In this document: positions 1 through 64,000 of the stretch, piece after piece
Layout of the letters: the number at the start of each line of letters is the position of its first letter
Numbering within the stretch: the stretch's first letter is position 1
Assembly: GCA_963920705.1 (NCBI GenBank)
Contig: OY987226.1
Location: 34,425,199-34,489,198, forward strand
Reading direction: 5' to 3'
Origin: Odiellus spinosus
Lineage: Eukaryota; Arthropoda; Arachnida; Opiliones; Phalangiidae
Length of the DNA: 64,000 bases
Made by a program: the position numbers and the translations under genes
Notes under the pieces: generated by a model
What the model was told of the DNA's origin: nothing
The model's database searches: none
Seen by the model: the letters and a program-made list of their open reading frames with translations, nothing else

Positions 1-3000
1 TTGATAACGGATTAGTAATAGATTACCGATTACTTTCAAGTTTAATGTGTCAGATACGAGTTAGAGGTTAAAGTAACGAGTTTTAGCAGAGACTAGTGAC
101 TAGTAATAATTGAAGCGTCGTTGTTGGACTTAATTTGCGAAACAATTGCTTGATCTTGGCAATTATTTACTTTTAATAGTAATCGATTACTCAGTTACTT
201 GTAAGCGAATCAGCAAAGCGTAGGACTTTGTCTAATTTTAAAGTTTGACTAAAACGTTTTCAAAAGTATTTGGATTAATTGGATTATCATAATTTAAGAT
301 TATGAAGATAATTTATTTTTGCAAGTAAGCGTAGTTTATTAGAATAAGACGCTTATGATTAAAAACATCTACAAATGTAACGAGGTTGTTTAATAATTTT
401 GATTATTACATCGAGACTTCTATATTTTCTGTAAAAGTTTGAAGGCCAATCTGATTAAATTTTCCAATTTATTTCCTTAACTTGTTAAAACTTAACAATG
501 TAGCCTAGCTGTCTTTGAAATTATAATTTTTACGCGTCGCGAATGAACTTGGTGGTCATATTTAAGCTATTTAAGTATTTTAGATTTGTTTCACTCTCGC
601 GGGAGTTTCGAGCGTTATTACGTTAGTAACCGTCTTGTTTCGGGCAAAGCGTTTAAAAGATGTTTAGGTTTTGAAGGGGAAACTCTTTCCTCCTCTCTCC
701 CTCCTTTTGAACCTTTCCGCAAAACTATTCAACTGGGCAATGAAGGAATTCGTATCTCCCCTCTCAGTCATTTTCCAACTTGGAAAAATACTTTGGCTCG
801 AAATCTCGTCCCAGATTCCTATACCATTTTCTAGGGATCAACTTTAAAGGGACCCTTCGATGAATTTCCAAAATGAAGGGGGTTCGAAAGATAGCTTAGT
901 TCTATATATATTATATATATTCTATTCCGGCCGGAGGGAGGTGGACAAGAAGGGCCATTGAATCTCTGTAATTAGTTCCCTAACGTATTTCCTTTTCGGC
1001 TTTTTGAAAGTGTTTTATTCTCAGTTTTATTTCTCCACCAAAGAATGAAGATAGATTTTTTTTTTTTTTTTGCTCTCTATTTGATTTTACAGGAGTTACC
1101 GCGTTTAAAGGGAGGTATGATTGGTAAAATCGTAACTTTTAGAGGAATATATATCTAATGGTTTTAGCTCGCGATAAAATGATATCAAGAATGTATTTAT
1201 TTTCATCTCGGAATATTTTTGTTGCGAGTGAGGCCTTATACCAACTTTGCCTCCAAGGAATTGCACTTTCTTATTTGGTTTACGCTCACTAGGAATCATA
1301 TCGTCCCATATTTGATGGGAAATCGGTTGTAATATTATAATCGGGGTTCGTACACGACCTGGAAAAGTCGTGAAATTTATAAATTGGCACAAAACGTGAG
1401 GAAATTTAGAAATTGGCTCAAAAGGTCAGGAAATTTAGAATATTTCAGTTCTATATTTGTAACTTTAGAGTTATATTTCTTTTTCTTTAACATCTTCATC
1501 TGTTTTATTTCGCAAACAAATTACAAACGCCTTCTATATTTCTTTCACATCATTTTACCCTTGATTTATAGTTTTTAATAAATTTTTTCCCATTTTTTTG
1601 CCAGTTTTAACCACTTTTTGCCACTAGTTCAAGTCCGGTTTTTGCCAATTAACCCTGATCCTCTTATTACTAGATTGGAATAGAGATGAGATGAATGCTG
1701 AAGCCTCTCAATCTATTCATTCACTCTTGACATGAAATAAATAAATTCTTGGTATTATTTTCACCATCCTTTTGAAATATTTTACAAGGAAACTTAAAGC
1801 TTTCATTGCGAATTTGCGTTCGTTTTTATCTAGAATTACGCGAACCGCCGAGTTTGTTAGTCAATTAAGAACTTTCCAAGTTTCTAAAAGCCCGTTTCCT
1901 TTTTCTGAAACGAATACCACTATCAATTGATTTTTTTTTTTTTTTTTCTTTTCATTTTGCGAGGGCTGCGTGCTTTCAGTTTGATTTGGTGGTACTTTAT
2001 AAACTTAAGTTTTTCAAATTATATCTTCAGTCCGAAGTATAGTTCTATTCACGCGAAGCATTAAGCCATTAACGATTTTAAAAATAATTCTATATTTTCT
2101 ACTAGGTTAACGTACAGTTTTGGCTATTTGTTAAATTTTTGGTGGCAATTAAAATGGAATAGTACGTTCGCGTACTTTTATTCACGTTATTTTTAAATTT
2201 AATAAGGATTAATGTATTGTATAAGGTTAACCCACAAATTTCTAAGTTTTTTCTTCCAAAAAATTTATTTAAATTTACATTACAGAAATATAGTTTGTCT
2301 GTAAGGACAAGGGCCGATTAACACGTAGACCCTAATGATTTTTAAGAAATTTTTGAATGGAAAATCTATATACCCGTGCAAAGTTTAAGACAATTTTAAC
2401 GTATCTTTAGGGAGTTCTTTTCACATCTCCCCCTCATTTTAAATGGGATATTGGCGATTCGTGGAAAACGGGCCGATCGAATTTGATAAAACTACACAAA
2501 TTTCTTCCTTAAAGCGTGGTTAGCACTGGCGGGAAGGATCATCTCTGTATTTGAAAAGTTGTTTAATTTATATCTACCAAACGACGCGTTAAAATTCTCT
2601 AAAACTTTGCGCAGGTTCTTACCTCAGTATATAGATAGTCATGAAAATCGTTATGGGGTTTTTTGCCACGTTAATCCACCCTTTTCATTTTCTAACAACA
2701 TCTCCATTCTTGTTGACGCAAATTAGATAAATTTTAATGTTTTTATTATAATCTTTTTGTCATTTAATCGTAGTACAAAGCGGGAAAGAAAGCTATTATG
2801 CGAACAACACGATAATCTAGTTGGTTTCAAAGCTGGAATCTACACATCTAGGATTCATTGTAAGTTGGAGAAAATGTTGCTTCGTTTCGATAACAAATTT
2901 CAAACATTGTTGAAACATAAAACAAATTTGCGCAAGAGTTGTCCCCTGAAAGTTTTCTTCTTGTACGGTATCAATGCCAACTGCTTTTATTTAATTCCGC

Positions 3001-3334
3001 ATTTCATATACTCCATAAAATACTTCAAAATTGAGAAAAAGCCTTCCTTTTTCATTAAAAAAAGTGAAGAACAATAAAGTAGGCTACACGTTTTAATGTG
3101 AAGTCGCCTTCAAAATCTATCGCACTTCAGTCCATACTTTAAAACAGGATTTCAATCTAAATTGGCGAACGCAGTTCTTAATCAACATTTGAAATAAAGC
3201 GCGTGATAATATGGTAAAAGGCTCCCCACAGGCAGACAGAAGTATACCCAGAGAAAATATATTTTGATTTTTATAGATAGACCAAATATATTTAGAATTT
3301 TTGTATTAAATTTTAATTTTTATTTATCACGTAG
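1..3334. other. Upstream AT-rich DNA; first DLST exon(s) not found
   Basis: No exon can be supported here. The DLST gene that begins to be readable at 3335 must have at least one earlier exon, because its first visible exon starts inside a codon and lacks the mitochondrial transit peptide. A GC-richer open stretch at about 582-834 follows a TTTAG but has no ATG and no recognisable protein. Short homopolymer T runs occur at 1055-1072 and 1931-1947. Around 1330-1440 there are degenerate copies of a phrase about gaps and 'gtcagga' that recurs in the DLST introns. Confidence 0.6.
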
Positions 3335-6300
3335 GTAATGAAATTCACGAAGTCAAAGTTCCTCAGCTCGCGGAATCATTGAGCGAAGGCGATATTCGAT
3401 GGGAAAAAGGTTTTTTTAGCCCTTTTTATAGCGTTCAAGTGCGAGTCTTTTCCGTGGCGTTCTTATTATTGATTCTTTTAGCCGTTGGTGATAGTGTTTC
3501 CGTGGATGAAGTTGTGGCGGAAGTTGAAACGGACAAGACATCAGTTCCCATCATGTCCCCAGTGGCTGGGGTCATCGAAGAGCTCCTAGTGGAAGATGGT
3601 TCCACCGTTCAACCTGGAAAAGTCATTCTAAGAATCAGAGCCGGAGGTATTTTTAACATTCCAATTTTTCCCCCCAGGGTCAAAGTTGAAAGTTATCTGT
3701 TTTAGCAGGAGGTAAACCGTCAGCTCCTAAAGAATCGAGCGTCCCTTCAACCCCCGAACCGTCAGCGCCTCCCCCAGTGAGCGCACCCATTCCCTCCGCT
3801 CCACCTCCGGCCCCGGCTGTGCCAAAGGGACCAGTCAGTGTCACTCCTACTGCGGCGGTCAAACCAGCCCCCGTCTCCGCTCCAGGGGGTGGAGCCCCCG
3901 GCTCGACCATTAGCGGAACTAGGACTGAACAGAGGGTAATAAATCGTACAATTTCTTTAAAGTTTAAAGGCTCTTTTTTTTTATGAGAGCGATCTTGCGA
4001 GAAAAACAACAAATTGGCCTGGAAAATTTCACTATTTTCTTATTAGTGATAGTTTATAATAAAAAATAGCGATTAAAAACCAGTGAGGGTTGATATTTTC
4101 GATATCTCGGCTATCTCTTTGGCAAAAATAAATCACTCTCATAAAACCCAGTTTGAATCCAAGTTTGAAATTTAATTATTAAAAGGAAGATTAATTAATT
4201 CCAGGTTAAGATGAATAGAATGAGAATAAGAATTGCTCAGCGTTTGAAAGACGCTCAAAATACTTACGCAATGTTGACAACTTTTAACGAAATAGACATG
4301 ACGTGAGTTTTAATTTTGTTTTTTAATGTTCCTACTATGGGGGTCTGATGATACTATTAAAATTTTAGCCACTAGAAATAAAATGATTACAAAATCGCAA
4401 TTTCCAGACTAATATTGATAGAGTACCTTGTTACCAAATTGAGTAGTTAGAAAATACGCTACTTTTTTCAAGTGGTAAAAAGTTGAGTAACTTTAGTACA
4501 TCAGGAAAATAACAATATGGGCCAAAAGGTCACGGAATTAAAAATAAATTGGTTGAAATGATCAGGTATCACGAAATTAGGGCTACCGTCAGTAAAGCTT
4601 AATGGTGAAGAAAAGGCATCCAATTGAATGGGATTTTTCATTTTGAGAAGTAACCGCTTTGTTCCTTCAGGTCTCTCACGAAACCAATGTAATAAAGTCC
4701 AGGTTCAACCCCCTCCCTCCCACCTTTCCCCAAATTCTTCCCTCAATAGTCTTTAGATTCCTCTCAGGTTCAGAAGAGCCGGTTTGAAACAGCTCTTTTT
4801 TAGGTATATTTTATCCTCTCTACGCTGTTTAGGAAATTCACTCAATATTACGCTTGAACTTGACAAAAACTAAACTCGCAAATCTTAATTTAAATTAAAG
4901 CCTTCGCGAGTTCCATTTAGGCGTTAAAACATTAAAAATTATTCGCTAGAATTCCTTATTTCATCGCGTAAAATAAGTCTTTAACGCTTAAACTAAAAGT
5001 AGGTAGATCTTTTTAGTCGCGAGTGATTTAGTAAGGTAGATGAGTCAATGATTGTCAGGGGAAATCTGGAAAAATTCTTTTTAAAAAAATTCCAAGATTT
5101 TATCAGATCAGAGTGGCTATTTAGGCTCAAATTTTAGGGTTAAAAAGCCAAGTGGAGGCCAGCACTATTTACACCTATATTTAAACTATTAAGAACATAG
5201 TGATAACTACACCCAATATTTGAGCCTAAATAGTCCCCTTTGCTATTCAGGCCCAATTTTTTAAAAGTCTTTACATTTTTGGGCTTAAATTTCAACTGCC
5301 GCGATTATATACGCCTAAATAGACCAAAATATGGTAAAAACCTTTTTCTTTCAGAAATATAGTTGAAATGAGAAATCGTCACAAAGACGCTTTTTTGAAG
5401 AAACACAACTTGAAGTTGGGCTTTATGTCCGCATTTGTCAAAGCATCCGCTTTCGCGCTGCAAGACCAACCAGTTGTTAATGCTGGTAAGTTTTTAAAGA
5501 AAAATATATATTTTAATCATTTTTGCCAGTAATTAGCTCGTGAAGAGAATTCATTCTCCCTTAAGTTTATACAAATTGTCTTTGTATCGTATCGCTCTAT
5601 CAAATTTATCTATTTTCAGTGATTGACGAAGGGGAGATTGTATATAGAGACTATGTGGACATTAGCGTAGCCGTTTCAACCCCCAAAGGTTTAGTGGTAC
5701 CAGTACTTAGAAATTGCGAGCACTTAAATTATGCCGGGATTGAAAAAGGCATCGCTGAACTTGGAGAAAAGGTCATTTTTCATTTTTTTTTTCAAGCTTT
5801 CTTAATATTGAATTTCACAATATAGTTCTAAATAACCTAGTTAAAATTTAACGGAGAAACTGGAAATTTTTAAATCGGTTAATTAAGTTAGGGAAAAGCT
5901 GATCAATTTTTAAATTGCAACAAAATGGTTTGGAGGAAAGTTGGGAAATTTATAATCGCGTCAAAAATATAAGGGAACTTAGGGAAGGAACCAATACAAG
6001 ACTGATAGTCAACGGGCTCCACCGTGAGTCGGCCCATCTTCATAAAATTTTAGGCAAATTAAATCGTGACCAAATAATGGACAATTGTAGATCTTGAGCC
6101 ATAAATATCAATTGGTTGAGTGATTATAGCATTTTTTTAAAAAAAAAAAACACATTTTCGACCTCTACGAAAGTTTATTTTTGTACCCCTAAACATAAAT
6201 TTGAATCGTACCTTCGGTATTTGAGATAATTTCACGAAACCTATCATTTAAAGAGTATTTGTAGCGTAGAATCCGAGTATGACTTTTGATTTTTTTCTAT

Positions 6301-9083
6301 CTTTAATCGTTAATTTTTTATTACGCGTCATTTGGGAAAAAAGGTAATTTGGTTGGCGGGGTCAGATTTGGGGTTCCATAACCCACGAGGAACAACTCCA
6401 ATTTTTTACCTTACAACATATTTAAATAGGTGCTTAAATAAGCTTTCTTTTGATATAGAACTTGGCCCTGCTATTTACTTCCTAAGACACTAAATTCGCA
6501 TATTTCGATTTTCACGAAAAATTAACTCTTTGGGACAAAAAAAAAAAAAAAAAAAAAAAAAAAAACATTTTTACCCTAAAAGGCAAAAATTTACACTTAT
6601 GACTTAAAGACTTCCACAAGACCTTTGTAGTGTTCTTGAGGACCTCTTCTCGTAAGACTTAACTTTTTTCAGTAAGGGGTATTTTTAAAATGCTAGAATT
6701 CCTCAACTAATTATTATTAATTGCTCAAAATCTACAATTGTCCATTATTAGGCCACAGTTTAGTGTTCTTAAAGTTTTTCACGATGATTGGCCGACCCAT
6801 ATGGTGGGGACCGTTGTCTATCAGTCTTGTATTGACCCTTCGGATAAAAGCTATTGATTTTATAACTGGGCAAACAGAGTCGCGGAAAGATGGTAAAGGC
6901 CGTATTAATTTTATAAGGGAGAAAAGGTCTTGAAATTTCATGATTGGCTCGTAAAAGTCAAGGAAATGCTGGAAAATTTTATAATCTGGTCCAAAAACGT
7001 TACGAGAAGCTTTTATAAAGTAACCTTGGTAACGGCAAAAAGAGCCGTACTGGTTTCCATCGAAGATGTAGCCTTTTTTCAAGGTGGGGTCAAAATATAG
7101 GATTATCTGTACTTTGCTAGAAATTTCTATAATTTCGCCTAAAAGGTAATGCTTTAGAATTTTTAATTTCGGATAAGAAGGCTTACTAAATCGGTGACAA
7201 GGTCCAGGAAAAGCTGAGAAATTTTAATAATAAGCGTTAGAAGTCAGGGAGAACCTGGAGAATTTTATAATTCCCTTACGGAAAAAAGTTAAGTCTGATC
7301 TGAAGAGGTCTTCAAGAACGCTACAATAGTCTTAAATACTTCCCCAAGACTTGCTGACATAATGAAAGACTTCCCCAAGACCTCTTAAGAATACGTAAAG
7401 CCCCGTTTTCAAAAGAGATTTTTTGCGATAAAAATCCACCTTTTTCTTTAAAAAAAGCTTAATAAATCTCGACTTAAACTTTTCGTTGTTTTCAAATAAG
7501 ATTCGAATCTCGGCTTTCCTTTTCAACGAGATTTTTTTTACCCGGAGAAGCGGATATCTAAATGAGTTTGATATTTAATTTTTTTCGCATTCGAAGCTCG
7601 GCAGCGATCGATAAAAAAAGCGAAAGCAAAAGCTTGAAAAATCTTATTTGAAAACGGGGCTTTAGACACCCGAAAGACTTCTTCAAGACCTCTTAAGACT
7701 AACCTTTTTTGGGTAAGGGTTCGGTTAAAAAAGTTGCGGAGAAGTTTGAGAATTTTTTAATTTGGGTAAAAAAAGTCAATTTTATAGAGAGGCCATAAAT
7801 GTCAGGAAAAAAAGCCGAGAATATGATATTTGGATCAATTGGAAATGAACCGAAAGTTTGGTAATTTGTTTTAAATATTATTCTAGGCTCGTAAAGGATC
7901 ATTGGCCATTGAAGACATGGATGGCGGAACTTTCACAATTAGTAATGGAGGCGTCTTTGGTTCCGTCTTTGGAACTCCCATCATCAATCCGCCGCAATCG
8001 GCCATACTGGGCATGCACGGTATCTTTGAAAGACCCGTCGCTATCAAAGGAAAGGTGAGATAAATCAATTCAAAAACATTTAGCGCGTGAAAAAAACATT
8101 ATATAGGTTTCATTGTTATTTGTAATTATTGTTGACTAATTTAAATGGTGCTTCAAATATTATTAATTTTTTTTTTAAATGTCCAACCCTGATTCTATCT
8201 GAAGTATCGTCTTCTACTAATTTTATGTATAGATTGGATAAACGTTAGTTGTTAATGCCACGTTCAAACAGTGTAGTCTCAATAATATTTAATACTCTAC
8301 TATAATAAGCAATTCTGATAGTTAAGTTTAGTTGTAGTTAAAGATTGAGGATAACGATAAACTAGATTTTGAATAAATAACAATTAGGAGAGTGTGCGCG
8401 AGTTAACGAACCCTCTTTGTAAAGACACTTTCGAGAGAATTTTTAAGGTCTAAAACTTATTTGCTCAAAATTCGTGGTCGTGGCTCCCTTATCTGGAGAT
8501 TAGATTTTTTGAGCCCAACATCGCGTGATTTTTAGTTTTAAAATTTTTCTACGGTGTCAATGATAAATTTTTTACGATTTGGAGTCTTTGAGAGAAGATC
8601 TCAAACCTTTAAGAACAGTTTTTGATTCAACAGGGTTGGCGAGGAAAAGTCAGGGAATATATAATAATTGTTCCAAAGGTCGGGGGAAAATTGCGGGAAT
8701 TTAATAATTGCGCAGAGGCCAGTAAGAGTCAGAATTTAAAGTATTGATCCACTTTTCTTTCCAAACTAAATTTTTAATTAGCTCCAAATTCGAAGTCTGC
8801 TTTATGACGATAAAAGAATTCGTTTAAGTTTTTACCTTTTCCTTATATCCAGTTAGAATTAGGGCTATTTCCGTCCTATTTCTCGATCTTAACTTTTCCG
8901 TTTTAAACAGTGTCCTTGAAAAATATTATATTTTAACCTTTATTTTAGGTTGAAGTTCGACCAATGATGTACGTGTGTTTAACGTACGACCATCGTCTGG
9001 TTGACGGTCGCGAGGCCGTGACTTTCCTTCGCAAGATCAAAGCCGCCGTGGAAGATCCAGTTATCTTACTTTTAGACGTTTGA
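3335..9083 (+). CDS. DLST: Dihydrolipoyl succinyltransferase, E2 of 2-oxoglutarate dehydrogenase (N-terminus missing)
   Basis: This is the core E2 subunit of the mitochondrial 2-oxoglutarate dehydrogenase complex, which moves the succinyl group from lipoate to CoA in the citric acid cycle. Eight exons are read, with GT/AG borders and matching phases: 3335-3409, 3482-3646, 3706 (or 3709)-3935, 4205-4302, 5355-5485, 5620-5771, 7887-8054 and 8949-9083, ending in TGA. They encode about 383 residues, matching the mature length of animal DLST. The lipoyl domain is in exons 1-2, with lipoyl-lysine motif ETDKTS. Exon 3 is a Pro/Ala-rich linker; as in animal DLST there is no peripheral-subunit-binding domain. 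Exons 4-8 form the acyltransferase domain, with family blocks [27 protein letters not shown] and the catalytic [12 protein letters not shown] (His and Asp present). The transit-peptide exon lies upstream and was not identified. Introns carry degenerate repeats and short TIR elements. Confidence 0.96.
6541..6565. repeat. Poly(A) run
   Basis: About 25 consecutive A residues in a DLST intron, next to the partial TIR element that ends at 6678. It could be a retroposon tail, but no retroposon body was recognised. Confidence 0.8.
6599..6678. mobile_element. Partial copy of the CCCTTAC…GTAAGGG short TIR element
   Basis: The right half matches the elements at 7273-7719 and 9243-9403: the 'agacttcc…caagacc' phrase, then 'aacttttttcagtaaggg' as terminal repeat. 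The left terminus is not recognisable, so this is a truncated copy in a DLST intron. Confidence 0.55.
7273..7719. mobile_element. Short TIR element (CCCTTAC…GTAAGGG) interrupted by a second element
   Basis: Terminal inverted repeats begin CCCTTACGGAAAAAAGTTAA and end with the near complement AACCTTTTTTGGGTAAGGG. The interior repeats an 'AAGAGGTCTT' / 'AAGACCTCTT' phrase also seen in the copy at 9243-9403. It is non-coding and lies in the DLST intron before the seventh visible exon. Another TIR element at 7398-7662 sits inside, which explains its greater length. The bases just outside are TT on both sides, so a 2-bp duplication is possible but unproven. Confidence 0.7.
7398..7662. mobile_element. 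Nested short TIR element with TA target duplication
   Basis: The ends are AAGCCCCGTTTTCAAA and the complement TTTGAAAACGGGGCTT, flanked by TA on both sides, the hallmark of Tc1/mariner-type insertion. There is no coding capacity in its 265 bp. It lies inside the CCCTTAC element at 7273-7719, so it inserted later. Confidence 0.65.
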
Positions 9084-9242
9084 GGAGAGAGCTTTAGGTC
9101 CCTTTTCCAATTATCCCTTTCACTCTTAGTTCCCCACCCAGAAAAAAAAAAAAAAACATTTCATTGACAGTTTATTAGAAAGATTAAGAAACGGAGCGAA
9201 GATAGCGTTCTTTTGGTAAGTGTTGTCCATTTTTCTGTACAA

Positions 9243-9403
9243 CCCTTACCAAAAAAAGTTAGTCTTAAGAGGTCTTGGGGAAGTCTTTCGAGTGTCTTAT
9301 GTAGTCTTAAGAGGTCTTGGCGAAGTCTTAAAGACTTCCCCAAGACTTTTGTAGCGTTCTTGAAGACCTCTTCAGATCAGACTAACTTTTTTTTCCGTAA
9401 GGG
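9243..9403. mobile_element. Short TIR element, CCCTTAC…GTAAGGG family, 161 bp
   Basis: The left end CCCTTACCAAAAAAAGTTAG and right end CTAACTTTTTTTTCCGTAAGGG-type sequence are near complements. The interior is itself palindromic around the 'agtcttaaagactt' phrase near 9325. It is the uninterrupted version of the element at 7273-7719 and lies 160 bp past the DLST stop, probably inside the 3' UTR. The flanking bases are AA on both sides. Confidence 0.75.
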
Positions 9404-10730
9404 AATTAAGATCGGGCATAAGGGCGAGAGGGACTGTCCATAAACTCATTTTGACGTATTCTCTAGACTCGTATGGCCTATTCTTCACCCGTAAGTTTGA
9501 GTTCCCCCTATAGCCCTTCGTATTCGGCATTGAGAGAGATATAGAATTTTGAAGCCCTACGCCCCCTCGCGAAAAAACCTAGATAATTCTTCCTACCCCC
9601 ACCTCATTCCTCTTGACAGGAAACAGGATGTCCTAGCACGCTTGGGAGAGTTCTGAACTACCACCACTGGATGGATTTGAGTCGCGAGATTGGCCAGTCA
9701 TTAGCTTAACGCTAAAACGACCCTCGTCTCTAACTTACGGGTGAATTAATAGGCTTATGCTAAAGCTACTTAACTTAAAAAAATTTGGGTGGTTCTTTTT
9801 TCATGAATCTCAAGGCAATTTTGATAGTTGTACCTGCAAAATAAATGTTTAATTTTCTTGGCCGTTTCAGATTCGAGAGTGGAACCTTTGTTCTCGTCAT
9901 TATTTTTTTCAGAAGATTAATTTAATTTGTAAAGATAGTTCTAAGAGATTAATTAAATCCCGTAGCCGCGGGCGTTTCTTTTGGCGCCCACCCCCTTAGT
10001 TTCATCTTTCCTCAGTTTCCGCGCATGAATATTGTAAAATATGCGGAAGATATTTTTTATGACCAAATTTGTCAACGGATCTCGCGCTATAATTCTTTCC
10101 TTTAGTAAAATTGAAAGGCTTTTTAGGACAATTGTTCAAATTTGAAAAATAAATAAAGTATTTAGGAACATCTGTATATCAGTTTCATTTATTGTTATTG
10201 TAATTTAAAATGATGGCCTTTATGGATAGATTAATAAGTCTTCATAGCCCGAAACGGAAAGCGAGCGACCTAAATTGTGAGAAGAAGAATGTAACCAAGC
10301 GACGAAACAAAACTAAGGTTTAATTCAACTTGCGTTAAGAGAAATTATCGCAATTAATAGTGTAAAATTAATAGTATAAACCTTTTTCAAGATTCGTGCG
10401 CAACGAGAGAAGGGGAGTATATTCAAATGAACTACAATGTCACGAGCGTAAGATTGACCGAGCGTACGGTCCAAGAAAGCAAAAAAAAAAAAAAAAAAAA
10501 TAATAAAAAAAAAACCTGGCTTCGTTGATCTTTTCCCGACCGTGAATAGAGCTGACATTTTCGCAGATTGAGATCGAAAAACCCTTAGACGGTCGTCAAT
10601 TAACTTTAGCAACTTTTTCAAACGCGATTAATGCTTGAGAAGCTCCTATTTCCCGTTCAAAATAACCGCGAAACCGGCGAAACGATCTCCCTTCCTCTCG
10701 TGACGTAAACGAAACGAGCGAGACTCCGAG

Positions 10731-10968
10731 CAGGGACGGAAATAAGCACAAGTCACTGGTCATTTGTCCGATAAATTTTCCAAATGTCCGATAACTTTTT
10801 ATTTTTAAGAGGGGGTCACTGGACAAATGTCCGATAAAAAAAAGTACTTTTCAATACAAGAAATGTAGCATTGTCCGGTAATTTTGTTAAATGTCCGATA
10901 ACTTTTGAATTTTTAAGGGGGCTACTGGACATTTGTCCAATAAGAAAAATTTCTTATTTCCGTCCCTG
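10731..10968. mobile_element. hAT-like short TIR element (CAGGGACGGAAATAAG family), copy 1
   Basis: It has 16-bp terminal repeats CAGGGACGGAAATAAG / CTTATTTCCGTCCCTG around a non-coding interior rich in 'ATGTCCGATAA' and 'TGGACAAATGTCC'. Three other copies in the window (16754, 43500, 50268) have the same ends, and two of them show clear 8-bp target duplications. No clear duplication is visible at this copy. Confidence 0.85.
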
Positions 10969-11846
10969 AGCGAGAGTGCGCGGCGCCCAGCGTGGGAAAT
11001 AAGGCGTGCCAGAGGCCAAATAACCTCTTTAAAAATTGCCTAGACCACTTTAAAATTTAAATAGAAGGGGGTTAAGTGGTCATCGTGACCTTTAAGAAAA
11101 TTCAAGGATTTTTTCAAAACGTTTCTTGATTCTAGAATATTTGGAAGTTTGTTTGGACTTTGGTAGTTTTGTTACTACAAAATTAATAGTAAAAATGTTA
11201 TACCTGTAGGTCCGACTCATTGAAAGCAAATCTATTAGTCTTTGTGACTGTGAGTTTTGCCTGTGACTACTCATGGACCACTTTATTTATTTATAGACCA
11301 GGCACCAGGGGGTAGCTAGTATATTGTCCGTTTTAAAAAAAAAAACTTATTTCCCACCCTGGGCCGGCGTGGGAGCCGAGAAATTTCCTCAGTAGACGTC
11401 ACTTCCGGAAATGGGAAATTAGCATTTTCATTCAGTCTCCACGAATATTCCCGAATATTCCTGAAGTTAGCCGTAAAGGTAGCGCCGGTTTTCGAACATC
11501 CCCCAAAATTTAAGTTTGCAATTAGTATTTTTATCTTTTTTGCCTTTATTCTCGCTTTGTAAAGTTAATAAATAAATAATAAATCTCATTTAAATTCAAA
11601 ATCAGTCGGAATAAGGTAGAATTGAATCGTAAAATAGGCTTAACCTTAAGCCTAATAGGTAGTATTTAATTTAGGCGGCTAATTTGTCGGCGGCGTTTCA
11701 ATTTTTCAAACAGTAATTTTTGTCTTTACCTTAAGCCTCGTTAAATACGGATATAATTTTAATTAACAATTGTCTAATTGATAATAATAGTTTTGTGTAT
11801 ATTTTCTTGACAGTTCAGTTCAAGTTTGCTTTCAAAATTTCTAAAG

Positions 11847-14009
11847 ATGAGCGAGTGGATTGCTTGCAATAACTGTTATTGCCAACCCGGCGGCGTGGAT
11901 GTGGATAAACATTTTAACGTGACTAATTGCGGCCATATATTCTGCGACGAATGTTTGAATAAAGGTTAGTAAGTCGAAATTAATCTAATTAAAACTCTTT
12001 CTTTCTGACGAATATTTTTCTTTCCACAGCCGGTGGTCGAAAATGCTCAGTTTGTAAATCGGATTGCGACGTTATGGATCTGAGTTCCGAAACTTCCGAA
12101 GTTTGTTTCAAAAATATAACCATATTATAATAATTATCATTCTTCATTTTGTTCCATTTTTCCGTAGCTACGACCCGACGTAGCTTTGTATTTTAGCGAT
12201 CCGCTAGACATCCAAAGCAAGGCCTTGGAGGACGCTCAAAAAGTAGATACCAAATTAGCCTTAAAAATTAAGCCAAACTATTTTTAAAAATCCTCACCCA
12301 AAAGGTCTCAGAGTTCCAAAATAGTCATTTGTCTCGTCAACTCTCGTATCACAAGCGACTCTCGTCTAAAACTAAACAAATCGCGGATGAACATAACAAG
12401 ATCTACAAGAAAAAAAAGGAACTCGAAAGGTGAGCTGGAAAAACATTTTCGACTTAAAATACGAGTTAATTTTGTCTTTGTAGAACTCTAGAAAATTGCC
12501 TACAAAAACATGAGGAAGAAATAAAAAATCTTCGAAGGAAGATTGATTGTCTGCAGAGTGAAAATCTTGTTCAAAAAAAGGAAATTATCCGACTTCGGAA
12601 AAACGCGACGAGGATTGAAACGCCGCAATTTGGAAATTTCAGGTTGTAAATCAGTATTTAAATAATTTTTAATATTAAATTTATTGACCATGGTTAAATA
12701 TAAATTAAATTAACTTATTTTTAAAAAAGACTGATACTTCATGGTTTAACAACCTCAAAACTTTAATTTTTGGGGAGCTTTCGAGCACACACTCTCCTTT
12801 TCAACCCAGCTAATACAACTCAAAATTTTTAACAACACTATACAGGTTTATTTTTACAAACAAAAAAGGGGTGAAATAAACAACCGAGATCTGGGGGCAA
12901 ACCATGGCGACTTATTTCCCTTTACGTTTCCTGTTCTTACGGTCGAGAAAGGAATGCGTATCACCCCACCCCTTTACGTTGACGTTTCCCGCGTCCAAGT
13001 TTAACTTCCCGCGGTTCCTTTATAAAAAGGATCTCTTTAAAGGTCCGGCGAAACCAATTTTTTCCTGTTGTGGCTAAAGAAAAAAAATTGGTTTCGCCGG
13101 ACCTTTAAAGAGATCCTTTTTATAAAGGAACGCGGGAAGTTAAACTTGGACGCGGGAAACGTCAACGTTAAGGGGTGGGGTGATACGCATTCCTTTCTCG
13201 ACCGTAAGAACAGGAAACGTAAAGGGAAATGAGTCGCCATGGTTTGCCCCCAGATCTCGGTGGTTTATTTCCCCCCTTTTTTGTTTGTAAAAATAAACCT
13301 GTATAGTGTTGTTAAAAATTTTGAGTTGTATTAGCTGGGTTGAAAAGGAGAGTGTGTGCTTGAAAGCTCCCCAAAAATTAAAGTTTTGAGGTTGTTAAAC
13401 CATGAAGTATCAGTTTTTTTTTAAAAATAAGTTAATTTAATTTAAATAATTTGTCGCGAATTAACGCCGCTTTTAAACTACGTATCCTAGAGGTTCAGTC
13501 TTCCGGCCATCTAGTTTGGGAAACACTTATCCAAATCATAAAATGACGTTTTTTCCATTCAGCACCGCTTCCAATTTCGTCCGAGACTCTCGCATTACAT
13601 TGCCGCCAAATTTCGCTCCAAAATGTCCAGGTATGATCTCCAATTCGTAAAGGGAGCGGGAAACCTTTATAAATTAACCAAACTGGATAGAGATCGGGCT
13701 TTGGACGAGATAATCCCCCAAATATCAGTTAATCGTAGACTTCCCCCGAGCCGGATAATTTCGAATTAAAATAATGAGAAATATCTCGTTGAAAGCCGGA
13801 CCTCTAAAACTGGATATAAACCTAATTTACGATTAATTTCCTAATTAGATCCGGAAAGTAACGGTTTCAAAACCCCTGACCAACCGATAAGGACTGATCC
13901 GTGCAATTTGAGGGTAAGATAAAATCATTCGCTTCCCGATAAACTTCTCGATTTTTTTTTACGAAATTCTGAATCATAATTTCAGAAAAAAAAAATCGAA
14001 CTTTCGTAA
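11847..14009 (+). CDS. RNF212/Zip3-family meiotic RING protein, probable SUMO E3 ligase
   Basis: The family promotes meiotic crossovers by SUMO ligase activity on synaptonemal complex recombination sites. Eight exons join in phase to 234 residues: 11847-11964, 12030-12100, 12168-12242, 12305-12429, 12484-12642, 13563-13630, 13849-13913 and 13986-14009 (stop TAA). The N-terminus (MSEWIACNNC…) is a C3HC4 RING with ligands C7, C10, C28, H30, C33, C36, C45, C48; spacing and the short NCGHIFCDEC core match RNF212/RNF212B, Drosophila Vilya/Narya/Nenya and nematode ZHP-3. A Lys/Glu-rich coiled coil spans roughly residues 80-170, then a short polar tail. Exon 5 could read through its donor to a stop five bases later (alternative short isoform). 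Introns are 40-130 bp except the fifth, 0.9 kb, which holds a large palindrome. Assignment within the RNF212 group is uncertain, so no symbol is given. Confidence 0.87.
12704..13443. repeat. Near-perfect long palindrome in the RNF212-like gene, arms about 360 bp
   Basis: The sequence from about 12704 to 13062 is repeated as its reverse complement from about 13080 to 13443, with a spacer under 20 bp centred near 13072. Only a handful of mismatches and small indels are visible by eye, for example around 12885 versus 13265. There is no coding capacity. It lies wholly in intron 5, so a primary transcript would fold into one very long hairpin. Confidence 0.92.
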
Positions 14010-14037
14010 TAATGATTAGTTCGACGAGATAAAAAAA

Positions 14038-15546
14038 ATGTTTAAATTATTGTACAAAAAACTAAGTATATCTTTGAGAAAAAAAAAAAATGACACTTTT
14101 GTATAAAAAAAGTTTATAACGAAAGTTTATTTCTTTGAAAAAAAAAAAAAAAAAAAAATGTTCAAATTTTTGTACAAAAAAATAAGTATTTCTTTGAGCA
14201 AAAAAAAAAAAAGTCACTTTTGTATAAAAAATGTTAACGAAAATTTTTATTTTTTTGAAAAAAAAAAAAATGTTCAATTTTTTGTACAAAAAAATAAGTA
14301 TTTATTCGAGAAAAGTCTCTTTTGTATAAAAAATGTTAACGAAAATTTTTATTATTTTGAGAAAAAAAAAATGTTCAATTTTTTGTACAAAAAAATAAGT
14401 ATTTATTCGAGAAAAAAAGTCTTTTGTATAAAAAATGTTAACGAAAATTTTTTTTTTTGAAAAAAAAAAAAATGTTCAATTTTTTGTACAAAAAAATAAG
14501 TATTTCTTCGAGAAAAAAAAATGACTCTTTTGTATAAAAAACGTTAACGAAAATTTTTATTATTTTGAGAAAAAAAAAATGTTCAATTTTTTGTACAAAA
14601 AAATAAGTATTTATTCGAGAAAAAAAGTCTTTTGTATAAAAAATGTTAACGAAAATTTTTTTTTTTGAAAAAAAAAAAAAATGTTCAATTTTTTGTACAA
14701 AAAAATAAGTATTTCTTCGAGAAAAAAAAATGACTCTTTTGTATAAAAAACGTTAACGAAAATTTTTATTATTTTGAGAAAAAAAAAATGTTCAATTTTT
14801 TGTACAAAAAAATTAGTATTTCTTCGAGAAAAAAAAATGACTCTTTTGTATAAAAAACGTTAACGAAAATTTTTATTATTTTGAGAAAAAAAAAATGTTC
14901 AATTTTTTGTACAAAAAAATAAGTATTTATTCGAGAAAAAAAGTCTTTTGTATAAAAAATGTTAACGAAAATTTTTTTTTTTGAAAAAAAAAAAAATGTT
15001 CAATTTTTTGTACAAAAAAATAAGTATTTCTTCGAGAAAAAAAAATGACTCTTTTGTATAAAAAACGTTAACGAAAATTTTTATTATTTTGAGAAAAAAA
15101 AAATGTTCAATTTTTTGTACAAAAAAATAAGTATTTATTCGAGAAAAAAAGTCTTTTGTATAAAAAATGTTAACGAAAATTTTTTTTTTTGAAAAAAAAA
15201 AAAATGTTCAATTTTTTGTACAAAAAAATAAGTATTTCTTCGAGAAAAAAAAATGACTCTTTTGTATAAAAAACGTTAACGAAAATTTTTATTATTTTGA
15301 GAAAAAAAAAAATGTTCAATTTTTTGTACAAAAAAATAAGTATTTCTTCGAGAAAAAAAAAAATGTCTCTTGTATAAAAAACGTTAACGAAAATTTTTAT
15401 TTTTTTGAAAAAAAAAAAAAAAAAATGGTCAAATTTTGTACAAAAAAATAAGTATTTCTTTGAGAAAAAAAAAATGTCTCTTTTGTATAAAACACGTTTA
15501 TTACGAAACTTCATTTCTTTGAAAAAAAAAAAAAAAAAAAAAAAAT
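14038..15546. repeat. A/T-rich minisatellite, about 14 units of 100-112 bp
   Basis: Each unit holds 'tgtacaaaaaaataagtatt', a poly(A) run, 'ttttgtataaaaaa' and 'gttaacgaaaattttt'. Two unit types (…tatttattcgag… and …tatttcttcgag…) alternate through much of the block, giving a dimer of about 208 bp. It starts about 30 bp after the RNF212-like stop codon. Open frames in it are lysine/phenylalanine-rich artefacts of composition. Confidence 0.9.
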
Positions 15547-15782
15547 GTTTTACTGATAGAATAAATTGCGCCATTCACCTAAGACTCTATCGAAACCTTT
15601 CGTGAATCCTCGTTAAGCCTACTTCCCAAATAATTAAAAAACTGATTTCTTCTTCAACATTGGATTAGAAATGTTTTTAATAACGGAACCAATCCCAATT
15701 TAAACAGAAATTTTCTTCTCGCGGGCCTGGATGCGTTTTCCCTTTAAAGTTTAAACTAGGGCCGCGCTAGTCCCGTTTTTTG

Positions 15783-15836
15783 GGTCGCGAGTCCCGAGTA
15801 CTCGGTCGCGAGTCCGAGTACTCGGGACTCGCAACC
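15783..15836. repeat. 23-bp-arm palindrome
   Basis: Arms 15783-15805 and 15814-15836 are complementary with one mismatch, and each contains CGAGTACTCG, itself a palindrome. It is GC-rich in an otherwise AT-rich stretch. No function can be assigned. Confidence 0.8.
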
Positions 15837-16104
15837 TAAATATTTTTACCTAAATATTTGGCTTAATTTTAACGAATGTTAATAATAATAATAAAAATAA
15901 TAAATATGTCATCTGATAGATTAGAGTACGAGGAATCCGTTAGTGTTATTAAAATTAACGCAAGACTAATAGTTAATTAGTTATTCATTTAGAAAGTTAA
16001 GGCTAACTCATTTTTCAGATTAACGCGATAGCCAAAAATGCGTCTAGAAAATGGGGAGGTCTTGTTGTTTCTATACATATTTATACAGCCCCAATACGCT
16101 ACGG
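15837..16104. other. Unannotated AT-rich DNA
   Basis: No exon, RNA gene or clear repeat was recognised between the small palindrome and the start of the inverted duplication. Confidence 0.5.
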
Positions 16105-16439
16105 ATATAACTCGAATAAATTGTATTAACTAGTTTAGATTGGTTTTTAAAAGCGATTAAACTTGAAATCGAAATAAATAGTGTCCTATATGTTTCAAAA
16201 TATGGCGGGAAATTTCCTTGGCTCGGGATTGGTTACCGCTAGTTTCTATTGAAACTTAATTAAATTCGCGTTGATTTTTGTAAAAATTGACTAATATTAA
16301 ACGTAATCGTGATTATTTAATCGTTTCGTATCCGATATTTAATTTTTAAATTTAATTTATACCAAAATTATTCCAAATTAAAAAGTGTCATAGGTTTTTA
16401 GAAGTTGCATTCGCGTTCTTATTGGACGCTTACTCGGGG

Positions 16440-16720
16440 CAAGGAGGATCAGAGAAGGAGAGGAAATGTGGGGCTGCGTTGAGTTAGAGAGAGAAGAGCC
16501 AACCTCCCACTCGGGTGGAAAGGGGGGATAGGAAATTCTCGAGGTAAACTGTTGTCACGTGGTCGCTAGCTAGCGCGTCTCATAAAGGATTCGTTTTACC
16601 CACGCGACAACATTTTACCACGAAACTTCTCTACCCCCGTTCTCCCAGAGTGGGAGTTTAGGCCGACGCTGTAGGAACCGCGCCGTCCCCACATTTCCTC
16701 TCCTTCTCTGATCCTCCTTG
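16440..16720. mobile_element. Short TIR element (CAAGGAGGATCAGAG family), copy 1
   Basis: Terminal inverted repeats of about 34 bp begin CAAGGAGGATCAGAGAAGG and end with its complement. The host sequence CTCGGGG is present on both sides, a 7-bp target duplication. The paralogous site near 41133 has the target once, without the element. The interior carries a GCTAGCTAGC palindrome and no ORF. The superfamily is not assigned. Confidence 0.88.
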
Positions 16721-16753
16721 CTCGGGGTTGCCCGGCAAAATTCCGGTCGCGGC

Positions 16754-16985
16754 CAGAAACGGAAATAAGAATTTTTTCTTATTGGACAAATGTCCAGTAA
16801 CCCCCCTTAATAATTCAAAAGTTATCGGACATTTTACAAAATTACCGGTCAATGCTACATTTCCTGTATTGAAAAGTACTTTTTTTTATCGGCCATTTGT
16901 CCAGTGACCCCCTCTTAAAAATAAAAAGCTATCGGACATTTTTAAAATTTATCGGACAAATGACTTGTGCTGATTTTCGTCCCTG
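16754..16985. mobile_element. hAT-like short TIR element (CAGGGACGG family), copy 2
   Basis: This copy is in the opposite orientation, with ends CAGAAACGGAAATAAG and TTTCGTCCCTG. It is flanked by a perfect 8-bp duplication GTCGCGGC. The paralogous locus near 41112 has a single uninterrupted copy of the target. An 8-bp duplication and CAG-type ends fit the hAT superfamily. Confidence 0.9.
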
Positions 16986-17815
16986 GTCGCGGCTAGCAGC
17001 TAGCTGATTGGTTATGCGCTGTTCTTTTAGCTACTGGCGTCGGAGAAGTCGCGTTTCCTTTCGTTATCCAGTTTTTTTTTTACGTAACTAGTGTTAATTA
17101 AGTTTAATTAAGTTGAATTAGGATTCCGAAAGATAAAACTAAACGTAAAACGTTCGAAAAAATGCGCCATCGGGTAAACAATCCGGAAAAATAAGAATCG
17201 ATGGAAGTTGAAACTTTTATTACGGTAAGCCTTGGCCCCCCATTTTCTTTTTACAATGTTTTAGGAGGTGGGCGGCAATTTTAAAAATTGTCGAGGCAAA
17301 ACGTAATGTTTTTTTCTCGACCCTATTTGGACTTTTCAAGAATTACTTAGCGGCGATTTTTTTGCCGATTGTCGTTATCGGAAATCTCCTCCAATGCCAA
17401 AGAGATAAAATCGAGCGTCGCTGACGAAGGAAAGAAAGTTTCCCCATGTTTGACAATGACACGGCTCCTTCCCAAAATCAGAGGAGACGAACTTGGCGAG
17501 ATTTTAAAGTCCGAAGCGGACTGAAAAGAGCCAGTTCTTTAAATATTTATTCGTAAAGAAGTTTAAATCAAAACTCGCTCGAGGTAATTACATTTTTTTA
17601 TCACTCTTAAACTCCGTTTAATTCGCTCGCTTTAGACGTTGAAAGAGTCTTTATTTCGTCGTTTTAAAAAAATCTATCTCTCGTTTTTTGATTAAAGGAA
17701 AGAGATTGTAAAAAACTGGGAGATGAACCCGGACGATAAGCCGAAGGATAGAGAGACTCGAGCGTTAAAGTGGAAAAGGGCTTCCCTCGTCTAATTGCGC
17801 ATCTTACTCGGTGAA

Positions 17816-19129
17816 ATCTTTTCAGGTAATCTAGCGTTTTAGAGGGATGGGGAAACTCCAAAGAACCCCGTAGTTGAATATCCCGACTCGGGCCAAAAAA
17901 TGTTTTATTCAATGAATATTATTGGAAGGGAGAAAATGAAACGGGCTCGAAACGCTTTCAAATTGTAGTTTTTCATTCGATCCGTTACTTTTCCAAAGGT
18001 AAATAATCCATTTATCTCGTTTAAAGGAAATAAAAGTTGTTTAACTCATTAAGCTCGGGCCTAAATACTTTGTAAGGCTGTTTTACTCCTCGCTTCCAGC
18101 GTGAAAAAGCCCTATAGAGGGTTCCCACAGACCTGGAAAAGCTGGAAAAACCTGTGGGAAAGTCCCGGAATTTCAAAATTGCTCTAAAAAGTCAGGGAAT
18201 TTCAAAATTGCTCTAAAAAGTCGGAATTTTGAAATTGTTCAAAGGTCAGGGAAAAGTCAGGGAATTTTCATATTATTCAAAGATAAAATTGTGGAATGAT
18301 CTCATAGTATGGATTCAGTTAGACCAGGGAGGCTTCCATAAATATGTGTAAAAATGTATTATATGGGATCAGAGCCTTGAAAAAATTTATGGAAAGTCCC
18401 TATTGAGAAAAGCACTTTTTTTTACGAATACTTTCTCACAGCATACTGTCTAACGGAACAACTATTTTTGGGAAGAGGAGATTAGCGCAAGGAAGAGCTC
18501 CCGCGCCAATCTCTAGCAACCTTGGAGTTCTACTAATTTAAAGCTTTAAATTGGTAAGGGAAAAATGGTGTAGATGGTCAGGGAAAACCTGGAAAAGTCA
18601 GGGAATTTTGTTACGAAAACTCTGTGGCAACCCTGGCTATAGAGTAGGACGAGGTTTAGTGAGCTAAATAAGTTTTTATATCGCCTCCGAGGACCAGTGG
18701 ATTAAACGTTCGCTTAAATAGGCAATTTACCATCTACAGCTCATTACCCAATCTTTTATTTCTAAATAAACGCTCGTATTATAATGAAAACAGGCGCTTT
18801 ATCTATCGAGAGTAAGTTCCCCGTATTCCTTAGGCAAAACCTCCAAAAGCAAAAACTTCTAAAGGGGAGACCCTCTAAAAGGGCGGAAGTTTTACCCAGT
18901 AGGAAAAATAGCGTAACCTCTAAAAGCGGAAACTCTAAACCCCGGAACAACGTAGGCAAAACTTCTAAGAGCGGATCTTATAAAAAAAAAAAAAAAAAAA
19001 AAAAAAACAACAATACAAGTTCCGCTCTTAGAAGTTCCACTCTTTTAGGAGTTTCGTTTATAAATTGGTTGTTTTCCGCACAATTCCGTTTTATTTTGGG
19101 CATAACCTCTAAAAAGCAAAACCTCTAAA
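17816..19129. other. Degenerate repeats leading into the 15-bp satellite
   Basis: No gene is supported. At 18120-18620 degenerate copies of 'gtcagggaatttcaaaattgctctaaaaa'-like phrases recur, as in the DLST introns. At 18830-19130 'aaaacctctaaaag' and 'aaacttctaaag' phrases look like diverged forerunners of the satellite at 19130. A poly(A) run of about 26 sits near 18983. Confidence 0.6.
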
Positions 19130-21040
19130 ACATTTAAAAGTTCAGCGCTTAAAAGTTCAGCGCTTAAAAGTTCAGCGCTTAAAAGTTCAGCGCTTAAAAG
19201 TTCAGCGCTTAAAAGTTCAGCGCTTAAAAGTTCAGCTCTTAAAAGTTCGGCTCTTAAAAGTTCGGCTCTTAAAAGTTCGGCTCTTAAAAGTTCGGCTCTT
19301 AAAAGTTCGGCTCTTAAAAGTTCGGCTCTTAAAAGTTCGGCTCTTAAAAGTTCGGCTCTTAAAAGTTCGGCTCTTAAAAGTTCGGCTCTTAAAAGTTCGG
19401 CTCTTAAAAGTTCGGCTCTTAAAAGTTCGGCTCTTAAAAGTTCGGCTCTTAAAAGTTCGGCTCTTAAAAGTTCGGCTCTTAAAAGTTCGGCTCTTAAAAG
19501 TTCGGCTCTTAAAAGTTCGGCTCTTAAAAGTTCGGCTCTTAAAAGTTCGGCTCTTAAAAGTTCGGCTCTTAAAAGTTCGGCTCTTAAAAGTTCGGCTCTT
19601 AAAAGTTCGGCTCTTAAAAGTTCGGCTCTTAAAAGTTCGGCTCTTAAAAGTTCGGCTCTTAAAAGTTCGGCTCTTAAAAGTTCGGCTCTTAAAAGTTCGG
19701 CTCTTAAAAGTTCGGCTCTTAAAAGTTCGGCTCTTAAAAGTTCGGCTCTTAAAAGTTCGGCTCTTAAAAGTTCGGCTCTTAAAAGTTCGGCTCTTAAAAG
19801 TTCGGCTCTTAAAAGTTCGGCTCTTAAAAGTTCGGCTCTTAAAAGTTCGGCTCTTAAAAGTTCGGCTCTTAAAAGTTCGGCTCTTAAAAGTTCGGCTCTT
19901 AAAAGTTCGGCTCTTAAAAGTTCGGCTCTTAAAAGTTCGGCTCTTAAAAGTTCGGCTCTTAAAAGTTCGGCTCTTAAAAGTTCGGCTCTTAAAAGTTCGG
20001 CTCTTAAAAGTTCGGCTCTTAAAAGTTCGGCTCTTAAAAGTTCGGCTCTTAAAAGTTCGGCTCTTAAAAGTTCGGCTCTTAAAAGTTCGGCTCTTAAAAG
20101 TTCGGCTCTTAAAAGTTCGGCTCTTAAAAGTTCGGCTCTTAAAAGTTCGGCTCTTAAAAGTTCGGCTCTTAAAAGTTCGGCTCTTAAAAGTTCGGCTCTT
20201 AAAAGTTCGGCTCTTAAAAGTTCGGCTCTTAAAAGTTCGGCTCTTAAAAGTTCGGCTCTTAAAAGTTCGGCTCTTAAAAGTTCGGCTCTTAAAAGTTCGG
20301 CTCTTAAAAGTTCGGCTCTTAAAAGTTCGGCTCTTAAAAGTTCGGCTCTTAAAAGTTCGGCTCTTAAAAGTTCGGCTCTTAAAAGTTCGGCTCTTAAAAG
20401 TTCGGCTCTTAAAAGTTCGGCTCTTAAAAGTTCGGCTCTTAAAAGTTCGGCTCTTAAAAGTTCGGCTCTTAAAAGTTCGGCTCTTAAAAGTTCGGCTCTT
20501 AAAAGTTCGGCTCTTAAAAGTTCGGCTCTTAAAAGTTCGGCTCTTAAAAGTTCGGCTCTTAAAAGTTCGGCTCTTAAAAGTTCGGCTCTTAAAAGTTCGG
20601 CTCTTAAAAGTTCGGCTCTTAAAAGTTCGGCTCTTAAAAGTTCGGCTCTTAAAAGTTCGGCTCTTAAAAGTTCGGCTCTTAAAAGTTCGGCTCTTAAAAG
20701 TTCGGCTCTTAAAAGTTCGGCTCTTAAAAGTTCGGCTCTTAAAAGTTCGGCTCTTAAAAGTTCGGCTCTTAAAAGTTCGGCTCTTAAAAGTTCGGCTCTT
20801 AAAAGTTCGGCTCTTAAAAGTTCGGCTCTTAAAAGTTCGGCTCTTAAAAGTTCGGCTCTTAAAAGTTCGGCTCTTAAAAGTTCGGCTCTTAAAAGTTCGG
20901 CTCTTAAAAGTTCGGCTCTTAAAAGTTCGGCTCTTAAAAGTTCGGCTCTTAAAAGTTCGGCTCTTAAAAGTTCGGCTCTTAAAAGTTCGGCTCTTAAAAG
21001 TTCAGCTCTTAAAAGTTCAGCTCTTAAAAGTTCAGCTCTT
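19130..21040. repeat. 15-bp satellite, about 127 units of AAAAGTTCGGCTCTT
   Basis: The interior units are essentially identical. The left-edge units read AAAAGTTCAGCGCTT and the right-edge units AAAAGTTCAGCTCTT. Because 15 is a multiple of three, several frames stay open throughout, which is not evidence of coding. Confidence 0.97.
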
Positions 21041-21042
21041 AG

Positions 21043-21615
21043 AGATTTTATTTATTTTGAATTTCTTAAAAAAAAAACAAAAAACATTTCAAGTCATTGA
21101 AACATTTATGTTTTGAACTGGTACCGCTTCCCATTTGATGTTTTTGGGCAATCTACTCTAAATTCGAAATTAAGGAATTGAAAAGGGCCTCAATCCTAAT
21201 TTGACGCCTAAAACTCTGGTTAAGAAATACTAAGACAGATAAATAAATTCGTTAAGGGGGTGGGGTCTCATAGGGGCCAAATTTGAGACTCGAGCCTCAC
21301 CTTCAAAAATTCTGAAAATTTCGAATTTTTGGCCCAACAGTCTATCTACTTCGTATTATAAATGGGATCAATGAGACTGCATTTTCCAAATAATAATTTT
21401 TCATAGATGTATTACTACGATGCCGTTGAGGATATAATATAACCAGGGTTTTAGGCTTCAAATTAGGATTGAGGCCCTTTTCTGTTTCTTCATTACGAAT
21501 TTAGAGAAGATTGCCCCAGAAACATTAAATGGTAAGCGGTACCACTTCAAAAAAATGTTTGAATGACGTGAAAGTTTTTTTTTTTTTGTAACAAATTCAA
21601 AATAAATAAAATTCT
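21043..21615. repeat. Palindromic element, 0.57 kb
   Basis: The left half (tttatttattttgaatttct…, ctggtaccgcttcccattt, gggcctcaatcctaatttg) reappears as its imperfect reverse complement in the right half, ending near aaattcaaaataaataaa. The arms are about 200 bp and diverged. It abuts the satellite on its left. An inner sequence (21260-21345) is also repeated inverted at 21670-21790. Confidence 0.75.
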
Positions 21616-21639
21616 ACAATTTTGAAAAATATATATATA

Positions 21640-22080
21640 TTTTTTTTTTGCACTTTAAAATTGTTTCTCATTGATTCCGTTGATAATTCAAAGTAGATAG
21701 CTTGTTGGGCCAAAAGTATTAAATTTTCAGAATTTTTGAAGGTGACGCTCGAGTCTCAAATTTGGCCCCCATGAGAACCCCAAAAATTGAAATTATCTCG
21801 TTCTGTAATTTTTTCCCAGTATTTTAGTCTTCAAATTCGTATTCAGCGCCTCTTTTTCGTCTGTTATACGATTTTTTATTCATTTAAGTCTATTAATTCT
21901 CAAGAAATTAGAGAAAACCCAATTTGAAAATTTAAAATCCGAATTTATGCAAAAAAATTATAACTTGAGAAATAATTTTTTCTGGTATCTGAAACTTTGT
22001 AAATACTAGTTTCTTCCGCTTCTAGATCCGTAGAAAAATAATGCTTGAAATTTAAAATTAAGCCCATTTTCCTCAAGTTC
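21640..22080. repeat. Dispersed non-coding unit shared with 23230-23680 and 40130-40317
   Basis: The landmarks 'gcactttaaaattgtttctc', 'gtagatagcttgttgggcc' and 'tttggcccccatgagaacc' occur in the same order at all three places. At the other two copies this unit immediately follows the small MPQPP exon, so it is intron DNA of that gene or a duplicated remnant of it. Confidence 0.8.
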
Positions 22081-22990
22081 AATCTATGGGGAATGACGTC
22101 ATATTGTCCATTTTATTTAGAAAAGGTCACGTGATGAGCTATGAATTTTTAAAAATATGTAAATTTTCCATTGAATCCCATGTTATAGATATTTATCGTA
22201 TGCCTGCACATATATTTCAATTTCTCAGTTTTGGCTCATGGTAACTCTATGAAAATCTAACCAATCATGGTTCATTCTATGAGGAATGACGTCATATTGT
22301 CCATTTTATTTAGAAAAGGTCAGGTGATGAGCTATGAATTTTTAAAAATATGTAAATTTTCCATTGAAGCCCATGTTATAGATATTTATCGTATGCCTGC
22401 ACATATTTCAATTTCTTGGTTTTGGCTTATCCTAATTCTTTGAGAATCTAACCAATCATGGTTCATTGTATGGGGAATGACGTCATATTGCCCGTTTTAT
22501 TTAGAAAAGGTCACGTGATGAGTTATAAATTTTTAAAAATATGTAAATTTTCCATTGAATCCCATGTTATAGAGATTTATCGTATGCCTGCACATATATT
22601 TCAATTTCTTGGTTTTGGCTTATCCTAATTCTTTGAGAATCTAACCAATCATGGTTCATACTATGGTGAATGACATCATATTGCCCATTTTATTTAGAAA
22701 AGGTCACGTGATGAACTATTAATTTTTAAAAATATGTAAATTTTCCATTGAAGCCCATGTTATAGAGGTTTATCGTATGCCTGCACATATATTTCAATTT
22801 CTTGGTTTTGGCTTATCCTAATTCTTTGAGAATCTAACCAATCATGGTTCATACTATGGGGAATGACGTCATATTGCCCATTTTATTTAGAAAAGGTCAC
22901 GTGATGAGTTATAAATTTTTAAAAATATGTAAATTTTCCATTAAAGTCCATGTTATAGACATTAATCAAATTTTTAACATTGGATATTTT
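22081..22990. repeat. 193-bp satellite, block 1 (about 5 monomers)
   Basis: Monomers begin at about 22091, 22284, 22475, 22668 and 22861. Each contains AACCAATCATGGTTCAT, ATGACGTCATAT, GGTCACGTGATGAG and GCCTGCACATAT in fixed order. The block ends about 35 bp before a splice-acceptor-like TTCTAATTTCAG. Confidence 0.93.
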
Positions 22991-23022
22991 TTAACATTGG
23001 ATATTTAATTTTCTAATTTCAG

Positions 23023-23161
23023 AACGCTTGCTAGCGGCTCACAACCCTTTTGTCTCTCGCGGATCGTCCTCATCAACTGTCCACGGACGGAGGAATGCCA
23101 CAGCCCCCTTCACCCATGAGACCGCCCATGTTCGGCCAAGGAGCGCCACCACCACCCACGC
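23023..23161 (+). CDS. Single exon of an unidentified gene, copy 1 (proline-rich start)
   Basis: A strong acceptor (TTCTAATTTCAG) precedes the exon and a consensus donor (C|GTAAGTACC) follows it. Reading from the ATG at 23095 gives a 22-residue proline-rich start, MPQPPSPMRPPMFGQG…, that runs open into the donor with one base of the next codon; an in-frame stop precedes the ATG. It therefore looks like a 5' UTR plus start-codon exon. The same exon with one visible base change occurs at 39934-40072. No further exons were recognised, so it may be a stranded fragment. I do not recognise the protein. Confidence 0.5.
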
Positions 23162-25550
23162 GTAAGTACCTTTTATTCCCTTTAATAACCACAGGCAAAT
23201 ATGTTGAACAGAACTTTTGAAAAATATATATATATATATTTTGCACTTTAAAATTGTTTCTCATTGATCCCGTTGATAATTCAAAGTAGATAGCTTGTTG
23301 GGCCAAAAATATAAAATTTTCAGAATTTTTGAAGGTGACGCTCGAGTCTCAAATTTGGCCCCCATGAGAACCCCAAAAATTGAAATTATCTCGTTCTGTA
23401 ATTTTTTCCCAGTATTTTAGTCTTCAAATTCGTATTCAGCGCCTCTTTTTCGTCTGTTATACGATTTTTTATTCATTTAAGTCTATTAATTCTCAAGAAA
23501 TTAGAGAAAACCCAATTTGAAAATTTAAAATCCAAATTTATGCAAAAAAATTATAACTTGAGAAATAATTTTTCCTGGAATCTGAAACTTTGTAAATACT
23601 AGTTTCTTCCGCTTCTAGATCCGTAGAAAAATAATGCTTGAAATTTAAAATTAAGCCCATTTTCCTCAAGTTGAATTCGTACGGATTGACCCTCTTTCTT
23701 AATTCGGGTATTTTTTGTCAATTTTGTATCAGTTTTGAATCGACTTAATTTCGATTCATTTTTATAATGATTAGGTTTAAATTGTAGTGTAAGATCTCGT
23801 CTGTATCGTCGTACGTTAACATTTCCCCTAATTTGACCCATTTTGGTCTATTTTCATTTTTGAACACGACTCCAAACTTATTAGACAGCGTGACTCAAGT
23901 AAATAACAAACCTTTTTCGAAAACTATAACTTCTAGTAGAAATATTAACCTAGTATCAACTCTGCTTAAAAATAAAAGTAGATGCTAAAGCTATTAAAAT
24001 TTTCTCTATTTTGGACGTTATCGGTAAATTTGCGGAAGCGCGAGTGCTTTTTTAGGCTAGCCCACGTCCGTATATTAAGCCTTCGGATTAAATTGTAGTT
24101 TAAGTTCTCTGTCTCGTCGCTCGATTAGATTCCTCAAGAATTTGAGGCCATTTTTATTATTTAACTTTGTATATCCGGTACGTTCTAGTTCTTAATTCGG
24201 ATCTTTTGGTCAATTTTAAATCAGTTTTAAATCGACTTAGATTTGTTTAGTTTTTATAATCATTAGGTTTAAATTGTAGTTTTGGATCTCGTCCGTTTCG
24301 TCGCGCGTTAATATTCCTCGTAATTTGAGAGATATTTTGGTCTATTTTAATTTTTAAAAGCGACTCTAAACCATTGGACAGTATGACGGAGAAATACAGG
24401 GTGGAACAGATAACAAAACTCAATAGCTTCTATGGGAAAAAATTTCAATGGGATTTTATCATTGAGCGCGTGCTATCAAAATTAATTTTTCACGTCTGGC
24501 GCGTGTTTATAGCACGCGCTCAATGTTAAAATCCCATTGAAATTTTTTCCCATAGAAGCTATTGAGTTTTGTTATCTGTTCCACCTGTATAAGTTTAGTC
24601 ACTTTCAAAAATGAAAATAGACCAAAACAAGTCAAATTATGGGAAATGTTAACGCGCGACGAGATCTTAAACTACAATTTAAACCTAATCATTATAAAAA
24701 GTAATCAAAATTAAGTCAATTTCAAACTGATTTAAAATTTACCAAATATCTGAATTAAGAACCTACCATATGTCCTAAGTTAATCAAAATGGTCTAAATT
24801 TTAGACGAGTCTAATCAGAAAACGAGAGGAGATATTTAACTACAATTTAAACATAATCATCATTAAATTTAATCAAAACTAAACCCGTTTATATTTAATA
24901 AAAAAAAATGCTAAAATCTTCTCCGTCGTACTGACTAATATCATTTTTTCATTAACTATAAAAGCGTTTAAATTTGTTTAAATTTAATTATGATTAGGTT
25001 TAAATTGTAGTTTAATATCGCCTCCGCGTCGTCATACGCGCACATCCTCAAGAATTTAGACAATTCCTTATTTAAATCAGTTTATCCGGTACTTTCTTAA
25101 TTCAGATATTTTTGTCAATTTTAAATCAGTTTTAAATCGATTTAATTTTGATTAATTTAATAATAATTAGGTTTAAATTGTAGTTTAAGATCTCGTCTGT
25201 CTCGTCGCGGGTTAACATTCCCCCTCATTTGACCTATTTTGGTCTATTTTAATCTTTCAACGAGATTCCAAACAATTGAAACTTATTAGACTGTATGATG
25301 GAGAATATATACTATTCAAGTTTAGATCTGTTCAAAAATTAGAATAGACCAAAATAGGTGATATTTATGGGGAATGTTAATGCACGGTGAGACGGACGAG
25401 ATCTTACACTGCAATTTAAACCTAATCATAATTAAATTGAATCAAAATAAAGTCGATTTAAAACTGATTTAAAATTGACAAAAACATCTGAATTACGGAA
25501 CGTACCGGGTAAAGAAGGTAAAATAAATCCAAACAAAATTACAATTTCTA
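23162..25550. repeat. Diverged direct and inverted repeat units
   Basis: From 23230 to 23680 the dispersed unit seen at 21640 recurs. From 23680 to 25510 an approximately 300-bp unit ('gattaggtttaaattgtagt', 'gatctcgtc…', 'gtcaattttaaatcagttttaaatcgactt') occurs several times: forward near 23680, 24180 and 25000, inverted near 24600 and 25380. A related diverged copy lies at 48840-49140. No coding capacity was seen. Confidence 0.75.
24397..24587. mobile_element. 191-bp foldback element with TA target duplication
   Basis: The ends CAGGGTGGAACAGATAAC and GTTATCTGTTCCACCTG are nearly complementary, and the complementarity continues for about 80 bp per arm to 'gcgcgtgctat'. TA flanks both sides, as in Tc1/mariner-type short non-autonomous elements. 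It interrupts the diverged repeat units. Confidence 0.85.
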
Positions 25551-28500
25551 TGAAAATTTAACCAATCATGGTTCATTCTACGGGGAATGACGCCATATAG
25601 TCCATTTTATTTAGAAAAGGTCACGTGATGAGTTATAAATTTTTAAAAATATGTAAATTTTCCATTGAATCCCATGTTATATAGATTTATGGTATGTCTG
25701 CGCATATATTACAATTCCTCGGTTTTGGCTCATGGTAACTCTATGAAAATCTAACCAATCATGGTTCATTCTATGGGGAATGACGCCATATAGTCCATTT
25801 TATTTAGAAAAGGTCACGTGATGAGTTATAAATTTTTAAAAATATGTAAATTTTCCATTGAATCCCATGTTATATAGATTTATGGTATGTCTGCGCATAT
25901 ATTACAATTCCTCGGTTTTGGCTCATGGTAACTCTATGAAAATCTAACCAATCATGGTTCATTCTATGAGGAATGACGTCATATTGTCCATTTTATTTAG
26001 AAAAGGTCACGTGATGAGTTATAAATTTTTAAAAATATGTAAATTTTCCATTGAATCCCATGTTATAGAGATTTGTCGTGTGCCTGCACATATATTTCAA
26101 TTTCTCGGTTTTGGCTCATGGTAACTCTATGAAAATCTAACCAATCTAGGTTCATTCTATGGGTAATGACGTCATATTGCCCATTTAATTTAGAAAAGGT
26201 CACGTGATGAGTTATAAATTTTTAAAAATATGTAAATTTTGCATTCAAGCCCATGTTATAGAGATTTATCGTATGCCTGCACATATATTTCAATTTCTTG
26301 GTTTTGGCTTATCCTAATTCTTTGAAAATCTAACCAATTATGGTTCATGCTATGGGGAATGACGTCATATTGCCCATTTTATTTAGAAAAGGTCACGTGA
26401 TGAGTTATAAATTTTTAAAAATATGTAAATTTTCCATTGAATCCCATGTTATAGAGATTTATCGTATGCCTGCACATATATTTCAATTTCTTGGTTTTGG
26501 CTTATCCTAATTCTTTGAAAATCTAACCAATTATGGTTTATACTATGGGGAATGACGTCATATTGCCCATTTTATTTAGAAAAGGTCACGTGATGAGTTA
26601 TAAATTTTTAAAAATATGTAAATTTTCCATTGAATCCCATGTTATAGAGATTTGTCGTGTGCCTGCACATATATTTCAATTTCTTGGTTTTGACTCATGG
26701 TAACTCTATGAAAATCTAACCAATCATGGTTCATTGTATGGGGAATGACGTCATATAGTCCATTTTATTTAGAAAAGGTCACGTGATGAGTTATAAATTT
26801 TTAAAAATATGTAAATTTTCCATTGAATCCCATGTTATATAGATTTATGGTATGTCTGCGCATATATTACAATTCCTCGGTTTTGGCTCATGGTAACTCT
26901 ATGAAAATCTAACCAATCATGGTTCATTCTATGAGGAATGACGTCATATTGTCCATTTTATTTAGAAAAGGTCACGTGATGAGTTATGAATTTTTAAAAA
27001 TATGTAAATTTCCCATTGAAGCCCATGTTATAGATATTTATCGTATGCCTGCACATATATTTCAATTTCTTGGTTTTGGCTCATGGTAACTCTATGAAAA
27101 TCTAACCAATCATGGTTCATACTATGGGGAATGACGTCATATTGCCCATTTTATTTAGAAAAGGTCACGTGATGAGCTATTAATTTTTAAAAATATGTAA
27201 ATTTTCCATTGAAGCCCATGTTATAGAGATTTATCGTATGCCTGCACATATATTTCAATTTCTTGGTTTTGGCTTATCCTAATTCTTTGAAAATCTAACC
27301 AATCATGGTTCATACTATGGGGAATGACGTCATATTGCCCATTTTATTTAGAAAAGGTCACGTGATGAGTTATAAATTTTTAAAAATATGTAAATTTTCC
27401 ATTGAATCCCATGTTATAGAGATTTATCGTATGCCTGCACATATATTTCAATTTCTTGATTTTGGCTTATCCTAATTCTTTGAAAATCTAACCAATCATG
27501 GTTCATACTATGGGGAATGACGCCATATAGTCCATTTTATTTAGAAAAGGTCACGTGATGAGTTATAAATTTTAAAAAATATGTAAATTTTCCATTGAAT
27601 CCCATGTTATATAGATTTATGGTATGTCTGCGCATATATTACAATTCCTCGGTTTTGGCTCATGGTAACTCTATGAAAATCTAACCAATCATGGTTCATA
27701 CTATGGGGAATGACGTCATATTGCCCATTTTATTTAGAAACAGTCACGTGATGAGCTATTAATTTTTAAAAATATGTAAATTTTCCATTGAAGCCCATGT
27801 TATAGAGATTTATCGTATGCCTGCACATATATTTCAATTTCTTGGTTTTGGCTTATCCTAATTCTTTGAAAATCTAACCAATCATGGTTCATACTATGGG
27901 GAATGACGTCATATTGCCCATTTTATTTAGAAAAGGTCACGTGATGAGTTATAAATTTTTAAAAATATGTAAATTTTCCATTGAATCCCATGTTATAGAG
28001 ATTTGTCGTGTGCCTGCACATATATTTCAATTTCTTGGTTTTGGCTTATCCTAATTCTTTGAAAATCTAACCAATCATGTTTCATACTATGGGGAATGAC
28101 GTCATATTGCCCATTTTATTTAGAAAAGGTCACGTGATGAGTTATAAATTTTTAAAAATATGTAAATTTTCCATTGAATCCCATGTTATATAGATTTATG
28201 GTATGTCTGCGCATATATTACAATTCCTCGGTTTTGGCTCATTGTAACTCTATGAAAATCTAACCAATCATGGTTCATACTATGGGGAATGACGTCATAT
28301 TGCCCATTTTATTTAGAAACAGTCACGTGATGAGCTATTAATTTTTAAAAATATGTAAATTTTCCATTGAAGCCCATGTTATAGAGATTTATCGTATGCC
28401 TGCACATATATTTCAATTTCTTGGTTTTGGCTTATCCTAATTCTTTGAAAATCTAACCAATCATGGTTCATACTATGGGGAATGACGTCATATTGCCCAT

Positions 28501-28800
28501 TTTATTTAGAAAAGGTCACGTGATGAGTTATAAATTTTTAAAAATATGTAAATTTTCCATTGAATCCCATGTTATAGAGATTTGTCGTGTGCCTGCACAT
28601 ATATTTCAATTTCTTGGTTTTGGCTCATGGTAACTCTATGAAAATCTAACCAATCATGGTTCATTCTATGGGGAATGACGTCATATTGCCCATTTAATTT
28701 AGAAAAGGTCACGTGATGAGTTATAAATTTTTAAAAATATGTCAATTTTGCATTCAAGCCCATGTTATAGAGATTTATGGTATGCCTTCTCATATATTAT
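25551..28800. repeat. 193-bp satellite, block 2 (17 monomers)
   Basis: The motif GAATGACG recurs at a mean spacing of 193 bp from about 25584 to 28672. Two sequence types differ at linked positions: 'catatagtcc … ggtatgtctgcgcatatattacaattcc' and 'catattgccc … cgtatgcctgcacatatatttcaatttc'. They are interspersed, with the first type recurring every three to four monomers in the right half, so higher-order organisation is likely. A tail to 28800 leads to the LTR element. Confidence 0.95.
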
Positions 28801-28815
28801 AACAACGACAGAGCT

Positions 28816-29197
28816 TGTAACGGGGTGCCACTTACCTATAGAAGGAAAGTCCCTGGGTTCTCTTTGATCTAGATTTCTTCATGGTTAAACTCTAAGTGAG
28901 CTCTACCCCTTCATCTTACTCTGGAGGAAGACTTGGGTTAGAGGGCGCTACAAGCAACGGCCTGGATCATGTGATAAGACGTTAATCAGGAAGGATATAT
29001 AAAGAAGACCGCCAGGATTCTAGGGGGCTGGTCGGAGGCTACGAGCGAGGGATCTCCTGTTACTCATTTTTAATATTAAACTTATTTTCTTGTATATTTT
29101 TAAATCGGGAGTACTTAAATAAATCAGTGATGTTAAACAGGTTAAACGGCGCCACATTTATTTAGAGTTTTAGCTTATAGAGAACCGGCCAGCTACA
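28816..29197 (+). repeat. 5' LTR
   Basis: 382 bp, TG…CA ends. It holds a TATA box TATATAAAG at 28996-29004 and a polyadenylation signal AATAAA at 29118-29123. No difference from the 3' LTR was found by eye. Confidence 0.95.
28996..29004 (+). promoter_or_regulatory. LTR TATA box
   Basis: TATATAAAG lies in the middle of the LTR, repeated at 37950-37958 in the 3' copy. Transcription of the element probably starts about 25-30 bp downstream; inferred from position only. Confidence 0.6.
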
Positions 29198-29199
29198 AT

Positions 29200-29217
29200 T
29201 GGAGGCTCCGCCGAGAA
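29200..29217 (+). promoter_or_regulatory. Primer-binding site
   Basis: Two bases after the LTR the sequence TGGAGGCTCCGCCGAGAA begins with the TGG that pairs with a tRNA CCA end. A tRNA ending GGAGCCTCCA would fit; I cannot name it with confidence. Confidence 0.65.
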
Positions 29218-30152
29218 CGCGTTTTTAATCGCGATTTTTTTACCCGAAATTTTTTTTTTTTTTTCTTCTCTCTCGTTTGCGTTTTTATTTCCGTTCCGGT
29301 TTCTTTTTATTTGGTGGGGGTGTGCGTTGCCCTTCTTCGATTTAAGACTTCGTTTTGTGTGAACTATTTGCTACGTGTTTAAGCTTCCAGTGTTCAAGTG
29401 TGTTCAGGACTCAGATTTGGATTTTCCAGACGATATTTGCCAGTGTATTCAGGTAGTCGGCTCACGCGTTTGTGAGGAATCTGGGGAGTCTTTGAGTGAG
29501 AAGAGCGGACCCCAAATCAACGATCGTGGAGGCCTTAATGCGCTCATTTCATTGATTTTCCTGGATTTCTTCACTAGAAAGGAGCTTGCTCCTTCTTAGG
29601 GCCGACATATTCCTGGACAATTTTCAAACTGTTCCAGTGAGGTGCAAGTTACTGATTGAAGAATACCAACCATCAATTCTCGGTACCAGTGACTGAACAC
29701 GGAAAAATATCTTGAGTACCCTTTTCGATTTTTTTTTTATACACTTATAGTTGTCGATAGAGTACTGGTATTTCGATACTATACACGTGTTGAGTTGTTT
29801 GTCCTCTGGTAGAGAAGGTTTAGTCCTTGGATTAGTGGACCTCGGTGTTATTTAGGGTATTATTCTTTCTTTTTGGCTTGACATTTGGAGGTGAGGCGGC
29901 GACAATTTCGAAGAATAGATAAATTATAAGTTTTTTTATATAGTTAAAAATTTTGTCAAGAGATTTGGAGGTAATACACTTGATCCTTTGCCTTTTTAGA
30001 GTTTTTATTTATATTTAATTTAATCTTTTTCTAGTTTTTATTTTTATTTAAAGTACGGTAAAGTTTCGGGTGTTAAGCCTTTGTTTGATATTGACTATTA
30101 CGAGTTGTCACATTTTGTCAGTCCTAGTTTAGGGTACAGTTTTCTGGTTAAT
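29218..30152 (+). other. Untranslated leader of the LTR element
   Basis: No convincing ORF is present; a 74-codon open stretch at 29375-29599 has no known relative. Two near-identical potential splice donors occur at 29890/29891 (TTTGGAG|GTGAGG) and 29970/29971 (TTTGGAG|GTAATA). Either could supply the donor for a spliced mRNA of the downstream ORF. Confidence 0.5.
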
Positions 30153-32138
30153 ATGCTGGGACTTTCGAGTTTAGATGCTGGTCTTTTGGTGGGAATTATT
30201 AGTTTTGTTTTAATTATTTATGGTTGTTTCTTTTCTGGTTTATACCACCATACAGACCCCATTAGACCTGTTGGTGTAATTCCCAATAGTTATCGAGTCC
30301 CAGAGTCATCTTCTCATACCCCTGTACCACCATCCCCTCGTCGGACTCCTTTGAGACCAAGATTTCGGAGTTTATCAGACCACACGGATAAGAATGAAGC
30401 CATGAGAGAACCTGGTATTAGTAGATTAGCCCAGGAAAAATTGATAGAATCTATTTCAAACAATGTTTGTAGTAGAATTAATAATCGATTAGAGAACACC
30501 GAACAAGAGATCAGGTTATTAACGGAGGCATCGAAAAATACACGTACATATAACCCTTTTTCTCATTATATAGCAACTAATACTAGTCTGAGGGATAATA
30601 CTATAGAGTTAGAGTCTCAAACGCAGGCAGATTTAGCTCGAGAACGTACTAAAATTCTTCAGGATCAAGAGTTATTGGAACGACAAACTGCCCAATTACT
30701 TAGAGAGAAGGCTATTATTGATCAGGAACAATTAGAAGGTCAACAACAATTGATACAGGAACGACGTACACTTAATCAGGAGATTTTACAATTTGAAGAA
30801 AGAGTCCAGGATTATTTTAGGGATAGATATAGACAGTTGACATCAGTAGAGGTAAATCCTACTACACCAATTTTAATGGAAACTTCAAATAGGGTAGACC
30901 TTTCTAATGAACCTCCAAATGCTGAACCTGAACATGAACCTGAGGTTTTTCATCCGGTAACAAATATGAATGGTTTAGTACCTAGTACTATTCCTACGGC
31001 AGTCACGGTATCTCCGGTAGTATCTTCAGTAATTCCTCCGATAAGTCATTCTGCATCCCCTTTACCTGGAGTAATTTATGCGCAGGCTAATAGTTTACCA
31101 AAGACATCAGGAAATTTGGGGGTTGCTAGTGGCTTGGCACCAGTTATGTCATTAGGAACTTCTATGTTGGGAAGTTCAAATCCTCCCGTAAATATAACTG
31201 GGATTAACCCTTATTCCAGTCCTAATTTGGGTCCCCAGGTTATCTCTCCTAGTGTGCCATTAGTAATACCTAGTTCTTTACCATCACCACCTGTAGGGGC
31301 TTTGAATGCTGCTGGTGGTAATTATCAACCAAAGACAGGAGCTCATTATGTCTTGAGTAAACATTTTCAAATGCCTGTATTTTCTGGTGAACCTAATGAT
31401 GACCCAAAGTTATTTATACAAAGGTTAGCGGAATATATACAATTTCATCAGTTGACCGAGGATACGTTACACTTATTTTTACCCTTGGTGTTTTTGAAAA
31501 GTGCCCAGATATGGATTATGGACCTAATGTATAGGCATAATCGTCGAATAACCTGGCAAATCTTTCAAACTGAATTTGTTACGCAGTTTTTATCAAGTGA
31601 GAGAGAGAGTACCCTGCAAATGGCTCTGTTTGGGGCTCAAGCCCAGGAGAATGATGATCTTTGGGAATTTCGTCATAAAATAGTTAAATTGAATTGGTCT
31701 CTTCTGGAACCATTGGACGAAACCAGATTGGTACGTCTATTGGTTTCAAAAATGCCATCATCTGTTAAAAAATTACTTCCTAGGAATACATGTCAGACCT
31801 TAGCACAGTTTGATGGGGAAATTATGAGAATACAAAACGCAAATGATAATCAATCACCCCCTATGGGAATGGTTAGTCAGGGAAGATATGTACCTAGCCA
31901 AAATATAGGAAGACCCGGAAATAATCCAAGTTCCCGGAGTAATTATATGAATCAGGGTAACACAGGGCGTCGAACTACCGGTTCTTCAAACTCTTTTAAC
32001 CCAACATGTTATAGATGTCATATTGTGGGACATACTAGTCGAAATTGTCCAAACCCCCAAGCATCAAGTGCAAACCCCCAGGCTTCAGGTACAAATGTAC
32101 AAAGTTTCCCTTCGGGAAACGAAGTACAAACTCCCTAA
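30153..32138 (+). CDS. gag: Gag of the LTR element
   Basis: Gag is the structural protein that forms the virus-like particle and binds RNA. The first ATG is at 30153, giving 661 residues; the frame stays open upstream, so an earlier non-ATG start is not excluded. From residue 8 to 30 there is a strongly hydrophobic stretch (LLVGIISFVLIIYGCFF) that looks like a membrane segment, unusual for Gag. A long Glu/Gln/Arg-rich coiled coil follows at roughly residues 100-225, then a Ser/Pro-rich linker. A capsid-like retrotransposon Gag region lies at about 405-570 (FSGEPNDDPKLFIQRL…, LWEFRHKIVKLNW). One CCHC zinc knuckle is at 619-632 (CYRCHIVGHTSRNC). It overlaps pol in another frame by about 90 bases. 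Confidence 0.92.
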   Translation: MLGLSSLDAGLLVGIISFVLIIYGCFFSGLYHHTDPIRPVGVIPNSYRVPESSSHTPVPPSPRRTPLRPRFRSLSDHTDKNEAMREPGISRLAQEKLIESISNNVCSRINNRLENTEQEIRLLTEASKNTRTYNPFSHYIATNTSLRDNTIELESQTQADLARERTKILQDQELLERQTAQLLREKAIIDQEQLEGQQQLIQERRTLNQEILQFEERVQDYFRDRYRQLTSVEVNPTTPILMETSNRVDLSNEPPNAEPEHEPEVFHPVTNMNGLVPSTIPTAVTVSPVVSSVIPPISHSASPLPGVIYAQANSLPKTSGNLGVASGLAPVMSLGTSMLGSSNPPVNITGINPYSSPNLGPQVISPSVPLVIPSSLPSPPVGALNAAGGNYQPKTGAHYVLSKHFQMPVFSGEPNDDPKLFIQRLAEYIQFHQLTEDTLHLFLPLVFLKSAQIWIMDLMYRHNRRITWQIFQTEFVTQFLSSERESTLQMALFGAQAQENDDLWEFRHKIVKLNWSLLEPLDETRLVRLLVSKMPSSVKKLLPRNTCQTLAQFDGEIMRIQNANDNQSPPMGMVSQGRYVPSQNIGRPGNNPSSRSNYMNQGNTGRRTTGSSNSFNPTCYRCHIVGHTSRNCPNPQASSANPQASGTNVQSFPSGNEVQTP

Positions 32139-33319
32139 ACGGACCGCAGAGAGTTTGGAATGAACAGGGTCCTACCATTAACTTGAATACGTATCAGTCT
32201 CGAAACACATCTTCATTATTTGGAATCAGGTTGTCTATATGTAATAAGAATTGTACTGCATTTCTTGATTCTGGCGCAGATCAATGTGCTATCTCAGAAA
32301 CTTTTATGAATGAACTAGGGGTATCTAAATTAATGGAACCAAGGGTGGCCCCGATTCATTTGGCAACTACTGGACAAGATAAATCTACAATGGGCTTGAT
32401 TAATCTTGAAATAGATTTAGGACAAGAAATGGGGATTGTTCACGTACAGTTTCATGTGGTCCCAGGTTTGAGACATTCCGTAATTCTTGGAAATGATTTA
32501 ATCCGGGATATGAGAGTAATTATGGATTACGAAACCAAAACATTTTCCTATTGTGGTTTTAGTCTACCATTAGTTAGTTTGGAGTTACATTCCCCTGGGA
32601 CTCAGGTTGGACCTACAGAATCTCAACGCATAGATAGGGATCAACTGACTATTGGAGATGTTTCGCAAACTGAAAAGGAGACTTTAATATCCCTATGTCA
32701 GGAATTTTATCCCTTATTTACAGGAAAACCAGGGAGAACTCACCTAATTAAACACCATATTAGGCTTAAACCAGACACTATTCCGGTTAGTAAACAGCCA
32801 TATGCCCATAGTCCCTTTGTTAATGAAGAAATTGAGAAACAAATTCAGGACCTATTGCGTTCAGGAATGATACGTCCTTCTGAAAGTCCTTGGGCATCCC
32901 CTACCATTATGGTAGATAAAAAAGACGCTAAAAAAGGTGATGGACGAGATCGGCGTATGTGTATAGATCTTACCGCAGTAAATTCAGTGACCATTAATGA
33001 CCCATTCCCTATTCCCAAGATTGACGAAATTATAGATTCTATGGGTAAACCAAATTATATCACGAAATTAGATTTGAAATCTGGATACTGGCAAATAGCC
33101 ATGGCTCCCGGTGATATTGAGAAAACGGCTTTTGTTACTCGGGATGGCAAGTATGAATGGCTGGTAATGCCATTTGGTTTGAAAAATGCACCCTCAAGTT
33201 TTATGCGGTTAATGAATAAAGTCCTGCGATACGCTAGACGTTATGGGGTAGGAGTTTATTTGGACGATATTATTGTTGCTAGTCAAACCTGGGAAGATCA
33301 TCAGGTAGCTACGATACGT
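32045..33319 (+). CDS. pol: Pol, first part: protease and reverse transcriptase
   Basis: The frame has no initiating ATG, as expected for a Gag-Pol fusion reached by frameshifting. An aspartic protease has its active-site LDSGAD at residues 74-79 and the ILGND block at 147-151. The reverse transcriptase follows: KLDLKSGYWQ (residue 341 on, first catalytic Asp 343), MPFGLKNAPSSF, and YLDD at 405-408. The frame matches the family up to about 33310, then runs into unrelated residues and a stop at 33359-33361. The rest of the RT continues in another frame from 33318. One base gained or lost near 33300-33318 would explain the break. Confidence 0.92.
32051..32120 (+). promoter_or_regulatory. Candidate gag-pol -1 frameshift region
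   Basis: Pol lies in the -1 frame relative to gag. In the overlap the heptamer A AAC CCC, read in the gag frame as X XXY YYZ, occurs twice (32051-32057 and 32072-32078). A 7-bp stem GTTTCCC/GGGAAAC with a short loop follows at 32104-32120. The stem is about 25 bases from the nearer heptamer, further than usual, so the site is plausible, not proven. Confidence 0.45.
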
Positions 33320-36089
33320 GTTTTCTCAATTAAAACATGCAGGATTGACATTAAATCTTAGCAAATGTCATTTTGGGGTATCTCAGGTATCTGTTCTGGG
33401 ATATGTTGTTAGCAAACAGGGGGTACAAATTGATCCGGATAAAGTTAAAGCCATTATAGAATTCCCTCGCCCACGCACTATTAAACAAGTATCCTCATTT
33501 CTGGGTATGTGTGGATACCACTCTCGATTTATTCCTCATCTGGCTAATTTGACAGCGCCATTGAATAAATTAAAACGAAAATATAATCGATGGCGTTGGG
33601 GAGAAGAGGAACATAATGCTTTCGAGGAAATAAAATATTTAATTGCTACAGCGGCTATGCTTCAGGTTCCTACTCCTGATGGGAAGTTTATCATCACCAC
33701 GGATGCTAGTGGTAAAGGGATAGGTGGAATTCTAACTCAGATCCAAGGTGATGAGGAAGTTACTCTGGCCTATTTTAGCAAATTACTAACCCCTGCTCAA
33801 TTGAAATATAGTACTCCGGAGCAAGAGGCACTAGCGGTTATTGAAACTGTCCGTAAATTCCGTCATTATATAGAGGGACGGGAGTTTGCTATACTTTCCG
33901 ATCATCAGGCTTTATGTTGGTTACTCAAATTGAAAAATAAAAAGAGCAGGCTGATGAGGTGGGCCTTGGAACTACAGGAATATATGCCTTTTGACATTTT
34001 GCATAAATCGGGGAAAGAAAATATAGTAGCAGATGCATTATCTAGGTGCCCTGTGTCTGATCTTGGTACTGTAAGTCCTAAGGTAGTTGAGGGGGACCAT
34101 TCTGGGGATGTGACACCAATTAATTTGAATGTAATAGAATGTAATCCAGGGTTTAATGCAGGCCAGTTGGATTTTGTAACACTTGCAGAAATAAGGGAGG
34201 CCCAAAAGTCTGATCCTAAATGGATTGATATTAGGTCTAAACTGAATAATAATGAAGCTTCAAGGGTGTATGAAGTGAGAGATGATTTGCTTTATCGCAA
34301 AGCAGAGGGTTTTCAGCCGGCAAAGGTTTTAATCCCGTCTGGTATACTTCCTCGATTACTTCAAACTTATCATGATCACCCCCTATCCGGACACCGTGGT
34401 AGGAGCGCTACTTATATAAAAATCAGGGCTAAATATTATCATCCCCAACTATATATTTTGGTTAAACAGTATGTACAGAATTGTGAGGTCTGCCAACGCT
34501 ATAAGAGTCGGAATACGAAGAAACCTGGGTATATGATACCTTCGTACAAAATTCATCCCGGAGATTTAGTGGGCATAGATATAATGGGCCCACTACCCTG
34601 TACTAAACATCAGAATAGGTTTCTGGTAGTTATAGTAGACTATTTCACTAAGTATACAGAAATATTTCCGGTTCGCAATATTACGGCTATTACTTTATGT
34701 AAAATTCTGTTACAGTATATATCCCGGCATGGCACTATGACAGCAATATTATCTGATAATGGTCCTCAATTCATTTCCTCGTTATGGAAGCAATTATGTC
34801 ATAAATTAAAAATTAAAGTTAAATTCACTTCGCCATATCATCCTCAGGCCAATCTTACTGAACGTATTAACCATATTTTAGGAGAAATTATTAGTATATA
34901 CGTGGGGAATATTCATGGAAAATGGGATGACAATTTATCACTTATTCAATTAGCTATCAACAGCACAATTCATACCTCTACCGGGTTCTCTCCTTTTTAT
35001 TTGAACCATGGATATGAACCAACTTTACCCTGGGATGAACGCGTGTTTGGGGGTATCCCGGATGATTTAGAGGAAGCTGTTAATGAGTATGAACAGGGAC
35101 CACTGCATGAGTGGCAGTTATCTATAGATCTGGCTCATGATATAAATGATTTGGCGAGTGCTAAGCAGAAGTATTTTTATGATCATAATTATTCAGGAAG
35201 TGAACTGGACGTGGGTCAGTTGGTATGGAAACAGGGGCATAGACTGTCTAATGCGGCCGCTAAGTTCTCGGCTAAATTTGTGCCTAGGTGGGAAGGTCCT
35301 TTCCGGGTAGTAGAAAAACTCTCCCCGGTAAATTATGTAATTATGGATTTGAACACTGGATCATTAGCGGGCACATGGCATATTAATGATTTAAAATTCT
35401 ATATCAACACAGCTACTCTGGACACTCAGGAAAGATTGATTCCTCAAGTAGATCCTACTATAGTTATTCCCCCGGTATTAGACGAGGTACCTGTAGCTGA
35501 TCTAGATCAGACATTTGTCTTACCCGCAAGTCGTGTTGACCTCATTACTAAGGATATACCACAAGTAACCCCGGAACCTCAGTTAGTCCTTCCTGCAGAA
35601 CAAAGTTTAGAAATAGCATTGGTTAATAGTGAGCCTCTTCCTTTACATGTCAAGGGTTCAGTTAGTATTATAATAGAAGAACCCTCAAGTGATAGTGAGG
35701 GTGAGGAGGTGCCCCGCTACCCATTACGTTCTAGGGTACGATTTACTAAACCTTTGGTAGTAGAGGAAATTCCCCCACCGGAAATAGTTGATACTAATGC
35801 CAGAATAACCCAGGAAGTAGACAAGGTGGAATCCACGGATCTGTTAATGCTACCATTCTCTTTTGGTTGGCATAGGGAAATAGTTTTCCGTCGTACTCAG
35901 ACATCCCGGATTGGTGATGTCTACTATTATACCCCGGGCCCAGTGGTGGGGAAATTAAGATCTTATAAGGATATTGAATTCTATTTATCACAACATCCGC
36001 TTCAGGCTAAAAATTTGTCTCGAATTAATTTTTCTATGAATCCTTCGCCTATAGCTTACCCTCCTTTGGAAACAGTTCGACATAATTAG
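33318..36089 (+). CDS. pol: Pol, second part: RT thumb, RNase H, integrase and MBD-like tail
   Basis: The open frame resumes at the RT connection (FSQLKHAGL…KCHFG). RNase H has TTDAS (Asp129), the SDHQAL block (Asp195) and VADALSR (Asp239). The integrase zinc domain shows His354/His359 and the Cys pair NCEVC at 389-392. The catalytic triad is Asp421 (GIDIMGPLP), Asp480 (LSDNGPQF) and Glu515. A GPY/F-type end (RWEGPFRV) is at 657-664. A long acidic, Pro-rich linker follows (about 700-840), then a methyl-CpG-binding-like domain at 846-912. The stop is TAG at 36087-36089. The tail of about 260 residues beyond the integrase core is longer than a usual Gypsy Pol, and the position is that of the chromodomain in chromoviruses. 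Confidence 0.93.
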   Translation: MFSQLKHAGLTLNLSKCHFGVSQVSVLGYVVSKQGVQIDPDKVKAIIEFPRPRTIKQVSSFLGMCGYHSRFIPHLANLTAPLNKLKRKYNRWRWGEEEHNAFEEIKYLIATAAMLQVPTPDGKFIITTDASGKGIGGILTQIQGDEEVTLAYFSKLLTPAQLKYSTPEQEALAVIETVRKFRHYIEGREFAILSDHQALCWLLKLKNKKSRLMRWALELQEYMPFDILHKSGKENIVADALSRCPVSDLGTVSPKVVEGDHSGDVTPINLNVIECNPGFNAGQLDFVTLAEIREAQKSDPKWIDIRSKLNNNEASRVYEVRDDLLYRKAEGFQPAKVLIPSGILPRLLQTYHDHPLSGHRGRSATYIKIRAKYYHPQLYILVKQYVQNCEVCQRYKSRNTKKPGYMIPSYKIHPGDLVGIDIMGPLPCTKHQNRFLVVIVDYFTKYTEIFPVRNITAITLCKILLQYISRHGTMTAILSDNGPQFISSLWKQLCHKLKIKVKFTSPYHPQANLTERINHILGEIISIYVGNIHGKWDDNLSLIQLAINSTIHTSTGFSPFYLNHGYEPTLPWDERVFGGIPDDLEEAVNEYEQGPLHEWQLSIDLAHDINDLASAKQKYFYDHNYSGSELDVGQLVWKQGHRLSNAAAKFSAKFVPRWEGPFRVVEKLSPVNYVIMDLNTGSLAGTWHINDLKFYINTATLDTQERLIPQVDPTIVIPPVLDEVPVADLDQTFVLPASRVDLITKDIPQVTPEPQLVLPAEQSLEIALVNSEPLPLHVKGSVSIIIEEPSSDSEGEEVPRYPLRSRVRFTKPLVVEEIPPPEIVDTNARITQEVDKVESTDLLMLPFSFGWHREIVFRRTQTSRIGDVYYYTPGPVVGKLRSYKDIEFYLSQHPLQAKNLSRINFSMNPSPIAYPPLETVRHN
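35853..36053 (+). other. Methyl-CpG-binding-like domain at the C-terminus of Pol
   Basis: Residues 846-912 of the second pol frame follow the MBD pattern: GWHREIVFRR, then a short loop, GDVYYYTPG, GKLRS, DIEFYL and a final NFSM. Against animal MBD proteins, Trp851, the first DNA-reading arginine (Arg858), Asp867, Tyr869 and the second arginine (Arg881 of KLRS) are all present; the first loop is one residue shorter and the second two longer. In MBD1/2 and MeCP2 these arginines and the Asp/Tyr contact methylated CpG. Binding by this copy is inferred. A TAM-type variant of the fold is the main alternative. Confidence 0.8.
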
Positions 36090-36110
36090 TTTAAGAGTGG
36101 ATGTTACTAC

Positions 36111-36146
36111 GGTTTTTTTTTTCTTTTGGTTTTTGTTTCTTATTAG
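36111..36146 (+). promoter_or_regulatory. Splice-acceptor-like site directly before the third ORF
   Basis: An almost uninterrupted pyrimidine tract of about 30 bases ends in TTATTAG, and the next base is the A of the ATG of the downstream ORF. The frame begins 57 bp after the pol stop. This arrangement suggests that the ORF is expressed from a spliced subgenomic RNA, as env is in retroviruses and errantiviruses. Confidence 0.55.
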
Positions 36147-37418
36147 ATGCAACGTCTTCCAGGGGATAGAATGGTTAAGCGGATCCCTCGTATTCCGGTG
36201 AGTCAGAGGATTATTATGAACCATGAACGTATTGTTCCACTCCCTCCGGAACCTGTTTCGGCGGAAGCCGCATGCCAATGGTTAAAGCACCGCACAGCAG
36301 AGGATTACGCAGCGTATGTTAGTAGGCATGGGTGTCACCCACCTTTAGCATCGTATATGGAACCACCGGCAGTCTCGCCAGTTAAAAGCCGTTCTGATTC
36401 GGAGGCTGTTTCCGGACGGGACAAAATGGAATCGGACATGGCATCTAGCGTGGCCACGGTGGTGTCGGAGGTGGCTTCGGCTGGTAGTCTTAACGATTCG
36501 ACTGTCACTGCTGCAAGTGTTATTATTGATCCCGAGGTTACGTTGGGACTTACCTCCTTCTTGGTAGAGGTTCAATCAGGTGGCGCTTTGGCAGTGCAAG
36601 ACCAGGATAACCCGTTTATACCGTACGTGGATGTGTACTTTTCACTCCGGTCGTTTCTTTCCAAGCACCACGTGCATACAAGTTTTTATGAGTTCGTCGT
36701 GAACAATAGCGAGTTATTTCCGGGAAATTTTGAAGCAGGCATTACCCATCTTGGGGTGGTTCCGGAGGAACTCTCCAGGTTTTATTTATTAAAGCATGGA
36801 AAAATGGAAGGTATCTTCGTTATGGTCGGGATTCCCCCTATGTTTGCGCGTGCATTCGTCGAACGTCATCTGGAGGACCAGGTTCGCCAAGCTCTGGCTT
36901 ATCGGAATGTTCGTGGGGTGGGAGCAATTGGACTTGACTATGTGAAGGCGTTGGTTTCATGTCCAAGAGACATACAGCTGCAGGCTTTTTGCGCGCAGGT
37001 TTGCCTTGCTCGGAGTTTTGGCCAGCCTATTTTTGTCAAATGCAGGGACGCATACTCCGATTGTATAGCGCTTTTACGCAGGGAACTCCCATCTGACTAT
37101 CCGGTGATATTGTTGACTTATACGGGTAGTCTGGTATTTACGCGTGAATTTCTGGAACATTCTTCGAATGTATATTTTTCGTTTTCTTCCCTGGTGGGGG
37201 TTTTTAGTTTAACGGGTCCCCGGGATTCCTTGGTGGAGATTCCCCTTTCTAGAATTTTGGTTGAGTCAAATTCCCCTGTGTTAAAAGGTACTCGGGAAAT
37301 AGCGACCTCGGGAATAATTTTTACAACCCTTGAAATAATGGCCAAGATTAGGGGTATGCCTTTTTCGGATTTTGCTCAAGTAGTTCGAGAGAATACCTAC
37401 CGCATTCTGCGTATTTGA
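36147..37418 (+). CDS. TatD-like metal-hydrolase fold protein with substituted active site (third ORF of LTR element)
   Basis: 423 residues from an ATG to TGA. Residues 1-155 are low-complexity and not recognised. From about 157 to 423 the order of TatD-family blocks is clear: DVYFSL (162), VGIPP (227), GAIGLDY (259), QPIFVKCRDAY (293), LLTYTGS (322), IPLSRILVESNSP (365), ending in the C-terminal RENTYRIL helix. TatD enzymes are metal-dependent 3' exonucleases. Here the usual ligands are replaced: the DxHxHL histidines by Tyr164 and Ser166, the Glu of GEIGLD by Ala260, the His of IHCRDA by Lys298, the His of HCFTG by Leu323, and the Asp of ETDSP by Asn375. Catalysis is unlikely; a structural or nucleic-acid-binding role is inferred. 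It occupies the env position of the element. Confidence 0.8.
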   Translation: MQRLPGDRMVKRIPRIPVSQRIIMNHERIVPLPPEPVSAEAACQWLKHRTAEDYAAYVSRHGCHPPLASYMEPPAVSPVKSRSDSEAVSGRDKMESDMASSVATVVSEVASAGSLNDSTVTAASVIIDPEVTLGLTSFLVEVQSGGALAVQDQDNPFIPYVDVYFSLRSFLSKHHVHTSFYEFVVNNSELFPGNFEAGITHLGVVPEELSRFYLLKHGKMEGIFVMVGIPPMFARAFVERHLEDQVRQALAYRNVRGVGAIGLDYVKALVSCPRDIQLQAFCAQVCLARSFGQPIFVKCRDAYSDCIALLRRELPSDYPVILLTYTGSLVFTREFLEHSSNVYFSFSSLVGVFSLTGPRDSLVEIPLSRILVESNSPVLKGTREIATSGIIFTTLEIMAKIRGMPFSDFAQVVRENTYRILRI

Positions 37419-37754
37419 GGGATAAGTTAAGCGGCGTTAGAGGAGAGTAGCGGATTTTGGTTGCCGTGTTTGGTGTGGATTTATTTTTTTTTTTTTGTTT
37501 TTTTGTATTTTTTTTTTTTTTTTTTTCTTCAGGTTATAGTTTTCCTGACTGGGTCATTGCGCTTCGTTTTTTGGGGTTTTTTTTTGGACATACGGGTACA
37601 AAATCCACTTTATTTTTGTTGTTTACTTTTTGTTTTTTGTATTGCCCTCGTGTCGGGTTATATTTTTCTCTCTTTTGTTTAATTAAAGTGTTGTTCTTCC
37701 TGGTTTTTGTTTTTTTGCTTTTGTCTTCTCTTTTCCCTAGGGTCTTTCCTTTTT
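37419..37754 (+). other. T-rich 3' untranslated stretch of the LTR element
   Basis: Long T runs (37481-37526) and low-complexity T/C-rich DNA lie between the third ORF and the polypurine tract. Open frames here are phenylalanine-rich and not credible. Confidence 0.6.
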
Positions 37755-37769
37755 TACGGGGTGGGGTAT
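37755..37769 (+). promoter_or_regulatory. Polypurine tract
   Basis: The purine-rich ACGGGGTGGGGTAT immediately precedes the 3' LTR and would prime plus-strand DNA synthesis. Confidence 0.65.
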
Positions 37770-38151
37770 TGTAACGGGGTGCCACTTACCTATAGAAGGA
37801 AAGTCCCTGGGTTCTCTTTGATCTAGATTTCTTCATGGTTAAACTCTAAGTGAGCTCTACCCCTTCATCTTACTCTGGAGGAAGACTTGGGTTAGAGGGC
37901 GCTACAAGCAACGGCCTGGATCATGTGATAAGACGTTAATCAGGAAGGATATATAAAGAAGACCGCCAGGATTCTAGGGGGCTGGTCGGAGGCTACGAGC
38001 GAGGGATCTCCTGTTACTCATTTTTAATATTAAACTTATTTTCTTGTATATTTTTAAATCGGGAGTACTTAAATAAATCAGTGATGTTAAACAGGTTAAA
38101 CGGCGCCACATTTATTTAGAGTTTTAGCTTATAGAGAACCGGCCAGCTACA
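37770..38151 (+). repeat. 3' LTR
   Basis: Same length as the 5' LTR and no difference seen by eye. It is followed by AGCT, the right copy of the target duplication. Confidence 0.95.
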
Positions 38152-38745
38152 AGCTCAGGCAATCCAGTCACTACGCAGTGGACTAATGTACTCTTGTTTT
38201 ATATTATAGCTTTGGACACTACTAGTGGAATTTCAACAACCTAGGAGCCAGTGGATGCTTTATGAAGACGCAAGAGAAAGCTTAATGTCAAAATATCTCA
38301 ACTCGGCTTAAATCTAAGTGTTCAAAATCTCCAGCACAAACCTGAAAAACGTTTTTTCCACCTTATCGCCAACCACGGTCGACTCTTCAAGCGCTAAGAA
38401 ACATCATTGGGAAGTGTTTTCTCTCTTATCGGACGTTACAAATTGGCATCAATACTGAGATTACAACATAACACAGTCAGAGGTCAGGCAATTCAGTCAC
38501 TACGCAGTGGACTAATGTACTCTTGTACATAGGTTTAGTATGATAGGGTTTAATTTGTGCCTTAGTTAATTCTTTTAGGGACTTTTTATTCAATTTGGGA
38601 TTGGAAAATGGTTCCTAAATCCTTAATCTTAACTTAGAATCATTCCTACTTGCACGTCAATCACCTTACAGACCTCTAATTAGTTTAATTTGTTGACTAG
38701 TTGCGAAAACAAATTTACTTCCAAAAGCTTCGCCATATTTCTATC
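38152..38745. repeat. Dispersed repeats with CAGTCACTACGCAGTGGACT
   Basis: The phrase 'cagtcactacgcagtggact', which can form a small hairpin (CACT…AGTG), occurs at 38166 and 38492 and again near 49273. The longer context (…atgtactcttg…gaagacgcaaga…) is shared between 38160-38285 and 49266-49402. From 38550 to 38700 lies a copy of the 'caccttacagacctctaatt' unit found near 47410 and in tandem at 54750-55210. No coding capacity was seen. Confidence 0.7.
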
Positions 38746-39330
38746 AATATATGACCAATCATAGTTCATTATATGGGGAATGAGGCTTTATCCTTCATTC
38801 GATCTAAAAATGATCGTAGACTGAGTTATGAATTTTCACATAGGAAACCATGTTATTTAGATTTAGTGCTTGTCTTCACATTTTTCTTGATAACTATGTT
38901 ACAGCTTGCTATATACCGATCAATATTTGACCAATCATAGTTCATTATGTGTGGAATGATTTTATATTCTTCATTTGATCTAGAAATGATCGTAGACTGA
39001 GTTATGAATTTTCAAAAATTAGGTTTATTCACATAGGAAACCATGCTATTTAGATTTGATATTTGTATTTGCATTTTGCTTGATAACTATGTTATGGGTT
39101 GCCATATTTCTATCAATATTTTACCAATCATAGTTCATTATGTGGGAAATGAGGTTATATCCTTCATTTGATCTAGAAATAATTGTACAATGAGTTATCA
39201 ATTTTCAAAAATTAGGTTTATTCACATAGGAAACCATGTTTTATTAGATTTGGTACTTGTCTTCGCATTTTTCTTGATAACTATGTTACAGCTCGCCTTA
39301 TTTCTATTAATATTTGACCAATCATAGATT
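38746..39330. repeat. Diverged satellite related to the 193-bp repeat, block 1
   Basis: Three monomers share the frame 'accaatcatagttcattatgtggggaatga' with the main satellite, but then read 'tcatttgatctagaaatgatcgta' and 'ggaaaccatgtt'. They lack the TGACGTCA and TCACGTGA sites. The same subfamily recurs at 55385-55805. Confidence 0.8.
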
Positions 39331-39925
39331 TATTGTATGCCTGCACATATATTTAAATTTCTTGGTTTTGGCTTATCCTAATTCTTTGAAAATCTAACCA
39401 ATCATGGTTCATTCTATGGGGAATGACGTGATATTGCCCATTTTATTTGGAAAAGGTCACGTGATGAGTTATAAATTTTCCATTGAAGCCCATGTTATAG
39501 AGATTTATCGTATGCCTGCACATATATTTCAATTTCTTGGTTTTGGCTTATCCTAATTCTTTGAAAATCTAACCAATCATGGTTCATACTATGGGGAATG
39601 ACGTCATATTGTCCATTTTATTAAGAAAAGGTCACGTGATGAGCTATGAATTTTTAAAAATATGTAAATTTTCCATTGAAGCCCATGTTATAGAGGTTTA
39701 TCGTATGCCTGCACATATATTTCAATTTCTTGGTTTTGGCTTATCCTAATTCTTTGAGAATCTAACCAATCATGGTTCATACTATGGGGAATGACGTCAT
39801 ATTGCCCATTTTATTTAGAAAAGGTCACGTGATGAGTTATAAATTTTTAAAAATATGTAAATTTTCCATTAAAGTCCATGTTATAGACATTAATCAAATT
39901 TTTAACATTGGATGTTTAATTTTCT
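39331..39925. repeat. 193-bp satellite, block 3 (about 3 monomers)
   Basis: Main-type monomers, with GAATGACG at about 39420, 39596 and 39789. As in block 1, the block ends just before a splice acceptor and the MPQPP exon. Confidence 0.9.
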
Positions 39926-39933
39926 AATTTCAG

Positions 39934-40072
39934 AACGCTTGCTAGCGGCTCACAACCCTTTTGTCTCTCGCGGATCGTCCTCATCAACTGTCCACGGAAG
40001 GAGGAATGCCACAGCCCCCTTCACCCATGAGACCGCCCATGTTCGGCCAAGGAGCGCCACCACCACCCACGC
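39934..40072 (+). CDS. Single exon of an unidentified gene, copy 2
   Basis: Same acceptor, ATG (40006), proline-rich reading frame and GTAAGTACC donor as 23023-23161. The only difference noticed is one base upstream of the ATG (CGGAAGG versus CGGACGG). The following intron DNA matches the first copy until 40317, where it breaks into the inverted duplication, so this copy cannot continue in the same way as copy 1. Confidence 0.5.
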
Positions 40073-40317
40073 GTAAGTACCTTTTATTCCCTTTAATAAC
40101 CACAGGCAAATATGTTGAACAGAAATTTTGAAAAATATATATACATTTTTTGCACTTTAAAATTGTTTCTCATTGATCCCGTTGATAATTCAAAGTAGAT
40201 AGCTTGTTGGGCCAAAAATATTAAATTTTCAGAATTTTTGAAGGTGACGCTCGTCTCAAATTTGGCCCCCATGAGAACCCCAAAAATTGAAATTATCTCG
40301 TTCTGTAATTTTTTCCT
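40073..40317. repeat. Intron-like unit shared with 21640 and 23230
   Basis: Matches the DNA after exon copy 1 and stops abruptly within 'ctgtaattttttcc', which is the breakpoint with copy B of the inverted duplication. Confidence 0.8.
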
Positions 40318-41461
40318 GAGTAAGATGCGGAACTAGACGAGGGACGCCCTTTTTCCCCTTTAACGCTCGAGTCTCTCGATCCTTCGGCTTATCGTCCGGG
40401 TTCATTTCCCAGTTTTTTATACAATCTCTTTCCTTTAATCAAAAAACGAGATAGGTTTTGTTAAAACGACGAAATAAAGACTCTTTCAACTTCTAAAGCG
40501 AGCGAATTAAACGGAGTTTAAGAGCGATAAAAATTACCTCGAGCGAGTTTTGATTTCAACTTCCTTACGAAGAAATATTTAAAGAACTGGCTCTTTTCAG
40601 TCCGCTTCGAACTTTAAAATCTCGCCAAGTTCGTGTCCGCTGTGTCAAATATGGGGAAACTTTCTTTCCTTCGTCAGCGACGCTCGATTTTATCTCCATG
40701 GCATTGGAGGAGATTTCCGATAACGGCAATCGGCAGAAAAATCGCCGCTACGTGGTTCTTGAAAAGTCTAAATAGGGTCGAGAAAAAAACATTACGTTTT
40801 GCCTCGACAATTTTTAAAATTGCCGCCCACCTAAAACATTTTTTGTATAAAGAAAATGGGGGGCCAAGGCTTACCGTATTAAAAGTTTCAACTTCCATCG
40901 ATTCTTATTTTTCGGGATTTTTTACCCGATGGCGCATTTTTTCGAACGTTTTACGTTTAGTTTTATCTTTCGGAATCATAATTCAACTTAATTAAACTTA
41001 ATTAACGCTAGTTACGTAAAAAAAAACTGGATAACGAAGCGAACGCGACTTCACCGACGGCAGTTGCTAAAAGAACCGCGAATAACCAGTCACTGAATCA
41101 GCTAGCCGCGACCAGAATTTTGCCGGGCAACCCTGAGTAAGCGTCCAATAAGAACGCGGATGCAACTTGGAAAACCTAAGACACTTTTTAATTTCGAATA
41201 ATTTGGGTATAAATTAAATTTTAAAATTAAATACCGGATACGAAACGATTAAATAATCACGATTACGTTTAATATTTGATAATTTTTACAAAAATCATCG
41301 CGAATTTAATTAAGTTTCAATAGAAACTAGCGGTAACCATTCCCAAGCCAAGGAAATTTCCCGCCATATTTTGAAACATATAGGACACTATTTATTTTGA
41401 TTTGAAGTTTAATCGCTTTTGAAAACTAAACTAAACTAGGCAAGATAATACAATTTATTCG
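40318..41461 (-). repeat. Inverted segmental duplication, copy B (empty sites)
   Basis: Reverse complement of 16105-17815 without its two transposons. The two target sites are intact near 41133 (CTCAGGG, read on the minus strand) and 41112 (GTCGCGGC). A 120-codon frame at 40633-40995 is interrupted by a stop in copy A, so coding is not supported. Confidence 0.88.
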
Positions 41462-41989
41462 CATTAAAGACGTTTCAAATCATCAATTTTGTAGACGTAT
41501 TACGTTTATTTTACTAAATATCCAGAAAAACGCTACTGCGCTTACGAATCTAGTTTGGAAATATATTTATTACTTTAGAACGGAACTCTAGAAAAATTTA
41601 ATTTTGTTACCGTTGTAATTAAGTTTAAAACCCATTTGATTCTTAATTACGATTAATTTCATTGATTTACGTTAATTTCATTATTAATTTATTTAATTTC
41701 TATAACGTTAAATAGTATGGAATTTTACAGACTATTTTAACTGGAAAATGTGCAGTTAAGCTAAAATAATCTTATCCAGCCACAGCTGACAGTATGATTT
41801 ATAACTTTACCCTTTATACATCGATGTAATTATCCGCAAATTGAATTAGTAATTAGTTTTTAAATACGTGTTCAACTTTGACAGCGGCTAAGCCTAAATG
41901 TTTATAAATTGTAATCCTTTTCCGGTTTGTCACGCTTATTGTCTCATCCTATGATTGGCTCTCCACCGCTTGAAATTCTCTCTTTTTCC
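41462..41989. other. Unannotated AT-rich DNA
   Basis: No exon, RNA gene or clear repeat was recognised. Confidence 0.5.
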
Positions 41990-43765
41990 TAACGCTTTAG
42001 CCAATAGCGTGCTCTAAAACTATAAACATTGTCTGCTCAATCAATAAAAATGTCGGCCATTGCAAAAAAGGCGGGGCTTAAAACCAATTTATGAAATTAT
42101 AAGTCTAGATTCACTATGATATTTCAAGTTTGGAATGACATTGAGCGGACGTCGGACGATTGGGATCTTTTAACAGTGAAGTAGTGACCATTGAGTTGGG
42201 AATATATATGTCTTCTAGAGTTCTTGTTCCAATTTGCGCATCGCGGGGCCACTTTTTTCAATTACAATAGTTTATCATTAGGCGGTGGCGCCATCTACCT
42301 CTAGCAACATGAACTAGATAGTTCCCGCCGCTAGAGTTAGATGGCGCTAGCCATAATTTTTGGGTGGAATTAAGGCGGGAAATTTGATTGATTCTCAAAC
42401 TAATATGTGAAACCTGGTGAAACACGTTTAGAATTGGCAGGTTTTTTGAAGTAAGGTCGTGTGTAAACTGAAAATAAAGTAACACTACGAGAAAAATTGT
42501 TTTTTTACGCGAATCGAAAATGAACATAATTAGCTATTTATATTTATTCGACTTAAAAATAGAAAGCACAATGGGAAATTGCATAAATTCGTGTAGAAAC
42601 GAAAACGCCTGGTGCCATAAGTACGGCCACAATACCAATTGTGAAGCATAATTAAGGTATTTCTAAACAAATGTTAATCAAGATTCCCATTTTAAAATTT
42701 TACGTTATTTGCGGGGAATCATTTTAATCACTCGGACAATATTTGCAATGGGGAAATGCGATTTCTACTTTGCTTTTATCACAAACCTTAAACCTTAAAG
42801 TATATATTTCCATCGGTAAATTTTAAATTTAATTATTTACAGAAAACGTTCAATCGAGTTAACTTTGATCACAATAAGATTTAATTGCTGGGGAAGAACA
42901 AAATGTAAATGATTAGAATCTAATAGCGAAATAATTGAGAGACAAGTAGGGCTAATTTATCGATCAAATAATAATAATAAAAGGCTTTATTGGAGAAGGA
43001 AACTTACCCAATTGATTCTGTTCAAATGTTAAAATGTTACGAAATTTTCCTTTTTGGATTGTTTTAAAATAAAATTTTATGTGTAAGGGAAAATTCAGAA
43101 TATTTAAAACATTAGAACTAATCTTAAAACTTATTCCGTGTGAGAGACTCATTTGTGCACGTAAGCTTTGAATGCAAAGATTATATTGTTTAAGAATCAA
43201 TCAAATTTCCCGCCAAAAATGACTCTAAAGCTGCTGAAAGCGCCATCTGACTCTAGCGATGGAAACTATAAAGTTCCCGCGGCTAGATGTAGATGGCGCC
43301 ACCGACTGATGATAAAGATGTCCGTCCGTATTATGTTTTCAAAGCAGGCCCCGCAAAACCTCCCTTGCCGAACGGCAAATGATAACTCTAGAAGACATAT
43401 ATATTCCCAACTCAATGATTTCTCCATCCAATTACGCGGCCATCTTGTTAGGCTTATTTGATTAAGCAGACAATGTTTACAATTATAGAGCTTCACTATC
43501 AGGGACGGAAATAAGCACAAGTCACTGGTCATTTGTCCGATAAATTTTCCAAATGTCCGATAACTTTTTATTTTTAAGAGGGGGTCACTGGACAAATGTC
43601 CGATAGAAAAAAAAGTACTTTTTAATACAGGAAATGTAGCATTGTCCGGTAATTGTGTTAAATGTCCGATAACTTTTGAATTTTTAAGGGGGGTTACTGG
43701 ACATTTGTCCAATAAGAAAAATTTCTTATTTCCGTCCCTGTTCACTATTGGCTAGAAAAGATACT
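41990..43765. repeat. Large foldback element, arms about 400 bp
   Basis: The left arm (about 41990-42410) reappears as its diverged reverse complement in the right arm (about 43180-43765). Matched landmarks are 'aaacattgtctgct', 'ttgagttgggaatatatatg', 'tggcgccatct' and 'gggaaatttgattgattct'. The right arm carries a hAT-like element at 43500-43740. The central 0.75 kb has no ORF. Part of the right arm is duplicated at 50180-50530. Confidence 0.75.
43500..43740. mobile_element. hAT-like short TIR element (CAGGGACGG family), copy 3
   Basis: Ends CAGGGACGGAAATAAG / CTTATTTCCGTCCCTG, flanked on both sides by the perfect 8-bp duplication TTCACTAT. Confidence 0.93.
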
Positions 43766-43920
43766 CCAAATTGAGTATGGAGTATAAACACGAGTAATTG
43801 GACTGACAACATGATAAGGAGAGTTGGATATTTGAAACGTTTACTTAATTTATTAACACGGTGTATTATAAACATGGAAAATGGGAGCAGATTCCCTCTT
43901 ATATTATAGCTACGTTACAC

Positions 43921-44200
43921 CAAGGAGGATCAGAGAAGGAGAGGAAATGTGGGGACGGCGCGGTTCCTACTGCGTCGGCCTAAACTCCCACTCTGGGAGA
44001 ACGGGGGTAGAGACGTTTCGTGGTAAAATGTTGTCGCGTGGGTAAAACGAATCCTTTATGAGACGCGCTAGCTAGCGACCACGTGACAACAGTTTACCTC
44101 GAGAATTTCCTATCCCCCTTTCCACCCGAGTGGGAGGTTGGCTCTTCTCTCTCTAACTCAACGCAGCCCCACATTTCCTCTCCTTCTCTGATCCTCCTTG
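43921..44200. mobile_element. Short TIR element (CAAGGAGGATCAGAG family), copy 2
   Basis: Same 34-bp terminal repeats as 16440-16720, interior inverted relative to that copy. The 7-bp duplication GTTACAC flanks it. The paralogous site near 50687 has GTTACAC once, without the element. Confidence 0.92.
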
Positions 44201-44210
44201 GTTACACACT

Positions 44211-44718
44211 ATGGCGAATGATCAGTTTTCGATCGGCAACTGGATTTCTAACATGGGAAAGGTTCGTAGCTTCTAATATTTTTAAAGAAATAATTAATTA
44301 ATCAGTATTTTTTATCTGTACTGTTGAAATCCTCTAGAATGGAAAGTTTCGGGACATTTAGGAATTTTATCGGACTATGACCAGTGTGAAACGCTTATTT
44401 CCATCCTCGACTCCTCGGAGAGCAGACGTGCTTATGACGTAATGTCCGAAGAAATATGTTTATCTAGACAGGTGTTTTTTAAATTGACCTATTTTTGGCC
44501 TAAAGTCCTTCTTTGAAGCGAGCTTTATTGTTTTTTATCAATGGATATAAAATAATATCATATCAGATGCTTCATTATTTTCAAATCAGCCGTCGTCACG
44601 TACAGCCGGTGTTTCTCAGAGGACAATGGAAGAATGGACCGAAGGAATTATTAGGATGGAAGGAGTACCTTGGATTTTTAGGGAAAGGTTTAATGTAATA
44701 TTTGAACAGTCAAATTAA
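44211..44718 (+). CDS. Unidentified multi-exon gene fragment, copy 1
   Basis: Two exons join well. Exon 44338-44471 is open in the frame starting WKVSGHLG and ends at AGACAG|GTG. Exon 44590-44718 follows TTTTCAAATCAG and ends in a stop after …NVIFEQSN. Together they encode 86 residues with no motif I recognise. A candidate first exon is 44211-44261 (ATG, MANDQFSIGNWISNMGK, then GTTCGT), but its phase does not fit the next exon, so the true start is unresolved. A short TIR element lies only 10 bp upstream. A degraded copy lies at 50822-51600. Confidence 0.45.
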
Positions 44719-45285
44719 AGACTGTGTTTAATTCCGCGTTGCCCTTATGTGGTCAATTAGTATCCACTCGATACCTTGTTCTTTTCACGTTTAATCAAAA
44801 CAAAGGCCTAGTTTTGATTAAACGAAAGACAAGTGCATTTTTAAACTAAATATCTATGTGCAGCGGATATTTCGTTTTCACCCTTTGACCCATAGCTAGT
44901 TTCAAATATATACGGAATTTATAAGTGTTTGTGGTATAAATTTTTATTCATTATTTTGTGCGAATGGTTTAGAGTTTGCGCAAACTCACTTATAGTGTAT
45001 TATACTAGTTCCTTATAGAATAATTACTAATTGACTTTGGTAGTTGGGTTTTTATTTTTCCAGTTCCTGTCAGCGGTCCCTCGCAGTTTGCCGATGCCAT
45101 CAGCTCTCCTCTGTGCCATCGCATTCAGTCCAGAGATGTTCGTTGTTCGACCGAATCGTCTAGATGTCATCGAGTTGAATGAAGCTTCCGTATCTTCAGC
45201 GAGGGACTGATAACAGGCAATAATCGTATCAAATGCCATTTCAAATCTACCAGATAGTAATTTGTGCTTTTTTTTTTCAATTTGC
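44719..45285. other. Segmental-duplication DNA between exon-like pieces
   Basis: The segment is shared with 51618-52168. It holds a possible acceptor at 45062 (TTTTTCCAG) with an exon-like stretch to about 45210 that resembles the cassette exons downstream ('gaagcttccgtatcttcagcgagggactgataacag'). Confidence 0.5.
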
Positions 45286-45399
45286 AGGAGGCCATCAGCG
45301 AGTCACGCCTGTCCATTCAGTCCGAGCGCCTTCCAACTCGAGAGAGACGTTCAGTGCCTGACAATTCATCTCGACCGTTTGCCGAAGGGCATCAGCCGT
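45286..45399 (+). CDS. Exon-like cassette, duplication copy 1 (single)
   Basis: After TTTTTTTTCAATTTGCAG an open frame reads EAISESRLSIQSERLPTR…SVPDNSSRPFAEGHQP and stops. The other duplication copy contains four such cassettes in tandem (52169-53110). The composition (Ser, Arg, Glu, Pro) suggests a disordered segment. I do not recognise the protein. Confidence 0.35.
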
Positions 45400-45543
45400 A
45401 AGTCCGGAGGTGTTCGGTGTCCGAAGTCAGCGTCCCTTTGGCGCCGGTGTGCCAAAAGACGAACAAGGACTTCGTGCGAGGGAAGTGGTGTTTTTTATGG
45501 TTTGATATGAGGGTTTTTAATTTTAAAAATTTCGCGAAAAAGA

Positions 45544-45576
<33 letters not shown>

Positions 45577-45632
45577 GTGGCACCGCAAGAAATACAAGGT
45601 TAAGTCCCATAATTTTGTATTTCTGGTGCCAC
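45577..45632. repeat. Small hairpin GTGGCACC…GGTGCCAC, after a poly(T) run
   Basis: Arms GTGGCACCGCAAGAAATACAA and its near complement enclose about 18 bp. A run of about 27 T precedes it here but only 8 T at the duplicate (53234-53289). Confidence 0.75.
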
Positions 45633-45959
45633 CCCCTTATTGGCCCCGCGTAAGAATGTGTTGAAATTGTAATATAAATATGTATTAACGTTATTTTTGA
45701 TCTGATTGAGGAAAGAAGATGGCGCCACGAGTGGAGAAGCCACGTACGGTGACCAAATCCAGCACCAGATGGCGCCGCGAGACAAGCGAGCCTCCTTGAC
45801 TTCAACGAGACCCAGTGGGATTGCAGACCGAACTGAACCGATCTCTTTGACCCGGCGCCATTTTAGAGTAGAAATATTTCCATTGTATTTATCTATTGTA
45901 TAAGGCAAATAGTGCGCTAAATAGTCTTTGTATAATCTAATTTTTAATCCGTTAAACTT

Positions 45960-46170
45960 GCGCTAGTTGAAGGGTAAACGAATCCTTACATAATTTTTAA
46001 TTACTTGTTAAACTTGAAAGTACAATAAATGTTTAGAACTGAAAAATAAATGAATTTATTCCAATTGAACAATAACGAATCCTTACATAATTTTTAATCA
46101 CTTGTTAAACTTCAAAGTAGAATGTTTATAACTGAGAAATAAATGAACTTATTCCAATTGAACAATAGGC
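45960..46170. repeat. Two tandem units of about 105 bp
   Basis: The unit 'acgaatccttacataatttttaat…ttattccaattgaacaata' occurs twice here and twice in the duplicate at 53634-53830. Confidence 0.8.
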
Positions 46171-46263
46171 CTATTTATTCCCCAATGATGATTAACTGAG
46201 GGACTTGGTCACGAGATTATACCAGTTTAATTCTTCGCTAAACAACTGTCACGAGCGTATTTC

Positions 46264-46359
46264 ATGGACTGGAAGGTTCTTGTTCGAAATATGCCATTGA
46301 CTCCTAATGTGACAAGTGGAATTGCACTGATACTACGAGCAATCGTTCATCAGTCTAAG
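46264..46359 (+). CDS. Exon-like segment MDWK…, copy 1 of 3
   Basis: A 32-codon open frame starting MDWKVLVRNMPLTPNVTSG ends exactly at a donor (AAG|GTGTGT). Copy 2 at 54073-54168 is also open (donor GTACGT). Copy 3 at 55889-55984 has lost its ATG (GTG) and gained an in-frame TAG. Differences between copies 1 and 2 alter several residues. Function unknown; possibly a small first coding exon. Confidence 0.35.
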
Positions 46360-46960
46360 GTGTGTACAACAATCATTTTGACAATTGCTAATTAAGAATT
46401 GTTTAACTACAGCTTTTTGTTCATTGCAGATGTTTAAATCTACAAAAAGCTAGGAAATTTCAAAGAAGGGCAAACCTAAGCAGAGTCGGATGAATCGAAA
46501 TTGATAATTGATCATCGATGCAACCCAAGCTATGTTCGCGTTCTCTCAGTGTTTATCCCATTAAGATAAAGAAATTGATAACGGTGGAAATGAACGGTTT
46601 CCCTCAAAGTATCGCGGAACGGGTTATAGTTTAATCAAAGATGAAGTTCAGTAGTTTTCATCGGCTCGTGACAAAGTTCAAGAAGTGCCGCGCGTTTTGT
46701 AACAAAGTTCTCGCGGAATGACTCTCTCGTAAAAAGTGACAATTGATCTAAAATTTCACGACTGACGTGATGAATCGGATGAACCCCAAAAAGGGCGCAA
46801 AAGTGAGTGAATAAACTTGGAACTGTTTAAGAAGCATTGATGAGGAAAGAACTGGAGAATTTTCAAGCCACGAAATGTGACGGAAAGTTTAAAAAAGGTA
46901 GGTAAATTTAGTTTGGTTTTTTTAATGACAAATTAATTTAGTAGTGGCATTTACCACCCT
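46360..46960. repeat. Triplicated segment downstream of the MDWK exon
   Basis: The approximately 550 bp up to 'gtttaaaaaaggtagg' (46911) is shared with 54169-54740 and 55985-56540, including 'atcgcggaacgggttatag' and 'gaataaacttggaactgttt'. No long ORF was seen. Confidence 0.75.
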
Positions 46961-46964
46961 ATTT

Positions 46965-47300
46965 TTAGGCCCACTATAAGGCTCTATGGTTTCCCTTTAA
47001 ATAATTTTTTCGCTCTTTTTGATGGGGCTAGAATTTGCACAACTTTGATTTTGTAGCTTAGACGGTTCTCTTTAAGAATTTAGCGACGATTCGTCCTGAC
47101 CTTTAACGATAAGTCGCCAGCTCAGTTTTAGTTCCAAATGAAGAAATTAGTTTTTTTGGCAAGGCCCACTATTAGACTCTATGGTTTCCCTTTAAATATT
47201 TTTTTTTCTCTTTTTGATTGGGCTTAGAATTTGCAACACTTTTATTTTGTAGCTTAGACGGTTCTCTTTAAGAATTTAGCCACGATTCAATCCAAGCCTT
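46965..47300. repeat. Two tandem units of about 185 bp
   Basis: 'ggcccactataaggctctatg' to 'gcgacgattc' occurs at about 46974-47100 and again, diverged, at about 47163-47290. Confidence 0.75.
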
Positions 47301-48329
47301 TAATTTAATTTGACCCTTAGTTAAATCTTTAGGGACTTTTTTCAATTTGTGATTGGAAAATGGTTCCTAAATCCTTAATCTTAACTTCGAATCATTCCTA
47401 CTCTCACGTTAATCACCTTACAGACCTCTAATTAGTTTAATTTTATACGCTATTTCAAAAACAACATTTATCTTTAAAAATATTTTACTAAAATCTAATC
47501 GGCTTTTTCACTACGCCTTTAAATTGTGATATTTCGCTAACTGTTTAGTTTCTAGACGATATTCAACTCAGTCTTTAACTATCGTTGGCTTTACTAAAAC
47601 AAGTAAATATCCGAATCAGTTGCAGAAAGTTAAAATTGACCCAAAAGGTCAGGGGAAGTATACTGCAATTTATTAACAAGTTCCAATTTATTAAATATCA
47701 GTTGTGGAGGTAAAAATAAATAATCGAGGATCAAATTTCCCGCGTTTTCTCGCGTTAATCACCTTACAGACCTTGACACTCACTTTTGATTTTGCAGGAG
47801 GAGTCTGAACAGCCGTAATCATTGTTGATGTCGTCCGAGGAGTTTGTCCCGGGTAAATTGATATTCTAGCTTGGTTTAAAACCAATCGCCGCGTTTAATT
47901 ACTCTTGATTTTAATTCTAAGACATTCGTCGATCTTCGTCAAACGTGGAACCAAAACATCAAACCCGTTCCCGTTTTGATTCAAATTGATCGACGCGTTC
48001 CACGAACTAACTTCTCGCGACGCGTACATTCGGATTCAACAAGTTCTTGAACTGGTGAGCGTCGTTTGATTTTAAAATTTTAAACAACTTGGATTGTTAC
48101 GGGTATTTCTAAAAAAGTCTCCTGACAATTAACTGAAAAGATTAAAAGCAACCAATTTGGATCCTAGCTAAGCCTAGTTTATAAACTAGAAACAATGAAG
48201 ACCAGCAAACTCAATTTAGATCCTAGTTTAGTTAAGACCAATTTCAAAACAATTATACACTATTTCAAAATCAACTTTTATATTTAAGTTTTACAAAATT
48301 TAGTTTTGATCTAGGTATTTGTTTAGGAC
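47301..48329. other. Unassigned DNA with scattered repeat fragments
   Basis: A copy of the 'caccttacagacctctaatt' unit lies at 47330-47440 and part of it again near 47758. Otherwise no gene or repeat was recognised. Confidence 0.5.
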
Positions 48330-48815
48330 GTAAGGATTTATCTTGTTTTCAAGTTGGAAAACTTGTCCCTTGCCCTTTAACTTGTTTTAAAATAAGGCCT
48401 CAGGATTTATCTTGTTTTGAAGTTGGAAAACTTGTCCCTTGCCCTTTAACTTGTTTTAAAATAAAGGCCCTGGGATTTATCTTGTTTTCAAGTTGGAAAA
48501 CTTGTCCCTTGCCCTTTAACTTGTTTTAAAATAAGGCCTCAGGATTTATCTTGTTTTGAAGTTGAAAAACTTGTCCCTTGCCCTTTAACTTGTTTTAAAA
48601 TAAGGTCTCAGGATTTATCTTGTTTTGAAGTTGAAAAACTTGTCCCTTGCCCTTTAACTTGTTTTAAAATAAAGGCCCTGGGATTTATCTTGTTTTCAAG
48701 TTGGAAAACTTGTCCCTTGCCCTTTAACTTGTTTTAAAATAAGGTCTCAGGATTTATCTTGTTTTGAAGTTGAAAAACTTGTCCCTTGCCCTTTAACTTG
48801 TTTTAAAATAAAGGA
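48330..48815. repeat. 69-70-bp tandem repeat, about 7 units
   Basis: The unit 'ggatttatcttgttttgaagttg…cttgtcccttgccctttaact…' recurs with a 69-70 bp spacing. Two unit types (…ggccctggg… and …ggcctcagg…) alternate irregularly. Confidence 0.93.
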
Positions 48816-50179
48816 CCGAGGAAACTTTAGCCGTGTCTTAATTAAATGTGAATTTTTGAACGCAACTCCAAACCACTAGACAGTATGACGGAGATATAGA
48901 AACTTAGTCACGTTTCAAAATTCAAATAGACCAAAATAGGTCAAATTAGGGCGAATGTTAAACTTGATCATTATAAAATTAAACAAATTTAAGTTGATTT
49001 AAAAGTAATTTAAAATTGACCAAAATGTCTGAAAAACTAAGTTAAATAATCAAAAAGTACGAAATTCTTTAGGAATCTAATCACGCGATGAGACAGGGGA
49101 GAGCTTAAACTAATTTACAATTAAAATTATAGTTAAAAAAAAACGTCATATTGTCCATTTTATTTAGAAAAGATCACGTGATGAGTTACAAATTTTTAAA
49201 AATATATAAATTTTGCATTGAATCCCATGTTATAGAGATTTATGGTATGTCTGCGTTCTTGTCTGCGCATATATTATAACACTGGCAATCCAGTCACTAC
49301 GTAGTGGACTAATGTACTCTTGTTTTACATCGTAGCTTTGGATACTACTAGTAGAATTTCAACAACCAGCGAATGCGGTATGAAGACGCAAGAGGAAGCT
49401 TAATCTTTTAATTCGATATCCTTGAAAATGGAGCTAATCTTCTAATTAAAATTATTTGAAACAAATATTAGGCTTGAACCAAAAGATACGTTCTGAGTAA
49501 CAAGTTTACCAAGTTGAAATGTTTGGTATATCGTAAATACGGGCATCCTAAAAGATGGGGGAAATTTCAAAGGTGAAAAATTGTGGCAATAATCAAAGTA
49601 GAAGGTTCGGTATTAAGCTAGAATTCAATATTTCACTCGCAAAGTAGTTCTATAAATTATCCATGGAGTTTGATAAGTGGTTACTAAGGTACCTCTGGGT
49701 AACGAGCGAGATTGGCCGGAAACTCGTTAACAACGAGATATCAAACTCCTCGATGCTTGGTAAACGTAGTCTACTCTGCGAGCAAAAATTAAAGATTTGT
49801 AGCCTAATCAAGAACAAAGGGTTATGGATTTAAATAATTTAGTGGAGCTTGGTAAATAAAAGTAACTTGACAAGAGATTGCTTATAGCGTTAGTTCTACA
49901 CTCACCTTAGGATTAAATAAGGATCTAAGTCATTGATAACTTTAATTTTTTTGCTATAACGTTTTTCTGGACCTTTATTTGACTTAGACAACTCTCTGGA
50001 AATATTTTAGCTACCTAAATAATAAATACAAATTAATGCGAGTATAAGGATAACCACTAACCTATTAAAATGCTATTTTGTCGTCTGCTAAAAACTGTTG
50101 GTCCTCCACCTTTTCAAACCGAGAGAAAGCGTCTCTGTTACTATGGCGACGGGGGCGGAGCTTAGGGGAATTGTCAATG
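48816..50179. other. Repeat fragments and unassigned DNA
   Basis: 48840-49140 is a diverged unit of the 23680-25510 type. 49143-49258 is a partial 193-bp monomer. 49266-49402 matches 38160-38285. At about 49638-49790 'cactcgcaaagtag … ggagtttgata' is followed by its inverted forms, an imperfect foldback. No gene was seen. Confidence 0.55.
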
Positions 50180-50267
50180 CTCTATTTCTCCATCCAATTA
50201 CGCGGCCATCTTGTTAGGCTTATTTGATTAAGCAGACAATGTTTACATTTATAGAGCTTCACTAATT

Positions 50268-50504
50268 CAGGGACGGAAATAAGCACAAGTCACTGGTCAT
50301 TGTCCGATAAATTTTCCAAATGTCCGATAACTTTTTATTTTTAAGAGGGGGTCACTGGACAAATGTCCGATAAAAAAAGTACATTTCAATACAAGAAATG
50401 TAGCATTGTCCGGTAATTTTGTTAAATGTCCGATAACTTTTGAATTTTTAAGGGGGGTTACTGGACATTTGTCCAATAAGAAAAATTCCTTATTTCCGTC
50501 CCTG
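50268..50504. mobile_element. hAT-like short TIR element (CAGGGACGG family), copy 4
   Basis: Same insertion as 43500-43740, carried by the segmental duplication. The right flank is still TTCACTAT, while the left flank has drifted (TTCACTAATT). Confidence 0.9.
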
Positions 50505-50821
50505 TTCACTATTGGCTAGAAAAGAAAAAAGATACTCCAAATTGGGTATGGAGTATAAACACGAGTAATTGGACTGACAACATGATAAGGCGAGTAGGAT
50601 ATTTGAAACGTTTACTTAATTTATTAACACGGTGTATTATAAACATGGAAAATGTGAGCAGATTCCCTCTTATATTACAGCTACGTTACACACTAAGGCG
50701 AATGATCAGTTTTCGATCGACAACAGGATTTCTAACATGGGAAAAGTTCGTAGCTTCTAATCTTTTTAAAGAAATAATTAATTAATCAGTATTTTTTATC
50801 TGTACTGTTGAAATCCTCTAG

Positions 50822-51616
50822 AATGGAAAGTTTCGGGACATTTAGGAATTTTTATCGGACTATGACCAGAGGTATATAATAACCCCCTTCGGGGGGAAGT
50901 ATGAAAGCCTATGGCTAAAAATCACGAACAACAAGAGCCCGCTGCTGCCTATCTAGGCCACTAGCTCGCGCTGGACTTGTCAATGTCGCTACTCTAGTAA
51001 ATGGTCTTTGTATAAACAAGACGGCTCGACTTGTGTTTAGAACTTCCTGTCTCAGGAGTCAGGCTGTCTGTTAAAATGGAGTCGAAGGTTGACTTCAGCT
51101 CGCAAGTTTCGGAAGTGTGCGTAGGGAAAATTTAGTGAGGTTCAAAATGGTGTAACTATTTTTTGGGAGTAAAGCGGTGTGTCGATCCGCCGCGATTTAC
51201 GCCCGGCACTCGTTGTTCGTCGATTTTGCCTACCTTTCATACTTCCCCCCGAAGGGGGTTTTATATACCTCTGCTATGACCAGTGTGAAACGCTTATTTC
51301 CATCCTCGACTCCTCGGAGAGCAGACGTGCTTATGACGTAATGTCCGAAGAAGTATGTTTATCTAGACAGGTGTTTTTTAAATTGACCTATTTTTGGCCT
51401 AAAGTCCTTCTTAGAAGCGAGCATTATTGTTTTTTATCAATGGGTATAAAGTAATATCATATCAGATACTTAGTAATTTTCAGATCATCCGTCGTCACGT
51501 CCAGCCGGTGTTTCTCAGAGGACAATGGAACGATGGAAAGGAGGAATTATTATGATGGAAGGAGTACCTTGGATTTTTAGGGAAAGGTTTAATGTAATAT
51601 TTGAGCAGTCAAATTA
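50822..51616 (+). pseudogene. Unidentified gene fragment, copy 2, disrupted
   Basis: Paralog of 44338-44718. It has one extra T in the run near 50850 (frameshift), the 407-bp TIR element inside the first exon, an altered acceptor before the last exon (TTTTCAGATCAT instead of TTTTCAAATCAG), and further indel differences that bring an early stop. The ATG of the candidate first exon is AAG here (near 50696). Confidence 0.65.
50867..51273. mobile_element. 407-bp TIR element (CAGAGGTATATAA…), inserted in an exon
   Basis: Ends CAGAGGTATATAATAACCCC and GGGGTTTTATATACCTCTG are near complements. Each end carries a GC-rich mini-hairpin (CCCCCTTCGGGGG). The target CTATGAC is duplicated on both sides and present once in the paralog near 44380. 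No ORF was found. The superfamily is not assigned. Confidence 0.88.
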
Positions 51617-52168
51617 AAGACTGTGTTTAATTACGCGTTGCCCTTATGTGGTCAATTAGTATCCACTCGATACCTTGTTCTTTTCACGTTTAATCAAAAC
51701 AAAGGCCTAGTTTTGACTAAACGAAAGACAAGTGCATTTTTAAACTAAATATCTATCTGCAGCGGATATTTCGTTTTCACCCTTTGACCCATAGCTAGTT
51801 TCAAATATATACGGAGTTTATAACTGTTAGTGGTATAAGAAATTTTTATTCATTATTTTGTGTGAATGGTCTAGAGTTTGCGCAAACTCACTTATAGTGT
51901 ATTATACTAGCTTCTTATAGAATAATTACTAATTGACTTTGGTAGTTTGGTTTTTATTTTCCCAGGAGTGGTTTGCCTATGCCATCAGGTCTCCTCTGTG
52001 CCGTCGCATTCAGTCCAGAGATGTTCGTTGTTCGACTGAATTGTCTAGATGTCATCGAGTTGAGTGGAGCTTCCGTATCTTCAGTGAGGGACTGATAACA
52101 GGCAATAATCGTTTCAAATGCCATTTCAAACCTACCAGATAGTAATTTTTTTTTTTTTTTTTTTTTTC

Positions 52169-53070
52169 AATTTGCAGGAAGCCATCAGCGAGTCACGCCT
52201 GTCCATTCAGTCCGAGCGCCTTCCAACTCGAGAGAGACATTCAGTGCCTGACGTTCATTCACGCCTGTCCATTCAAACCGAGCGGAAATATTCAATGCCT
52301 GACAATTCATCTCGGCTGTTGAGTGGAGCTTCCGTACCTTCAGCGAGGGACTGATAACAGGCAATAATCGTTCCAAATGTCATTTCAAATCTACCAGATT
52401 ATAATTTGTGGCTTTTTTTAAATTTGCAGGAGGCCATCAGCGAGTCACGCCTGTCCATTCAGTCCGAGCGCCTTCCAAGTTGAGAGACATTCAGTGCGTG
52501 ACGTTCGTTCACGCCTGTCCATTCAATCCGAGTGCCTTCCAACTCTGAGACATTCAGTGCCTGACAATTCATCTCGGCCGTTGAGTGGAGCTTCCGTATC
52601 TTCAGCGAGGGACCGATAATAGGCAATAATCGTTTCAAATGTCATTTCGAATCTACCAGATTGTAATTTGTGCTTTTTTCTTCAATTTGCAGGAAGCCAT
52701 CAGCGAGTCACTCCTGTCCATTCTGTCCGAGCGCCTTCCAACTCGAGAGAGATATTCAGTGCCTGACGTTCATTCACGCCTGTCCATTCAATCCGAGCGC
52801 CTTCCAACTCGGAGACATTCAGTGCCTGACAATTTATCTCGGCGGTTGAGTGGAGCTTCCGTATCTTCAGCGAGTGACCGATAATAGGCAATAATCGTTT
52901 CAAATGTCATTTCAAATCTACCAGATTGTAATTTGTGCTTTTTTTTTCTTCAATTTGCAGGAGGCCATCAGCGAGTCACGCCTGTCCATTCAGTCCGAGC
53001 GCCTTCCAACTCGAGAGAGATGTTCAATGCCTGACAATTCATCTCGACCGTTTGCCGAAGGTCATCAGCC
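52169..53070 (+). CDS. Four tandem exon-like cassettes (EAISES…LSIQSERLP)
   Basis: Cassettes begin after repeated acceptors TTT…CAATTTGCAG at about 52178, 52430, 52692 and 52960, spaced 250-270 bp. Each opens EAISESRLSIQSERLPTR or a close variant; three contain a second internal SxLSIQ(S/T)ER motif and end near …LSGASV(P/S)SA… with a stop, the last ends like the single cassette at 45286. Cassette 2 is frame-damaged. Either they are alternative terminal exons or decayed duplicates. Confidence 0.35.
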
Positions 53071-54072
53071 GTAAGTCCGGAGATGTTGGGTGTCCGAAGT
53101 CAGCGTCCCTTTGGCGCCGGTGTGCGCAGCTTTGAGACGAATAAGGACTTTGTGCGAGGGAAGTGGTGTTTTTTATTGTTTGATATGAGGGTTTTTAATT
53201 TTAAAAATTTCGCGAAAAAGAGCTCTTTTTTTTGTGGCACCGCTAGAAATACAAGGTTAAGTCCCATAATTTTGTATTTCTGGTGCCACCCCCTTATTGC
53301 CCCCGCGTAAGAATGTGTTGAAATTGTAATATAAAAATATGTATTAATGTTACTTTTGATCTGAACAAGGTAAGAAGATGGCGCCACGAGACGAGTAGCC
53401 ACGTACGGTGACCAGATCCGACACGAGATGGCGCCACAAACCAGTGAGCCTCCTTGACATCAACGAGACCCTGTGGGATTGCAGACCGAACTGAACCGAT
53501 CTCTTTGACCCGGCGCCATTTAGAGTAGAAATATTTCCATTGTATTTATCTATTGTATAAGGAAAATAGTGCGCTAAATAGTCTTTGTATAATTTAATTT
53601 TTAATCTGTTAAACTTGCGCTACTTGAAGGGTAAACGAATCCTTACATAATTTTTAATCACTTGTTAAACTTGAAAGTACAATAAATGTTTAGAACTGAA
53701 AAATAAATGAATTTATTCCAATTGAACAATAACGAATCCTTACATAATTTTTAATCCCTTGTTAAACTTCAAAGTAGAATAAATGTTTATAACTGAGAAA
53801 TAAATAAACTTATTCCAATTGAACAATAAGCCTATTTATTCCCCAATGATGATTAACTGAGGGGAAAAAATGTAGCGATTCGTCGCTGACACTTTTGCAA
53901 ACTGCCAGATGTTGAAGCAATTCATTCTAAGAAGTAATTATCAGAGCTCGTAGGTTTTTAATTTTACATTATTTACATCGTTTTTTCTTCGTTCCAGTTT
54001 TCTCCCGAGAGATCTGGTCGCGAGATTACACCAGTTTGATTTTTCGCTAAACAACTGTCACGAGTGTATTTC

Positions 54073-54168
54073 ATGGACTGGAAGATTCCTGTTCGAAATA
54101 TGCCCGTGACTCCTAATGTGACAAGTGGAATTGCACCGACAGTACTGGCAATATTTCATCAGTCTAAG
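54073..54168 (+). CDS. Exon-like segment MDWK…, copy 2 of 3
   Basis: Open 32-codon frame MDWKIPVRNMPVTPNVTSG… ending at AAG|GTACGT. See the copy at 46264. The next exon is not secure, since the acceptor AG in copy 1 (TTGCAG) is TTGCGG here. Confidence 0.35.
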
Positions 54169-54740
54169 GTACGTACAACAATCATTTTGACAATTGCTAA
54201 TTAAGAATTGTTTAATTAACTAGAGGTTTTTCTTTATTGCGGATGTTTTACTCTAGAAAAAGCTTGGAAATTTCAAAGAAGGGCAAATCTAAGTAGATGC
54301 CAATGAGTCTGATCAATCCAAATTGATAATCGATCATTGATGCAACCTAAGCTCCGTTCGCGTTCTCTCCCTGTTTATCCCATTAAGATAAAGAAATCGA
54401 TAACGCCGGAAAGGAACGGTTTCATTCAAAGTATCGCGGAACGGGTTATAGTTTAATCAAAGCTCAAGTTCAGTAGTTTTCATCCGCTCGTGACAAAGTT
54501 CAAGAAGTGCCGCATTTTGTAACAAAGTAATCGCGGAATGACTCTCGTAAAAAGTGACAATTGATCTAAAATTTCACGAATACTGACGTGATGAATCGGA
54601 TGTGAACCCGAAAAAGGACGCGAAAGTTAGTGAATAAACTTGGAACTGTTTAAGAAGCATTGATGAGGAAAGAACTGGAGAATTTTCAAGCCACGAAATC
54701 CGACGAAAAGTTTAAAAAAGGTAGGCGAATTTAGTTTGCC

Positions 54741-55384
54741 CCTGCAAATTTTTGCACGTTAATCACCTTACAGACCTCTAATTAGTTTAATTAGTGCCTT
54801 AGTTAATTCTTTCAGGGATTTTTTTGCAATTTGGGTGTGGAAGATGGTTCTTAAATCCTTAATCTTAACTTAGAATCGTTCCTACTCTCACGTTAATCAC
54901 CTTACAGACCTCTAATTAGTTTAATTTGTGCCTTAGTTAATTCCTTAGGGACTTTTTTCAATTTGGGAGTGGAAAATGGTTCCTAAATCCTTAATCTTAG
55001 AATCATTCCTACTTGGCACTTGCGCGTGAATCACCTTACAGACCTCTAATTAGTTTAATTTGCGCCTTAGTTAATTCTTTTAGGGACTTGTTTCAATTTG
55101 GGAGTGGAAGATGGTTCCTAAATCCTTAATCTCAGAATCATTCCTACTTGCGCGTTAATCACCTTACAGGCCTCTAATTAGTTTAATTTGTACCGTGGCT
55201 AATTTTATTTCTTAATTGGAGTAGGGACTGTTTTTATGAATATTTTAGGGTCAGTCACCCTGTTATCAGACAGTTTTTGTTAATTTTTATTTTTTTACTC
55301 AAAGTAAAATGGCAAAAGTTAGTTTTTTGGAAAGACTAAAACCCCAATTACGTGTTAGGTTAGTTTTAAGAGGCTCGACGCGAT
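54741..55384. repeat. About four tandem units of roughly 130 bp ('caccttacagacctctaatt')
   Basis: The unit starts occur near 54766, 54897, 55031 and 55159, each followed by 'agtttaattt' and 'ggttcctaaatccttaatc'. From 55220 to 55384 no repeat was recognised. Confidence 0.85.
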
Positions 55385-55805
55385 TTAGATTTAGTGCTTG
55401 TCTTCACATTTTTCTTGATAACTATGTTACAGCTTGCTATATACCTATCAATATTTGACCAATCATAATTCATTATGTGGGGAATGAGGTTATATCCTTC
55501 ATTTGATCTAGAAATGATCGTACACTGAGTTATGAATTTTCAAAAATTATGTTTATTCACATAGGAAACCTAGTTATTTAGATTTGATATTTGTATTTGC
55601 ATTTTGCTTGATAACTATGTTATGGCTTGCCATATTTCTATCAATATTTTACCAATCATAGTTCATTATGTGGGGAATGACGTCATATCCTTCATTTGAT
55701 CTAGAAATAATCTTACACCGAGTTATGAATTTTCAAAAATTAGGTTTATTCACTTAGGAAACCATGTTTTATTAGATTTGGTATTTGTCTTTGCATTTTT
55801 ACAAT
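55385..55805. repeat. Diverged satellite related to the 193-bp repeat, block 2
   Basis: Two to three monomers like those at 38746-39330. One unit has regained or kept GAATGACGTCATAT near 55676. Confidence 0.8.
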
Positions 55806-55888
55806 GGGTACCCCTTGTAAAAAAAAGAATTATTATTTTTTTACAGGGGGTGTATTTTTACAGGGGGTGTATTTCATGAGCGTATTTC

Positions 55889-55984
55889 GTGGACTGGAAG
55901 GTTCCTGTTCGAAATATGCCATTGACTCCTAATGTGACAAGTGGAATTGCACCGACAGTACGGGCAATCTTTCATTAGTCTAAG
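55889..55984 (+). pseudogene. Exon-like segment MDWK…, copy 3, broken
   Basis: The start codon is GTG and a TAG replaces CAG near the end. The surrounding 0.65 kb remains collinear with the other two copies, which supports decay after duplication. Confidence 0.6.
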
Positions 55985-56540
55985 GTGTGTACAACAATAA
56001 TTTTGACAATTGCTAATTAAGAATTGTTTAACTACAGCTTTTTGTTCATTGCAGATGTTTTAATCTACGAAAAGCTTGGAAATTTCAAAGAAGGGCAAAC
56101 CTAAGCAGAGTCGGATCAATCCAAATTGATAATTGATCATCGATGTGACCCAAGCTACGTTCGCGTTCTCTCAGTGTTTATCCCATTAAGATGAAGAAAT
56201 CGATAAGTGTGGAAATGAACTGTTTCCCTCAAAGTATCGCGGAACGGGTTTTAGTTTAATCAAAGATAAAGTTCAGTAGTTTTCATCGGCTCGTTACAAA
56301 GTTCAAGAAGTGCCGCGTTTTGTAACAAAGTTCTCGCGGAATGACTCTCTCGTAAAAAGTGACAATTGATCTAAAATTTCACGACTACCGACGTGATGAA
56401 TCGGATGAACCCCGAAAAAGGACGCAAAAGTGAGTGAATAAACTTGGAACTGTTTAAGAAGCATTGATGAGGAAAGAACTGGAGAATTTTCAAGCCACGA
56501 AATCCGACGAAAAGTTTAAAAAAGGTAGGCAAATTTAGTT

Positions 56541-56915
56541 TTTTTTTAATGACAAATTAAATTTGTTGTGGCATTTACTACCCGATTAGACATTGTATTT
56601 TCTCGAAAAGTCTAAGCGGACTGTTGGATAGTTTTCATTTCTAGGTTCATTTTGAAATATCGTATAAACATTATAGTTAATTATTTTCGCTACAGCTTTT
56701 AACTTTTACGCAAATTTTAACTATCTTTTCAGGGTTATACGCTATTTCAAAAACAACTTTTATTTTACAAAATTTGAGTCGGTGTTCACTACAGCTTTTA
56801 AATGAAAGTGATATTTCGCTACTTCTTTAGTCTCTATATGATATTTTGAAATCTGTCTTTAGTAGAACCTTCAGTGTTTTCTAAATTTAAAAGATTATAT
56901 GAATCAGTTGTAAAA
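56541..56915. other. Unassigned AT-rich DNA
   Basis: No gene or clear repeat was seen, apart from phrases shared with 47450-47600 ('tacgctatttcaaaaacaac'). Confidence 0.5.
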
Positions 56916-56925
56916 TGTTTGCAAA

Positions 56926-57024
56926 TTTTTCTCGCCCCTGGAAATTTTTCTTGGCCCCTGGAAACTTTTCTTGCCCCTGGAAACTTTTGTTGCGCCTGGA
57001 AATTTTTCTTGCCCCTGCAAACTT
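56926..57024. repeat. Short tandem units 'cccctggaaacttttcttg'
   Basis: About five units of 19-20 bp with small differences, leading directly into the telomere-like block. Confidence 0.85.
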
Positions 57025-57250
57025 TTGCGGGTCAGGTTAGGTTAGGTCAGGTCAGGTCAGGTCAGGTCAGGTCAGGTTAGGTTAGGTCAGGTTAGGTCAG
57101 GTTAGGTTAGGTTAGGTTAGGTCAGGTCAGGTTAGGTCAGGTCAGGTTAGGTCAGGTCAGGTTAGGTTAGGTCAGATCTAACCTAACCTGACCTGACCTG
57201 ACCTAACCTAACCTGACCTGACCTAACCTAACCTGACCTGACCTGACCTA
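57025..57250. repeat. Head-to-head TTAGG/TCAGG interstitial block
   Basis: From about 57030 to 57174 the + strand reads mixed TTAGG and TCAGG pentamers; from 57180 to 57250 it reads the complementary CCTAA/CCTGA pentamers. The junction is AGATCT. Total about 45 pentamers. Confidence 0.95.
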
Positions 57251-57419
57251 AAAATTAGAAAAAAAAAACACAAAATAATGTTTTGTTTCCGGAAGTTGGC
57301 ATAGATAGGCGGTGAATTGCGCTTCTTTTGGCTAATCCCACTCAAACTATAATCTTAGCATATTTCCGTTTTTATTTCCGTTTTTATTTCCATTTATAAA
57401 AATTTAATTTCAATTCAGA

Positions 57420-59315
57420 TATCCATTTTAATGTAGATGTCCGTTTTAATTTAGATGTTCATTTTAAGATGTTCCTTTTAATTTAGATGTTCATTTTAAT
57501 TTAGATGTCCATTTTAATTTAGAAGTTCATTTTAATTTAGAAGTTCATTTTAATTTAGAAGTTCATTTTAATTTAGAAGTTCATTTTAATTTAGAAGTTC
57601 ATTTTAATTTAGAAGTTCATTTTAATTTAGAAGTTCCTTTTAATTTAGAAGTTCCTTTTAATTTAGAAGTTCCTTTTAATTTAGAAGTTCCTTTTAATTT
57701 AGAAGTTCCTTTTAATTTAGAAGTTCCTTTTAATTTAGAAGTTCCTTTTAATTTAGAAGTTCCTTTTAATTTAGAAGTTCCTTTTAATTTAGAAGTTCCT
57801 TTTAATTTAGAAGTTCCTTTTAATTTAGAAGTTCCTTTTAATTTAGAAGTTCCTTTTAATTTAGAAGTTCCTTTTAATTTAGAAGTTCCTTTTAATTTAG
57901 AAGTTCCTTTTAATTTAGAAGTTCCTTTTAATTTAGAAGTTCCTTTTAATTTAGAAGTTCCTTTTAATTTAGAAGTTCATTTTAATTTAGAAGTTCATTT
58001 TAATTTAGAAGTTCATTTTAATTTAGAAGTTCATTTTAATTTAGAAGTTCATTTTAATTTAGAAGTTCATTTTAATTTAGAAGTTCATTTTAATTTAGAA
58101 GTTCATTTTAATTTAGAAGTTCATTTTAATTTAGAAGTTCATTTTAATTTAGAAGTTCATTTTAATTTAGAAGTTCATTTTAATTTAGAAGTTCATTTTA
58201 ATTTAGAAGTTCATTTTAATTTAGAAGTTCATTTTAATTTAGATCTCAATTTTCCAAATCTCAAAAATCTCACTTTTCCAAATCTCAATTTTTCCCAATC
58301 TCAATTTAATTTAGAAATGCAGTTTAATTTAGAAGTCCATTTTAATTTAGAAGTCCATTTTAATTTAGAAGTCCATTTTAATTTAGAAGTCCATTTTAAT
58401 TTAGAAGTCCATTTTAATTTAGAAGTCCATTTTAATTTAGAAGTCCATTTTAATTTAGAAGTCCATTTTAATTTAGAAGTCCATTTTAATTTAGAAGTCC
58501 ATTTTAATTTAGAAGTCCATTTTAATTTAGAAGTCCATTTTAATTTAGAAGTCCATTTTAATTTAGAAGTCCATTTTAATTTAGAAGTCCATTTTAATTT
58601 AGAAGTCCATTTTAATTTAGAAGTCCATTTTAATTTAGAAGTCCATTTTAATTTAGAAGTCCATTTTAATTTAGAAGTCCATTTTAATTTAGAAGTCCAT
58701 TTTAATTTAGAAGTCCATTTTAATTTAGAAGTCCATTTTAATTTAGAAGTCCATTTTAATTTAGAAGTCCATTTTAATTTAGAAGTCCATTTTAATTTAG
58801 AAGTCCATTTTAATTTAGAAGTCCATTTTAATTTAGAAGTCCATTTTAATTTAGAAGTCCATTTTAATTTAGAAGTCCATTTTAATTTAGAAGTCCATTT
58901 TAATTTAGAAGTCCATTTTAATTTAGAAGTCCATTTTAATTTAGAAGTCCATTTTAATTTAGAAGTCCATTTTAATTTAGAAGTCCATTTTAATTTAGAA
59001 GTCCATTTTAATTTAGAAGTCCATTTTAATTTAGAAGACCAATTTATTTTAGATTTTAATTTTAATTTAGAAGTCCATTTTAATTTAGAAGTCCATTTTA
59101 ATTTAGAAGTCCATTTTAATTTAGAAGTCCATTTTAATTTAGAAGTCCATTTTAATTTAGACGTCCATTTTAATTTAGATGACCAATTTATTTTAGATTT
59201 TAATTTTAATTCAGATGTCCATTTTAATTTAGATGGTCATTTTATTTAGATGTCCATTCTAATTTAGATGTCCATTTTATTTTAGATGTTCATTTTAATT
59301 TTAGAAGTCCATTTT
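57420..59315. repeat. 18-bp minisatellite GAAGTTCATTTTAATTTA, about 100 units
   Basis: There are three homogeneous blocks: …TTCATTTTAATTTA, then …TTCCTTTTAATTTA (about 57630-57970), then TTCATT again; after a 75-bp break at 58240-58315, …TCCATTTTAATTTA units run to about 59160, with degenerate edges. The 310-codon frame at 58317-59249 (repeating HFNLEV) is a by-product of the multiple-of-three period. Confidence 0.95.
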
Positions 59316-59339
59316 AATAGTTTTAGTTAATTGTGTTTC

Positions 59340-60115
59340 AGCGCATTCGTAGTCCAGTGATTAGGGCGTCGGGTTACGGAACAAATGGTCTGGAGTTCGA
59401 AACCCGGCTTTTAATATTATAATATATCCGGAAATTTAAATTGAAGTATAGTTTTAGTTAGTTGTGTTTCAGCGCCTTCGTAGCCCAGTGATTAGGGCGT
59501 CGGGTTACGGAACAAATGGTCTGGAGTTCGAAACCCGGCTTTTTAATGTTATAATATATCCCGAAATTTAAATTCAAGTATAGTTTTAGTTAATTGTATT
59601 TCAGCGCATTCGTAGCCCAGTGGTTAGGGCGTCGGGTTACGGAACAAATGGTCTCGAGTTCGAACCCCGGCTTTTAATATTATAATATTGCCCGAAATTT
59701 AAATTTAAGTATAGTTTTAGTTAATTATGTTTCAGCGTATTCGTAGCTCAGTGATTAGGACGTCAGGTTACGGAACAAATGGTCTCGAGTTCGAACCCCG
59801 GCTTTTAATCTTATAATATTGCCGAAATTTAAATTTAAGTATAGTTTTAATTAATTGTAACCCAACGCATTCGTAGCCCAGTGGTTAGGGTGTCGGGTTA
59901 TCAAACAAATGGACTTGAGTTCGAATCCCGCACCGGAGAGAATGCTTCGAAGTTGTGGAAAGACTATGGCGGCAAGTAACAAGCTCGGCCATTGAAATTC
60001 GAGGGCGTGTGGCTCTGTGGTTTGAAGATTGTAATTCAGCGCATTCCTGGCCCAGCGGTTAGGGTGTGGGGTTGTAGAACAAATTGTCTCGAGTTCGAAT
60101 CCCGCACCGGAGAGA
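59340..60115 (+). repeat. Tandem tRNA-derived (SINE-like) units, six copies
   Basis: Copies start near 59343, 59473, 59606, 59737, 59867 and 60041. Each contains an A-box-like TAGCCCAGTGGTTAGGGCG and a B-box-like GAGTTCGAACCCC, the internal RNA polymerase III promoter of tRNA genes. The D-arm pairs (GCCC/GGGC), but the anticodon and T stems do not, so they are not functional tRNAs. The first four are spaced about 130 bp; the last two share a different 3' part (CCGCACCGGAGAGAATG). Confidence 0.8.
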
Positions 60116-60211
60116 ATGGTTGGAAGTTGATGAAATTCGTGACGATGTGGTTGGTAAAATGAAGGGCGTTTTGAAGCTCTTGCAAGTGACAAGTTCTGGC
60201 ATATATCCGCA

Positions 60212-60292
60212 GAGCGTAGAGCGTAGAGCGTAGAGCGTAGAGCGTAGAGCGTAGAGCGTAGAGCGTAGAGCGTAGAGCGTAGAGCGTAGAGG
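60212..60292. repeat. 7-bp tandem repeat GCGTAGA
   Basis: About 11 units, interrupted only at the right edge. Confidence 0.95.
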
Positions 60293-60316
60293 CGTACGCG
60301 TGCGATCCATGCGTAT

Positions 60317-60650
60317 CCAAAGTCCGAAAGTCCGAAAGTCCGAAAGTCCGAAAGTCCGAAAGTCCGAAAGTCCGAAAGTCCGAAAGTCCGAAAGTCCGAA
60401 AGTCCGAAAGTCCGAAAGTCCGAAAGTCCGAAAGTCCGAAAGTCCGAAAGTCCGAAAGTCCGAAAGTCCGAAAGTCCGAAAGTCCGAAAGTCCGAAAGTC
60501 CGAAAGTCCGAAAGTCCGAAAGTCCGAAAGTCCGAAAGTCCGAAAGTCCGAAAGTCCGAAAGTCCGAAAGTCCGAAAGTCCGAAAGTCCGAAAGTCCGAA
60601 AGTCCGAAAGTCCGAAAGTCCGAAAGTCCGAAAGTCCGAAAGTCCGAAAG
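60317..60650. repeat. 8-bp tandem repeat AAAGTCCG
   Basis: About 42 near-perfect units. 60651-60814 continues with degenerate 'gtcagaaa' and 'gtaagaaa' units. Confidence 0.95.
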
Positions 60651-60814
60651 TATCGAAAAAGTGCAGAAAATTTTGTCAGAAAAGGCAGAAAGAAAGAAAG
60701 TCAGAAAGAACAGAAAATTTTGTCAGAAAAAAGTGCGAAAAGTAAGTTAAGTCAGAAAGTAAGAAAGTAAGAAAAAAGTAAGAAAAGTAAGAAAAGTCAG
60801 ATAGTTAGAATACG

Positions 60815-60955
60815 TTAGGATAGGTTAGCTTAGGTTAGCTTAGGTTAGCATAGGTTAGCTTAGGTTAGCTTAGGTTAGCATAGGTTAGCTTAGGTTAGCA
60901 TAGGTTAGCTTAGGTTAGCTAAGAATAGGTAAGAATAGCTAAGGAATTAGGTTGT
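60815..60955. repeat. Telomere-variant repeats (TTAGG with TTAGC)
   Basis: Units alternate TTAGG and TTAGC(T/A), giving a 10-bp period, then become degenerate just before the pure telomere. Confidence 0.9.
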
Positions 60956-63900
60956 GTTAGGTTAGGTTAGGTTAGGTTAGGTTAGGTTAGGTTAGGTTAG
61001 GTTAGGTTAGGTTAGGTTAGGTTAGGTTAGGTTAGGTTAGGTTAGGTTAGGTTAGGTTAGGTTAGGTTAGGTTAGGTTAGGTTAGGTTAGGTTAGGTTAG
61101 GTTAGGTTAGGTTAGGTTAGGTTAGGTTAGGTTAGGTTAGGTTAGGTTAGGTTAGGTTAGGTTAGGTTAGGTTAGGTTAGGTTAGGTTAGGTTAGGTTAG
61201 GTTAGGTTAGGTTAGGTTAGGTTAGGTTAGGTTAGGTTAGGTTAGGTTAGGTTAGGTTAGGTTAGGTTAGGTTAGGTTAGGTTAGGTTAGGTTAGGTTAG
61301 GTTAGGTTAGGTTAGGTTAGGTTAGGTTAGGTTAGGTTAGGTTAGGTTAGGTTAGGTTAGGTTAGGTTAGGTTAGGTTAGGTTAGGTTAGGTTAGGTTAG
61401 GTTAGGTTAGGTTAGGTTAGGTTAGGTTAGGTTAGGTTAGGTTAGGTTAGGTTAGGTTAGGTTAGGTTAGGTTAGGTTAGGTTAGGTTAGGTTAGGTTAG
61501 GTTAGGTTAGGTTAGGTTAGGTTAGGTTAGGTTAGGTTAGGTTAGGTTAGGTTAGGTTAGGTTAGGTTAGGTTAGGTTAGGTTAGGTTAGGTTAGGTTAG
61601 GTTAGGTTAGGTTAGGTTAGGTTAGGTTAGGTTAGGTTAGGTTAGGTTAGGTTAGGTTAGGTTAGGTTAGGTTAGGTTAGGTTAGGTTAGGTTAGGTTAG
61701 GTTAGGTTAGGTTAGGTTAGGTTAGGTTAGGTTAGGTTAGGTTAGGTTAGGTTAGGTTAGGTTAGGTTAGGTTAGGTTAGGTTAGGTTAGGTTAGGTTAG
61801 GTTAGGTTAGGTTAGGTTAGGTTAGGTTAGGTTAGGTTAGGTTAGGTTAGGTTAGGTTAGGTTAGGTTAGGTTAGGTTAGGTTAGGTTAGGTTAGGTTAG
61901 GTTAGGTTAGGTTAGGTTAGGTTAGGTTAGGTTAGGTTAGGTTAGGTTAGGTTAGGTTAGGTTAGGTTAGGTTAGGTTAGGTTAGGTTAGGTTAGGTTAG
62001 GTTAGGTTAGGTTAGGTTAGGTTAGGTTAGGTTAGGTTAGGTTAGGTTAGGTTAGGTTAGGTTAGGTTAGGTTAGGTTAGGTTAGGTTAGGTTAGGTTAG
62101 GTTAGGTTAGGTTAGGTTAGGTTAGGTTAGGTTAGGTTAGGTTAGGTTAGGTTAGGTTAGGTTAGGTTAGGTTAGGTTAGGTTAGGTTAGGTTAGGTTAG
62201 GTTAGGTTAGGTTAGGTTAGGTTAGGTTAGGTTAGGTTAGGTTAGGTTAGGTTAGGTTAGGTTAGGTTAGGTTAGGTTAGGTTAGGTTAGGTTAGGTTAG
62301 GTTAGGTTAGGTTAGGTTAGGTTAGGTTAGGTTAGGTTAGGTTAGGTTAGGTTAGGTTAGGTTAGGTTAGGTTAGGTTAGGTTAGGTTAGGTTAGGTTAG
62401 GTTAGGTTAGGTTAGGTTAGGTTAGGTTAGGTTAGGTTAGGTTAGGTTAGGTTAGGTTAGGTTAGGTTAGGTTAGGTTAGGTTAGGTTAGGTTAGGTTAG
62501 GTTAGGTTAGGTTAGGTTAGGTTAGGTTAGGTTAGGTTAGGTTAGGTTAGGTTAGGTTAGGTTAGGTTAGGTTAGGTTAGGTTAGGTTAGGTTAGGTTAG
62601 GTTAGGTTAGGTTAGGTTAGGTTAGGTTAGGTTAGGTTAGGTTAGGTTAGGTTAGGTTAGGTTAGGTTAGGTTAGGTTAGGTTAGGTTAGGTTAGGTTAG
62701 GTTAGGTTAGGTTAGGTTAGGTTAGGTTAGGTTAGGTTAGGTTAGGTTAGGTTAGGTTAGGTTAGGTTAGGTTAGGTTAGGTTAGGTTAGGTTAGGTTAG
62801 GTTAGGTTAGGTTAGGTTAGGTTAGGTTAGGTTAGGTTAGGTTAGGTTAGGTTAGGTTAGGTTAGGTTAGGTTAGGTTAGGTTAGGTTAGGTTAGGTTAG
62901 GTTAGGTTAGGTTAGGTTAGGTTAGGTTAGGTTAGGTTAGGTTAGGTTAGGTTAGGTTAGGTTAGGTTAGGTTAGGTTAGGTTAGGTTAGGTTAGGTTAG
63001 GTTAGGTTAGGTTAGGTTAGGTTAGGTTAGGTTAGGTTAGGTTAGGTTAGGTTAGGTTAGGTTAGGTTAGGTTAGGTTAGGTTAGGTTAGGTTAGGTTAG
63101 GTTAGGTTAGGTTAGGTTAGGTTAGGTTAGGTTAGGTTAGGTTAGGTTAGGTTAGGTTAGGTTAGGTTAGGTTAGGTTAGGTTAGGTTAGGTTAGGTTAG
63201 GTTAGGTTAGGTTAGGTTAGGTTAGGTTAGGTTAGGTTAGGTTAGGTTAGGTTAGGTTAGGTTAGGTTAGGTTAGGTTAGGTTAGGTTAGGTTAGGTTAG
63301 GTTAGGTTAGGTTAGGTTAGGTTAGGTTAGGTTAGGTTAGGTTAGGTTAGGTTAGGTTAGGTTAGGTTAGGTTAGGTTAGGTTAGGTTAGGTTAGGTTAG
63401 GTTAGGTTAGGTTAGGTTAGGTTAGGTTAGGTTAGGTTAGGTTAGGTTAGGTTAGGTTAGGTTAGGTTAGGTTAGGTTAGGTTAGGTTAGGTTAGGTTAG
63501 GTTAGGTTAGGTTAGGTTAGGTTAGGTTAGGTTAGGTTAGGTTAGGTTAGGTTAGGTTAGGTTAGGTTAGGTTAGGTTAGGTTAGGTTAGGTTAGGTTAG
63601 GTTAGGTTAGGTTAGGTTAGGTTAGGTTAGGTTAGGTTAGGTTAGGTTAGGTTAGGTTAGGTTAGGTTAGGTTAGGTTAGGTTAGGTTAGGTTAGGTTAG
63701 GTTAGGTTAGGTTAGGTTAGGTTAGGTTAGGTTAGGTTAGGTTAGGTTAGGTTAGGTTAGGTTAGGTTAGGTTAGGTTAGGTTAGGTTAGGTTAGGTTAG
63801 GTTAGGTTAGGTTAGGTTAGGTTAGGTTAGGTTAGGTTAGGTTAGGTTAGGTTAGGTTAGGTTAGGTTAGGTTAGGTTAGGTTAGGTTAGGTTAGGTTAG

Positions 63901-64000
63901 GTTAGGTTAGGTTAGGTTAGGTTAGGTTAGGTTAGGTTAGGTTAGGTTAGGTTAGGTTAGGTTAGGTTAGGTTAGGTTAGGTTAGGTTAGGTTAGGTTAG
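60956..64000 (+). repeat. Telomere, (TTAGG)n
   Basis: About 609 uninterrupted pentamers run to the end of the window. TTAGG is the ancestral arthropod telomere repeat. No non-LTR retrotransposon (such as SART or TRAS) is seen inside this part. Confidence 0.98.

Follow-up and report, generated by a model that had tools for sequence, protein, structure and literature searches.

Methyl-CpG-binding domain (MBD) proteins are host readers that are linked with silencing, and the arthropod retrotransposons that captured such a domain are reportedly Copia elements, in a centipede and a spider. The capture of an MBD by an arthropod retrotransposon family has been published (de Mendoza, Pflueger and Lister 2019, Genome Res 29:1277). 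Among the Ty3/Gypsy elements, chromoviruses carry a chromodomain at the C-terminus of the integrase, and KnitGypsy-Dnmt3 of Klebsormidium nitens is a Gypsy Pol with a captured DNA-methylation gene under purifying selection (PMC5890265).

The element analyzed here is found in a window of 64,000 nucleotides (the whole stretch of DNA that was analyzed) from the harvestman Odiellus spinosus. It shares with the Copia-MBD elements, which are present in this genome too, an arthropod host and an integrase-linked MBD with reading residues; however, it is a Ty3/Gypsy element, its MBD lies at the very end of Pol behind the GPF module and a long linker, and this MBD has its own C-terminal tail and scores nearest to BAZ2 rather than to MeCP2 or MBD2/3. 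With the chromoviruses it shares the superfamily and the place of the reader domain, whereas the reader itself is an MBD, and no chromodomain model at the integrase end occurs among the Pfam matches of the window ORF at E up to 10. KnitGypsy-Dnmt3 likewise combines a Gypsy Pol with a gene of the methylation machinery under purifying selection, but it captured a methyltransferase, which is a writer, while the window element carries a reader (PMC5890265). No MBD in a Gypsy integrase was found in the literature searched, although the 2019 Copia-MBD paper may mention Gypsy, and a protein search with Pol residues 640-923 returned no match at E 1e-3 among 1896 candidates. Within that literature, a Ty3/Gypsy integrase with an MBD tail is new beside the already known Copia-MBD elements.

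Structure of the Element

The window closes a contig of 34.5 Mb in a genome of 443 Mb, and it ends in a (TTAGG)n array (60814-64000, 3.2 kb), which we take to be a telomere of the arthropod type. The mitochondrial contig of the genome has ND2, COX1 and COX2; its ND2 shares 71% identity with that of Oligolophus tienmushanensis and 58-59% with those of Phalangium opilio and Opilio parietinus, as expected of a harvestman that is probably a member of the Phalangiidae. The whole LTR retrotransposon, delimited by its LTR pair and the target duplication, occupies 28816-38151 on the + strand, to which all of its features belong. The 5′ LTR (28816-29197) and the 3′ LTR (37770-38151) are 382 bp long and identical, and the target-site duplication AGCT is found at 28812-28815 and 38152-38155. 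Since the LTRs are identical over 382 bp and the 4-bp duplication is present, the element is a young insertion. The Gag ORF (30081-32138, 685 aa as listed) has a zinc knuckle towards its end, with zf-CCHC and Retrotrans_gag matches below the cut-off. The protease and the initial part of the reverse transcriptase (RT) are encoded at 32045-33361, as seen in the ORF list and in Pfam matches; the Pol frame of the window copy is broken inside the RT, and near relatives are open over ~1350 aa. The ORF of 923 aa that follows (33318-36089) contains the end of the RT, RNaseH, the integrase, the linker and the MBD, with the H2C2 and rve core of the integrase at 34335-34844 (Pfam) and its C-terminal SH3/GPF module at 35214-35402 (SH3_Tf2-1 below the cut-off, Integrase_p58_C at the cut-off). 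The Pfam order of Pol (protease, RT, RNaseH, integrase), together with the LTRs and the short target duplication, is that of Ty3/Gypsy; the Copia order, in which the integrase stands before the RT, is not seen, as the RT precedes the integrase.

The Methyl-CpG-Binding Domain at the End of Pol

The integrase tail of this element carries an MBD that is under purifying selection, is inherited together with the integrase and conserves its reading residues. As the original prediction held, Pol ends in this domain: PF01429 matches residues 846-908 of the whole 923-aa ORF (E 8.4e-8, 32.2 bits) and matches the Pol tail alone at E 2.2e-9 and 37.3 bits, over the curated cut-off (gathering score) of 21, and it was found in all 11 members of alignment A1. 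The domain and its conserved tail, residues 843-923, are located at 35844-36086. The predicted place behind the GPF end, like that of a chromodomain, is right in its order, but a linker of ~145 residues (35403-35843) intervenes between the two. The numbering given for R858, R881, Asp867 and Tyr869 is correct on the translation, and R858, D867, Y869 and R881 align with four reading positions of MeCP2, whose reading residues we take to be R111, D121, Y123, R133 and S134.

At these five MeCP2 places, R, D, Y, R and S occur in 25, 24, 25, 24 and 24 of the 25 Gypsy rows, respectively. The first four residues (R-D-Y-R) are found together in 23 of these 25 rows, though the rows are only about one third alike at the lowest, and they are complete in 17 of 20 Copia rows, of which the eight that lie beyond the 12 scanned Copia ORFs were labelled Copia, here and in the tree, by sequence likeness. 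Short pieces (L018, L030), broken copies (L061, L064) and Copia-like sequences (L051, L055) were left out of the residue alignment. A BAZ2-like exon of the host (L029) has R, E, C, R and N at the same five places. The AlphaFold model of the single MBD sequence reached a pLDDT of 41.

The dN/dS ratios were calculated by NG86 for 20 chosen, overlapping pairs and were used where dS was above 0 and under 1.5. Conservation of the domain, for which the original prediction had looked to dN/dS, is borne out by purifying selection on the MBD (0.09-0.29, 12 pairs); the ratios were 0.04-0.10 for the integrase core (13 pairs), 0.18-0.44 for the faster evolving linker (six pairs) and 0.10-0.20 for the TatD domain of the third ORF (three pairs). 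The MBD and integrase distances among 20 copies correlate at r 0.90, and none of 2000 permutations was as high. Among the window copy, L009, L010, L011, L020 and L021, the synonymous distances of the integrase, MBD and TatD parts diverge strongly within pairs, with the window copy and L009 separated by 0.06 in the integrase and 1.12 in TatD. Because the parts of one pair have such unequal distances, the copies look like mosaics, as if copies of the lineage recombined.

Distribution in the Harvestman Genome

The element is one member of a diverse Ty3/Gypsy lineage in which the MBD follows the GPF module and linker. The Pol-tail search of the host genome gave at least 150 matches, and the PF01429 search gave at least 150 over the cut-off among 415 candidates, with host genes and Copia included. 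All 20 Gypsy loci that were fetched have the MBD, with integrase-core identities from 98% down to about 44%, but these loci are no independent evidence, since they were picked by their match to the Pol tail. The independent test was a genome search that used only the integrase core; it yielded 135 scored matches from 2125 candidates. Among the matches listed, an MBD lies within 3 kb downstream in at least 86 of these 135, so that a one-off occurrence in the window is rejected, as it is by the many genome matches. By integrase identity, the MBD was found, among the matches listed, in 13/13 (≥90%), 36/39 (70-89%), 3/6 (57-69%), 1/17 (49-56%) and 33/60 (40-48%).

Of the 49 integrase matches that had no MBD among the matches listed, seven were read, and five of them do have the domain, in agreement with the expectation that sister copies keep it. 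L059 and L060 carry an MBD with Pfam scores of 16.8 bits (under the cut-off) and 31.2 bits, respectively, which contradicts the apparent lack of the MBD among integrases of 49-56% identity (1/17 among the matches listed). L061, L062 and L064 carry it by a profile built from these MBDs, the frames of L061 and L064 being broken and the Pfam score of L062 being 16.3, under the cut-off, while in L063 and L065 the MBD was not settled within the piece read. Absence was judged only among the matches listed and therefore means little.

The window copy sits at the edge of a subtelomeric array of a 193-bp satellite, which is present in the window at 25547-28798 and 38835-39895. A 141-bp array borders L010 and L011, at a different phase in each, but not L009. 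Altogether, the 3′ end was read in four members of the window's family, and three of these lie beside satellites. These neighbourhoods are only suggestive of satellite targeting. The MBD-Gypsy matches cluster on C1, C2 and C4, in chromosome regions that LINEs partly share. Regions delimited by the Gypsy matches themselves held 30/37 (C1), 17/19 (C2) and 12/12 (C4) of the Gypsy-MBD matches, once five C1 entries that were second pieces of neighbouring matches had been removed by hand. The same regions held 8/18 (C1), 10/12 (C2) and 2/6 (C4) of the matches to the endonuclease PF14529, which we take to mark LINEs. Because the data under test also defined the regions, the Fisher p of 0.0007 is no valid test. 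Clustering as evidence of targeting is weakened by this LINE control.

Origin of the Gypsy and Copia Domains

Copia elements of the same genome (L031-L048) carry an MBD after the integrase SH3, and many of them are among the best PF01429 scorers. Out of 12 Copia ORFs scanned, RVT_2 lies behind the MBD in ten, while in L033 and L044 a Copia-type integrase SH3 and rve stand ahead of it. The profile of the Gypsy MBDs scores best against BAZ2B (3.1e-9) and BAZ2A (7.7e-8), with MBD2 at only 5e-4, whereas one Copia MBD scores 1.1e-11 with MeCP2, 6e-11 with MBD3 and 0.0086 with BAZ2B. The tree unites the 22 Gypsy rows (93/91, not starred) and puts them on the same side as BAZ2 and the SETDB1-like sequence, whereas the Copia rows fall together with MeCP2 and MBD2. 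By the AU test, a gypsy+copia grouping (p 0.30) and a gypsy+BAZ2 grouping (p 0.25) are both compatible with the data. Host-type MBD exons include the BAZ2-like L029 (BAZ2B E 4.2e-31), L053, which is presumably SETDB1-like, and the MBD2-like L054. As the Gypsy MBDs score nearest to BAZ2A/B and the Copia MBD nearest to MeCP2, the two are likely to be separate captures. BAZ2A/B, the closest relatives with a solved structure, are, to our knowledge, not classical methyl-CpG readers.

CpG Decay and DNA Methylation

Two DNA methylase matches were obtained from the host genome (L049, L050), which, by their motifs, we take to be DNMT1-like and DNMT2-like, respectively. Between Gypsy copies, transitions at CpG were 1.40 times those at other C/G (0.72-2.14 in single pairs) and transversions 2.05 times, and between Copia copies CpG transitions were 1.16 times those at other C/G. 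The satellite showed CpG transitions at 0/84, against 29/756 elsewhere. The observed/expected ratio of CpG was 1.12-1.26 for the window sequence that flanks the element on both sides. The element body had a ratio of 0.76, equal to its GpC value, and the satellite one of 0.72, with values from 0.56 to 1.03 among the Gypsy loci. Three host-gene loci that were read gave 0.71-0.89, as gene-body methylation might produce, although this proves nothing. Neither the copy comparison nor the CpG ratios give a clear sign of methylation in the Gypsy elements, the Copia elements or the satellite, and CpG decay as proof of methylation was not found. Heavy germline methylation of the elements is not visible, and weak methylation is compatible with these values.

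Proposed Function of the Integrase Tail

The explanation that we prefer, at somewhat better than even chances, is a reader tail that would tether the integration complex on chromosomal DNA. The MBD of the integrase tail would bind chromosomal DNA and hold the integration complex at chromatin bearing the mark, as the chromodomain of the chromoviruses does, and the same job has been proposed for the MBD of arthropod Copia elements. Methyl-CpG is taken as the bound mark because the reading residues point to it, and, judged from these residues, the Gypsy MBD probably binds methylated CpG. A role in integration is favoured because the MBD sits at the integrase tail in Gypsy, matching its place in Copia, and we lean slightly towards the idea that the domain steers integration, which would make it the MBD counterpart of the chromodomain. 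The DNA methylase matches of the host genome also speak for this explanation. Weighing against it are the likeness to BAZ2A/B, the CpG comparisons, the chromosome regions partly shared with LINEs and the 49 of 135 integrase matches with no MBD among the matches listed.

The domain could instead be an anchor for chromatin or nucleic acid that does not read methylation, a BAZ2-like module that would keep the integration complex on chromatin by binding a chromatin protein, RNA or DNA. This is unlikely but deserves some weight, given the BAZ2B and BAZ2A profile matches, the position of the Gypsy rows on the BAZ2 side of the tree and the lack of a clear sign of methylated elements in CpG decay; against it, almost every Gypsy row retains the reading residues, whereas E and C stand in place of D and Y in the BAZ2 exon of the host. 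It is rather improbable that the MBD, instead of guiding site choice, serves to shield the methylated DNA of the element itself or interferes with silencing by competing with the MBD proteins of the host: the same domain data would serve this reading and several host-type MBD exons exist, but the integrase-tail position in Gypsy, matching the Copia place, suits integration better. A chance similarity or a decaying relic, to which the broken RT frame of the window copy might point, is highly improbable and is rejected by the PF01429 score over the curated cut-off, the dN/dS ratios, the residue conservation and the open frames of 1300-1700 aa in the relatives.

Under the preferred reading of a tail that tethers integration, with both Gypsy and Copia carrying an MBD on the integrase, methylation reading would be a recurrent way of choosing insertion sites, comparable to the chromodomain, and a host with both MBD-bearing classes in many copies makes the question testable. 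A wider reading, which we put forward tentatively and at less than even chances, is that the integrases of two unrelated retrotransposon superfamilies acquired tails from different host MBDs within a single arachnid. The Gypsy MBD would then derive from a reader of the BAZ2 type and would possess, perhaps by regaining it, the complete methyl-CpG reading set. A large Gypsy lineage, as an MBD counterpart of the chromoviruses, would pick its sites by this domain, and in one branch a conserved pseudo-nuclease of the TatD type would have joined as a third protein.

The Third ORF

The third ORF (36147-37418, 423 aa) matches PF01026 at E 1.9e-31, with the domain located at 36669-37409, and its best protein match is named TATDN2, at 31% identity. 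The model (pLDDT 61.7) has the TatD fold, with 4p5u as the best Foldseek match (E 2.6e-15). A TatD ORF is present in 12 of the 20 Gypsy loci (L009-L019 and L022) and was not found in the rest (L020, L021 and L023-L028); L020 and L021 are without it though their Pol DNA is 89-90% like that of L019. All copies that span the active-site Glu and Asp have other residues there, the HxH is seen in the window only, and one His is kept in L013 and L015-L018 but not in the window, according to the list of TatD metal ligands that we assumed for these columns. Domain and fold are thus those of the TatD nucleases and the metal ligands are not: ORF3 has its fold in common with the TATDN2-like proteins, but is encoded by a retrotransposon and has no catalytic Glu/Asp. 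ORF3 is probably a binding protein derived from a TATDN2-like nuclease. TATDN2 is reported to resolve R-loops (PMC12754012). With its catalytic Glu/Asp lost and its dN/dS low, ORF3 looks like a pseudo-nuclease that one branch of the lineage has retained. In L059, which represents another branch, the place of TatD behind the MBD-bearing Pol is taken by an ORF in which a CCHC zinc-knuckle-like motif was recognized by eye (reverse strand, starting near 840).
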